64,000 nt of DNA from Phoenix dactylifera (lineage: Eukaryota; Streptophyta; Magnoliopsida; Arecales; Arecaceae), in the NCBI RefSeq assembly GCF_009389715.1, contig NC_052394.1, positions 21,578,899 to 21,642,898 of the forward strand. The letters run 5' to 3'. Below, in pieces: positions 1 to 64,000 of the stretch (position 1 is the stretch's first letter; every line of letters starts with the position of its first letter). The notes below the pieces were generated by a model, which worked only from the letters and a program-made list of their open reading frames with translations, ran no database searches and had not been told where the DNA came from. Made by a program: the position numbers and the translations under genes.

Positions 1-269
1 AGTGCGCTCATCAATCAGCATGGAGTTCATTGATGATACATGAGTACTCAGCAAACATTTAACTTGAGACAATGCACAAATGCCATCCATAACAACACAA
101 GAAGGTATTAAAAATTTCCATTGCTTCAACCAAAAAAATCATTTTTATACTTATAACAATCAAAATTGATACAAACAAACAATTGTATACCTGTATTTCA
201 GTTGTGATGAGCCCAACACCCTGATTTCAATTACATAAGAGAGTCAGTATGGAAAAAGATAGCCCCCTC

Positions 270-3200
270 TCAAAGCTCTTGTGATTGGAGAAGTGTACAG
301 ACCTCGAATCGCTTCACTTCCCATGGTACGTCCTTCCAGGTTTTCATGTACAATGCCTTGCATGAAGTTGGAGCCTGAATTGTCTCAACATGCTGCAAGA
401 GTCTCAAGCTACCTAAAAGACACGTTAGAGCTGCTTAGGGAGCAAAGAGCACATGATGCACCTTCAATACGACAAGTAATTCAAAAAAGATTCCCCTATT
501 CCACAAATTTCAAGTCCATATAAGCAAGCCCTCTACTGAGCTAGTCATTTTCTAAACCTATTATTATTTCTATAAGACGAGGAGGGAACCCCCATACCTC
601 AGCAAAAAAACAAACAAACAACAAAAAAAAAAAATCCCTGACATCTGGGGCATGTGGTAGATGTTGGCAAGTTCGTTAAGTCATACCTCATGCCGTCGTT
701 TACAATTATCATGGCTTGCAAGTCCAGGGCAGCAAGCAAATCAGGTTGGATCGAGGATGGGCATAATCCGAATCCAATCCATATATGAATCAAGTCCAAA
801 AAAATGAACCTAAACCTCAAGATGGATGGGGTCGGGTATAATATTAGTTTTGTCAATTGATCGGATTTTTTGGATCAACTTAGGTCAATAATAATCCTAG
901 CCTAAACCATAACAAACATATATAAATTTTGTCTATTTATGAAATAAACATATTATACAATAGGATAATAAAGTATTCAACATGTAAACATTATCAAAAA
1001 CATATTCTTCATAAGTTTTGATTGATTATTGGATATAGGTGCAATTAAAAACACATTATTCACTAACTATATGACAAAAACAAAACCAATTTCTTATATC
1101 CAAACAAGAATCTAAAGGTTTGAAATCGGTTCGGGTCTGTTTGGGTTCCGATTGGAAATCTAGTGATCCAAATCCAATCCATATTTGAAATAGATCATGT
1201 TTTTGAATCCAAGCCTCATTGAAATAACTTTGGTTCTGGTTTGACCAGATTATTTTTGGATTGGTTCCAAATGGAAGCAGGTCAATCCAATCCACTTGCA
1301 GCCCTACCTGTAACCTGATTGCCTCATATCATGAACAATTTTTTCAGGGCTCAAGAATAGGGTTCACATTGTCTAGCTCCAGAGGCCTATCAGAACAGCA
1401 AAAGAAGGAATTCCTATGAAGCTCTGATAACTAGAATTTTTATCTCTGGCAGTTCTATAAATTTCTAAGAATTTTAAAGCTCTCTAGATACAAAAACAGA
1501 AAATTATTTTAACAAGAAAGGGTCATTAAGATTGTCTTCTGAACCAGTGCTAGTGGATCAAGAAATGCTCCAGCAAAAATGAAAACAAGATCATGGTTGT
1601 ACCTATGGAATTGCTTCTCTGTCTTCTGTTTTTTTTTTCCCATTTTACGTGTTTTTTATTCTGTTTTACACCTAGAAACCTGGGTGAAAAAAGGAATTTA
1701 GGATGGCAGAGGAGGAACTTGTAATAAAGAATTTTACTCCAACTCAGTTGATCAAGCATTATATTAAACTGCTAAGAACAGCAGTAAATGGGATGCAAAA
1801 AACTTACTAACCACTTTATTAGTAGTTAGTAAAAATGTCAAAGGGAATCATATTTTATTGGTTTTTAAAAATCCATAATATCAATGCTCATTAGAACTAA
1901 ACCATCTATACTCCAATTATACGGCAAGAGGTTCCAAAACTATCCACTCTACAAACAAGGTCACTACATGAAGTTACTTGATAACAAAATTTAAAGCTAT
2001 ATAATTTTCTAGCCGTGCACAGTCTCCAGAAAATAATGAAAGAAATAATTTTAAAGAAATTAAATATAAATATTACTTGTAACAAAGGCTTCTTTCCAAA
2101 GTTCACGATCTGACCATGATGGTGCAACTTCTCGTAGTGGGATTCCGTTACTGGAGCAAATCCTTCAAGAAAGAAAATGAAAAGCAATCGCATATGAAAA
2201 TATTATTGCATCTCTGAGATTGCTAACAATGAAACAATTAGTTCTAAAAATATTGGACATATCCCAGAAAGATGGCAGGAACCAACCATTTATTTCTTAA
2301 TATAGATTCGGAAAAAATATGGTCTTATATTTTTATTAATAATGAAAAATACATAAAACTGTGGTTTGCCATTAATTTGGAACAGAATCAAGTGAAGAAT
2401 TTTTTGACAGAGAAATTTTAAGTAAGATGAAAATTTTCATCGCTAGGGCTTAATATTAGTAAAACATGAATTCGCCAGCAACAGTCTATTAGGTTAAAGC
2501 TTCAGAACAAATGAATCATCAATTCATATAATTAATTAGTGAATGATCCATGTAAAACACTGGTATTTTCTTCTCACTCTAGATTGATAACTTAGGTTTC
2601 ACACTGTTAAGCTTAATCTGCATAGAATTTAGCAATATAATGAGCAATACTAGTAAGTACTTCAGCTATAATTCTGAAGAAAAATATCTCAGCCCAATCC
2701 CGTGCAGTCTAACAAGTTTTATACTAACCCTGCATACATTTAGCAGTCAATTGCATCAATCTCATAAGATACAAGCCATTGAAATAATAACATAAAAAAG
2801 ACGGCTCTGAATGCAAGCTTCAGTGTCATGCACGTCATTATCCAATCCCTCATGAACAAAAAAAAGTGGGATTTGTGTCAAACAAACTTCATCAAAAGTA
2901 GGCTTGCCAATACATAATTAGTTGCTTACTCAAACTCCAATAAAGTTAAAGCTATGATGATAATGTCAAACTCCAAGGAATCTGAACAAAGTAGAGAGAA
3001 AGTTGGGTTTGTTTTGGGGAGACAGTGGATAGAACATGTTATAAGTAGAGAAAGAAATGGCTTTGATGCAAAACTGACAGGTATGCTAGCAAAAATGATT
3101 AGTGCACAAGAAGCAAAATGATAATAACACTATTATTCTATGATATAGTTCTTTAGAATTGCTACTTCCACGACTCTCAAAGGACAGATTCTAATACCTA

Positions 3201-3734
3201 TCATCATAAAAGTAGTGATTAATAGGTGGCCAATGTGGACATTATTTTAAAATTCATCATATGTGCAACAAATATCAGGGTGTTGTTAGATAAGCTAAAC
3301 CCAAGTGAAGCAAGAAAAATCATTAGTAAAAAACTCTTCAAAAACATAATGCTGAATGCAAGGAGGTATTACCCTAATTATTGGAAAGAATCAGGTCAAA
3401 AGTTGCCAAACAATTTGATCCATTAGATGGAGGAGGATCTAATGCTTAGCTGACCCCAAATTACCAAGCTTATCATTTCTAACGCATTTGTGGAGTATGT
3501 TTGATCATTCGAAGCCTTCTTCTCAGGTAAGCTTGATCATACCAGAGTTTTGTCATGCCTACTATGAAATCACTAAGAAAACCATATCATGATTAAGCTT
3601 TAGCTCTTGGGAGACAACATTGGACTTTCTTTTATAGCTCTTGTAGGATAACTGTTCTCTTTACATGAAACATTTCCAAAAAAATCACTAAATGACACAA
3701 GAAAATCCACTAGACTGATTCGATATAAGAGTAT

Positions 3735-3769
<35 letters not shown>

Positions 3770-6700
3770 ATATTATCTCACTAGTTGGTGAATATGCTCT
3801 GAAATAGATTTTATGTACATTTTTTTTATTAATGGACCTTGATAGACATGTTCCCATGTTTTGTAGATGCACTTGTTTTGACTCTTGAAAACATTATATA
3901 GAGATAGAAATTCAAGAAAGATATTTAAAACAAGAGTATTTAAGGAGATGAGCTTAGACCTAATATGATTCCCACTCTCTGTTATTGCATTTTCCATGCC
4001 TATCCTTTCCAAAATATGATATAGAGACATGAAAAGGCAACTGTAGCACAAGCAGGGTCAATTATCAATCTCCATTCATTTTCTATAAAAAAACATATAC
4101 AAAAATAACCAAATTATCCTTCAGTGGCGATCTGATGAAGCAGGAATTGCACTCAAGAGTTTGCATTATAACGTAGGATAGAATATGCTGGATCTATTTG
4201 GATTTAAGGGTTTTTTTGTTCATATGGCTTTTTTGTTCTCTCCATCTAAAATTCATATCATATGCTTTCCCTAAACATTTGCATTGAATTTCTCAACTTT
4301 TGGGACTGTTGAAAACTTGAAATATCTTCAAGCAGCATATCTTGACTTAGCGTATAAAAGGTCCAGGAAAAGATAACTGCACAAGAGATAAGAAATTTAC
4401 TCAATCACCAGCTGACGTATAACTCCGGGGAGTACCCCATCACTTATGGGAGCTGTCTGCACTTCAAATGAACATGCATTTTCTGGATCATGTAGAGCCT
4501 CATCTGTCATATCATTTACCACCTGTATTAGTGCAAATAAATTGAGAATTTTTAATCAGCATTTGACATTACAGTGATCAAAAACAATGGTCGTAGAAAA
4601 AGAACACATAAGCTGCAATAAAAAGGAATAATGTGACTGGATTGCTATTTAAACGATTGCAAATACTGCAGTGGAAAGTTCATGTTCTAAGATCTACATG
4701 GTAATTGGAAAATCTTGTTACATATCTTATATGGTAATATAACTAACAAGCTAGACTTATGAGCAAGGTGCTCGTTGGACAGGTTAAGCACTATAAAAAA
4801 TGATATTCCTTTCCTCTTATCTCCTATTTCCTGTTAATTATAAAGTAAACTCCTGGATGATCATTAGGCATTCAACGGTCTAACATGTTATAAAAGATTA
4901 TGATATGGTGCGACAACTGAGGAGTCTGGATAAGAAAGACAGCCCTCTTTCAAACAGTTTGAAAGACATGACGGTCAACTATTCAAGCTGGCTCGTTCAT
5001 TAAAGTTTTTACAGGGGAGAGTCCAAAAAAAATAAGAGGGAAAAAACTTTCCAAAAAAAAATAAGAGGGAAAAAAAACTCACACCAACACTTGGGGCACC
5101 CGTGGAAAGATGGATAAAGATAGAGAGTAGGCAAAGGGAAAAAAAAAGATAAAAGGGAAATCAGACATTAGAGCATGCCTTCCTAGAGTATTGACTGCTA
5201 ACAATTGATAGTTAGCAATCCATATTGAATCTTCAATAAGTCTTTCAGCCTCTCATAAGACGCAAAGCTATTTCACTGCTGAGTTTATCCACATTCGAAC
5301 ACAGCAACATTAATAACATTAATGACACCCCAGAAAATTTCAGAAAAGGATTTACTGACCAATGAGACATGGTACACCTAATGAGCAAGTCTGCTCGCCA
5401 AAATCGCAGACATACTAGCATGTGGAGGTCTGCTCTGCCTACATGCACTGTAGGCCTGCCACATAGTTGACAATCTATGTAAACATTGGTTGAGCCATTG
5501 ATACCTTGGTCTTGAGACCTTGTTGACCTTCCATTGCATTGACACCCTTTTTCCTTCCAACCCACTGCCATGTTTTCTTCTTGGCCACTTCTTCTTTTCA
5601 CTCAATCCAAACTTCCATTGCTCTCTCTCTCTGTCTCACTCACTCATTCACTCGCTCTCTCACCCATCCCTCCTATGGTTGGCGTGATCCAAGGCTAGAG
5701 AACACCAACCAGACAGATGCAGTGTCTCACACATCAACCTCCTTGGCACTGAACGACCATTGTTACTCCAACAAGCGCTGCCAGCCATGCCTGGCTGCTT
5801 TTCACCAACCCCACGGGCTGTGGTGTTTCTCTCTCACCTTTGCCAATTGTTAGGGTCCAAGACCTCCACAGCCAGATATGGGCTCCACTTGTTTACCTTC
5901 CCCATCATCATGGGACATATGCTGCTATAACATGCGAGGGTAACTCAATGGGGCCATACCAGGGGTGTGCACATGCCCCATCATGGAGTTCCATAACAAG
6001 CAGGTGTGTACGGATAGACAGGAAGGCAAGCATGGTGCACAAAATAGTGAAGATGACCGAGTTGAAGAAGATAAAGATTTGGGGGGGAGGAGAGGGCTTG
6101 AGCTGAGGAAATGAAACGAAGACCAACTGGACTGGTTGAACGTTTTGAAAAACTTAACATCATATCTTCCAGGCCATGTTCTAGCAATCCTCAATGACCA
6201 ATTGGTTTTAAAAATATGAACCGCAGTGCCAAAGAACTGTCACAGATCAATTTGTTCTTTTCACAGGTTCACGCTCATGATGTTTCTATGGTGTATGGCC
6301 TCTAGCTTTATAACATATAAATCTATTCATTACAATGATATTAAAATTAAGGTGGGTTCCAATGATGAAGAACGCTTGCCATCCGAATTCTAATTTCACT
6401 GTCATTTCTTCATTCCACATTTCTTTCATGTATACTTTCAACAATTCCATGAATAAACATGTCACAAGCTTCAGTTCCACCAAGGGCGAAGCAAATATTA
6501 AAATTCTACTTGCCTTGCGACAAACAACGAAGAAGTTTGTCACGCTGCCTTCCAGAATCCGATCCCCATCGTTCGTCAACAAGAGCTCGGTCACTAGAGG
6601 AGGCCTCATCTTCTCCATACCCTTCCTAATCCTGACATCAAACAAAGCAGAACATCTAAAAATCTCAAAGCTTTAAATAGACAACAAACCACTCAAGACT

Positions 6701-7346
6701 CGATCTACATTCCATCCGAATGATACTCAAGATCTCAAGCTCTCACCTCGCCCAATCGGAATACTTCGCCGCCGCCACATCCCTCCCCCGGCCAGCGACC
6801 GCCAGATGGGCTCCGGCGGCGCCGAACACCTGAGGAACAAAGAACCCCATATGAAGGAACACATCGAGCCCGTCCTCCTCCTCTTCACTGCCGCGAACCA
6901 GTGCCGTGATCGCGAGCTCTTCCGTGGACCCGGCGCGATCTCGCTCCTTCAGCGCCAGCCCCAATCCGGCGCGCAGCGATTCTTCGACAAATGGCCGGAT
7001 CGCGGCGGACGCCGCCGGAAACCGAGCTCGGCGGTGATCGGATCCGAAGAACTCCGGCCGGGCCCCGGCCAAGATCCGTGCGGAGTCGGCGAGCCGGTGG
7101 AGGTGGCGCTCCCAGAAGAGGACGAGGGCGGCGCTCCCGTGGGTGCGAGTGGTGGTATAGGCGCCTGAGTGCTCATTAAAGCCACCTTTAGGTGTCGGAG
7201 GTAAGGTTACCGAAGAGAAGAAGGAGAGGGGTGGTGGTAAAGTTACCGGATGTGGATTCGAGAAAGGCCGAGACCGATGGGACGTCGCCGGCGTAGGGGA
7301 CGCCGTTAACGACGAGGAACCGGCCGCCGCTGCAGCTCGCCGCCAT
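270..7346 (-). CDS. Class-IV PLP aminotransferase-like protein (D-amino-acid/branched-chain aminotransferase fold), 6 exons
   Basis: Exons on the minus strand, 5' to 3': 7346-7247, 7164-6747, 6631-6514, 4522-4401, 2162-2077, 412-270. They sum to 987 nt, i.e. 328 aa plus TGA. The protein starts MAASCSGGRFLVVNG and contains FWERHLHRLADSARIL, KYSDWARIRK (likely PLP lysine, about K167), LLLTNDGDRILEG, VTNFFVVCR, QTAPISDGVLPGVIRQLV and LWKEAFVTSSLRLLQHVETI. These are the fold-type IV signatures of the plant family that includes Arabidopsis At5g27410. The family uses pyridoxal phosphate for amino-group transfer or lyase chemistry; the substrate cannot be read from sequence. An in-frame ATG at 7472 would add 42 residues, but family members start close to the RFLVVNG block, so 7346 is preferred. 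Intron 3 begins with GC, not GT. The first two exons are much more GC-rich than the rest. Length is somewhat short for the family, with an ordinary C-terminus. Confidence 0.87.
725..1306. mobile_element. Probable decayed hAT-type MITE in intron 5 of the aminotransferase gene
   Basis: The left end reads CAGGGCAGCAAG and the right end, reverse-complemented, TAGGGCTGCAAG: an 11-of-12-like inverted end of hAT type. The inside is rich in GGATTGG and GGGTTCGG words, and the word AATCCAATCCATAT occurs near both ends. The 8-bp flanks do not match, so the call rests on the termini only. Confidence 0.4.
3735..3772. repeat. (AT)n microsatellite
   Basis: About 38 bases of nearly pure AT dinucleotide with one TTT interruption, inside intron 4 of the aminotransferase gene. 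Confidence 0.9.
4523..6513 (-). other. GC-AG intron 3 of the aminotransferase gene
   Basis: The exon ends CGC AAG followed by GCAAGT, the consensus of GC donors, and the intron ends ATACAG. Using the nearest GT instead gives a stop within four codons of the next exon. The intron holds a CT-rich stretch near 5615-5660 and small direct repeats of an AAATAAGAGGG word near 5030-5075. Short open frames at 5245-5605 and 5840-6194 resemble nothing I know. Confidence 0.75.
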
Positions 7347-9596
7347 CAGAAATGTTTTTTTGACTGAATCGGTGAAGGCTTGGAGCCATGTGTCGCGGGC
7401 CAGCACGGTCCAGAGGCCGTCGAAGCCTCCTAGAAGCCTGGCCCAATTGGGCCTGGTGTCATGAACCCGCATGATCTAGAAAAAGACGCATAGATTTGGG
7501 GGAGGCTACAGGCATAGACACATTTAGTTTTCACATATCTTAGATGCAGCCCATAGTGATCCATGTTGGATCTAGCAACTTTTGCAACCAACTTGCCCGG
7601 TTCTCAGTAAACTATGCTAGATTGTTTGTCTTCCTCCTGCTCCTCGTTTTTTCCCATGTTCTCGATCAGATTTTAATTAACTCGAGCTTCATGCCACGTA
7701 GAAAAATCATGGATGCTATAGATTCCAGTATCAATTATGTTTGATGCGTATCAGTTGAAATAGGGATGGGCACACTAAAGTAAAGTTTGGACAGTTTCAT
7801 TTGATTTTTATATTGATTATGTAACTTGTCAAATCCAGTAAGAATGTGGGTGGAGAGATGCAATCATGCAGCTTGATCACCTCAAATTTCAATCATCATG
7901 ACGTGCATCACGAATTTTGGAGTGCACCTTGGTCCTTGGTAGGCGTGTGGCAAGTCTAATTTCTCTTACAAAGGATATAATTTTAGTTGTTTTCAATAAT
8001 ATTTGGGGGCTTGTCAAGAGAAGTATTCTAGATTACTTTGGACAACGAGCCGCACTCGTGCTGCTCGTGCTGCTTTGAATTATTTCCAGTTTAATCATGG
8101 GTCCACATGACTTCATACATTGGTGATGGAATTAGCGAGAAGTTAAAGGGTTTTCATGTAAATAAATTAGCAATTCCAGACATCAAATGGATAGACTCAC
8201 TACAAGTCTGGAACCACCATGATTTAACGAACAAATGCATCATTATTTTAATCCCCTAGGATTCTGCCATGTCATTCTGAGGTCAAAACACCGGCCCACA
8301 CTCCATGATAGAGGAATCGGATGCTTGGCGCTTAAGAGTCCTCCATTTTTTCTTCATTTCCTATGCATTAGCAGGAGGATCCGAGTGCGTGCTGCTCCTT
8401 CGTCAATCCACTGCCCGTTTGTCGCCAACTTTTGACCAACTAGAAATTAAAAGAACAGCGACAGTGTCTCCTGAGGTAGATGAACTTTATAAATGGCCAG
8501 CTGAAGAATACTATAACCTTGCGAACTTTTTCCCTTTGGTCACGGACTCAATGATTAATACTACTCACGACAAGTCTCACCCATCATCCCTCAACCTTGC
8601 GTGCAAGAGAGGGATATCATATGCGTTTGTTGTGAGGAGGCCGTTTCATGGTCACCATCGGCGAGGGAGGACCATGACAACAATAGAATGCTGTTTTTTT
8701 TTTGTGTTAAAATAAAAAAGTCATACAGTTTTACCATGTATACATTCAAAAAAATAAAAAAATAATAAATTACAGGATGCTTTAAACAACTTCTTTTTCA
8801 CAATACAGGGTATTTTTGAAACGACTAGACTACAAAATCACCCAGTCCACAGTTTCGTTGGCATTTTTGTTGGCAGAATATATTCATGTTAGAACTATAT
8901 GAAATACCATTTTTTTTTAAAAAAAAATTTGGCTTGAAACGCCATGCTGCTACTAACCTTAACTTAAATATCCGAAAGTAAGAGGTGGCGCCGTCCCATG
9001 ATGAAATGTTGGCCTTCAGTAGATGCACCGGGCGGTGACGCACGCGCAGATTAGCGGGTAGAGAGGAGGAAGGGAAGGCTAGTGCGAGCTGGTCGGTGGA
9101 ATCTTGGTCTGGTCACCGCCAAAGTCATCAGCCATCGAGCCTGCGGCGTTCGGGCGCGGGTCCGCTTTCAGAAAAAGAAAGATTCATCATACGACAACAA
9201 ATAGTTTCGCAAACAAATTCACTAGATTTCCTTCTCTCCAACCCGCCCTGAACCGATGGAAATGGGACCCGCTAACGACACGTCAACTGTGGTTTTGGTC
9301 ATTGGATTCGTCATATAGGTTTTGGTCATCCGATTAGATCTCTTATTTCCGCAGAATGGGTGGCGGGCGGTCTCGGCCCCACTGCCGGTTCCATGCGCCT
9401 TTCTCCGCGCCTGCTTTTCCCACACTTGAATAAAGTGGGCACGCTCCTCCGTACCCCAAGATGAAAATTTCTTATTTTTTCACGGCATCGTTGCAGGATA
9501 TGAAGAAGATTATATCGCAAAACATGCTAACCCAGCTTTCCTTTCCACTCTAAAAGCCACAGAAAACAGGGAAAATTGTTGCTCTCACACTAAGAG
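7347..9596. other. Shared upstream region between divergent aminotransferase and receptor-kinase genes
   Basis: About 2.25 kb with no supported coding exon. It must hold the promoters of both divergent genes. An open frame at 8305-8715 has no recognisable motif, and no transposon ends were seen. The part near 9000-9470 is more GC-rich and closer to the kinase start. Confidence 0.6.
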
Positions 9597-12500
9597 ATGG
9601 CTACTCTTCTCTGGCTACTCTTCTTCCAGCTGCTTCTCTCCTCAGCATCGAAAGCTCAGATGCCCGGTAAGTTCCATGAGATCTTATGCTGATTTGTATG
9701 AGAAGTTTTGTGGATGTTTCTGTTCTATTATTGTCGCTCATTTGGGCATTTATTCTGACATTTGTAGACTGTTCTAGCTGCAAGAATTTTGATTTCATGT
9801 CCGGAGTATTATAGTTCAACTGTATGCAACAACCAAATTTGGGTCTTAAAACTTAGAAAAGGTAAGTGGTGAAGTGAAATATAAAACCAGATGGAATTTC
9901 GAAACACTATGCATCTGAGGCTCAGTGAAACAGAAGAAAATTTCGAATCAAGTTACTAAAGGAGTGAGAAATGTACACTTGAAAAGGCATATGCGATTAA
10001 TAATCTTGTAGTTCTAATTAATAAGAAATATCCGTAATTATGTCTCACGTATAGCTCCATTTCGAATCCTAATGATCGTTTCTCCCAAATCTGGCTAATT
10101 TGTATGATATCAAAGCGTTTGTTAGGCTTGCTGTCCTTTAAATTTCACTTGTAATTCATCCTATCCACGTGATTACTTAAAATGATAGGACGGCACTGGA
10201 ATTTAGCATGTACTAGCAGATTAAGTATCCCAGCTTGTTGTTGATTCATTCCTACATGAGGTTCAAAGAATTTTTTTTTGAAAAAAACGAAAGTTTGTTC
10301 TTCTGCGTACTGTTATATACAACTCTCTGTATTGCTATAATATTGGGTCAATCTAAAAAATAATAATTTTGGTTCTGCTGCTTGAAATTAACAATCTGAT
10401 TTGACCAATCTCTTACCTGAATGATGATTTTTGAGACAGGTTTCGTAAGTCTGGATTGTGGAGGTAAAGATGAGCATACAGATGATATTGGGCTTCAATG
10501 GATTCCTGATGATCAATTTATATATGGTGGTCAAACTGCCACCATATCTAACCCAGGTGAGAACCCCAAGCAATACATGAAAGTAAGATATTTCCCTGCG
10601 GATAGCAGAAAGTATTGCTACACATTAAGTGTGAAGACTAGAACCCGCTACCTCGTAAGAGCAAGTTTCTTATATGGAAACTTTGACAAAAGTAATGTTT
10701 ATCCGATGTTTGACCTCTCTCTTGGGGCAACTCATTGGTCAACTATTGTAATTTCTGATGCAAATGTAATTGAAGTTCGAGAGTTGACTTTGCTGGCTTC
10801 TTCTCGCTTGATAAGTGTGTGTGTGTCAAATGCTACCACCGGGCAACCATTCATTTCTACCCTTGAGCTTCGTCAGTTTAATGGTTCACTCTATTATACG
10901 ACCTATGAAACTCAGTTCTTTCTCAGCCTATCTGCAAGAATAAATTTTGGTGCCGAGAACAATGATTCAGTAAGGTATGTACATTCAATCAGTTAAAAGA
11001 ATAATGTACAATTTTATGCTATGGTTAATTTTATCGTCGGCGTAAATAGGCTTTCTTTTTAGTGCAAATTGGCTGGCAATATTATATTCAGCATCATCCT
11101 CAATTGTGGAATTTTTCTATGCCTATTAAGTCAAACAACCATCCATGATCACATGGTGTTTGTACAAAACCTAGATGGAAGATAAGATCCATGAAGCGAT
11201 ATTTCATGGATCCCAGACCATCCAAAATGTGCACGGCTCAGTTGTGTCAAACAAAGATGTGTGTTGGAGTGGAGGCAACTCTTATTGGGGCATACTCGCT
11301 AATAAGTCATACACAAAATGGCTGAATGTGGAACCTAAATTCATACTTCATGATTAGGCTCAATTGCACTCAAATAAAACAAAAGGTTACAACTGGATTG
11401 CGTAATATATTATCTAGGTGTATGTGGATATTTTCGTTTATGTTCATGCATGTGTGCTAAGTGTGCACGTGTCTGTAATTTGTTTAGGTTTACACTGAAA
11501 TATTTACATATGTAGAGAACCACATCTACAACATAACATATTTACAGCAAGAATTTGCAACAGAAGATGCACAAATTGTATGTTATGCAATATTTAAATA
11601 TGTGGGGATGGTAAAGCATGTAAATGGCAATATGACTACCAAAAAGATTGGATAACAAATGGTCATAGTGCAAGATCTAAAATACAAAGTGAAAAGGATG
11701 CTATAGGACACAAAAACATGGAAGAGATATTGGAAGTGCATGGAAGTGCTAAAGCAAACGGAGCAGCAAAATTCGTGAAAGTCCAATTTACAGTAAACCG
11801 GTTAAGCAGTTGGGCTATAATTGGAAACGACATAAGAGAGGGGGGCAGGGAATGGAGGTGTAAAAAGTTATGGTATATCATTATTTTATATATTGGGTTT
11901 TTTCTGCTTTTGACACTGATTTCATGCAATAGCATATATTTCCAGCACTTTCTCCACATGTTATAATTGACCTAACATCTATATTCTTATCCAAAACTGA
12001 ACAAGTTGATTCACAGCATGGGCTGATTGAGTCACATGATTATTACATAATCTATATATACTATGAATATGAGCTCAAGGAGCAACAATCCTACATCTGA
12101 AGAGGGGGGTGGGAGAGAAAGATTCAGTACTTGGGAACCTTATGAATTACCACTGAAATTAATGATTACAGAAATAAAAAAGTCTACTAGCGTATTATTG
12201 CATTACAAGCACATTTTTCGCAACTTTGGTTAACTTTGTTGTGATGCTAGGTTTGTAATACAGGGAAAAAACTTAAAAAATGACATAACAACATATTCTT
12301 TTCATAGTTCTCTTGTGCATTAGCCATCTTACCACTTCCTTCCCTGCCTCGCGAGCCCCTCGCCCAATTTCTTTTGTGTGCATGTGCATGTGCTTGGCCT
12401 TTTGACTTGACTTAAGGGAACTCTTCATTATTGTTTCAGGTTTCCAGATGATCCATTTGATAGAATATGGGAATCTGATTCTGCAAGAAGGGCAAATTAC

Positions 12501-15500
12501 CTTGTTGATGTTGCTCCGGGGACTGAAAAAATATCCACTGAAAAGCCAATAGATGTTAGCACTGGTGAAATGCCACCAGAAAAGGTGATGCAGACAGCTG
12601 TGGTGGGTCAAAATGGTTCTTTGACATATCGACTAGACTTGGATGGTTTTCCAGCAAATGGCTGGGCATTCTCATACTTCGCAGAAATTGATGATTTTGG
12701 TCCAGATGACACCAGGAAATTTAAGCTAGTAATTCCAGGCATGCCGGCATTTAGTAAACCCACTGTTGATGTTCAAGAAAATGCTCAAGGGAAGTACCGG
12801 CTCTATGAACCAGGATATAACAATGTGTCCCTACCATTTGTCTTCTCTTTTGGGTTTAGAAAAACGAATGATTCATCCAAGGGACCTATCTTGAATGCTT
12901 TGGAGATTTATAAATACCTGCAGATAAATTTTGGTTCTCAAGATGGTAAGCCTGGATCTTTCTCATTAGATGCATAAATGCATTAGCTTAAAACGTAGTC
13001 CTGAATGAGAAAGAAAATGTATCAAAATCTTTTATCTGTTAACAACATTGCAGCAACTGCCATGGGAAGTTTCGTTTCACACTATCAAGAGGCAGATTGG
13101 GCCCGAGAAGGTGGTGATCCATGTGTACCAGCTTCATGGTCTTGGGTGCAGTGTAATTCAGATCAACAACCAAGAGTAGTTTCAATGTACTTGGTACCGC
13201 GTCCTTTATGTCATGTTTCTTTATTGTAATTTTTTCAAGTTGGTGACCTATATATGCTCATCCATTTACCATTATTCAAAAATTCTATCAAAACTAAAAT
13301 TATCGGGTATTTGGCAGCAATTTATCTGGGAAGAATCTGGCAGGGAATTTTCCTTTAGAACTGACAAAGTTACCAGACTTGGTTGAATTGTAAGATTTGA
13401 ATGCCTACCCTGTTTTTTTAAGACATATTAAATATTTATTTTTTAAAGTCTTAATTGTCATATTGTAACAAAGAATATCTGGTTATTATAGGCGGCTTGA
13501 TGGGAACTTACTTACTGGTCCAATACCTGATTTTGGTGGATGCCCAAATCTGGAGTATATGTAAGTTTACAAGTGTCTTGGTTACTAATCTCGTACTTTT
13601 TCCATGTACTCAAATTAAAATACCTCTTGGCTTACTGCAGTCATCTTGAGAACAATGAACTCAGTGGTGCATTACCTTCATCCTTGGCGGACCTACCAAG
13701 TCTACGAGAACTGTAAGTTTTGCAACCAAATCCATGACAAGTATAACATCACTTAACAATTGGGCTTCATCCAACAAAGTACTTCGAATACTCAAAACTA
13801 GGCATTTTCTTGTAAGTTTTACAATGGAATCCATGGCAAGTGTAACATCAGTTAACAATTAATGGTTTGGGCTTTGTCCAACAAAGTACTTCAAATACTC
13901 AAAACTAGGCAATTCATGGCTTCCACATTTTTAGGAAATTGAACTCCTTCAATCTCTCACTCTATATATATGTGTGTGTGTGTGTGTTGCACATATGGCC
14001 CTAAGTAAAAGATTTAATTACATCACATTATTTGCTGCAGGTACGTTCAGAATAATATGTTGTCTGGATTGGTGCCGCAAAGGCTTCTCAGTAAAAATAT
14101 CATTTTCAAGTGGGTATTACTTTATTAGTACAGGCAAATTAATTTCATATATGTCACTTTATTCTTCAAGATACAAAATTGAAATCAAGAAAATGGCCTG
14201 TGCATGCTAATTAACCCATCATAAGGTGGCATTTGGTTAGCAAAGGAGAACAGCTGTAAGTTTGAGATATCTGCTTCAAGCTAGCAATAGAGCACGTAGA
14301 TACAATACACGTGAGACATGAATCTCCAGTAGTAAAAACACCTCTTTCCCTTTGTGCAGAGGAAGTAGAACTAAACACCATAAAGTAGCAAATCAACAAG
14401 AGCCTAGGGATTTTGATGTGGAAAACCCCTCAAGGAAAACCATGGGATCTAGTCCTGCCAAACCATGCACTACAGACTTATGGGTGTAGAATGCTTGTTT
14501 TTCCTCCCTAAGCAATCCTAGAGGATAACGATTCAAGAGAACATCCCTCTTGAATCACAATTCTCTCTAGGTCAAACAAGAGGATATCAAACATCAAGAG
14601 AATAAGTTCTTGGCATACACGAGATCTTCTCAAGGGCCATTGCTTGGTGCAATTGTAAAAGGCTTGGGCTGACCGGTGTGATAGTGCAGGTCCGAGTCCT
14701 GTGGCAGCAATTTTAATTCAAAAGAAGGCCAAAGGTTAGGTCCATCTCCAATCTGATTCTCCCAGGATTCCAGATTGCCGGGACCATAACTGGGTAATGG
14801 CCCTTTAAACAGAAAATAGTTTCTCACCAAAAGGACATGGGTTTCAACATACCAAACATAGGAACAGATACGCATAAATGGAGGATTCAAAAACCTTCTA
14901 ACAATAGCAATTTGGAGATGCCAGGAACTGCGAACATGGACTTGCAGATGGGATTTCGCATGTCTGGTGCACAGCTTCTCTCCTTCAGGAAAAGTTTCCT
15001 GAACAATGGGGATGCTAGGCTTTTCCTCCTAAAGGTCTCCCACACAATAAGTCTCTCCCAGCGATGAATTGAAGACTATACCAGTCCTGATCTCTCCCCC
15101 TTCCTTATTTCATAACAAAACATAATGAATCATATTAAATTATTTTGTTTCTTTTTTTATTGTCTTATTGAAAGTTTCCCATGTCTTTGGATTTAGTTTC
15201 CTTTTTTGGTAAAAATAATAATAATATGCCGCTCTATTTCACCTAATCCAGCTCAATAATCAATGGGCTCTTCTCCTCTCATAAGGAGGGAAGTCAAACA
15301 CATTCATGGGTGGTTGATAGAGTGATCTAACTGTTAACAATGTCATATATGAAATCTCTAAAATAGATGCAAGGTATCAACCAAGGTTCGCCGTACCGGT
15401 ACCGAACCCCGTACCGGTGCCGCACTAGTATAGGCGTACCGAGTGTCGGTACGGTACCGTACGCTCGATACCGACCGTACCAACATTGGTGTACCGATAC

Positions 15501-18500
15501 CGGTACCCATCGGTACGGGTACGGTACGCTCGGTACCGACTGGTACCGACCGGTACAGCGAACCTTGGACTATCAACTCTTTACCCAACAGATAGCCTTA
15601 AAATAAGTTTATCGTGTACCAAGCCTACTACAAAAATATTTATCTTGGAGATGCTATTGCTGAAGGACTACTGATTTTTATGCCATTTCATTTGTGGATG
15701 CACTTGATGCATCCATTTGTTTACTAGGCTTGAATTTAGACCCAGGAGTAAGAATCTAATGAAGACTAGGCAAACTTTTGAAGCAATATTGGTGTATGAT
15801 ATGTATCTAATGAATTGCATATTGGCTTTTTCCTTTTTTGAGCAAATTGTATATTGCCTATTGCACATCAAGTATGATCATACAGGGAAAGTTCATCTTT
15901 TTTCTGTAATAACAATTAGTAGCATCATCAGTCAAAGTGTCAAACTATTTCCCATAAAAAGATGGAGGCCTAATGATTTTTAGGTTGATCGTGATTGAGC
16001 AGATTTTGTCTGGCCATCAACCTAATGTCCACCTGCTAAATATTGGTGTCAGATTTGTGATCAGGGAAAATTTATGCGAGTATTCTACCTGAAACCTATA
16101 AGACCAGTTCTTGGGTTGCATACAAGTATCTGTTAGGAAGTTGTATTCTACCTGAAAACTCACCTCCAAAATTTTCTAGACTTCAAAAGATTGTAGATGA
16201 AAAGAGGACAGTAATTTTGACATAGGAAGTTGTATTCATCTGTAAAGCATGGATAAGCTACAGAGTCAAAAGAACCACAACCTTTGTTTTTTACTATAAT
16301 AATGAATTATAAATTGGATAGGTACTTTGACTCACATTGATTTTTTCCCCTTTTTTGGGTATATGCATGTTCAGTTATTCAGGAAATCCGCATATTCACA
16401 AGGGAAAGAAAGACACAGGTCGCATAATAATTATCATCTGTTCTGTAACTGGAGTTTCTATGCTGCTGGTCATAATTGGTATAGCATACTACTTGTTCAC
16501 ACGGAAAAAAGGGAAAAATATCCCAAAAGGTACATCTAGAGAAATTTTGTAATGTTTCATTGTATCATTAGGACCACAGAAACCATAACTGAAACATCAA
16601 ATCTTGCCTTCTCCAGATAAAGTTACCAGTGACCCTCCAGCTAAAAAGTTGAGTACTTTCTTCAGTGAAGTGGCGACAGAATCAGCACATAGGTATTCAT
16701 TGTCTGAAATTGAAGATGCAACTGGGAAGTTTGAAAGGAGAATAGGCTCTGGAGGTTTTGGGATAGTATATTATGGAAAGATGGCAGATGGAAAAGAAAT
16801 TGCAGTGAAAGTTCTCACCAATGATTCCTTCCAGGGAATCAGAGAGTTCCTAAATGAGGTAACTTCATCATAGTTGAAAAATTTATGTTACAATTTGTCT
16901 GGATTCTTTCGCATATATATGTTTGATGAAGATAGTAACTCTGACTGTTAAAAACCAACCATGTTGCTTCGCTTCTTGATGATTGATTATACGTATACCC
17001 ATCATGTCTTCCAAAATGTATAATCAGCAAGACCCATTGCCACATATTTTTATGGAAATGATAAGATGTTATGTCCATGCACACTGTTAAACTTGACAGT
17101 TGTCGGTCTATATCAAAAATGTTAGATGTTGACATTAGTATGTTGGTCTCATTGTGACCAATGATGTGAACTACGAAATATTACTGTGTCCAAATTTCCA
17201 ACTATCCAACTTGTCAAGAAACCTGCGGCTTGAAATATTTGGGGCACAAGTCACAGCTGTCTCTATACTTTGTTTTGGGTGGGACCTGTCAAGTAAGATG
17301 ATCATGTATTTCAGGTGAATTCATGCATAAATCTTGTCCACTTCAGGCATTGCTGAACCCATTGGCTTTATATGTTCTTGATGTTCAGATGAAGCCTGCA
17401 CCATCTCTACCACCTAAAGAAACAACACTTAAGACTAGATTGTAGAGAGAGCAACTTGTAATGCTCAACCACATTGAAGGTGTGCTCCTTCAAGGGATAT
17501 AGGCTCTGAACCTACTAAAAGAAACTGCCACAAGCCCTACAAGAAGAGATACATAGTGAAGTACTACCACGCTTCTGAATTTGAAGGCAATCAACAGTTC
17601 TGCATGAACAAATGGTCAGGACTCCCATATTTATACTTTCATCGCTTAAGAACATAAATAATAGATGCCACACACCATTAACATATGTAGTGCATGATCA
17701 ACTACACAAACAAAATCAGACTGACCAGCTTCATCAAATCTGTCAGTGGATCTCTTTGAGTATGACTGCTAGAAATTGTTACAGTAAGGTTAAACTGATA
17801 TTATCATATCCATACGTTGAGATGTTTGATAATTTACCTTTTGCTCTACTTCAGCTGTTTAACGGAAAAGTCTTTTTTTTTTCCTCCCTCTTTTAAAGGT
17901 GACACTGCTTTCTAGAATTCATCATAGGAATCTCGTCACATTTCTCGGTTACAGCCAACAAGATGGGAAAAACATCCTTGTCTATGAATTTATGCATAAT
18001 GGAACTTTAAAGGAGAACCTTCGTGGTAAGTTTCATACGGAACCATATGAAGATTTTGTTTTGAATATCAGGTCAATTTATTTATTTATTTAGTTATTTT
18101 GGGTTAGACACTGATTTATAAATTTTCACAGGACCTTCAGCTCAGGAAAGAACTCTTAATTGGATCAAGCGTCTTGAGATTGCAGAAGATGCTGCAAAAG
18201 GTTAAATTCCTAAACTACTGCTCTGTGAAAACTGTCACTTCTATTATCCAAAGCAAACAGCTTTCTTTAATTATGAAATGCATCAGGAATTGAGTACCTT
18301 CACACGGGCTGCTTTCCCACCATCATTCATAGGGATCTGAAGAGTAGCAACATTCTTCTTGACAAGCACATGAGAGCAAAGGTCTCGGATTTTGGTCTCT
18401 CAAAACCTGCAGTGGATGGTTCCCATGTCTCAAGCATTGTTCGCGGAACTGTTGGATATCTGGACCCTGAGTAAGACCCTATTCCTGCACAAATAGCAGA

Positions 18501-19358
18501 CTAAAACCATTGCCTAAGTTTAAAGAGGCTGTCATTGCTAGTACCGTCATGATTAACATGCTGATAGTTTTGTACATAATAACACCTAACAAGTATGTGA
18601 TTTCTGACTCTTATATGGCTAGGAATACTGCTTTTCAGATTGTATATTGATTAGTCAGATTTTAATGTCTCATTTTGTGACTAGTGAAAAATTGATCAGT
18701 CTGAAATATGAATAGGTACTACATCTCTCAGCAATTAACAGAAAAGAGCGATATCTACAGTTTTGGCGTTATTCTTCTGGAGCTGATATCAGGTCAAGAA
18801 CCAATATCCAATGAAAACTTTGGCCTCAACTGCCGTAACATTGTGGCCTGGGTAAGTTTTTGCTACCATATAATTATCTTGTTCTCAATCAGAGGCTACA
18901 GCCTTTTTTTTAATTACTGATGCTGTTATTCATATCATAAAGCTTCTCCAAGTTCTAGCAGACTCGATGACATGGTTTTCTTTTTCTTGAAATATCTGAC
19001 CCCGTGAGCAAACACACGGCAGGCAAAGTCATATATTGAGAATGGGAACATTGAGGCTGTCATTGACCCCATGCTGCCGGATGATTATAACGTGCAATCA
19101 GTGTGGAAGATTGCCGAGGCTGCAGTTATGTGTGTCAAACCGCATGGGATTCAAAGGCCAACTATATCAGAAGTGCTCAAGGAAATACAAGAAGCTATTG
19201 CAATCGAGCGAGTCTCGGGGCTTCATGGAGAATGCGCTGTTAAGGTAGTATCAAAGAAATCCATGTGCTCTTCTGTGAATATGGACATGATTGGCTCAGC
19301 TACTCCTGAACAAAATGTCTCTCTTCCTGAGTTGTTTGTGCAGCCAGGACTTCGATAG
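9597..19358 (+). CDS. Malectin-like/LRR receptor-like serine/threonine kinase (LRR-I subfamily, At1g67720-like), 15 exons
   Basis: Exons: 9597-9666, 10440-10974, 12440-12945, 13054-13186, 13318-13389, 13492-13560, 13641-13712, 14041-14109, 16375-16529, 16617-16858, 17899-18025, 18132-18200, 18287-18470, 18716-18851, 19023-19358; total 2775 nt, 924 aa. A signal peptide (about 1-21) precedes a malectin-like domain (about 24-365), the GDPC motif near 391, and leucine-rich repeats encoded one per exon in four exons of 69-72 nt. A membrane span lies at about 526-550. The cytoplasmic kinase shows [11 protein letters not shown] (604-614), K625, HRDLKSSN (D723), DFGLSK (D741) and the [15 protein letters not shown] block, so it is an RD kinase with catalytic residues intact. 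It probably acts at the plasma membrane in cell-wall or peptide signalling; the ligand is unknown. Length matches the family (about 925 aa). Exon 4 must end before GTACTT at 13187 to keep the LRR frame. Confidence 0.93.
13713..13913 (+). repeat. Tandem duplication of about 100 bp including a 5' splice site
   Basis: 13713-13805 and 13812-13912 are near copies. Each begins with a GTAAGTTTT donor and shares CATCACTTAACAATT-like, CCAACAAAGTACTTC and AATACTCAAAACTAGGC blocks. The first copy holds the real donor of exon 7; the second gives a decoy donor inside the intron. Confidence 0.85.
14110..16374 (+). other. Long intron 8 of the receptor-kinase gene
   Basis: 2.27 kb between the LRR exons and the transmembrane exon. 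Apart from the GTACC MITE I see no further exon. Other open frames in it lack family motifs. Confidence 0.7.
15382..15569. mobile_element. GTACC-rich MITE in receptor-kinase intron 8
   Basis: The ends are inverted: CAAGGTTCGCCGTACCGG on the left and, reverse-complemented, CAAGGTTCGCTGTACCGG on the right. The flanks GTATCAAC (15374-15381) and CTATCAAC (15570-15577) look like an 8-bp target duplication with one mismatch. The inside is a run of GTACCGGTACC and GGTACCGA words. No coding capacity. The 8-bp duplication suggests hAT mobilisation. Confidence 0.7.
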
Positions 19359-20801
19359 CTACCAATGCAGGTAGGTCTTGGAACTCTCCTGAGACAAAAA
19401 TTTTGGCATGGAGACATTAAAGATATTTCTCCGCAGTGAAGTTGCTTAATTGGCTTTAACATTCTTCTTTCAGTGTGTATTTTGCTAGTCAACAGAAAGC
19501 AAAGTTTCTGCTGCGAAAGAGCACCTGCATGATTCTCATTCAAGTTCTTGTCAGGACATCCTTAGTTCTCCCGAGCATTTAAGTGATGACCCAACCTTGA
19601 AAACAGGCTTCTGTTATTGTCGCATGTAATCAGTTGTGGTATTGTGGTTCAAGACTTTGTCCTGTATAATGAGTAGGCATCAACTGGTACCCCTTTTTAT
19701 TAATTAGCTTTTATCCTTTTTCGCCCATAAATATCTCATATTTTGTACCCACCCCCCTCGGCTGATGGGTGTGGACTTATCAGCTTTGTACGAAATAGCG
19801 ATTTGAAACATGTAAGCAATTTCTTCATAAGAACTCTTGTTTTAACAGCACCCTCTTTAAATATTGGATGATGGATGTTGCTTGAACCTAGAAAGCTGAC
19901 TGGTGCTGGAGAATCACAGTGTTGTCTTTTTCCTTCTACATGAGTTTCTAAAAGATGTCTTTTTTCTAAGTAGTAGAGACGGCCACCAAATTGTTGAGAA
20001 CTTAGAAACCAAGCGTCATAAGATTGGCAAGAGAAAGGCATAACAAGAACTAGAAATCATCATGGTTCTAGGAATACCCTACACCATTTCAAGTAAGCTC
20101 TGAAGCTTGGATGGATCTTGAGAAAAGATGGGATGGGGGGTTCGGCAGGTCCCACCAATCGAGCATCACGTAGGAGTCCAGCATTAGAGTCTCTCTTGGA
20201 GTGCCAACGGCGTGGCACAAAGGTTTGGGGAGAGGCCAGGCAGGAATCTCCACCACCCGTGTCTTATTCCGAAGATTCAGAGAAAACAAAAACAAACAAA
20301 CAAAAAAAGAGAGAGAAGGTAATGCAAGGGGCTGGAATCATTACGCCACTTATGACATTGAAACATTGGCGTTTGGTGACAACACCTAATGGTGATTCAT
20401 CCATCAGGACCATCCACATAATAATTATTTGGGCAGCCAGCGTGGCTAATCAACTCATGAGCCAAATCTCCTCGCGAAACACAAAACGCTGATCATGTCC
20501 AGCACTAGGACCCCTGTTTTCAAGGTGCCCAGATTCAAGTTTTCATACGTGTGTAACAACGCCCAAGAAAACAAACACGTTCATTCATGCAGTCTGCAAT
20601 TCAAGCTTGCTAAGTAGAAGCCAGTGCACCACAAAATAAAACTATTAACGACCACTGATCGACAAGACAAAATTTGGCCTAAAACCACGGGGGTCTTATT
20701 ACAAAGATGTTTTCCATCAGTCTGTTTATGCTTGCAAAATGACATTCTAAATGCCCCACAAAATGAAAGGAAAGATGCTTGTGCTTCGATTTAACCATCC
20801 T
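19359..20801. other. Convergent spacer between receptor-kinase and ascorbate-peroxidase genes
   Basis: The 3' untranslated regions of both genes should lie here. AT-rich sequence with no conserved exon. An open frame at 20118-20492 lacks recognisable motifs. Confidence 0.55.
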
Positions 20802-23400
20802 TCAAGCATCGGCAAACCTGCAACAGACGAGGAAGACATCAGAGAAAAGCTAAGCTCATATACAACTTTCAGAGAGAATCACAGTGTTTGCGGTGTACAA
20901 TCTTACCCCAGTTCAGAAAGCTTCATGTGGGCTTCAGCATAGTCGGCAAAGAAAGCATCCTCATCCTAAGAGCAATCAGCCAGACCATGAAAAAGAATTC
21001 AACAATCAGCTATGAAGAAAATGATAAGATGTAAAAGTAGCAAACCAATTAAGAACAAGCATCATACCGCAGCATATTTTTCCACAAGAGGGCGGAAAGC
21101 CGGGTCGGTCAGAAGGGCTTTGTCGGATGGAAGCTGGAGTAGGTCTTCCTTCTCACCAGTCAGAAGCTCCCTGTTAACATCAAATTCAAGGAAAAGAGTA
21201 GGGCACCCAAGTCCCCTTCAGACAACTATTTGCTATACATATAATCAAGGAGTGTATCGTATCGCAGCATCGCAGCATTATACAACTATTTAGGAGGAGC
21301 AATGAAAACACACTTGAAGTAAGAGTTATCAAAGATAAGCGGATTCGATGTCCAAGCCCCTTCAAAACCGGAGCGATCCTTGTGGCACCGTCCCTGTTAG
21401 GCAGAGAAGATGAATAATCAAGTAAAGACATTTTATCGAGAAAAATTGTCCACTGTAAATGCACCTTCCTTGCTTATCTCTCCCTATAGTTTATGGTTTC
21501 CAAGAAATAGTTAAAATTTATCGGCAAAAAAAGAAAAAAGATGGGTGCTCTGCGCTTGCAAATTAACAGCACATATAGTGCATATGATAAGCAAAGGAGG
21601 GAAAAGGGAACAAGCAGATAGCTGAACTCACCAGTGTGTGCCCACCGGACAGAGCAACGATGTCCTTATCAGTCAAGCCCATATGAGCAACAAATACATC
21701 TCTCAGGTGGTCACAACCTGTAATATTAGAACACAACACATGTAACACGGAAGTAGGAGAATGCATGTCGAAGGTGATTTTATAACAAGATCGACGGCAA
21801 GATCACTAATTTCTAAAGCAAAATGCCTCATTTTATGCACGGCGCAAGGGCGAATGCAGGTAATCCACAGGTCTTGTTATCAAAACAGATAGAAAGATCA
21901 CAAGCAAACATGAACCAGTGCAGAGGATTACATCATCTGTTTACCACCATAGTCAGGGAGCTGTACACTGTAATGTTCCAATGGTAGCTGAAAGCCTAAA
22001 AGCATTATAAAAGTGACTAAATATTGCTATTTCACACATAAAATTTTGTATATAGAATCTCACATCATTTCAATAAGAAACATGATCAAGTGACCACAAC
22101 TGCAATATCTTATATGCAGATCATTATGCCAACTCAAGATAGTTGTCAAACTGTGCTGCACAGCAATTATGCAATCTCTACGTGCAAGAAAAATCAGGAT
22201 CTAAAGTAGGATGAAACCTAACACGAAGACTCTAAAGAATTCGACAGAATGGTACAGACTTTTACCTTTGGTAGCATCAGGCAGACGGCCTTCCTTGGGG
22301 GGTTCAGGCTTGTCCTGATACCGACGAAAAAGATGGATAAATATAAAGATCATATTTCAGACAACAAAAAGAAAATCAATAAAAACAGCAAAAGGACCGA
22401 AAACTTTTTTTTGTATGCAAAATTTCCCACAAAATCTCCCAATCTCTCTGACAAAAATATCAGTAACTGGATCACATGTCACACTAATTACATTATTGTG
22501 ATCCAACGAGTGGTAGAAATCTGTTACCTTGATGGATGATGGATAGATTTAATACAGTTTATTCTAGGAATCATGAAACGTGAGTTTAAGTTTTTTTTTA
22601 AAAAAAAATTGAAGTATATTCCTCTAAAATCTCTTCTTTTTAATATAAAATTCCAAGAAAATACAGCATTGATTTCTAATATCGAAGAAAAAGAAGCTAA
22701 AAATCTCGAGAGCCTGAAATCCAAACCACATCTCTTGAATTCGTAAATAGAATTACCAAAAAAATTGAAAAAAAGCAAAGGTATCAAATCGAAACTACAA
22801 TCACAGAATGAGCGAAGAGCTATACCTCCCGACCAGGATGGAAAGGAACCTCCGGCCCACCAGTGATCTCCACGGCCACAACTCCAGCCAGCTGAAATTA
22901 ATCACTCCATCAACCAAGAAAAGTCCCAAAAACAAAGAAACCAAACAAATCGAACCAAAAGACTCAAATAAATGAAACCAAAATTGCCGTCAAAAGAACA
23001 AGATTAAACCCACCTGATAGAAATCCCCATAGGAGAGAATGGGGAATTGCTCCTTGATCGGCTCCAGCAATCGGACGGCGATCTCAAGCCCATTGTTCGC
23101 CTCGTGACCCTGCTCCGCCTTGTATCTCATGGTCCCGAACGGACCACCCGTCTTTGTGCTCACATCGTACGTCCCCGCCGAGTGCCACCTGAAATCACAG
23201 CCATCCATTATTATCTAACAATTTTCCTGAAAAAAACTCGATGAATATAGCAAAGATCCACCGAATGGACGGAGATCGTACGCCAGGCGGAGCATCAGAG
23301 GCGCGCAGTTCTTCTCCGCGATGAACCCACGAAGCTTCCGGCGGCACTTCTCGACCGCCTTCCGGTACTCCTCGCTCACTGTCGGGTACGACTTCCCCAT
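20802..23400 (-). CDS. APX1: Cytosolic L-ascorbate peroxidase, 9 coding exons
   Basis: Exons on the minus strand: 23400-23282, 23188-23014, 22891-22826, 22314-22266, 21717-21632, 21393-21314, 21170-21068, 20965-20907, 20817-20802; 753 nt, 250 aa, the standard size of cytosolic APX. It reduces H2O2 to water using ascorbate. The sequence starts [12 protein letters not shown] and keeps C32, R38, W41 and H42 ([18 protein letters not shown]), the proximal haem ligand H163 (SGGHTLGRCH), R172 (HKDRSGF), W179 (GAWT) and the D208 block ([11 protein letters not shown]). It ends KLSELGFADA with no transit peptide, peroxisomal or membrane tail, so a cytosolic location is expected. The last coding exon is only 16 nt. 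Whether it is the APX1 or APX2 orthologue was not tested. Confidence 0.97.
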
Positions 23401-23427
23401 CTCTCTCGACCGTCCGATCTCGATCAC

Positions 23428-23511
23428 CTGCGTGACGATCAGATGGCAGCCGTCAGATCGGCGCACACCCAAGAGAGAACAAGAAAATGAGGGGCACCCT
23501 TTTTCCCTTAC
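23428..23511 (-). other. Leader (5' UTR) intron of ascorbate peroxidase
   Basis: On the minus strand a donor CGAG/GTAAGG and an acceptor CACGCAG/GTGATC bracket 84 bases just upstream of the ATG. A leader intron at this place is usual in plant cytosolic APX genes. Confidence 0.75.
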
Positions 23512-23583
23512 CTCGTAAATCCCTAGCTCGGAGCACACACCGCCACGAGGAAGACACGCTCTCTCCTCCTACTTATCTTCGGG

Positions 23584-23606
23584 AGCTTCCGAAGAGAAGC
23601 TTCTAG
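23584..23606 (-). promoter_or_regulatory. Heat-shock element in the ascorbate-peroxidase promoter
   Basis: AGCTTCCGAAGAGAAGCTTC contains a perfect nGAAnnTTCn site (AGAAGCTTCT, 23595-23604) next to a TTCCGAA half-site pair. It lies about 185-200 bases before the ATG and just upstream of the leader. Arabidopsis APX1 is known to have a functional heat-shock element, which supports the call. Confidence 0.7.
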
Positions 23607-23611
23607 TAACT

Positions 23612-24554
23612 CCACGCCCCACCGTCCGATCTATCGTGATATACGGGCGAGATCTCGTAGCGTTTCTACGGCCAGGATCGGATGCCATAGCTTGATGTGC
23701 GGATCCCGGGCGTCGTTGCACTAATAGTAATTTCTGAGAAGTACATTTACGAAAATGTCCATAGGGTGATTTAGGCTTCTAGTTAGTTACTTGCGTGATA
23801 ATGGGAGCCATCAAGGGTATATTAGGTCTTTTCTGGCTTGCAAGTGTGAACGCGGCTTGGGTTGGGGATGATTCCATCGCATTAATTGGAATGAAACGAA
23901 TCGGATAATGCCACGTGGGGGGATAATGGTGGAGGGTTTGGTGGGGTGTTGACTGGACGGCCGATAATGCGGACTCCACGCTGGCGTCGGCGCAATTTAC
24001 GGATACGGGCGCGGACTATGACATTATGCGCCGAATGGTCTTCCTTCGTGGGAGCCGGATCTGCTGCAAGACAACATTGTTGTGGTAATCGTGCAAACCA
24101 TCTTGGTACAAGAAACGTGTCTCAGAAAGAAAATAAATAAATATTTATATAAATAATCCGCGACATCGAGCAATGTGCCTTTTTTGATGGTCTGGGCGAG
24201 TGCCCGAGGTACGCCCGGGTTCCGACTCGGGCGCCATCTCGCTTTGTTTATATTGAGTTATTGACAAAAGTTGTCTGGACCGGAACGGCCGGTCCAACTA
24301 GTTGAACTGGACCTGGTCGATCCGGTATTAATTTGTACATTGAATTGGTGAAAAAAAGAAGGGTTAAAACTGGATGAATGGAATGATCCGTTTGAACTGA
24401 ACAAATTATAAAAATTTGATATCTAGACAGAAATTTTGGACTTAGATACTTCAATTTAAAAGTCTGAATTACTAATTTACTCTTCAAATATGAAGGCCCA
24501 CCCCAAACTAATAAATAAATAAATAGAACCTAAAAATTAAAAAAAAAAAGCCTC
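23612..24554. other. Intergenic sequence left of the solo LTR
   Basis: Upstream flank of the peroxidase. It contains a strong inverted repeat near 24199-24234 (GCCCGAG ... CTCGGGC) and a CCGGTCC/GGACC-rich piece near 24279-24322. No coding exon seen. Confidence 0.5.
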
Positions 24555-24559
24555 CATGG

Positions 24560-26781
24560 TGAAGGGTTTTAGCATGTTATAATGCGCAGCGGAAGCTAGG
24601 GATTTTAAAATTTCTTAATAAAGTCCCTATGCATGAAACCCTTTTAAGCCTAGATCACCTTAATGATTACAATCAAATGATATAAAATAAATGCAGAATT
24701 AGTAGAATACCTCAAACGCTAATCCAAAGTGTACAATCTCCACGAGGCGTCCAAGTGTCCGCCCTCCAATGGTGATCCACACGAAAACTTGATCAAGACT
24801 TTAGCTCCAAAGACTTTTGATCCTTAATGCAGAATTCTTCTAAAGAACTCTAATGGCTTGCTTTCCTTCCTTTCTATTTTCCTTTAGCCTTCTAAAATCA
24901 CTTCTAATCCTTTTGTCCTAAAGAAGACCACCTTGTCTTGGCTTAGGACACACTAGAAGCAATGCTAAAAAGAAAGAAACTAATGTAAGAAAGAAATAAG
25001 AGAGGAGTGGGGTGGAATTGGAATGATGAAACTCATGGAGTGCTAACCTATTTATAATAGGTGTAGGGATGCATCTCCAAGGGATGCATCCCATCCACAC
25101 ATCCTCTCATGAAAGGGCATCATCTAAAGGGCCATATCAAATAAGAGGAGGTGCAGATCAAGTGAGGAGGTGTATCAAATGATATGTCCTTTCATGTGGT
25201 GCCATATTTTGACCAAGTCAACATCACATGCTAATCACATGTCCATCACGCCTCACCTCTTGATCTTTCATGATGATGATCCAAGGGCTCCAATGCAAGG
25301 CGCCATTTACTTGACCCATTATGTCTTCATCCAATGGTGGGATTAAGATCCAATGGTCAATTATGGTAGCCATCCTCTAACCCAATCCAATTGGGTTAAA
25401 CCAACTCTCTATTATGTCTTCATCCAACGGTAGATCAAGATCTAACGGTCTAGATTGAATGATTTATTAAATCTAATCCAATTAGACTCAAACCAAGCCA
25501 ATTAGGTGCCAACTCTTGGCTAACCCATATTAGAATATGATCTAATCAAATTTGATCAATTAAGAATCAGATTCGAATCCAATTCGAATCAGGAGCTAAG
25601 GTTTGCAACACCTGCTAGGATGTTTATCTTGCAAACATGATCTAATCCAATTAGACCCTTGATAAGTTTTCTTGTGTGTGACCCATTGGGTTCCATACTT
25701 AGCCAGCAATAGGTGTGAGTGCGAGTTGACCCAACTTGATTAGAACTCTTCTAATCGATTTAAGTCCAAACTGCGCGAACCCGAACTTAACAATTAGAAT
25801 CCTTTCTAATTGGTGATCGAATTAACTCTTTAATTTGATCAAACCTATAAAACAAGATTGACGTCTAGCAACGTGTCATGTCTACCCGGAAAATATGGAA
25901 TTTGGTGGAAATACCAAAAATACCCTTCAGTGGCAAGTTACCATGCAATTCAATCTTTTAATCAAACTGCATCCCAAATATGTATATGAGTATGAATATA
26001 TGTCAAACTCAATTTCATATTCATATTTTTCTCAATCTTTTAATGATAATTCAAATAATGAAACATTAGAAACTCTTTCTAATTTTCATTCTGCTTTGAT
26101 CAAAGGCTTCCTGAATTATCATATGATTAGAATAAATAGGATGCTATCTTCTCTTACTAGAAGTGATTAATTCCTTGTTGACCTACTCATAATCTTCGTA
26201 CACAATTCACCATATCCAGAAGACCTCGTACATAACTTATTGTCATGAATGAGTGTAAACCAAAATATGGGTTCATGTGCACAAGATACCATGGTGATCT
26301 CAGGTCATAGGATCAGTTGCACAACTCCCACTAAGAGAATCATCTTTTGACATGTAAGTAAGACTTCATAAGATTTCTCTTTGTAGGTCAATTCAGTGAA
26401 CTCATTCCTCTAATGAGCACCCACATCTTTGTATTAGTGTCTCCACACAAATGATTGTGAGATCAATCATCCTCTGCATCGAGCATACATAAGACATGTC
26501 AGTCTTTCCAGTAATCATTGATCCCCGACTCAATGTACCAATGACTGGGAATATTTAAGATTAGGATTTTAGGATTTTAAGTCTCACTAGTATGATCTCA
26601 TCATAGTCTTAAAACTATTGCCCTAATCTAAGGAGTTTATCATAAATATAATCAACAGCATATGATAAAACATAACGCCTTTTTTCATATTTAAATGTCA
26701 TGTACATGATTTGGACAAATCAAAAGAAAAAACCTTTCGCAATACATATTGCGATTGGCTTGTAGGGCATCTACTCTTTCA
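24560..26781. mobile_element. Solo LTR of a retrotransposon, 2.2 kb
   Basis: The element starts TGAAGGGTTTTAGCATG and ends GGCATCTACTCTTTCA. It is flanked by the 5-bp direct repeat CATGG at 24555-24559 and 26782-26786. No primer-binding site, polypurine tract or polyprotein lies inside, so it is a single LTR left by recombination. The sequence GCGCAGCGGAAGC near the start and AGGGCATCTACTC near the end are word types I associate with long plant LTRs (inference). Which superfamily it belongs to cannot be decided here. Confidence 0.82.
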
Positions 26782-26786
26782 CATGG

Positions 26787-29227
26787 CCCTTCTTGCTATC
26801 AGGGATGAAGGTTAAGGTTTTCTTTTAAAAAATGGATCTTTTCTAAATTTTAAATAATAAAATTTTAAATTATGATATTACGCTAATGTTAGCATTCTGA
26901 GAACCGGGGGTTGAATCGGTTGAACTAAGAATCTACCAGTAAAACGGTTGAACATCCTGTCCGATTTTTAAAATACTATGTATTGGATGACATTCAAAGT
27001 CATCGATCTGGATCGATCTATTGTATTGACCAAATCTCAGTTTTTTTTTTCCAATTCGATCGTGGGTTTATTACGGTTCAACCTGATGTCTTTCCCTTTT
27101 GCAAACATCCAGCGATCTGTTTGGCTCCTCCCAACATCTAATCGAGTGCACTAGAACAAAAAAATAAAAAATAAAAAAATATAGAAAAAGTGGAGGAGAA
27201 GCCGAATCTTTTTGATAGGGTCGTGGAAGAAAAAGAAGAAGAAGAAGAAGAAAAATCAAAGTAGAAGAAAAAATCAACTAAAAAAAAAACAAGAAATTAA
27301 TCAGTTGTTTAAACAAAAGGTTTTTGGGTAGTTCCCTTCAAACCATCTGGGTCTGTATAAGCTGGTATTGAACACATGCCAATATAATATAAAATACATA
27401 AAATCTCAACTTTGTTGCCTCTAACTTATTTAAATTGATAGAATCTGAGAGAACAGCAGATAGTTTTATAAGTCTTTCAATAATTTTTTAGTTAATATCA
27501 ATCGAGATATCAAAAAGTCTGGATTCCTTTCAAATTTCCTGCAACTGATATTAGCCAATCACTCACTGTAGTAACTGATGCGCCAATGTTTGAAAATCTT
27601 GTTCCCAACTTTGAAGGTTAGTAAATTTTGGAAAGTGAAATTTTCTAAGATCTTGATCTATTGCAAAAATAGTATATTGGAGCTAAGATATTGAAATCTT
27701 ATCAAACTGTACAATTATATCTAAAAAACACGCAGGTCTTGTAATCTTCTGACTTGAATCTATACTTCTTGTGCTCGTGTCTTCATTTCAGTTCCAACTC
27801 AAGCAGAAACTAAGTCTGGGTTGGATTTACGTATAGGTTAGGATCAGATTTAGATCCTAGTTGTGTTAGGTTCATAAAGTCATAGACCTGAATGTAATAT
27901 ATAATCAGGTTAAAATCAAGTCCAAGTTTGATGAACTTCTAGTAGAGAACTAAGTATAGAAATTTTTATGGGTCTATCTTTGAACCCACATCAAGTTTTG
28001 GTTGGAAATAGGTCTAAGCAAGGTACATCATTTCGATACTAGGCCTATACCAGTGCTACCTTATCGCTATATTGATACGCACGGTAAGAAAGCTAATTCC
28101 GTGTACCGAGCATCGATACGCCCTCTGTTTCATGTAGTATGATACACTCTATACTACCTAGTTCGGTATGGCATATGGACGTACCATGGCTCTAAAGGCT
28201 AAAATAACAATCCTCGAGATAATGGGGCTCAAAAAATTTTACCGGAAAACCATAACAGAGAGTTGGTCATCTATGGTCCAACCACAATCTAACCCGCAGC
28301 TCCTAATTGACCAGCTCCACATCAAACCATTGAAATCTGAACACCAAACTTAATTGAAAATATTAGAAATATAAGGATGAGAGAGAACATCAGTTTAAAA
28401 TATCCAGTATCAATTTTTAGTTTTAAGAAAAAGTCCTCTAGCTTAAGAAGTCAACAACCGAGAGCGTATAGAAGTCTGCAATTAAATAAAGTTCTGAGTG
28501 CGTCTAGATAAAATAGTAACAAGAACTTAGTGCCATAGCATGCATCACCCATGCCAGAGAAGTTTATATTACTTTCAGCTTTCCATCTTCCTCTCCGTAG
28601 GACTTTGATGGCTGAGCATATAATTAATGCATATGAACAGAAATATAAAAAACAGAAAACAACTCGAAAACACCTACTGATCATACTGCTTACATCTAAA
28701 CAAAGCTATCCTTTAATTCATAAGTCTGTGGGTTTCAGTAAAAGCAAAATAGTTAGATGCAACGAGCTCAGCCAAGATTCTCAAACAGATGGTGTAAAAT
28801 ATAGGGTTGTCAGACTTGGGAAAAAGTCAGAGATCAAACCGACGAGATCTTTAAAAAAGTATGCCATCCCAGACCTACAAACGTACAAGACAAGGTACAA
28901 CGAAAGGATCCCTGCATGGAAAAGGTCGTTCTGATAAAATGGCGCCGTCATATAAACGGCTTACATCGAGAATGCATCACTGGAATGGATGATATCATGC
29001 GAAAAGTCAACAAAATAATAAGAAGAAGAATTTTGGACGAAGCTGGGCAAGGTCTTTGGCCGAACAGGTCAACCATTCGAGCAAAGCATCTCATCCCTAA
29101 GTTTGCTTACACGGAACAAGTTGACCTGAAAAAGCTTCATCCAAATCACCAGGCGCTACCAAGGAACGCATATCAACGAGTATAGACTTTTCCTGCTCAT
29201 CAAAACAGAAAGTCTTGTTTGCATACC
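26787..29227. other. Intergenic sequence with a GAA run and GTACC-type remnants
   Basis: Contains a (GAA)n run at about 27225-27252 and a degenerate GTACC/GATACG-rich stretch at about 28024-28190 that resembles the MITE in the receptor-kinase intron. Open frames at 28551-28934 and 28916-29185 show no family motif. The region just before 29228 should contain the promoter of the next gene. Confidence 0.5.
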
Positions 29228-31337
29228 ATGCCGGCATCAACATTCTGGTCTGCTTCCCCTTCCAGCCTGAGTTTAAAGCTGCACCTAATCATCCATGAGA
29301 TTGGAGGTCTGCCCATGGACAAATTAGAGGATTGGAGCAAGAGCAGCTTGGTGGTGCAGATGGAATGGAGAGGGAGTGGAAGAAAATCTAGTTTCTTGCC
29401 CACAGCATTCAGAAAGAGTTGCACATCCAAACAGCCAATCCATCCCGATGGCGTTGTAAGCTGGGACGAAGGATTCGACCAAACCTGCAAGCTTAAGAGG
29501 AAGAACTCTCGGAGTTATAGAAGCTGGATCATCAACCTGGAAGTTCAAGTAAGGAAATCATCTATGAGCTTGATTGCTATAGAGATGAAATTTTTTTTTA
29601 ATGTTTTATTTTCATGGCAGATCGGAGATAACCAAATGAATCAATTTTTCTAACACTCTATATCTGGTCATCGGTCAGGAATATGATCAGGATTTAAAAG
29701 CGGAAGTTGTTGCCAAGACAAACATAGATATTGCTGAATTTGCCCCATCATACAAGGAGAAAAGAGTTGGAATTCCAATCATCTGCAACATCAGAGGCCA
29801 CACTGCTCAGGCCCTGCTGAAGGTAATATCACAAACAAAAGCTTGTAGATTCGATAACATTAGTCGATGATTTTTGTTTATCCGTTCATGCAAATTTGCT
29901 CAGGTTGAATTGCATTTTCTTGAGCTCGAAACAAAGGGCGGCAGCACTGCATTAAGACTGCCACGAGCTTTTAGTCTGCCACGCCCTTTTTCATGCGCAG
30001 GATTTCCACAAGACTATAATAACAGAATTCAACATCCAACCAGCAGTCTATCAAAGTATCTTTCTGAAGCAGAAACCTCATCAGATGATGAGCATGAATT
30101 AAATTATCGGAAGCTATCAGTGACTAATATCCTCCTTTTTGACCAATTCAATGGCAAGATTGAAGATCATAAGGATAAGAAAGATCGGTATTTCCAGGGA
30201 TCACCTGACAGGATCAAACAGCAGCCTTCCCTTGTCAGGCTCCTTTCATGGAACAAGATGAAGGTGAGTTTCAAAGCAGTAAACTACCACAGAGGAGCAC
30301 CACTCCTGAACAAGGCATGCGGAGAAGATGGCGGCGACGACATCGACAGCGAACGGCGCCGCCGATCGATCAGCCAATTCTTGGCACTTTCACTAGAAAC
30401 TGAAGTGCATCCTGAGGGGAAGCCACAGCCTTTGGGATTTGAAGATGATGGTCGGTTTGAAGTTGGAAATTGGCAGAAGAAGAGAGTGGCAAGCAGAGAT
30501 GGGCAGATGGAGCTTGTAACTGATATATTTCTTGCATCCATTGATCAGCGCAGCGAGAAAGCTGCAGGTGGAAGTGCCTGCACAGTTATTGCAGTCGTCA
30601 TCGCTGACTGGTTGCACAACAATCCAAAAACTCTGCCGTTGCGATGCCAATTTGACGAGCTGGTACGTGAAGGATCCTTGGAATGGAGAAAACTCTGTGC
30701 GGATGAGAACCACAAGGGGAGATTCTCCGACCATCACTTCGACCTCGATACTGTATTAGCAGCAAAAATACGGCCACTGTCAGAAGTCAAGAAGCTGTCC
30801 TATGTAGGATTTTTCAGCCTCGACGACATGCCCGACAGTCTTCAATTCCTGCAAGGGGCCGTGTCCTTTGACACCGTATGGAAGGAGCTCGTCCGCGGCG
30901 ATGCATCTAGAGAGGGAATATACGTTGCAAGTTGGAATGACCATTTCTTTGTTCTCAAAATAGAAGACAATGCCATTTATTTGATCGACACCTTCGGCGA
31001 AAGGCTGTTCGAAGGCTGCAAACAAGCATACATTTTGAAGTTCAGCAAAGAGAGCGTGGTTTACCGACGGCATGCAGATTCAGAATCCCAAACTAGAGAC
31101 TCTGATGAGCGCACTGAAAGCATTCCACATAGTGAAGGAATGGATGAGGATGGTAATTCATCTAAAGAGGTGGTCTGCGAAGGAACGGCATCCTGTAAAC
31201 AATACATCAAGGAATTCCTCGCAGCTCTTCCACTGAGAGAACTTCAAAATGAAATTAAGAGGGGGGTGGTGGAAGAAGCCATTTTGCATCGGCAGCTGCA
31301 GATAGAGTTCCACTACACAGCTCCTTGTTATACGTGA
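29228..31337 (+). CDS. NT-C2 (EEIG1/EHBP1-type) domain protein, 3 exons
   Basis: Exons 29228-29548, 29679-29822 and 29904-31337; 1899 nt, 632 aa. The first ~155 residues form an N-terminal C2-like domain (KLHLIIHEIGGLP, VVQMEWRG, SWDEGFDQTCKL, WIINLEVQEYDQ, GIPIICNIRGHTAQALLKVELHFLEL) of the kind that binds membranes or membrane partners. A low-complexity acidic linker follows. The C-terminal half (about 290-632) contains LSLETEVHPEG, GGSACTVIAVVIADWL, LVREGSLEWRKLC, HFDLDTVLAAKIRPL, SWNDHFFVLKIEDN and YLIDTFGERL, as in Arabidopsis At5g04860/At3g11760-type proteins of unknown function. The start is uncertain: ATG 29228 lies only ~17 residues before the domain, with an in-frame stop at 29183, and the AAAACAG before 29208 could be an acceptor for an earlier exon. 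Confidence 0.83.
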
Positions 31338-34300
31338 ACTTAGACCATAGAAAACGGATATAATATGAATTTGTTATGTTTTGATGGGCAAACAATACGC
31401 TGATTGTGTAATTGCACTGCATGCATACGATGTTAACTTTTACAGTCAAATTCCAACAAAATCAATAAAATGCTGTAATGTTAAAGAAAATATTGATAAC
31501 AAAGAGAATATGGGAAAATTTGATCGAGCAGTTTCGGTTATTCGATTTCTTCTGATGTGCCCAGCAAAATTCATCCGCACCATGTCAAAAGTGAATTGCG
31601 TAAGTTTATAAAATAAAATGTCGATGGTGGCGTTTAGAGTTTGGGCCGCTCAGAAAATTCAAGTTATTTTCATACTGAAGTAGAATAATTCTCTTGAAAA
31701 AACACATTCATAGATTAAGTGACACCATTTCCTCCTCAGAGAGGACTAGAGGAGGGGCAGGGTGGGGGGATGATACCTACTTATTTCCCTTGCCTAATGG
31801 ATTGGCAGCTTATCTGGCTAGATCTTTCACATTAGGGAGTGAAGATCCAAATGAAGCCCTAAACTTTGGATCCTCTGAACGAATTTTAAATTCTCCCTGT
31901 TTACGAATTATTCACCCCTCCAATCCAATCTTTCTTTTGTACCATGCAGAATAGTTCATCCTGATATGCAATGTTATCATACATTTTTTGAAGTTGCATT
32001 TACTACTTTTAGGCCTTCATCTGAAAAAAAGAAAAAACTAGAATTTCTTACATAACCCATCCTCCTTTATGAAAGCCACTCTGATTAAGTCAGCTATATC
32101 CCACTAGGATTTCTTTCAACAATCAACATTATTGTAACACTTAGAAGTGCTGATTTGAGTGGATGACTATATATTAGTATCCTTTGACCATAAATCGCCT
32201 TGAAGGAATCCCATAAATTATCACGAGATTTTGCAAACGCTTGTTTGCATTCGCTGTTTGCTTGAGCTCTTCTGAACAAAATGGTTTCATGTTCACCAAG
32301 TCTCATTGCATAACATAGTTTATAAAATCATTCTTAAGAGAATAATTTTTAGTCTATACAAGTAATTTAGATAACCTTAGTCAACTTCTATCTCATAGTA
32401 TCTATCTATATAATGTGGTTAAGGCCTAAGGTAAAGAATTAGATTAATCTTTCCTTCACCAAGAGCTGCTTCCATATGGTAATTAAAACTAATCATTATG
32501 TTTGTAAATAAAACTAATCAAGTAGTGTTAGATCGTAAGGGGAAAAAAAATGCTAGGAAAGTGATTTTGAAGAAGTTACAAACTCTAGCTTCTGGCTTTT
32601 ATGAGAATTATTCAAATACCACCCACCTTCCCTTCCTCGGTTCCTATACAAGCATTTGAACGAAACCCCCTTGTCACATCCTCTCTTCGATCTTCTAGAG
32701 TTGTCTCTATTTGATCACTCCATATTTAGCAGTCTTATCAACTAAACAATATCCTTCACGCAGTGGATTAGCTATTAGTGCCCTTTAGATTCTAAATCAA
32801 GTTACATCCTCACTCGTGTAGGGAGGAACCAAAGAGATATTGGGTTGCAGTGATGCTGCTGTACCCAGTATTCATGAATTACCCATTCGGTTGAAAATTT
32901 GATTCATCTAATCCCTAAGTCTTAGAGATACTAAACTACATGACCGTTGCTGTTTCCCTTTCCATATTAATCATAACACTCCGGCATCCGTACAAGCCTT
33001 TTGGGCTGACTCGATTATTATGATATTGCAATTTTCACAACGTGCATCCATCTTTGTTTTTCTTAGATCTTATAGATTATCCTACAATCTACAACATAAA
33101 ACATACCGAACTAACTTCAATCATTTTAGAAATTTTTCGATGAAACCATCAAGATACGCATCGATCAACGGTTACCCTCTCTCTGTCGCTCGCTTTCGCT
33201 CTCGCGCACAATATAAGTCACAAGCCAAGGCAAGCCTCCGCCTTCGCCTAGGTAGCCACCATTTGCCTGATCGATCTTGGAACCCCCAAATCATCATGGC
33301 AGAATCACTGTTTACTTGCAAAAACTGCCTTCACTAGACGACCTTTACGGCCCATGAGGGAACCATGTCGCCTGAGTTTTGGCAGCAACACCGCAAGGCC
33401 CACCGAAGAACACAGAAAAACCTCCACTTGAGGTCCGCAAACATGCACGTAACCAGAAACAAAACAGTCCCATTTAACAAAAACTCAACATAGGTAGTTC
33501 TCGAGCATCAGAGCTCACCCAACTTGAGAGAAAACTCTCGCTTTTGAGCATGAGGTTGCTTGATTAAAACTTGCTTTCTCTTACCTAGCACAGATCCTTT
33601 AATCACAATTTTATCAGATTTCGCAGATGGTCCATTTTGGCATGCGATTGCGACATCATCGCTCTCACATCCTGCAGAACTTCCTCCGGGGAAGTACAAG
33701 ATACTGCATTGAAGATCAAATACCTCTTGTGCTCGAGAAACAGTAGGTGCACATCAGGATCAGTTGTGAAGCAGTTAGATAGAGATCAATATCTCATTAA
33801 AAATATCGAAATAGTCTATACTTACTAATTATAAAAAAAACACTATGTACACTTTGCTGTGACATGTCTCATTTGTTCAGATTGAATGTCATCCCAGCCT
33901 TCACAAGAAACAAAATGGCATCTATAATACAAAACCTCTTCAGAGCCTGCCTCCAATGGAAACCAAATATACGAGCACACAACTGAAACTGACACCCTTC
34001 CACACTGCCTCTGGCGGACACTACCAGCATAAGAACTGCAAAACTTTACTCTGAACAGTGTCCCTACATGATTGCAACAATGACATCAGACTAAATATCC
34101 CTTCAGCAAATATTGAAAATACAGGAATTATTTACAACCTTCAACGGTCTAACTAAGATTCTTATTAGCCAAGCTCATTCTGGAAGTGAATAAGATTCCT
34201 ATAAGCTAGCTACCCTGCCCCATAAACATAATCATAATCATCAAACCTTTTCAAGTAGCTACCCTACTTCGAAACACATGCACACACAGTGCAAACAGTT

Positions 34301-34680
34301 AAAACACAGTTATGAATTTTTTTGACCAGCTGCCAATTATTTGGTTGTATAGAGGTTCAAAAATTTACCTACTAGTCTTGCAGCTGAACTAGAGTGCCAT
34401 TTATGTACATCTATGTTGCATGACATTCAAACCATAATTGCAAATACATTAAGCATAAAAGGATACGCTCTAACCTGAGGTCCCAAGCTTTTCATCCCTT
34501 TTTGTTGACTAGTTAGTAAGTAGAAACACAGGGGCGCACAGGGGAATTACCAAGACGCCCATGATAAGAAAATGACAAAGACCCATCTGACCTGACACTG
34601 CTTGATGCCCAAGACACACCCCTAACCCTAAACCTGATACAAACTTCACCATAGGATTCCATGGTAACTTCAAAGCAATG
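31338..34680. other. Convergent spacer downstream of the NT-C2 and CNOT4 genes
   Basis: AT-rich, with no exon I can defend strongly. A minus-strand open stretch at 33699-33508 has balanced composition and is followed by a good donor (CTAG/GTAAGAG), so a stray or captured exon there is possible but unrecognised. Confidence 0.45.
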
Positions 34681-35320
34681 GAATTGTGGGTCTATATAGC
34701 ATTTATTTAACAACAATTAGCTAAATAGCAATCCTCTAATGCAATCACTTAGAAAGCCATTCTATCAGCTAGGAGTAAATTTTATCAAAAAGCAATGCAA
34801 TATATCTTAATGCAGACAAGCAAAGTATTAGTAGGGTACAAAATTTTTTTGGCGTACCAACACTTGATACGCCATTCATACTGAATACTGGTACAGAACC
34901 GATACGTTACAGCACGCCCCGTACCACCCAATTCGGGCCGGTACGTTAAACCATGCAGCCAACAGTATTTATCATTTGAGTTAAACTAGGAAGGTAATTC
35001 TATATTTTAAATTCTGCAAAACTAAGATCTCTTTCAACTGCCCACTGACATGAATATATATAATTTGTGGGTCTATATAGCATTTTTCCAATAACAATTA
35101 ACTAAATAGCAATCCTCTAATGCAGTCACTGAGAAAGCCATTCAATCTGCTAGGAAAAATTTTTATCAAAAAGAGATGCAATATATCTTAATGCAGACAA
35201 AAAAGCTATGCCAACTACTTATGATTCGAGTTAAACTAGGGAGGTAATTCTATATTTTAAATTCTGCAAAACTAAGATCTCGTTCAACTGCCCACTGACA
35301 AGAATTATATAAAAGATATA
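34681..35320. repeat. Tandem duplication (about 250-bp unit) with a GTACC element in one copy only
   Basis: Copy 1 (about 34681-35071) and copy 2 (about 35072-35320) share GTGGGTCTATATAGCATTT, AATCCTCTAATGCA, TATATCTTAATGCAGACAA, GGTAATTCTATATTTTAAA and TTCAACTGCCCACTGACA. Copy 1 is longer by about 130 bp because of the insert at 34828-34958. Confidence 0.88.
34828..34958. mobile_element. GTACC-rich element inserted in copy 1 of the duplication
   Basis: Contains GGCGTACC, GATACGCC, GGTACAGAACCGATACG and GGCCGGTACG. It is absent from copy 2, which reads straight from the GCAGACAA block to CCAACTACTTATGATT and so serves as an empty site. Related in style to 15382-15569 but more diverged. Confidence 0.65.
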
Positions 35321-35722
35321 ATAGGAAACAACACTCAGCATGCTATTGATATGCTTAAGAACATTATGGTGGAAATCATTTCCCCAAAATGTCTTATCCA
35401 CCCATAAATTGCTGGATCATACCACCTGTCCCTATGTCCTAGTAATCATCAAGGAATGCAGCTGCATTCTTAGGGAGCCAGTGTTGCTTACTAGAACAAC
35501 TCATTTGGATATAACATATGAAATGAAACTCATACCTGTTGCCAAAGAGGCCTAAATCTCATGTACTCTTTGATGAAGCTCATTCAAGGTTTCAGTGACA
35601 GAAATGTCAATCAACAACCAGGTAAAATCATCTGCTCTGAAGAACCAACTATTTTCCATGGCTAGAGATGCACTAGGATACATGAAAGACAGGTGAAAGC
35701 TGCCCCCGGCATCAGACCAGCA

Positions 35723-37594
35723 TTACAATCCAAATGCTCTGTTATACAGATCACCTGAGCTTGGCATGTGAAACTTATGTTCCCCATTGCCAGAATAGTA
35801 GTTATTTAGCCCAAACCTCTCGTTACTCAAGAACTCAGGCATGCCCATTTCACTGCCATTTCTTACATCATTCCAACCACCCCATTGGCCATTTGAAATG
35901 TGTGCGCTTCTGGGTCGTTGGAGTGACATCTGTGCAAACGGAGACAGATTTCCATGGTTTTGGGCTAAAAGACGAGATGTAATATAAGCATCATTTAAAG
36001 GTAAGAATCTATCCCCAATATGATCTGGTATTCTTAGATTTTGATGAGAAGAGATGGGTTGCTGCATCAATAGCTGAAGCCTTGGATCACCATCAGAAGG
36101 GCTAAACTGTGAAGGGAAATCAGATTTTGAACTAAACCCTGAACTATTCAGTCCAAGCGGCATTCGCCCTTTGCCCACAGCAAGTATTGCTGGATCAATG
36201 AATTCCACGTCATCTGGATTTCCAGTTAAATGCGCTTGATACTGATTTCCAAGTGAAGGACTACCCAGCAGATGGTTATCTGATGAGGGAGGAAAAAAAA
36301 ACAAAAAGATTAAAAAAGAAAAATAGTAGTACAAAGAATCAAGGCAAAATATGTTATGGGGTACCCAGTTCATGCACATTAGAAGTCCCCTTTACCATGT
36401 GCAACAAGGGGATGAGTGCAGTGCCTGAATGCTAAGTCGCCAGGCCAGCATTGTTGGCACTTGGCACAAACCCTTCATGTGCACCAGTGGATGCCCCAAA
36501 GCAATTTCTATTAGAAAGTGAACAAACCAGAGTATGTTGAATCATAAGCTTGGTTGAATCTATCTTGTGATGAAAAGCCTGGAGGGGGAGCTCTACTTGG
36601 TGCCGAAAATCCAGGTGGTGCTGCTATTTTAGCCCTCGAAACTCCTTCAAAGGAAGAGGATAACGTGCATTAAGAGAGAATGCATAACTAAAAAAGCAAC
36701 ATATCATAAATCCGTATGCAAAGATAAGATACAACCATCAAGCAAGATAATATCCGCATATCAAATGAGTCAAGGTATCATAAAACCATCCACATATCAA
36801 AGGGGGTCAAGGTATCGTAAAAACATTAACAAGTATAAGATAGAGTTATAAAAGGGTTAGCTTCACTGTAGTATAGAAAATTCAAATCTAAGCACAAGAT
36901 GGTCCAAACAGGGCCGGCCCAAGCCTTAGGCGACCGCGGTGACCTGGGCGGTTGCCTAAGGCCCCGGCCCAATGGAAGGCCCCCACCCAAACTCGTATCT
37001 ACACTCTACAGTGAGTGAATCACAGTCGCAGAGCAACGGCTACCTCAACAAGACGTGGGAAAATCAGGGTTAGAGGGTGAGTCCGGAGTTGCCGTTCGCC
37101 CGTCCCAATCCCATCGCCCATGGTGAAAAGCTATAAGCCTACACCTCTGGCTCTACACCTCTACCTCTTCAGCTCTCCTATATCTTCCTCCTCTGCTCCT
37201 TGCCCCCTCATCGTCCTCCTCTTCTGCAGTTCTGCTTCACCATCTTCACCTTCCACTGGGGTTACAACTTACAAAAAGTACCGCCGACCGTAGCTAGTCC
37301 TCAGTCCTCACCTCATCATCCTCCTCTTCTACTTCTGTGCTTCACCGCACTATTCGCCTTCGTCGTGGGTCCACTCTATACCATAAATCCTAAAACCCTA
37401 ATCCTAATACATATTGGAAACGGAACATCTCTCTGTCGATTTAGATCTGGTCTCGTTGGAAAATGGAAAGCTGATGTGTTCTGAGTATAGCTCAGAGCCT
37501 CAGATCGTTCGAGCTTTAGCTTTCTTGATGGTTTTGTTCGGAAATATTTTTTTGCTTTGGAGAGCCCATGTGAGGCATTTTAATACTCGTTCTC

Positions 37595-37645
<51 letters not shown>

Positions 37646-40600
37646 CGGAGAGGTGGGTAGCCGTTGGGAAAGTTTATTCATAGAAAAATAAATGGGTTGA
37701 ACATCTATATTTGGGTTTTAATTCTTTGACTGTACAGTGACGAAGACTCTGAACAGGGGCATCTCCGAGTTTGTTGTGATGGTGGCAGATACAAAGCCAC
37801 TTGAAATTCTTCTACATCTTCCTCTGCTTGCAGAGGATAAGGTATATATTTTCTCTGATAGCTTATTAATTGAAGATTGTCATCCTTGCTGCTGCTGTTA
37901 TTTTTCTGTTTTGTGCCTGTATGTGGGAGTTGAGGTGTGAAGTGAGGATGGCGCCAACACTAGTGACAGCATAAGCTTTTATCAGAAAAATAAGTTTCTA
38001 CCCTTCCAAGTAACTTCAAATGGTTGGTAAATAGATGGTTCCTAAAGTATTTTGCATTTATTAAAAAAAATTCATTATTTTTCAAAAATAAAAGGCCTTC
38101 CTTAGTGAGTTCGCCTTAAGCCCCCAAATGCATTGGGCCGCCCCTGTCCAAATGGTAGACCTCAGACCAATAAACAGACATTCAGGATAATCTCTGAAAC
38201 AAGCTAAAGATCAGACTCATTCAAACGTTTTGGCTGTTGTGAGCTGAAAGTATGTGTCCAGACTTGGGCCTAAAAGAGAAAACAATCATTAAACCAAGCC
38301 AGAAAAAGTTGAACTCAAAAATTTCAAATTCCACAATACACATGTGAGATGGAAAGACTATCCCCCCAACCCATGCAAAGACATTTCATCAAGTTAAATT
38401 AACTTCTTGTTGCTAGTTACAATACGATCACAAAAATGAATTGGGTCCAAACAGAAAGAAGAAGCAAATGACAAAAGATTGAAAAGCAGGGGACTTGAAA
38501 TAAATGACATCATCAACCTGAGGCCCCATGCATTAAAAAAATGGCACAAGATAATTGGTTTGCAGTTTAACTAAGAGGGAAATGAGGTTAAGTATAAAGC
38601 TATAAAGCAAGCATCATGACAAAATGAGAAGCTCAAAAGAGGAGGGCTGAACGATGACAGACATCACTTGGTTGCCCAAAGTGAGAATGGAAGGGGAGTG
38701 CTGTGCAGGAGGGGGGAGGAGATTTCATGGAGGAATGCTAGATATCATGCTGCTTATAGTTTGCACTAGCAATAAAATTGATCTAACTAAAGAAGCACAC
38801 GGGACCCAATAAATGAGTTGCTGAGTGCTACTGTATTATCCCCATAATAACTTTTATCCTTCAGTTTTGTTTGGCAATGCATTTGATGATATAATTGGGC
38901 CCATAACTTGTTTTCTTAATGATCCAAATCAAGGTATTGAAAAAATTATAACTATGAATAAGCAAATATCTCTCATGTTCCATGCCTAGTCTCAATTTAA
39001 AGCTGCTTAAAAATACAACTACCACTTGCCTACATATATTAGGACCAAAAAGTAAGAAAAATAAAGATCACATGGAAAGTCTCTAGAACCAACAATTATC
39101 AGCACATTAGAAACCGCAAACTGGTTTGGATGCAACATATCATGCGTGCCACCATTAGTGAACAGTCCAGTAATCATAATGTGTTAAAAATATCAAAACA
39201 AAAATATAGAATCACGTGTGAAAAAGAAATTAAGCACGCAATACCATAAAAAATAAAAGAAAAGGAAGCAAGGCAAACAGCAGGTGGCAAGAAGGTCAGA
39301 ATGACTAGACAGTTGACAAGTAAATATTAGTTCAACATATAATAAATCTCCCTTTTTGAAATTAACATCAAAAACTCACCAAATCTATCAGAGGAAATAG
39401 CTAGATTGCTGTTGAAGACAGCATTGGGACCCTCAAAATTATTGAATTGAAACCCATGTTGGGAACCATCTCCAAAAGAATCCTGCAAAGATGAGCATAA
39501 TTTCTGTGCATTACCACTGTCTCTAAGAGAAGCCTCTAGACCACCTGCTTGACTTTCTTGCCTTGCAAATGAAAATCTGGATTGATTGCTATTAAGAGAT
39601 CTCCATGAACTCGATAATTTCAATGACCTGTCCTGCTTTTCAGTTTCAGCTAGCAGCTTAGAAAAATTATTTGCTGAGGATGAGTCATCCCATGGATCAA
39701 AATCTAGTGACAATATATCCGAAATGATGCTGCTCTCTCCCATATCTACACTTGCTGTTTTGTCAGAAGTAGCTGCATCATCATTTTTTCCTAAACATTT
39801 TATCCTTTCTTCAGAGCAGTTCATCTCGGGACTTTCAAAAACCTTACCACTATTAGAGAAACAGCTTAGCTCATCCTCTTTGTGTCCATTGTATAGTGCA
39901 GATTTATTTTCTCTTGATGTAAATGAGGCCATGTCTGCCTTTGTCACCATAGTTTTACTATCACCAATATATGTCGAGTGCTTGATTGCAACGCCATTAT
40001 TCTGAGAACTATAACTACATTGATTTGCACTACTGTGAGAATGATGTAGATAAGGTGAACATGATGGCTGATTATTATCATCATCTTCCTTCTCGATTCC
40101 TGGAGATGTCAAACCTTGCTTTTGCGGATCCAGATCCCAATCAGATAATTCATTTGCAATACATGCATCAGGCAGGACCGAGGCTCTGCTCGGTGGCTCT
40201 GAAGATAAATGTTCAACCTCATGTTTAGGTTGACATTGTTGAGGGCTTGAAGATAGATCAGACTTTGAAGTCTGATGCTTGTCCATGTTTGACCGACCAT
40301 GCTCAAGATGGTTATCAATATTAACAGAAGACAAGCCCAAACATAAACTCTCTATGTTACCATTCACAGTTATGCTACCTTTAGCAGTTTTATCAGCACT
40401 AGAAGATCGCCCATCAGTACCTTTAGGAATAGGGTCGTTCATTGACTCTGTGTAGCTCCCAGCAAGAGTGGTGCCTCTTCCCTTGTCTTCAGCTGCCGGT
40501 GCCAGAAGTCTAGATAAGCAGCTACCATATTTTTGAGAAGTACGAGGTGCATCCAGTACATCATCAGGCGACAAATCTGACCCAGATGTCCGGAACTCCT

Positions 40601-43600
40601 CCACATTAACAGATTTGAAAGGCTCCGATTTCTTAGACGTTACAATCATATCATCATTCCATGCAGAAGGTACAGAAGCACAATCTGCATCTGTAAGACC
40701 TTCTGATGACATCACTGTTCGGCACTCCTTCACAGAACCAGATTTTGATGGTTCCGAGGATCTAGATATGCCATTCATAGGCATTACATGCCTTCTTTCT
40801 GGAATCTTCACTGTTGTAACTACATCATCATGCCACGCAGAAGACTCTTTTGTGCTTGCAGTCGATGATGAAAGCAAGGATGTACTGTTTAACATTTCTA
40901 CTTTCTGTTTAACAGGTGTTTGTGAGCATGCTGTACTTACAGCTGGAGACCGGCAATATGAACTGCGAAGTCCCCTGCAACATGTCATAATTTTAGCAGT
41001 ACCGTCTTTTGACAAGATAAAAAAGAAGTAGACGACGAAGAAGAAGAAGGAGAAGAAGAAGAATAGAAAACAACATACCATGAAGCAGCAGCAGGTAAAA
41101 TAGTAGGCTTTCCAGCACTACTGTTAGGAGGAGAACCTTTGGCATGGCTTGGAGCATTCTGTACAAACAAATAGTTCGATTAACATAAGAAAATCAAAGC
41201 AGAGCTATAGAAAACATAACCAGCACCAATGTGGATCAAAAGAAATAGTACTACAATGCAACCTCGAATGCAAAAGTTTGATAAAGGATATACATTTGAG
41301 ACACTCTTGATTGCTTGTTTGCCTGTAACTGTCCCACTGCTAGAGAAATCATCTACTGGAGGCGGCAACACATTCCCCAAGCGTCGTTGTGAATTATTTG
41401 AAGCAATTTGCGGGACCCTACTCCTATTGAGCCATATCAGATGATAATCAAACCATAGAATTAGGCAAAAATAAGGCAAGAACAGTAGCTTGATCAGATA
41501 ATATGTTTATGCTAAGACAAAATAATATTTGTAAAAAATGCTGCAGCCAAATGCCAAAGTAAACATTGTCATCTATTATAAGATGAACTGAAAGCATGCC
41601 TAGAAACTAAGGACAAATAGATATGAAACTCCAAACTGTTAATCCATGTAATGCTTTCAATTAGTAGGACTTGCTGTCTTCTTATTGATTTTAGAAGTGA
41701 TCACATGCATGTTACATGATAACGTCAGATGTGCTCTTCTCTTGCAACTGCAGTTACCACATGAAATTTGTGTGTGAATCAAACAACTCAACTATCCAAC
41801 AAGAACAGAAAGTTAAATAACAATGAAGCTGCATTTGATTATCAGACCCTCCTCTTGATATTTGCAGTCTCAACTAGAATCAATATGTTTTCATAAGAGT
41901 GTATTCAGCATCATTCCATATCATCCTATATAACAGACAGTGAAATCATTCAAAGACATGATGATGCCACATCAGCAACCCACATTTCCATCTATGAGGA
42001 GACAGGAAAGCCGAACCCTCCAATTCCACCTACTCTATTACCTTCACCACCACTAGAAACAGCAATGCCCCCCACCCCCGACCCCGCCCAAAAAAAGGAA
42101 CAAAATAAATAAAATAAATAAATCTCATGCATCATTAGTGCAAGGAATATGACACCAATATGACTGGAAAATTCAGCCTGCTAATGCAAAGCATCAAGCT
42201 TAGTGTTCCTAACAGGATTTGTTTGGCTCAAATCACACCATCAAACATACTGGGATCAACATGCACATGCACCAGCAACCATCTGATCTAATCTCACCAC
42301 CCAAATCATAGTTGACATTATCCTTGCACAGGATTTTTTCCTATTACCCTTCCATAGGATCTTTTCCCAACTCAAACCACTTAAAACTTACTGGAATCAA
42401 CTGATTTAATATATTACATAATTTAGTAGCAAGAATCCTCCTTTTAATGCGGTGCACCAACTTCCCAAGCTAGTCAGAAACTCATCCTTCCATCAGCTTC
42501 CTAAATTTTTTCTTATTAAATTATTTTAAGAAACCTGTTTCCCCATGCATGCAATCAACCTGCTTCCATAAGTTATCTGAACTCCCGAACCACATATGTG
42601 TCAAGCTTTTAGTTCTTTTCAATTTGTAAGACAGCTCAAATCAATACATCAAAATTATTATAACTGAATTACCTAAAAAGCAAAATTTGAACACTTGAAG
42701 ACCACTATATTTGGTATACCATGCACAACACCATCTTCGCTATAATGTTATCCCAGCATGTTTTCAAATCATAAACACCCAGAAAATGCAGAAGTCGATA
42801 CAATGTGCAGTGCCTGCATGCTATTAATGATTCTACCAAGATTTCGAGCAAGTCACATGAAGTACAGTACTTATGGCATTTATTCCTACAGCATAAATGG
42901 ATATCTTGTTATGTGAATACTTAGTTGGCAGGTAAGCGACAACAAGTGAGGATTCATCTGCACAAACTTCCCTCCTCATCATATGATAGAAGAATTCCCA
43001 TGTCAACATAATTCTGTTATCTGTAAGTGCATCATGATAGTAACCAGCCGACAAAAAAAACCTGGGAAAATGGACCAAAGTCGACTTCACATGTGCAGCA
43101 GAAATTGTTTGAATGAAATAAGGCAGCTCTGATTCAATAACCTTCCAGTATACATAAACATATGGTCAGAATAAATGTAAGATAGCTTGGAGGACAACTA
43201 TCAACATAAGATAGGGTACGGTAGTATAGTGCTAGCTCCACATCAATCTCCCTGAGCTTGGAAATTTGGGGCCTCACAATTGTTGGTGTTGATTAAATTA
43301 CCATAAAAGTATATAGATAAACATGCATAAGGAATTGCTTGTCACATGAAGAATGCTCTCATTCATCTTTTCTAAAAAAAATCCTCATGTATTGATAGAT
43401 GATAACATCAAATGACTAATGCAGAGATGTTATAGATGTATGCAATAGATGAATGAAACATGAATCAAGGAATGTAAAGTGTAAATTCTCAATCATTTTC
43501 AAGATCAGTCCATATTCAACATCAGGTTTATGCAAGACAAAATATATCCACTCAAAAACCCTGCTAAATTTGGGATAGTGCAAAATAAAACCGGAATAAC

Positions 43601-46600
43601 CCTCGTTATTCACTTATGCTCTAGAATAAAGTTTCAGAGGCAAGACAGTCTAGAAAGACTTTTTCCCCACATGTTCCACTCAACCCAGATAAAAGTTTAG
43701 CGAAAGAGTAGAATAGTTTAAATCTGGTTTATCCTCATTTTTGGCCCTGAGTTTTCCATTATTCCTCTTAAACTGGATATAGCTGTTCCCGAACCAAACA
43801 GAGCCAGCTTGAGGTTCGATCTCTGTCCAGCACATGCATCCATAAAGAGAATAGATATAGCTGCAATGACTCATGATTAATTGCAATAAAAAAAAATCAT
43901 CACATTAGCACAGGATAGCTATTAAAGCAGTGACAAAGAATGCACAAGAAAATGCTTGCCATACAACAGATGATGCTCATGCTGATTTTTCATTTTCTAA
44001 TGAACAACTTAAACTATATATTGCTTAACAAAACCATCAAACAAACTAAATATGGCAAAGATAGAGTAAATATGTGTCATAGCAATTGAGAGGAAAGCTA
44101 AGAACAAAGTCAAACCTCCAAGCATCTTCAAGTTGACTACATTATTGACTCAAGGATTATCCACAACAGTATATCTGGACTTTAAGATTCAAACTATACA
44201 TAACATGTATCCACATAGAGATAGATGGGTAATTGATCCTACTTGTATCGACTAAAGAAATTGTGAAGTGCGAGACAAAGAAATTACAATAAAAATACCT
44301 TGTATAAGCTGAAATTATCTCATCCTTAGTGAAGCTATCCTCTTGGCTACCAATGTCATGCAAATATAGACAATCTGAATTGTTGCAAGCCTGGATTAGT
44401 CAACAACTACTCAAAGTGAATTGAAGGAAGATAAAATCCAGGATTACTAGATGGTTAATATTAAAATCGATATAGCAATGCAGCAGTGTCCAAACAAACT
44501 ACTTTTCATACCATATTTCTCAACCAAGCATGGCAATACTTCGTAGTACCAAAGCAAGCTCTGCAATTGTAAACTCCAGTGTCACAGAAATGATAGAATA
44601 ACAATGCAATGGTCTAGCAAATAAGAAGGTACATCACATGATTACCTCAAAGATTTACCTTAATTGTGCACAGCATGAATACATGAATAAAAAACACAAT
44701 GATGTAGCTAATAAGAAGGAACATCATATGCTTACCTCAAAGATTTACCTTCCAAAACAAAATTGTGCACAGCTTGAATACACCGAATGGCTTCCTCCTC
44801 TCTAGCATATGTTATGTACCTGATCCAGTCACAAACTCATACTTAAACAGTCCAAACTAGTGAAAGACATCAATACTCTATTTCAGGAGACCAAACAAAG
44901 CAACTGCATTGGGTCCTCTTTTTAATTTTTCAAGCTCTACATAAGAGCATTAGTTCTGAGCAACATCAGTTTAAATGGTTTATGGCATATAAAGCAAGAA
45001 CTATTTAGTCCCTAGTTTGCTACAGTTGTTTTTTTAAGGACAGCTTCTTCAGGTTGAGGTCACATTCAAACTTTACAATGAGGACATCTACTTATTAAAA
45101 TAGTCTTCACCATAGTTTCTGTATGTACCTATTCCTAATTCTTCTGATGTCTTTAGTCACCTTCTATAGTTTAGGATAATAGTTTATGTTCTTATACTGC
45201 TATTTTTAGATGTTCACAACATCTTAACACTTCTCAATACTTAAAAACCTATTTACATCGTCCTTTGCAACTTTCTGCAACATCTGATACCTACTCCATT
45301 AACCTGAATCAACTTCCACTACTAGATCATTAAGGTTGATTCAGATTACCCTCATTCATGCAACTTTCCTCGCAAACATATCTGCCCTTCGATCATGCAC
45401 ATGATAAACCGACCCAACACTTTTTCAGCAGTCAACTTGGTCGCCACAAAGGAAGAAACTGAAGTCCTTTCTCCATCGAAGAAAATCCCAATAAGAACCC
45501 AGTAGTTTCAGATTTCCTAGCAAAAAGCAAGATTTCGCAGTATGCCTACATACTTCATTAGATATGCATTTCCTTTTGATCTGCCTAAAGCCAACAACAA
45601 AAAGAACACCGAGAGAGACAAATGACATGTCATTAGCCAAATTATAAATAGGACTCTCAATCAAGGGATATCCAAAAACATCGTTAGTATATGAATCCTC
45701 CTTAAAGATGCAACTCCGCTCCTTCCTCATTGAGCCCAATAGGTATCATTCTTGCAATTAAATGAATTGGAACTTACAGGCTCATTGAAATGTAATGCTT
45801 GTTTCCTGCAGCTCCTGCCATTCTTAATTCAGCACTCTGAGATTTCAGCAAAAGAGACAATATACAGAGGGGAAGTTTACACTATGCAGGTATTGTGCTC
45901 ACATTATCCTAGTTATCATTAGTAAAAACACTTCACTCTCTCATCCTTAATGAGAAACAACTATTAAACTATCGAGTCAATCACTGTATTTGTCACAGCT
46001 TGGGAGGCCTTCCCAGACAAATGTTAAAGGGTTAAAGATTTGGCAAACATATATAACTTTACTCAACAATTACACGTTTGGTGAGCTTTTCAAGATTTGC
46101 TTGATAGTCCAATAAGGATGGGCCCCATGTACCCGCATATGATTTATTATAACACACCTATATCGATTTGTTAATTATAAATGTCCTTTGGCTAGTCATG
46201 GTTATTATGTTATATATCTACCATTCATGGTTACAGACCAACATGTTCACGGGTTGACCCATATAATTACGCCACTATAGAAACAAGCCTGTCTAACATA
46301 AACAGGTGAGAATGCATTGTCGACCATAAAGAATTCCATGCAATTCTACAGAAAAACCTTCTAAATTTAGAAAATCATTTAACTATGCTCTATATATCTA
46401 TTTAAAATTATTGAATACTAAATCGGAAATAAAGGAAACGTGGTCAAAAGAGATTAAGAAAACATGGCCAAGTGGAGCTTATAGCTTCCCTACAAAAGGA
46501 GGAAAAAAAGGTGCATGCTCAGTCTGTAGATACTAACACGCCATAAAAACTGAGAGGTAAGTAGAGCGACATCAGATGCATCAAACAATATGAGCATATA

Positions 46601-48086
46601 TACCAATCCGTCTTTAAAACTACACAAACATTCTTATTTGTTTCTGCTCATCAAAGTAAAAGAATATCATGTACCTAAAGAGCATACACATATGTGCTCT
46701 ACTTTTACATAGGGCTAAAATTTCACAGATAATTACAAAACATATATGCGCTGGCACCCTCGATTGACATATCTTGGGAAGTAAAGAGATGTATGACCAA
46801 CAAAATCCACTAAAAAATCCAAGAAACTTATAAATTACGTCAGTCAAGGAGTTTGAAATTTGAATAAGCTACATACTGAATATATATTTTTTTCCAAGTA
46901 ATGCCTGATAAGACAAATGGAGAAATGGCAGTGAGATATACTTTCCAAGATATAGAAATTTCTGATTGGATAATTGGTTAAATGAGAAATAACTAAAAAA
47001 CCAGACCCTAGAGAAAAATATGATTGCAACCTAAAAACTGAACCAATAATTTATTGCATAAAATTTTTCTATCTGTTCTCTTTTTTTGAAAAAAAATGGA
47101 TGGGCAGGTGAGTGGGTGGTGGTGAGGAAGCCAGAAATATTGATGCTAGTGCATGTAATATGTATTAAGAATCTAGAAGATGACATGTGAAACAATTGCA
47201 ACAAAAAAACTTACACACTAAATGTGTTGTTATTTGATGCTTGCTGGGCTGCAGCACCAGTTAGGCGAGAAATTGATACTTTTAAAATTTTCCCATACTG
47301 ACCAAAGTATTCCCTGCGCTCAAGTATCTGAAGCACCAGAAGTAAGCTTTGCAAAGATGAGAGACCTAGGTTATCATTTATAAAAAGAGCTTATTGTGAA
47401 GATCTTACGCACACTTTCATCACATAAATTAGAAGGTAGCCCAATTATGTACACAAGGTTCCGTTGTATCACTCTAACACTGCTAAGATGCTTCCTAGCT
47501 TCTCCTGATGCTTTAGGCTTTGCCTTTTGAGACTTTTGTTTCTTCTCAGCATTAATCTCAGCCACCACCCTGTCCCAAAAGAAAAATATCAGATAAACTC
47601 TCGTTACAATCATGACAGCATGCATATTGATAAAAAGAACAGAAATAATAATATAGGAAGATAGAAACCTTTCACAATTGGCAGCCATTCCAACAATTCT
47701 TTCTTTGTCATATGGTGTTCGGCATGCTGGGCATCGCCCTTCTGTTTCTTCCTTCTCAGCCATATCCATTATATGATGCCAACACCAAACACAAATCTAT
47801 AAACATTGCAGCAATCAAATCAGAGGTTTCCAACCCCAGAATCCCTACAAATAGTATGGACCAAGAATTCATGCGTCCTCGCTAGATACAAAAGTGAGCT
47901 TTTGACAAGCAAAACAAATATAAAACAATATCAATACAAAGCTAAAAGGACACAGTGCCTGATTACTGTTCTCATAGCGCAAGGCACTCATACCTCGTAA
48001 CCACATTTGCATGGTTTCAACTGTTGGTCAGTCAGGTCCATCTCCTCAGCGCACAAAGGGCACATCCTCTCTCCATCGTCACTCAT
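35723..48086 (-). CDS. CNOT4-type RING/RRM protein of the CCR4-NOT complex (putative E3 ubiquitin ligase), 12 coding exons
   Basis: Minus-strand exons: 48086-47994, 47796-47669, 47569-47413, 47327-47215, 44819-44736, 44560-44512, 44390-44299, 41423-41294, 41158-41079, 40974-39380, 36644-36528, 36279-35723; 3195 nt, 1064 aa. Residues 9-63 are a C4C4 RING ([35 protein letters not shown]), as in yeast Not4 and CNOT4. Residues ~111-195 are an RRM ([43 protein letters not shown]), followed by a CCCH-like finger ([27 protein letters not shown]). The remaining ~750 residues are Ser/Asn-rich and probably disordered, with APPGF and PPPGFSS repeats near the end. By family it would ubiquitinate targets in mRNA decay and ribosome quality control. 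Start: first ATG of the RING exon. The donor after exon 3 (AGT/GTGCGT) is weak but needed for frame. Length fits plant homologues. Confidence 0.93.
37597..37643. repeat. (GA)n microsatellite
   Basis: Almost pure GA for about 46 bases, inside the hAT-like element. Confidence 0.95.
37738..37841 (+). pseudogene. Captured internal exon of SNU13 (15.5K/NHP2L1, L7Ae family)
   Basis: The exon reads [14 protein letters not shown], then [20 protein letters not shown]. This is the RNA-binding core of SNU13, the kink-turn protein of U4 snRNP and box C/D snoRNPs. The stretch is open, preceded by TGTACAG and followed by GTATAT, so both exon borders are kept. No other SNU13 exon is seen before the element ends, so it cannot make the whole protein. 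It lies in the opposite orientation to CNOT4. Confidence 0.87.
44600..44778 (-). repeat. Tandem duplication copying the 3' part and donor of CNOT4 exon 5
   Basis: The blocks AATAAGAAGG(T/A)ACATCA, TTACCTCAAAGATTTACCTT and AATTGTGCACAGC occur twice, about 92 bases apart. The copy nearer the upstream exon (44730-44777) is the real exon end with its donor; the other (44640-44685) lies in the following intron with a second intact donor. Confidence 0.85.
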
Positions 48087-48093
48087 GGTCGTC

Positions 48094-48670
48094 CTTGAGA
48101 CATGGTTAAGCATTAAGATTGAGTCAAGAAAACAAAATATTAAAAAAAAATCACTCACAGGTCACCAAACTAGTCTCCAAATCCAATCTAGAACTAAATC
48201 CCCATCAAGATCGTGACCTCAGAAACCAAGAGTAGCAGGATTAGCCCAAGATACTCCCTCCCCCCCGCCCCTCCAAATACAAACCCTAAAAAGCCCTATT
48301 TTTCTTCCCCAATTCCCCCAACTCTTCATCTCCTAGAATATCTAAAAATCCAAACTTAAATTCTAAAACAACAATCAAAACCCACAGTAGTTCTCTTGCA
48401 TGCACCGAAATCTAACGATCGCCATAAAATTTTCCATGGCATGAATTCAAAGAAACGAAAAGTTCCAAGATCCGCAAGCAAAAATCATCTCAAATCCAGA
48501 TCCAAGAAACAGAGATAGTTGGAGAAAAATCACATCAAACGCACCCCAAAATCTACAATTTTTCATGGATCAAGAAAGATCAAGAAAATAAACGGATAAC
48601 GAAATTACCATAAAGAATCGAAATAAAATCGAAGAAACAATCACCAAAGCAGGGAAAGATGGAGACTCAC
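48094..48670 (-). other. Leader (5' UTR) intron of CNOT4
   Basis: On the minus strand CCCCCCAAT/GTGAGT gives a donor and TCTCAAG/GACGACC an acceptor seven bases before the ATG. The leader exon (about 48671-48860) is CT-rich and GC-rich. Confidence 0.65.
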
Positions 48671-49230
48671 ATTGGGGGGAAGGGGATCGCGAGGGCAAGC
48701 TAGAATCGGAGGGGAGGAAAGGGGCAAGGAAGGAGGTGAGAAAGCGCTCGGCGAGAAACGGGAAGGAACCAGGGGTCGAGAACGAACCAAACCCTCTTCT
48801 CCCCTGGATCGTTTTTGTCGCTGCTGCTGTATTAGTCGCTTTCGATTTAAATAATCGCCCCACAGACAACTGCCCTCGTGCTCACAATAAACTACGGGAC
48901 GTGCCATTAGAAAAATCGGATTTCCGATTCTGCCCCCAGTCGGCCGACGCGTTCCACCAAGGGCGGTTCGTTTTCCGCGTGAAACGAGAAAGAGAAACGG
49001 GAGAATTTGCGGCCCAAAAAGGGAAAGCCCATGTGGAAGTGGGGAGTTGGGTAGCAAATCTCACGCGAACGACACGTGGATACAATAATTCTTTGTGCCA
49101 AGCTTTATTTCGGCCCTGGCAAAAAGGTTTCATGGTCTCGTTTTGCTCCGGTAAGGCCCGAGAATGTTCTGGAAATTGGTGTCCAATCAGCTCGGAAAAA
49201 AAATAAAATTACATTGATACCTTTTAAATA
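48671..49230 (-). promoter_or_regulatory. GC-rich leader and promoter region of CNOT4
   Basis: A block much richer in GC and CpG than its surroundings, ending sharply at about 49230 where very AT-rich sequence begins. Open frames on both strands here are by-products of high GC. No TATA box could be assigned with confidence. Confidence 0.5.
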
Positions 49231-51284
49231 TCAAATTTTATATAAATATCCTTTCTAAAATAATATTTATATATACACCCTCATCAAATACTTATTTTAC
49301 TATTTTATTCTTCTTTATTCTTATTTTTACATATATATATATATATATAGCCATTTAACATGATTAAAAAATTAACCATTTTAAATTAAAATAATTAAAA
49401 TATTCTTAATAAATAGATGTGCAAAAATAATATTTATAAGCCGATCATGATGAAAAACAAAAAAATAATTTTAAAATTTTATTTTATTTTTAATTAAAAT
49501 AAATATGATTTTTATTAACGATATTAAAAAATTGTTATATTAGAGTTATTTGTAAAAAATAGCATTTTTATGGGGATACAGAAATAAATATAAATTTTAA
49601 GAAGTTATTTATATAAATTTAAATTTTTAAAAAATATTTATGAAAAAAAAGAACTACACACATGTTTGTAGGTGATGTCATGATCATCTAACAATTGCTG
49701 ATGGACGTCATGCATGCATTGAATGTGTTAATAAAAGTTTAATTTTCTATGTAAGATCATTGACATCTATTAAAAAAAAAAATGCGCTTTGTTTTTGCCC
49801 AACAATTCAATTTTTCCTTATTATTCTCCAACAAGTCTCCTTCTTTCTTTCCCCTCTCACGTCACTGGACCCACCTTGCTCGATTCCTTGTTTTTATTTT
49901 CTTCTCCTTTGGTCTTCTGAGGGAAGAGGAGATAGTCTTTGGCCATTCATATTATGTGGTGGAGCAATGTTTTATTCATGCGTATAACTTGATATTTTCG
50001 AACAAGGAAAATATTGCTAGCACGTTGACTAAGCACATTCAAAAACTTTAATTGATTTTTATGATCCATGCTCAATTTCATGGTCCATGCGAATACTCAA
50101 TAATGCCATCTTGATAAAAGCAGGTGATGCATGGTGGACTAGTGATGGACTCGAACCAAACAAGTTAAATAATTTACAAGATACATTTGTGTGTGAAAAA
50201 GAGAAATGTTTAAATGAATAGTAGTTCTTATATGGTTACCTTAGGAATTTGTCGCTCGTAGATGCAACATATCTGGCTAATAGATGTTGCAGTTTGGATA
50301 GGAGAGTGATACTTCGGAAACAATGCAATGTAATATGATTGTAATAGGTTTACAATGTCGAGAGTCGTGACATATAAATTGGGCATCTTTTAGCGGTAGT
50401 AGCATCATCTTAATAAAGCTGAGCGTTCTAATATGATAGTCTCTTGATCAATAGAAACTAATATAGTGGAGTCAAACTAGTGCAACACGAATGTCATGTA
50501 AAAGTGTCTTTATATGACAATCTTTTGTCCTTTAGCTTGACCTAGCTTACTTTGATCGGAAAATTAGCATGTGTGGATAAATGTGGTTGACTAAAGCTCG
50601 ACCTATATATCTAAATCATCGAGAGAAACGATGAGAAAAAGATTGTCATATAGCTGACCTATCACTTCGATTGTCCAGCTTTACATTACTTGCTATACAC
50701 TTTAAAAGAAATCTTACATTGCCATAATTTAGGTAGTCCCTGACAATGAGCAATTGAGCATGAGTCTGCTCTTCATTTAGCAAATAAGGAACATTTGATG
50801 TTCATCTCAAAGACATAAACTGGGTTTTGGATCAGGCAATTGCAGTACCTTGTGTGTGAGCATATAATGGTCATGAATCAAGTTATAGTGCAATTTAAAC
50901 TCACTTGAGGATTTAGAAGACATCCAAAGATGCTAAATTTTCAATACTAGAGAACAATGCTTGGTTGCGATGGTGATTGGGTCAAGGGTAGGTACTGTGT
51001 TGTAGGCCAAGCTTGTAACCTCACCAAACTTTTTCTCTTTCTTCATATGAAAGACTTTTTCCATTAACCATGATTAGGATACTGCAAACCCAATAACCTG
51101 ACCTCCTTTCCTATTTGGATAAAAAAGTAGCCCAAGCGCTGTCGGCTACACCGCCAGGGATGGGATGCTTTCCCTCGAATATCCCTAACCTTTCAAACAC
51201 GATAGATGGGATTTGACGTCAGTTCCCCGGTACAAACAGTTAAAAGAGGCTTTACCAGCAAAGTAAATCGGCACCTCGAGTAAC
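49231..51284. other. AT-rich intergenic sequence
   Basis: 49231-49660 is extremely AT-rich, with an (AT)n run at about 49332-49350. An open stretch ending at 50051 finishes with ENIASTLTKHIQKL. This is weakly like the end of a Ty1-copia RNase H, too short to call. No other exon seen. Confidence 0.5.
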
Positions 51285-51298
51285 TCGACCACTTTTTT

Positions 51299-52231
51299 TT
51301 TAAAAAAAAAAAAAAAATAGGAGGGGAGCGGGAGGGGCCAGCCCACCTGCGTAGCAGCTAGGGGTGGCAAAATATGACCCGACCCGCCAACCCGACCCGT
51401 GTTTGACCCGCCATAAACAGGTTTGGGTTTGGCCTAAACAGGTTCGGGTCGTAAACAGGTCGACCCGTTTAACCTGTTTATTAATTGGGTCGGATACGGG
51501 TTTTAGATGTCTGACCCGTTTAAACCGTTTAACCCGTTTAACTGTTGGGCAGGTTAAACAGGTCTAAACAGGTTAAACGGGTTAAACAGGTTAAACGGGT
51601 GAAATAAGTTAAACAGGTCTAAACATGTTAAACGGGTCTAAACAGGTCTAAACAGGTCGGATTGGGCAGGTTAAACAGGTTGGGTTGGACAGATTAAACA
51701 GGTCTAAACAGGTTAAACGGGTCAGGTTGGGCAAACAGGTTAAACAGGTCGGGTCGGGTTGGGTAAACAGGTTACCTGTTTATTAAACAGGTTAAACGGG
51801 TCGGGTCGGGTTACCTGTTTAATAAACAGGTCAGGTTCAGGTTTGCAATTCCTGACCCGTTTAATAAACAGGTCGGGTTCAAATTTATAGTTTTCTGACC
51901 CGACCTGTATTTGACCCGACCTGTTTATGCCTGACCCAACCCGATTGCCACCCCTAGTAGCAGCCCCACTAGACTCCCTTCCATCAGAGAATGTTCGATA
52001 CATATTGCAGATTTTCGCGTGCCTTCCCCGACCCAGGGGCTCACCGCCTCATGTGTGGGTACGTCATCCCAGCGCTACCTTGGTACAGATGGAAGAAAAG
52101 CATATCCGCCAGTGAGCTATTCAGACGTGGGGCATTCGGACTCCTGATTTAATCGACGCCCGCGCGTTTCGAACCTAGGCAACTCAAGTGGAATTATCGC
52201 CCTCTTACCATCATGCTACCACTTTGGTGGC
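51299..52231 (-). mobile_element. tRNA-derived SINE (copy A), split by a hAT MITE
   Basis: Reading the minus strand from 52231: an A-box-like TGGTAGCATGATGG, a B-box GGTTCGAAAC, the body, then CCCCTCCTA and an A/T-rich tail. Flanking direct repeats CTCGACCACTTTTT lie at 51285-51298 and 52232-52245. Without the nested element and its 8-bp duplication it is about 327 bp. It is clearly related to 59987-60253, sharing the GTTCGAA B-box core, the GGGCGTCGATTAAATC block and the CTCCTATTTTTT end. Confidence 0.85.
51359..51956. mobile_element. hAT-type MITE with tandem AAACAGGTTAAACGGGT repeats
   Basis: Perfect 12-bp inverted ends TAGGGGTGGCAA and TTGCCACCCCTA, flanked by the perfect 8-bp duplication GTAGCAGC (51351-51358 and 51957-51964). 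Termini and duplication length fit the hAT superfamily. The interior is about 570 bp of imperfect repeats of GACCCGTTTAACCTGTTT and GGGTCGGGTT in both orientations, so it can fold strongly. Non-coding. Confidence 0.92.
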
Positions 52232-52245
52232 CTCGACCACTTTTT

Positions 52246-53299
52246 ACTAACTCAACGACTCAACCATTTTACCTCACTTCTTCTGCGTGTAGTTACATGC
52301 TAACCTTTTTTTTCACGTTTTTGGAGGCTATAAACGATACAAGCTGGACTAGTTTCTAGTTTTATAGCTAAAAAGTCATAAAGCTATTAGCTTCTTTGTA
52401 AACATGTCGTGAATAATGAGCAATAGGTACATCATTCTTCAAAAATCTTGCAATAGTGGATGTAAACTAATATCGGCAAGAAGTGGATTAGAAAGCTATT
52501 TATTAATTGTTATAAAGTCATCTTCTAAACAAATTTGTGAAGCCCTTATTCTGTAATAGCATAATTCAATCCTTCCCACACAGCATGCAACTCTACTATT
52601 GGAATTATGGTATTAAAAATTCTAACACCACCTACTGCAACGAATATACCACCAGTACTTCTGATAACAAAATCTGATGCCCCAGAATCACCTTGTTCCC
52701 GTACATTAACATCAAAATTTGATATTGAGAAAACAAAGAGATGGTGGCTTCGAAGAGAAATATATTAATTATAATATCGCAAAAACTGCAAAATAAAAGC
52801 CACATATTGCCTCTATTGTCATATGTCCCTATGTAGCAGCCATCTGAAGAAACTTGTGAGCTTGAGTAGAAGCTTTTAGAAAAATTAATCAAGCACTTTG
52901 TATCATACCTTGGATCATGCGATCATTACTTTCTAACCAAATATTACCGGTAATGTAACGAATTAGAATAGCTTATGCCTTTTTATCATTAGCGAAAAAA
53001 CTCTGTCATACAACCTAAGAACGACCCCATCCCTTCAAGTCAAGAGATGGGAACGATCCTCTGCAGTTTCGATCCCAGAAGACTGTCACCATTAATCACG
53101 CTCTAGTCCCCAGGTTACATGTCATCCACTAGACTGAGTTGCTCATCTCCTATAGGATAGATCCTGTTCAAATAAGATAGTACTTCTACGGTGATTGCAG
53201 CGAGAGGGACCACCTGAGAGAGAGTCTCCTATGCAAGGCAAATTCTAGAAGATAGGAGGATCATCTTGGAAGGAAACTTAGCAGAGGTGATTGAGCGGA
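52246..53299. other. Intergenic sequence without assignable genes
   Basis: AT-rich; nothing with a domain signature is seen up to the LINE remnant. Confidence 0.5.
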
Positions 53300-53466
53300 T
53301 TCTACATGCGGGGCTAGGGATGTTCGACCACCCGCTTCTAGAGGACATGTGAAGGCTATTGAGGAAATGTGATGTCTTCCAAGTTATGCATATGTTCAAA
53401 AAGGCAAACATAGCTGCCGACTGAGTCGCCTTCTTTGCTGCTTACCATTTAGAAGAGATTCTCTAG
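53300..53466 (+). pseudogene. LINE-type RNase H remnant
   Basis: One plus-strand frame reads HPLLEDM, stop, RLLRKCDVFQVMHMFKKANI and then AAD, stop, VAFFAAYH. This matches the end of the RNase H domain found in plant non-LTR retroelements (...REANRAADWVAS...), with the Trp after AAD changed to a stop. The reading frame is broken and no reverse transcriptase is nearby. Confidence 0.6.
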
Positions 53467-54196
53467 ACCCGTTTTATATCTATTCCTCAATCTCTGTGGA
53501 GTATTTTGTCCCTTAATTTAGATGGCAATGCTTACGTGAGACTAGTGTGAGCTGCCGAAGTACCAAGAAAGAAACTTCCTTTTACAATTTGTAGAAATTC
53601 ATCAAGTGTCTAAGATGAGAAAATAAATAAATTCTACAATAAAGCTTGTCTCTATACCTGAGATGCTACTCTGCATTGAAGTATAATATAAGAGAAAGAT
53701 TCCTCCACCTCCAAACAGATACCACATTAACTCGAGATACAAAAATCATGCTAAGATAATATAGCCCTATATGGTAGCTAATGCCATGTAATTTTTACAT
53801 AAATAGAGCAACCTTGGGATAAACCTCCCCAAGCAATATTCATAACTTTGTTGGGGTTTGGATAGAAAAGCTCCATAAAAAATTAGATACCTTACTTATG
53901 AGACCAGAAGATGGACCCTAAGACAGTCTGTCTCTAATTTCGCTATAAGGTATAGGAATAGATATGTGTAAGAATTGGTTGACTCCATTTCCTTTTGTCG
54001 AAGACAATAAGATCTTTAATCGTAGTACCTTCAAGTGTTAAAATACTAACCAAAGTTGGTTGTCGTGCCAGAGGTAGATGTAACAACTATTGATCCTAAG
54101 CATGTCTATAGATGCACCATGCTTTATACACCATTTAATGTTAAAATAAATAGCTGGAGTACATGAACAAATTTTTTTCCAAACAGAAAAAGCATA
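53467..54196. other. Intergenic sequence left of the TRIM-like element
   Basis: No exon or repeat structure that I can support. Confidence 0.45.
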
Positions 54197-54765
54197 GTTG
54201 AAATCACTACTTGTCCCAAAAACTTAAGCTGATAGGATGAGGTAGATTTATTTATATATTTTCTTATATTCCTTCTCACATGTGGGCCGGATTTTTCTTT
54301 TCTTTTTTTTGGTGAACCGGCTTCTCACTAGTGAGAAAGCTCAGAACAATCACAAGATAAAATACAATCCAATACCTGCGGCACCCGATCGGGAGGACCT
54401 CAACATACAAATTCGAAATGATGGGCTGCATAAAAGGCGACCCAGTCTGCAGCATTGTTTGCCTTCCGAAACACATGTGAAACCCGAAGTAAATCTAACT
54501 CCTCATCCATGCTCCAGATGTTCCGAAGTAGTGGGTGCAGGTCCGACCTAACCTGCCGACATCAGATCCAGCCATCCACTATGGTTGAGTCTTTAATAGA
54601 CGAGCCCAATATGTGCAATTTTTTAATAATGGGGGTAAAGAGTGCAGAGACAGGGTTCGAACTTAGAACCTCTGCTCTGATACCATGTTGAAATCACAAC
54701 TTGTCCCCAAAACTTAAGCTGATAGGTTGAGATAAATTTATTTATATATTTTCTTACAAACACTT
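54197..54765 (-). mobile_element. TRIM-like mini LTR retroelement
   Basis: Direct repeats of about 75-85 bp lie at 54197-54281 and 54689-54765, sharing AACTTAAGCTGATAGG and TTATTTATATATTTTCTTA. Immediately inside the right copy, the minus strand reads TGGTATCAGAGC (54685-54674), the initiator-Met tRNA primer-binding site used by many plant LTR elements. Near the left copy is an A/G-rich tract (minus strand of 54291-54310). Only ~400 bp of non-coding sequence lies between. No clear target duplication was found. Confidence 0.6.
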
Positions 54766-57700
54766 TGTATACACGTTGGGCAAGATGCCAATGGCGAGGG
54801 CCGTACTTCGCCCTTATAAAAAAGGGGCTCCGTAGAATTAGCTTTCAAGAGACATCTTCATAGGATTTTGGCATGTCATATTTTTTGGAAGCTTGTACCC
54901 CCTGCTCCCTTCTCATCTCTATGATACACAAAATCAAGTTCTTGGCTGATTCCAGTGCTGATAAAATTGAGTGGTTTAATTGTGTTATTTTTGGGGCAGT
55001 ATGTATTTTTCATGTAAAATACTCTGCAAACTATTAAAAAAAAATTTGTGTACCTCAAATACTGAGAACTTAACTTACAGATCATTACAGGTGAAATCAG
55101 CACTACAATTTGATTTTTTTGTTTTCACCTTCTTCACAAAGATTATCTGATGGTGTCTTGGTGTGGGACCACATTAGCTATTCTGCATGCTTGGCTTCAT
55201 AGCCCTTGCAATCAATTGAATAGATATTTTGCCAAGCAAGAACATCTTAATCTATAGCCAAATTGAAACAATTTCCTGAGTGAGGACTTCTCAATCCATA
55301 ACCAGCTTGAAACAATTTTGTGAATAAGAGGCGTATCCTTCAACATCAAGTTTTATGCTGCATAGAAGGTTTAGGACAAACTGTGAATAAAAGATATGAT
55401 CCATGCAAATTCCCTGGTTCAGAAGAGGATAATAAAAAACAAAGCTAGAAAAAAGGATAGAAAATCATAATATTAAACATTACTTCTTTACTTTGCTGAC
55501 CTTGAAATTCATAGAGCATGGGAATTAGCAAGAAGGATCGTTATTTCCTTCTCATCACATTAATTTAGGAGATCAAAATAATTGGTCTAGTGAAAGTAAG
55601 AAAACTTCTTCATCTAACAAACATATGCTATATTATAAAATGAGAAAGGACTATACCAAAATTATTAAAAAAATATTTTTTAATTTGGTTAATAGAACTT
55701 AATAAAAGATGAAAGAATTATTGTGTATAAGCCACTCTAAACACAAGTATTTGGGTTAGGCCATGCCGCCATAGGCTAGGCCCAAGGTAGTTTGGGTTGG
55801 GTTTGGACCTCAAAATGAGGCCCGGGGAAATTTTAGGCTAGATTTAGGTCAATACTTAAACGCTTGAACTCGGACCAAGCTCGGAGACTAAGCCCATCAC
55901 CACTCCACTCCTTATTCTCTCTCCCACCTCTCTCTCTCTCTTTTGCTAAACCAGATATGTCATATAATACGAATACGAATATACCCAACAAAATCAGAAA
56001 ATAACATGTCATAGAGTGCCCACCCCTCTCTCTCTCTCTCTTTATTTCTTGCTAGCTCACTTGCTCATTCTCTCCTGAACCATAGATTTAAGCAAGGTCT
56101 CCGCCCCTCCCATGCCATGCATCAAAAGCATGTTGCAATACCCTCGCCCTTTTGCCCATGATGTGCCATACCTAGTTGCATGGACCATGAATCATGGCTG
56201 AAGGAATGGAAAGAAGAGAGTGGCCTAGTCCAAGGAGGCGATGAGAGAGCCCACAAATACTCCTAAAGTGGTGAAGCCAAAAGCACATAAATCCAACCAG
56301 AGAGGCCCAAAGAATTATTACCGGGGAAGTGGATAGCGACAAGGCAAATAAGGCCCGAAGGGATCAGTGCCGCCCATAAAGATAGGGTATGTTCAAAAAC
56401 TCTCGATATCTTTTATCTAATAATAGTCTCAATTTTAATAATAAGATAAAAGAATCAAGCAAGTGATTGCACTAAATAGCATTGATCAAACCATGATCCT
56501 AGGGTTTCTTTTCTTGTTTTTTTCTTTCTATTAGTTTTATTTAGGGAAAATAAAAAGAAAAACTATGAGAGTTTCAAGGGATACTATGTAATTTTCTTGT
56601 TTTATCTTTGTTATTGTCTTTTCGTAAAATATAGAGAAAGCAGTGCCAAACTTTCGAATTCTAGCCTTGTTCGGTCTATTTGAACTACTTGCATATTTTC
56701 TTCTAGACATATATTTTGCAACCTCGTTTAGTTGGGCGGGCACTTTGTGCATGTTCGCTATTTCAGACTCATTAAATTTTAGGAACATTAATTCTTGTTG
56801 GATGGGTCATGGCCTATAGAAAAATGTGTTCATTTTCTCTTATTTCACTGGACATTAACCATTCATGTGTTTGATTTGACAACAATGGCATTTGTACATG
56901 CGAACAAAGTAATAATGCCTCTAAAGCTAGCACTTAGAATAATTACTTGATTTCTCATACATGCGGGTCTCAAGTTTTTGTGAGAGACGACCCTAGATTT
57001 TGTAGTTTTGACATGCGGTTTAGGGTTGTATCTTTTGCATGAAAGAAAAATTTACCTTTCTTTGCATGAATCACCATCGGATCACACATCACATAGATCT
57101 CAATGCCCTTTGAACTTTATTATTCATGCATCTGCATAAATTTCAAAGCAATCGATTGGTGATCCAATGGTGGATCCACGTCCAAAGATACAACCCCGTC
57201 CCGAGCATGCATGAAGGAGTACTTCGAACCCATTTCACACTACCTGACATCACTGCAAATTATGCTCATTTGTGTATTATGGGAATCTCCAGTCCAGGGG
57301 ATATCAATGTGTATGATGAGTTTTTGTTCTTCTAAAACCATAGCTGAGGTTAATTCTTCTGGAAATAAAACTGACAAATGAGCAGAAACAAATCTAATCT
57401 TTCAAAGTGCACGATCCTATGTTGTATTAATGTAAACCAGAAACTTTTCACTTATGATGATGGCTTGGCCTAACACTGTGACTTTGTTCATGTACAGATT
57501 TTGGTTGGAATTGCTTCACAGGTTCAGACTATTTTCCTATAGAACTGGGTACGAAGGGATGGCCAATGCTGCTGGCTGGGTGCAATCGTTCTTGCTTATG
57601 GCTCAAAAATTTTCCTTTCCTGATGTTCTTCAATCCATTGCAGTCTTGTCACAATGTTTGTTGCACTCGCTTGTTCATAAAGTTTTAGCGATGAATTCTA

Positions 57701-59986
57701 TGGATTTGATCAACAATTTTTTCCATCAGTAATAGTCCTTCTTGCGGTGCTTGTGAATTTCAAGCATACCATTGCTTTCATGCTAGGAGAACCAAAAAAG
57801 GAAGCAATACTAGGCAACAAAAGTCGTTCAATGAATTACTTTAATTCCTGGATGATGTTTCCCTTTTTTAATTTCTCAAAAATTTAAAACAAAGATATGC
57901 TAAAGATTCACTATTTTAAAACAAAAATACCCTGAAAAGATTTGCTATTTTAATTCTTTAATATGCTATCTAGCTCTTTGATTCACTTAGATTTGCCTAA
58001 TCAGCAACTTACCAAAGTTCAACCCTCCTAACTTGGCCTAACCCCTCCAGAATCAATAAACTATGGGTTCGATTTCAATAACACTGCAAATTTTGCTAAA
58101 CATTAATTGAGAGATTTATTATAGTGATACGACTGAAGAGAGGGTACTCCTCAAGAAAATGTGAAGAAAGAAAAGAGTGAGATTGGATCGATCAAAGTTC
58201 AAATTTGTCTATCCTAATTTTAATTTTCGCTTGTTGCCTACCCCTAATTTCAAATGATAGATACTTTCTCCTTCCAGTACTTCCCAACTTTTGTATATAT
58301 ATCTCATCTAGCCTAAGGAATGAAACACAAATATAACATGGCAGAAAAAGAAAAGAAAAGAAAAGAAAAAGTGCCACGGCCCTTCCTCTCTTCTAATTCC
58401 CAAATTCCACTTCAGAGAAGCCTATATTTTCACACTCTAAAATTCATTATCATCCTCAAGTTTATCATCACCCAAAAGTCCCTCCCCTTCATGCCAAATC
58501 CAATACTAATTTTATTTATATTGCTAATTTATGTCTAAATTAACAACTGAAGAAATCTTGATGAAGTGAAAGAATGTAGAGGATTCCTATAACGTAGATT
58601 TCCAAACACCAATGGGGACCAGAGAGTTGGGTTAGAGTAGCAACAAACTAAAGAAAAAAGAAATATTAATCATGTCGGAAGAGTTAGAAAGAGAGCCAAA
58701 AGTTGATCTCGAGGGAATAGAATCAGGCCTATACAAGCAATAATAGAAATAATTTTATTTCAAATAATGATAATGTATGCTCAAAAACTTTCTATCTCTT
58801 TATTTAAAAATAATTTTATTTCAAATAATTAGATTATAATATTTTAACCATAACTACAATGCTTTCAATCTAGATTGCTTGTTAACATGGCAATTTGGCT
58901 CCATAGAGCTAGTGCTTACCTACGAAGATTTTTTTTTTTTTGGCACATCTAAAGAGGCTCGACTTTAGGTAGCCCTTAAAAAAATAAAAAAACTTAGCAT
59001 GTTTTTATTTTGTTTTAATGGGATGAAAGTTTAAATGTGGGGTTTATCTTTCAAACACGTTTTTTCAGCTTTTTGTAGAAAGCCAACATTGAATTTTTTG
59101 AATCTATGGGAGCACCGTAAAGAAAGAGGATCTTCGCTTGATTCTATTAGTTGCACTTATACTAGAATATTGTGAGCAGCCGTTGTTTACATAATAATAA
59201 TAATAAAAAAGAAGAAGGAAAGAAAAGAAAAGAAGAAGAGGATCAGAATACTCTTTAAAACTGGAGAGAGCCTCTCTTCTAATCATAGCCATCCATGACA
59301 CCATGGTTGTGTTTGGAGAGGGTACATGGGGTAGGGTGCTCGTAGGCCTTGTCCAATCATCGCTCTTGTGCAATTATAGATGGTTGTGGTTGGAAGTGAG
59401 AATCCAAATCCCTTATAAGGACTGCATCTACTTGTATCAAATCTATATAATCCAAATGGTCCTAACTAGGCCCATCCTAGTGCAGTCTAATCCAATCAGG
59501 CTACACCCAACCTAATTGGACCCTTTATAACGTGATGGGACCCAATCCAAGTGAAACTTCAATTGAGCCAATCGTACCCAAGCTGCATTGCTCAATTGAA
59601 CCCAACCCGTCTCAATTTCACATGCTAGATTTCTTTGATACTAGTACCAAAGTTGATGGAGCTGAAAATTTAATTCTAATTATTTTCTTAAGATAGACAT
59701 TGCTTTTGGAACAATACTTCACCCAAGTGTATATATCTATTGCTTACTAAGTTTATGTTTATACATTAATCACCATATATTATCTGTCTAATGTATTCCA
59801 AAGCACGATATTGGGAATGAAACAGGATGAAACTTTGGATCAATGGTAGAAGTTCACCGCCACTTGGCAACCAAGGTGAGATTTAGATTCTAAGAATTAA
59901 GTTTTAATTATTTTTAGCATGTACTTAGCTATTTCAAGTGAAGTTTTATTTGATAGAACTTGTTTGTGGTGAGCCTCCTTTGTTTT
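54766..59986. other. Large intergenic region without supported genes
   Basis: About 5.2 kb. A stretch at 55740-55890 rich in GGGTTGGG and AGGCCC words resembles hAT MITE interiors. (CT)n runs lie near 55918-55940 and 56025-56045. None of the open frames (for example 57454-57732 or 59104-59373) has a domain or splice context. Confidence 0.5.
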
Positions 59987-60253
59987 GTTTTTTTTTTTGC
60001 TAAAAAATAGGAGGGGAGGAGTTTCCGCATGCCCTCTTCAATTCATGGAAAATCTTACTGGGCCATTCACGTGTGAGTACGTTACCCCAGCACCATCTCA
60101 GTACTGATGGAAGAAGGTATATCCACATAGAGTCATCCGGATGTGGGGCATGCGGTTCTCTGATTTGATTTAATCGACGCCCGTGTGTTTCGAATTTGGG
60201 CAATTTGGGTGAAGTTCAAGTTTCCTAACCATCAGACTACCGCCTTAGTGTCT
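59987..60253 (-). mobile_element. tRNA-derived SINE (copy B)
   Basis: Full-length relative of copy A. On the minus strand it starts near GGCGGTAGTCTGATGG (A-box-like), carries AATTCGAAAC (B-box-like, one base off), GGGCGTCGATTAAATC, and ends CTCCTATTTTTTAGC plus A-run. Near-identical flanks AGCCTCCTTTGTTT (59973-59986) and AGCCTTCTTTGTTT (60254-60267) form the target duplication. Length about 267 bp. Confidence 0.85.
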
Positions 60254-60267
60254 AGCCTTCTTTGTTT

Positions 60268-61350
60268 GGCTCAAAGAGCTTGCCTCTGTTCCCAGCAGGA
60301 AGGTGGCAGACCAGAGGAATTGACCCCATAAATGAACCAGGGGCAGCGGAGGAGATTCCCAAGAGGATTCCATGGATTCTCCCCACATACGACCATCACG
60401 ATGGCCATGCAATCGCAGTCATAAAGGGTAGAGTCGTCCAAGAAATTTTTTATTACTTTACCGAACGCACATCTCGTCCGTATCGAACATGTCTATGCGG
60501 ATCGATGCATCCGCCGTCCAGTTTCCGTATTTGTCCGCATAATAATTGCTATGAGCATATCCGGTCCGGACAGTGGGAGAGGAGACCTGGAAACCGGCAC
60601 CAACCGGTTCGATCCGCACGACAGGGAAGCCAGGAAGACCATATTTCCTTTCTAATTTTTAATTCAAATGAGCGGTCATTAAATAATTTGATTTTATTTT
60701 ATACATTGGTTCTTTCACACGTCCCATCCCACTGTGGCTTCTCCTCTATCTCCTTTCTGCGTCTCCTCCTCTCTTCTCCTCCGGCCGATGACAGCAGCGG
60801 GCGGTGGGGATTCCGCCGGCGACTCCGCTACCTTCTACCGCTACCTCTACCTCTCACCGGCGGCCCTTGAGAACCCTTGTCGATTCCTCTCCGATCACTT
60901 CTCTTTCTGCCCATTCCCTTCCAATCTTATCTTTCTTTGTCGTAGATCGAGGTTCACATAGCTTGCGGTTTCTTTTTCTTTTTTTCTCATCGAAGAATTC
61001 CCGATCTTTCTTCCGTTCTCGAGTATTCTTGGTTTTTGGTTTTATCTCATTTCTTCCACTCTCGCTTGCTATCCACTAGTGGGATAGAGAAAGAGGGAGC
61101 GAAGGGCGGAGAGAATAGAGAGAAGGGAAGAAGGATTGCGAACAACGTGCTTGTTTAAGTGCATTGGATCACCGGTCGTCTCTGTGTGAGTATGAATGTT
61201 TGATGTTTTTAATGGATTTCTATTTTGCTGTGGTTCTTGTTTCTTGAATGGGTGAGGGGTAAACCCTGATCGGAAATCGAGAGTTTTGAATGCAGGGGGA
61301 TTCGAATTGGGTCGTGGTAGAAGGGTTGGTAGCGATTTGAGCGAAAAAAG
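60268..61350 (+). promoter_or_regulatory. Promoter and leader of the AP2-type gene, with a leader intron
   Basis: CT-rich leader from about 60730. A probable 5' UTR intron runs from CTGT/GTGAGT (intron start 61186) to GAATGCAG/GGGGA (intron end 61295). The second leader exon runs to the ATG at 61351. The open frame at 60262-60870 has no family motif. Confidence 0.6.
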
Positions 61351-64000
61351 ATGGTGTTGGATCTCAATGTGGCGTCGCCCGGCAAGTCCTATTCTTGCGT
61401 GGAGGAGAAGGTCGTCATCGAGGGCTCTGGCGGCGTGCCGATGGAGGAGTCGGGGACCTCGAATTCCTCTGTCCTCAATGCCGAGGCATCAAGCAATGCC
61501 GGCGACGATGACTCATGCTCAGCCGAAGCTGCCTTCGGCGGCTTTAAGTTTGGCATCCTCAAGAGGTCGCTGCGGGCACATGGGGAGGAAGAAGTGGAAG
61601 AAGAATTGGAGGAGGAAGATGGGGCATCGCGGGAGGCAGGCTTCGTCACGAGGCAGCTCTTCCCTCTGGCGGCGGCGGTTCAGGAAGGCGTTCAGTCTCC
61701 GACTGTGGCTTCTTCATCGACACCGGCATTGCCTCATCGGATGGAGCTCCGTTTCCTCCAGGGTAATACGGCTGGCTCGGTGGAGGCCAAGCTATTGCAG
61801 CAACAGCAGCAGGTGAAGAAGAGCAGAAGGGGGCCGAGGTCTCGGAGCTCTCAGTACCGGGGAGTCACCTTCTACCGGAGGACGGGAAGATGGGAGTCTC
61901 ACATATGGTTAGCAACTTCTTACATCAATCCTTGGTTCTATTTCTTGCTTGAAATCTGACAGGATTGTGCTTTTCTTGAGCAGGGATTGTGGCAAACAGG
62001 TCTATTTGGGTAAGATCATTTATCCTAGTCTTTTGATTTAATGTTAGGAAAATTTGTTGATGCTTTGTTCCTTGTTTTTCTGTTTCTGTTTGGATTGGAA
62101 ATTTAGGAGGTTTTGACACTGCTCATGCCGCTGCAAGGTATGTTTTGTTTTCTTTTGTAATTTGCTGATTTTGTGTACCATGTTTTGGTCATTAGCTTTC
62201 CTGTAGAGAATATATTGGATTGGGTTTTGCATTGCAGGGCATATGATCGGGCTGCAATCAAGTTTCGTGGGGTTGATGCTGACATCAATTTCAATATCAG
62301 TGACTATGAAGAGGATTTGAAACAGGTAATTGCTGATACAGAATATACATGAATTAAAGTAGTTTGTTTGATATCAGTTTTGGTTGGGTAACTCCAATTC
62401 ATATATTGTGGATGGATGCTTTCCATTTCAGATGAGGAATCTGACAAAAGAAGAATTTGTTCACATACTTCGTCGCCAGAGCACTGGATTCGCTAGGGGG
62501 AGCTCAAGGTACCGAGGAGTGACACTTCACAAGTGTGGTCGCTGGGAAGCTCGCATGGGGCAGTTCCTCGGTAAAAAGTACGAGAATCTCTCACTAATGT
62601 TCTTTTCAAGTTTATCATGAACTAGGGCAGGCTTTACTCCTCCATTATATATCTAAGTGGTCTTGAGAATCTTCAAAGGTGGGTTCCATTGTTTCTACCT
62701 TTTCAGTTAATCACTCTTAAGTTATGTTCCCATTGACAAATTTGGGTTTGTTTTTGCCAAGGGAAGAAATCTGTACCCTTGAAAAAAAGAAAAAAAAACT
62801 CAGGAATTCATTGGATATTAAAGAGTGGAGGGATTGAGAAACAAACAAATGATGGTGAAGACGTCTTAATTGAAAACAGGGAATTCAGTGGTTTTTCAAA
62901 ATAATTGGTGAAATGTTTGTAGAAAGATCATGAATTATTTACAAAAGTTGCTGGAAATTTTCAAGTTTGATTCTTTTTATCAAGTCAGTGCAAACTTAGG
63001 ATAAGAACTTTTGACATAATATTTTAGAATCATTGTTGATTTAAACGTAAAAGGGTTGGTTGGGAAGTCTACTATCAGGTACGTGACTGGATTAGCAGAA
63101 GCCTAGTCATCTCTGTGTTCTCATATTTCCCATGGAATAGGAAACCAGTCTTTACCTGTGCTAACTGAGAACATTGTGTATGCATGCAGGTACATATATC
63201 TTGGGCTATTTGACAGCGAAATAGAGGCTGCAAGGTCATACCATGCACAAACTATCTCATTGCTCACAATGCTTTTCTAAATTGAATCTTGAAGTCAGCA
63301 TGGTTCCCGACCAACACAGTTTTTTTCTTTTAATCAGGGCATATGACAAGGCTGCTATTAAATTTAATGGAAGGGAAGCTGTCACAAATTTTGATCCAAG
63401 TACCTATGAAGGAGAGATACATCCTGAGCCCAATAATGAAGGTATTATTCACTAAACAGTAATTTCTCCACATTGCCTACATTGATATCAGGGTATTCTA
63501 TAACATTTGTATGATTTTGAAGTAATGTTTTGTGTCAACTGATTTTTTGTCTGTTAAAGTTGCTGGTGGAGGCAATGTTGATTTGGACTTGAGGATCTCT
63601 CAACCTAATGTCCATAGCCCAAAGAAGGATAATAACTCAATGGTTATGCAACCCAATCACAGTTCCTTTGAAGCTTCAGATGCCAGGAATTCTAGGGTAA
63701 CAAATCTTTACCTTCAAAACTTTATATGTGCACTTATCTTAACCTTCAGAAATAGTTGTCAGTATTCATCAGGATAGTCCATTATTCTTAATGTGTTTTC
63801 CTTAGTATTTTTCTCATCGGTCCTGTTATTTTTTTAGCGTTGTAGCATTAGTTAAAAAGGGGGTCCCGGCCCATGAGGCTCCTGCCACTGCTGGAGGGAG
63901 TTCAGATGTATGCAGCCTTATCTATGCTCAGAGAGTCTGTTTCTATATTTTGAACCCGTGACATCCAGTAGAGCAATCTTACTGTTGCAGCAAGGCCTCT
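61351..64000 (+). CDS. euAP2-type AP2/ERF transcription factor (AP2/TOE lineage), 5' part, cut by the window end
   Basis: Exons 61351-61907, 61984-62009, 62107-62137, 62238-62325, 62432-62577, 63190-63234, 63338-63441, 63560-63696; 378 codons, then further exons outside the window. The protein starts [11 protein letters not shown] (LxLxL-type repression motif), has FVTRQLFP (typical of AP2/TOE proteins), a basic [10 protein letters not shown] signal, AP2 repeat 1 at ~168-226 ([18 protein letters not shown]), a short linker, AP2 repeat 2 at ~260-323 ([17 protein letters not shown]) and a second EAR motif VDLDLRIS at ~340. Repeat 1 lacks the insert found in the ANT group, so this is the euAP2 side, whose members repress flowering and floral genes and carry a miR172 site near the 3' end. 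That site would lie beyond the window. Very short exons 2 and 3 (26 and 31 nt) are normal for the family. Confidence 0.92.
63845..64000 (-). mobile_element. Second-family tRNA-derived SINE in an AP2-gene intron, cut by the window end
   Basis: Plus strand: AAAAAGGGGGTCCCGGCCCATGAGGCTCCTGCCACTG, then GTATGCAGCCTTA, GAACCCGTGACATCC and GCAGCAAGGC, written here in parts. The minus strand reads GCCTTGCTGCAACAGTAAGATTG and then GGATGTCACGGGTTCAAAAT, i.e. tRNA-like A and B boxes with a GGACCCCC-type tail. I know this layout from a widespread plant SINE group (established knowledge, not searched). Confidence 0.75.

Follow-up and report, generated by a model that had tools for sequence, protein, structure and literature searches.

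How does a complete exon of SNU13 come to lie, in antisense orientation, inside an intron of a CNOT4-like gene of the date palm, and what carried it there? The window, that is, the whole 64,000-nt stretch of DNA analysed (C3:21578899-21642898 of the searched assembly, which comprises 773 Mb in 2391 contigs), contains at positions 36909-38146 a 1,238-bp non-autonomous transposon of the hAT type. Judged from its sequence, its assignment as a Pack-hAT is well supported. The best explanation of the whole, to which we give a probability of roughly 0.92, is that a Pack-hAT family captured SNU13, in the simplest case a single time, spread while being trimmed, and left one copy in the CNOT4-like intron. 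The relevant features are listed by window position.

36645-39379, minus strand: intron of the host CNOT4-like gene that contains the element, its limits placed by visual inspection of splice signals and open frames
36903-36908, no strand: left flank repeat TCCAAA, a partial target-site duplication
36909-36922, plus strand: left terminal inverted repeat CAGGGCCGGCCCAA, with like termini in relatives
36909-37367, plus strand: left end and subterminal region of the transposon, partially matching (about 68-70%) non-SNU13 elements on C7, C120, C4 and C67
37368-37553, plus strand: piece A, matching two near-identical loci on C8
37554-37695, plus strand: piece B, matching C2:11636417-11636513 (minus strand)
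37696-38045, plus strand: SNU13 fragment (end of an intron, exon, start of the next intron), 92% identical to the gene on C15
37738-37841, plus strand: complete SNU13 exon ("exon 3"), open and with its splice sites kept
38043-38146, plus strand: right subterminal region and terminus of the transposon, with a TAA common to SNU13 at the junction
38133-38146, minus strand: right terminal inverted repeat CAGGGGCGGCCCAA
38147-38152, no strand: right flank repeat TCCAAA
47377-47796, minus strand: open frame with part of the host CNOT4-like RING

The short termini CAGGGCCGGCCCAA and CAGGGGCGGCCCAA are inverted, identical at 13 of 14 bases, and begin with CAGGG, the terminal motif of hAT elements. TCCAAA stands on both sides (GTCCAAA if the final G of the right end is included), giving a flank repeat of 6-7 bp as against 8 bp for hAT elements; two bases on one side were probably lost from the duplication of this copy. 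Neither the sole open frame of at least 100 aa nor the exon frame matches a transposase. The inverted ends, the 8-bp duplications of relatives described below, and this null result bear out an earlier note on this DNA, which had proposed a hAT-like element devoid of transposase. A search of window positions 30000-45000 against Rfam at gathering scores returned 0 matches.

The 104-nt exon is open, preceded by AG and followed by GT, and the best solved structure for its frame is human SNU13/15.5K (E 2e-13), confirming the earlier description of a complete SNU13 exon with both splice sites. Against NCBIfam, four proteins, including the transposase of the relative L061 discussed below, yielded only an L7Ae match of the exon frame, below the cut-off. 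Alignment to the genome, as the earlier note had suggested, uncovered parental-type SNU13 genes and further copies. The 350-bp block at 37696-38045 is 92% identical to the closest of these genes, on C15, and 83% to the one on C6, and at both loci the preceding exon, the captured exon, and later exons are all present. Gene capture (transduplication) is borne out by the C15 match, and the SNU13 gene on C15, or an ancestor thereof, would be the source. The element thus combines a non-autonomous structure with a host gene fragment of traceable origin, as is expected of a Pack-TYPE transposon.

More of the donor had been sought inside the element, and parts of the introns flanking exon 3 are indeed there; the donor leader is not. 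The CT-rich stretch upstream, at first suggested as that leader, matches the C15 and C6 SNU13 loci only through GA/CT microsatellites, and this reading was rejected: the stretch consists of the transposon left end followed by pieces A and B. The last 55 bp of piece A are 96% identical to the C8 loci, while its first 112 bp match at about 70% with gaps. Piece B matches C2 in reverse at 96-98%, with an expanded GA repeat splitting the match. Three open frames around the two pieces had no Pfam match that would mark them as known genes.

When the assembly was searched with the SNU13 block, all 15 candidates were scored and 15 matches resulted, namely the genes on C15 and C6 and 13 transposon copies. 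These copies occupy 12 sites, with two on C521 (L011, L012) counted once; there, 6.2 kb occurs twice on one contig, 46.9 kb apart, at 99.7% identity and with flanks alike, which is a segmental or assembly duplication. Presence at several sites after capture is a further mark of Pack-TYPE elements. A lack of copies with the same ends, or an exon forming part of a complete SNU13 gene, had been named as grounds for abandoning the capture reading; neither applies, given 13 copies with related ends.

Exact 8-bp target duplications flank five of the 13 SNU13-bearing copies (C17, C1, S1, S6, S7). They are inexact in S2 and S4 (7/8 bases) and in C16 and the two C521 copies (6/8), S3 and the window copy have a shorter or shifted flank repeat, and S5 has lost its left end. 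Among 16 SNU13-less relatives fetched, six carry exact 8-bp duplications (L023, L024, L028, L056, L058, L061), L057 and the C8/C928 locus (L025, L026) have none, and in seven (L027, L050, L055, L062-L065) one end is missing or was not located. The duplications of C1, T_C120, T_C67 and C16 were judged from flank sequences where the automatic scan had missed or misplaced them, including a false outside pair for C16; with the slack of that scan, random pairs reached 8/8 in 2 of 2000 trials. The duplication length characteristic of hAT elements is therefore found in the family, the window copy itself having 6-7 bp. A giant element at C8:18838875-18892183 / C928:5993-59418 was considered and rejected, its ends lying about 53 kb apart and its flanks sharing no duplication. 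C928 and C8 are 98% identical over 4.3 kb around the left end and most likely represent one locus.

The relative L061 on C1 is coding. It spans 4,044 bp with GTTTAATC on both sides, and its ends are 76% identical over 76 bp and 82% over 104 bp to those of the window element. Its transposase is spread over two open frames split by one stop, the first of which matches DUF4371 (E 4e-22); a hAT dimerisation domain was not found in the second. DUF4371 is, we assume, linked to hAT transposases, and on that assumption L061 unites matching ends with a hAT-type transposase. The assembly contains at least 150 DUF4371 matches (150 of 193 candidates scored), of which at least 147 exceed the curated threshold, and the right end of a second, decayed transposase element, on C1263, is 87% identical to that of the window element. 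The window element would accordingly fall in the hAT group with DUF4371 transposases, which we take to be the one called Tip100-like. With that group the family shares CAGGG-type ends, 8-bp duplications, and the DUF4371 transposase of L061, whereas the window element, itself non-coding, contains foreign DNA. Pack-MULEs have MULE ends and 9-bp duplications. They too bring together fragments of several loci in one short element, but they belong to a different superfamily, as the hAT-type ends and 8-bp duplications here make clear. Three 1.9-kb SNU13-less relatives of L061 (L056, L057, L058) are close kin of the left part of the S copies; L056 and L058 are internally deleted compared with L061, and two of the three have exact 8-bp duplications.

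The SNU13-bearing copies display four structures. The C16 copy, the fullest at 3.3 kb, contains a stretch of SNU13 that begins upstream of exon 2 and continues 243 bp past the end of the window block. The C521 copies keep the SNU13 upstream region and exons 2 and 3. The window, C17, and C1 copies retain exon 3 alone, open and with both splice sites intact, the C1 copy having a shortened left end. The seven S copies contain half of exon 3.

From this comparison the window copy appears to be a deletion derivative. When aligned by BLAST with C521, piece B meets SNU13 at one point in both the window and C17 copies, and the C1 SNU13 copy aligns with the window through the same junction. The comparison supports one common deletion in this subtype that would have joined piece B to the intron preceding exon 3; because of it the subtype would lack the SNU13 upstream region and exon 2. 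In C521, the interval between piece B and exon 3 holds 29 more bases of B, the CT-rich upstream region of SNU13 (probably the leader), exon 2, and about 270 bp extra. In L011 this extra stretch lies in the captured SNU13 intron and adjoins a long T run, and a short repeat of SNU13 sequence comes after it.

On the right, SNU13 ends at a TAA common with the transposon in the window, C521, and S1 copies; a few bases are missing and the TAA is absent in C17 and C1, and in C16 SNU13 continues for 243 bp before the right end of the transposon, which is truncated. In the S copies a 1,061-bp left part meets SNU13 midway through exon 3. This left part is 91-94% identical to L055-L058, where it occurs without SNU13, and about 77% to L061. 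A tree places all 13 copies on one side of a branch, with C16 splitting first. This single-capture branch has moderate support, with values of 83/68 and a presence in 78% of bootstrap trees.

The following course of events would account for these structures. The comparison supports a capture of the SNU13 stretch by a related element, from the C15 gene or an ancestor of it and in the simplest case once, after which the fragment spread in copies with differing left ends and trimmed interiors. At the start, two related elements may have been neighbours in SNU13, the first upstream of exon 2 and the second within the intron that follows exon 3, with their outer ends used jointly. Transposase supplied in trans by a coding relative, for instance L061 on C1, would have moved the copies, and repair would have produced deletions and swaps, some at short common sequences. 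The window copy would then have landed in the CNOT4-like intron, there to be transcribed antisense and spliced out.

The use of two neighbouring elements is suggested by the C16 copy. Directly left of SNU13 it carries CATTGGGCCGCCCCT, 15 bp equal to the end of the family's right terminus minus the final G, a match that arose by chance in 0 of 2000 simulated sequences. Its SNU13 segment (locus L014, 4339-5545) lies between this inner right terminus and the truncated right end. Excerpts of a study of maize and rice explain Pack-hAT families by the fusion of neighbouring insertions, and CATTGGGCCGCCCCT may be a relic of an inner right terminus as in that model (PMC8903248). This step is put forward conditionally because the relic is short and the left part of C16 has no standalone match. 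No further right-end similarity occurs upstream of the 15 bp, and a standalone left part was not found among the four related loci fetched, two of which contain the C16 left part and no clear right end while two match inner pieces only.

Capture could alternatively have occurred by template switching during gap repair, which would gather scraps of unrelated loci. Such a proposal concerns the capture step only and is compatible with the rest of the Pack-hAT explanation. It would suit an element that unites pieces matching three loci (C8, C2, C15) and has a common TAA at its right junction, but the remnant of an inner right terminus where C16 meets SNU13 would not be expected from gap repair alone, and as the route of capture template switching remains a tentative second choice. 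Whatever came first, gap repair may account for pieces A and B and for the S-type swap.

The C16 copy has two further peculiarities. A 1.07-kb insert in its captured SNU13 intron (L013:5400-6466), with ends GGCCCCGTTTGG / CCAAACAGGGCC and TTA on both sides, resembles what we take to be a PIF/Harbinger element. In its left part, L013:3680-4245 contains GATGACGAGAAG before GTGAG, resembling the end of an exon, and is similar to other loci on C11, C544, C495 and C99; it is perhaps a further captured gene.

SNU13 seems to have been captured more than once in this genome by different transposons. A search with the SNU13 protein also detected exon fragments at C1:26.01 Mb, on C328, and at two places on C2. 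Three of these four were fetched (C1:26.01 Mb, C328:198 kb, C2:17.38 Mb), and in each about 540 bp, breaking off midway through exon 3, are 91-93% identical to a SNU13 locus on C273. The elements carrying them (L052, L053, L054 with L069-L071) have the end CTTGTAGTG in all three cases and the left end CACTACAG in two. The two with both ends measure 1.7 and 1.9 kb, one flanked by AAT/AAT and the other by GAG/GGG. Such ends with 3-bp flanks are presumably the marks of a CACTA element, and apparently a CACTA-type superfamily independently captured another SNU13 paralogue. Nowhere in the window does the CACTA end pattern occur.

As for the host, minus-strand open frames lie on both sides of the element, and the RING reconstructed by joining two exons matches NOT4/CNOT4 structures (E 2e-14); a single exon as query found no solved structure. 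The insertion in a CNOT4 intron, as proposed earlier, is consequently upheld for a CNOT4-like gene, as is the antisense placement of the exon, on the plus strand of a minus-strand host. The joined flanks of the element are 69% identical to C12:6124429-6124748 across the insertion point, and the CNOT4 exons there are 88% and 81% identical to those of the window. This paralogous locus is without the element and also without 12 neighbouring bases, and with these also absent it could instead reflect a loss of the element.

Whether the captured exon serves any purpose can be addressed through its substitutions. The window copy differs from the C15 gene at 4/104 exon and 23/246 intron positions, an exon rate about half that of the intron, which is expected even under free drift because the exon of the C15 gene is itself constrained. 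Against C521 the window copy has 5/104 exon and 16/246 intron changes. Among the five copies with a whole exon (C521 taken once), 7 of the 10 pairs show less divergence in the exon than in the intron and 3 show more. Of the four changes in the window exon, each a C>T or G>A in the alignment, three are non-synonymous. These small numbers would fit decay with little or no constraint; weak constraint is also possible, the exon changing more slowly than the intron in 7/10 copy pairs.

Three functional proposals have to be set against this background. Transcription of the CNOT4 intron might generate RNA complementary to SNU13 mRNA, and small RNAs from it might lower SNU13, as the earlier note had surmised. 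The exon is antisense to the host, and 51 of its 84 21-mers occur exactly in the C15 exon and 24 of 84 in the C6 exon, but the substitutions look roughly neutral and intronic RNA is normally removed, making this a very improbable source of regulation; silencing of SNU13 by the window fragment seems possible on paper only. Use of the captured exon as a coding exon on the sense strand of the element, yielding a chimeric or truncated SNU13 protein, is barely credible. The open exon and intact splice sites of the window, C17 and C1 copies would permit it, but most changes in the window exon alter the protein, exon 2 of C521 contains a stop, C16 has lost its AG acceptor, the seven S copies have only half the exon, the last SNU13 exons occur in none of the copies' loci searched with SNU13 protein, and no start or partner exon was identified. 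A coding function thus appears unlikely from sequence features. Likewise highly unlikely is a combined reading in which hAT and CACTA-type families captured different SNU13 paralogues, C16 preserves a relic of the hAT capture, and the scattered fragments, the one antisense in CNOT4 among them, provide RNA that tunes SNU13.

The window element is a clear example of an already described process, and its main value lies in a readable history. Capture was earlier characterised as better known from Pack-MULEs than from hAT elements; capture by the element stands, while excerpts of two papers already report hAT elements with gene pieces, in grapevine (PMC2528002) and in maize and rice (PMC8903248). 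According to these excerpts, the Pack-hATs of maize and rice likewise have hAT ends, 8-bp duplications, and gene pieces inside (PMC8903248); they come from grasses, whereas here one named gene can be followed through several palm subtypes, and a relic of the inner terminus may survive. The Hatvine-6 hAT family of grapevine, as excerpted, similarly has a variable interior matching host exons and introns, but its elements have a common transposase coding sequence (PMC2528002), and none was found in the window element. Literature searches that combined date palm with hAT and gene capture listed nothing relevant; for transduplication of NHP2L1 by transposons, with some of the names of SNU13 covered, no title among the matches listed dealt with it. 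This palm case of hAT capture can be read as probable steps, namely capture, trimming on the right, exchange of the left end, loss of exon 2, and multiplication of a recombinant subtype, with the C16 copy as a testable relic of its beginning. The data at hand give no sign of a consequence for the host gene or the plant. Elsewhere in the window, positions 10421-10996 encode a malectin-like domain, probably of a receptor kinase.
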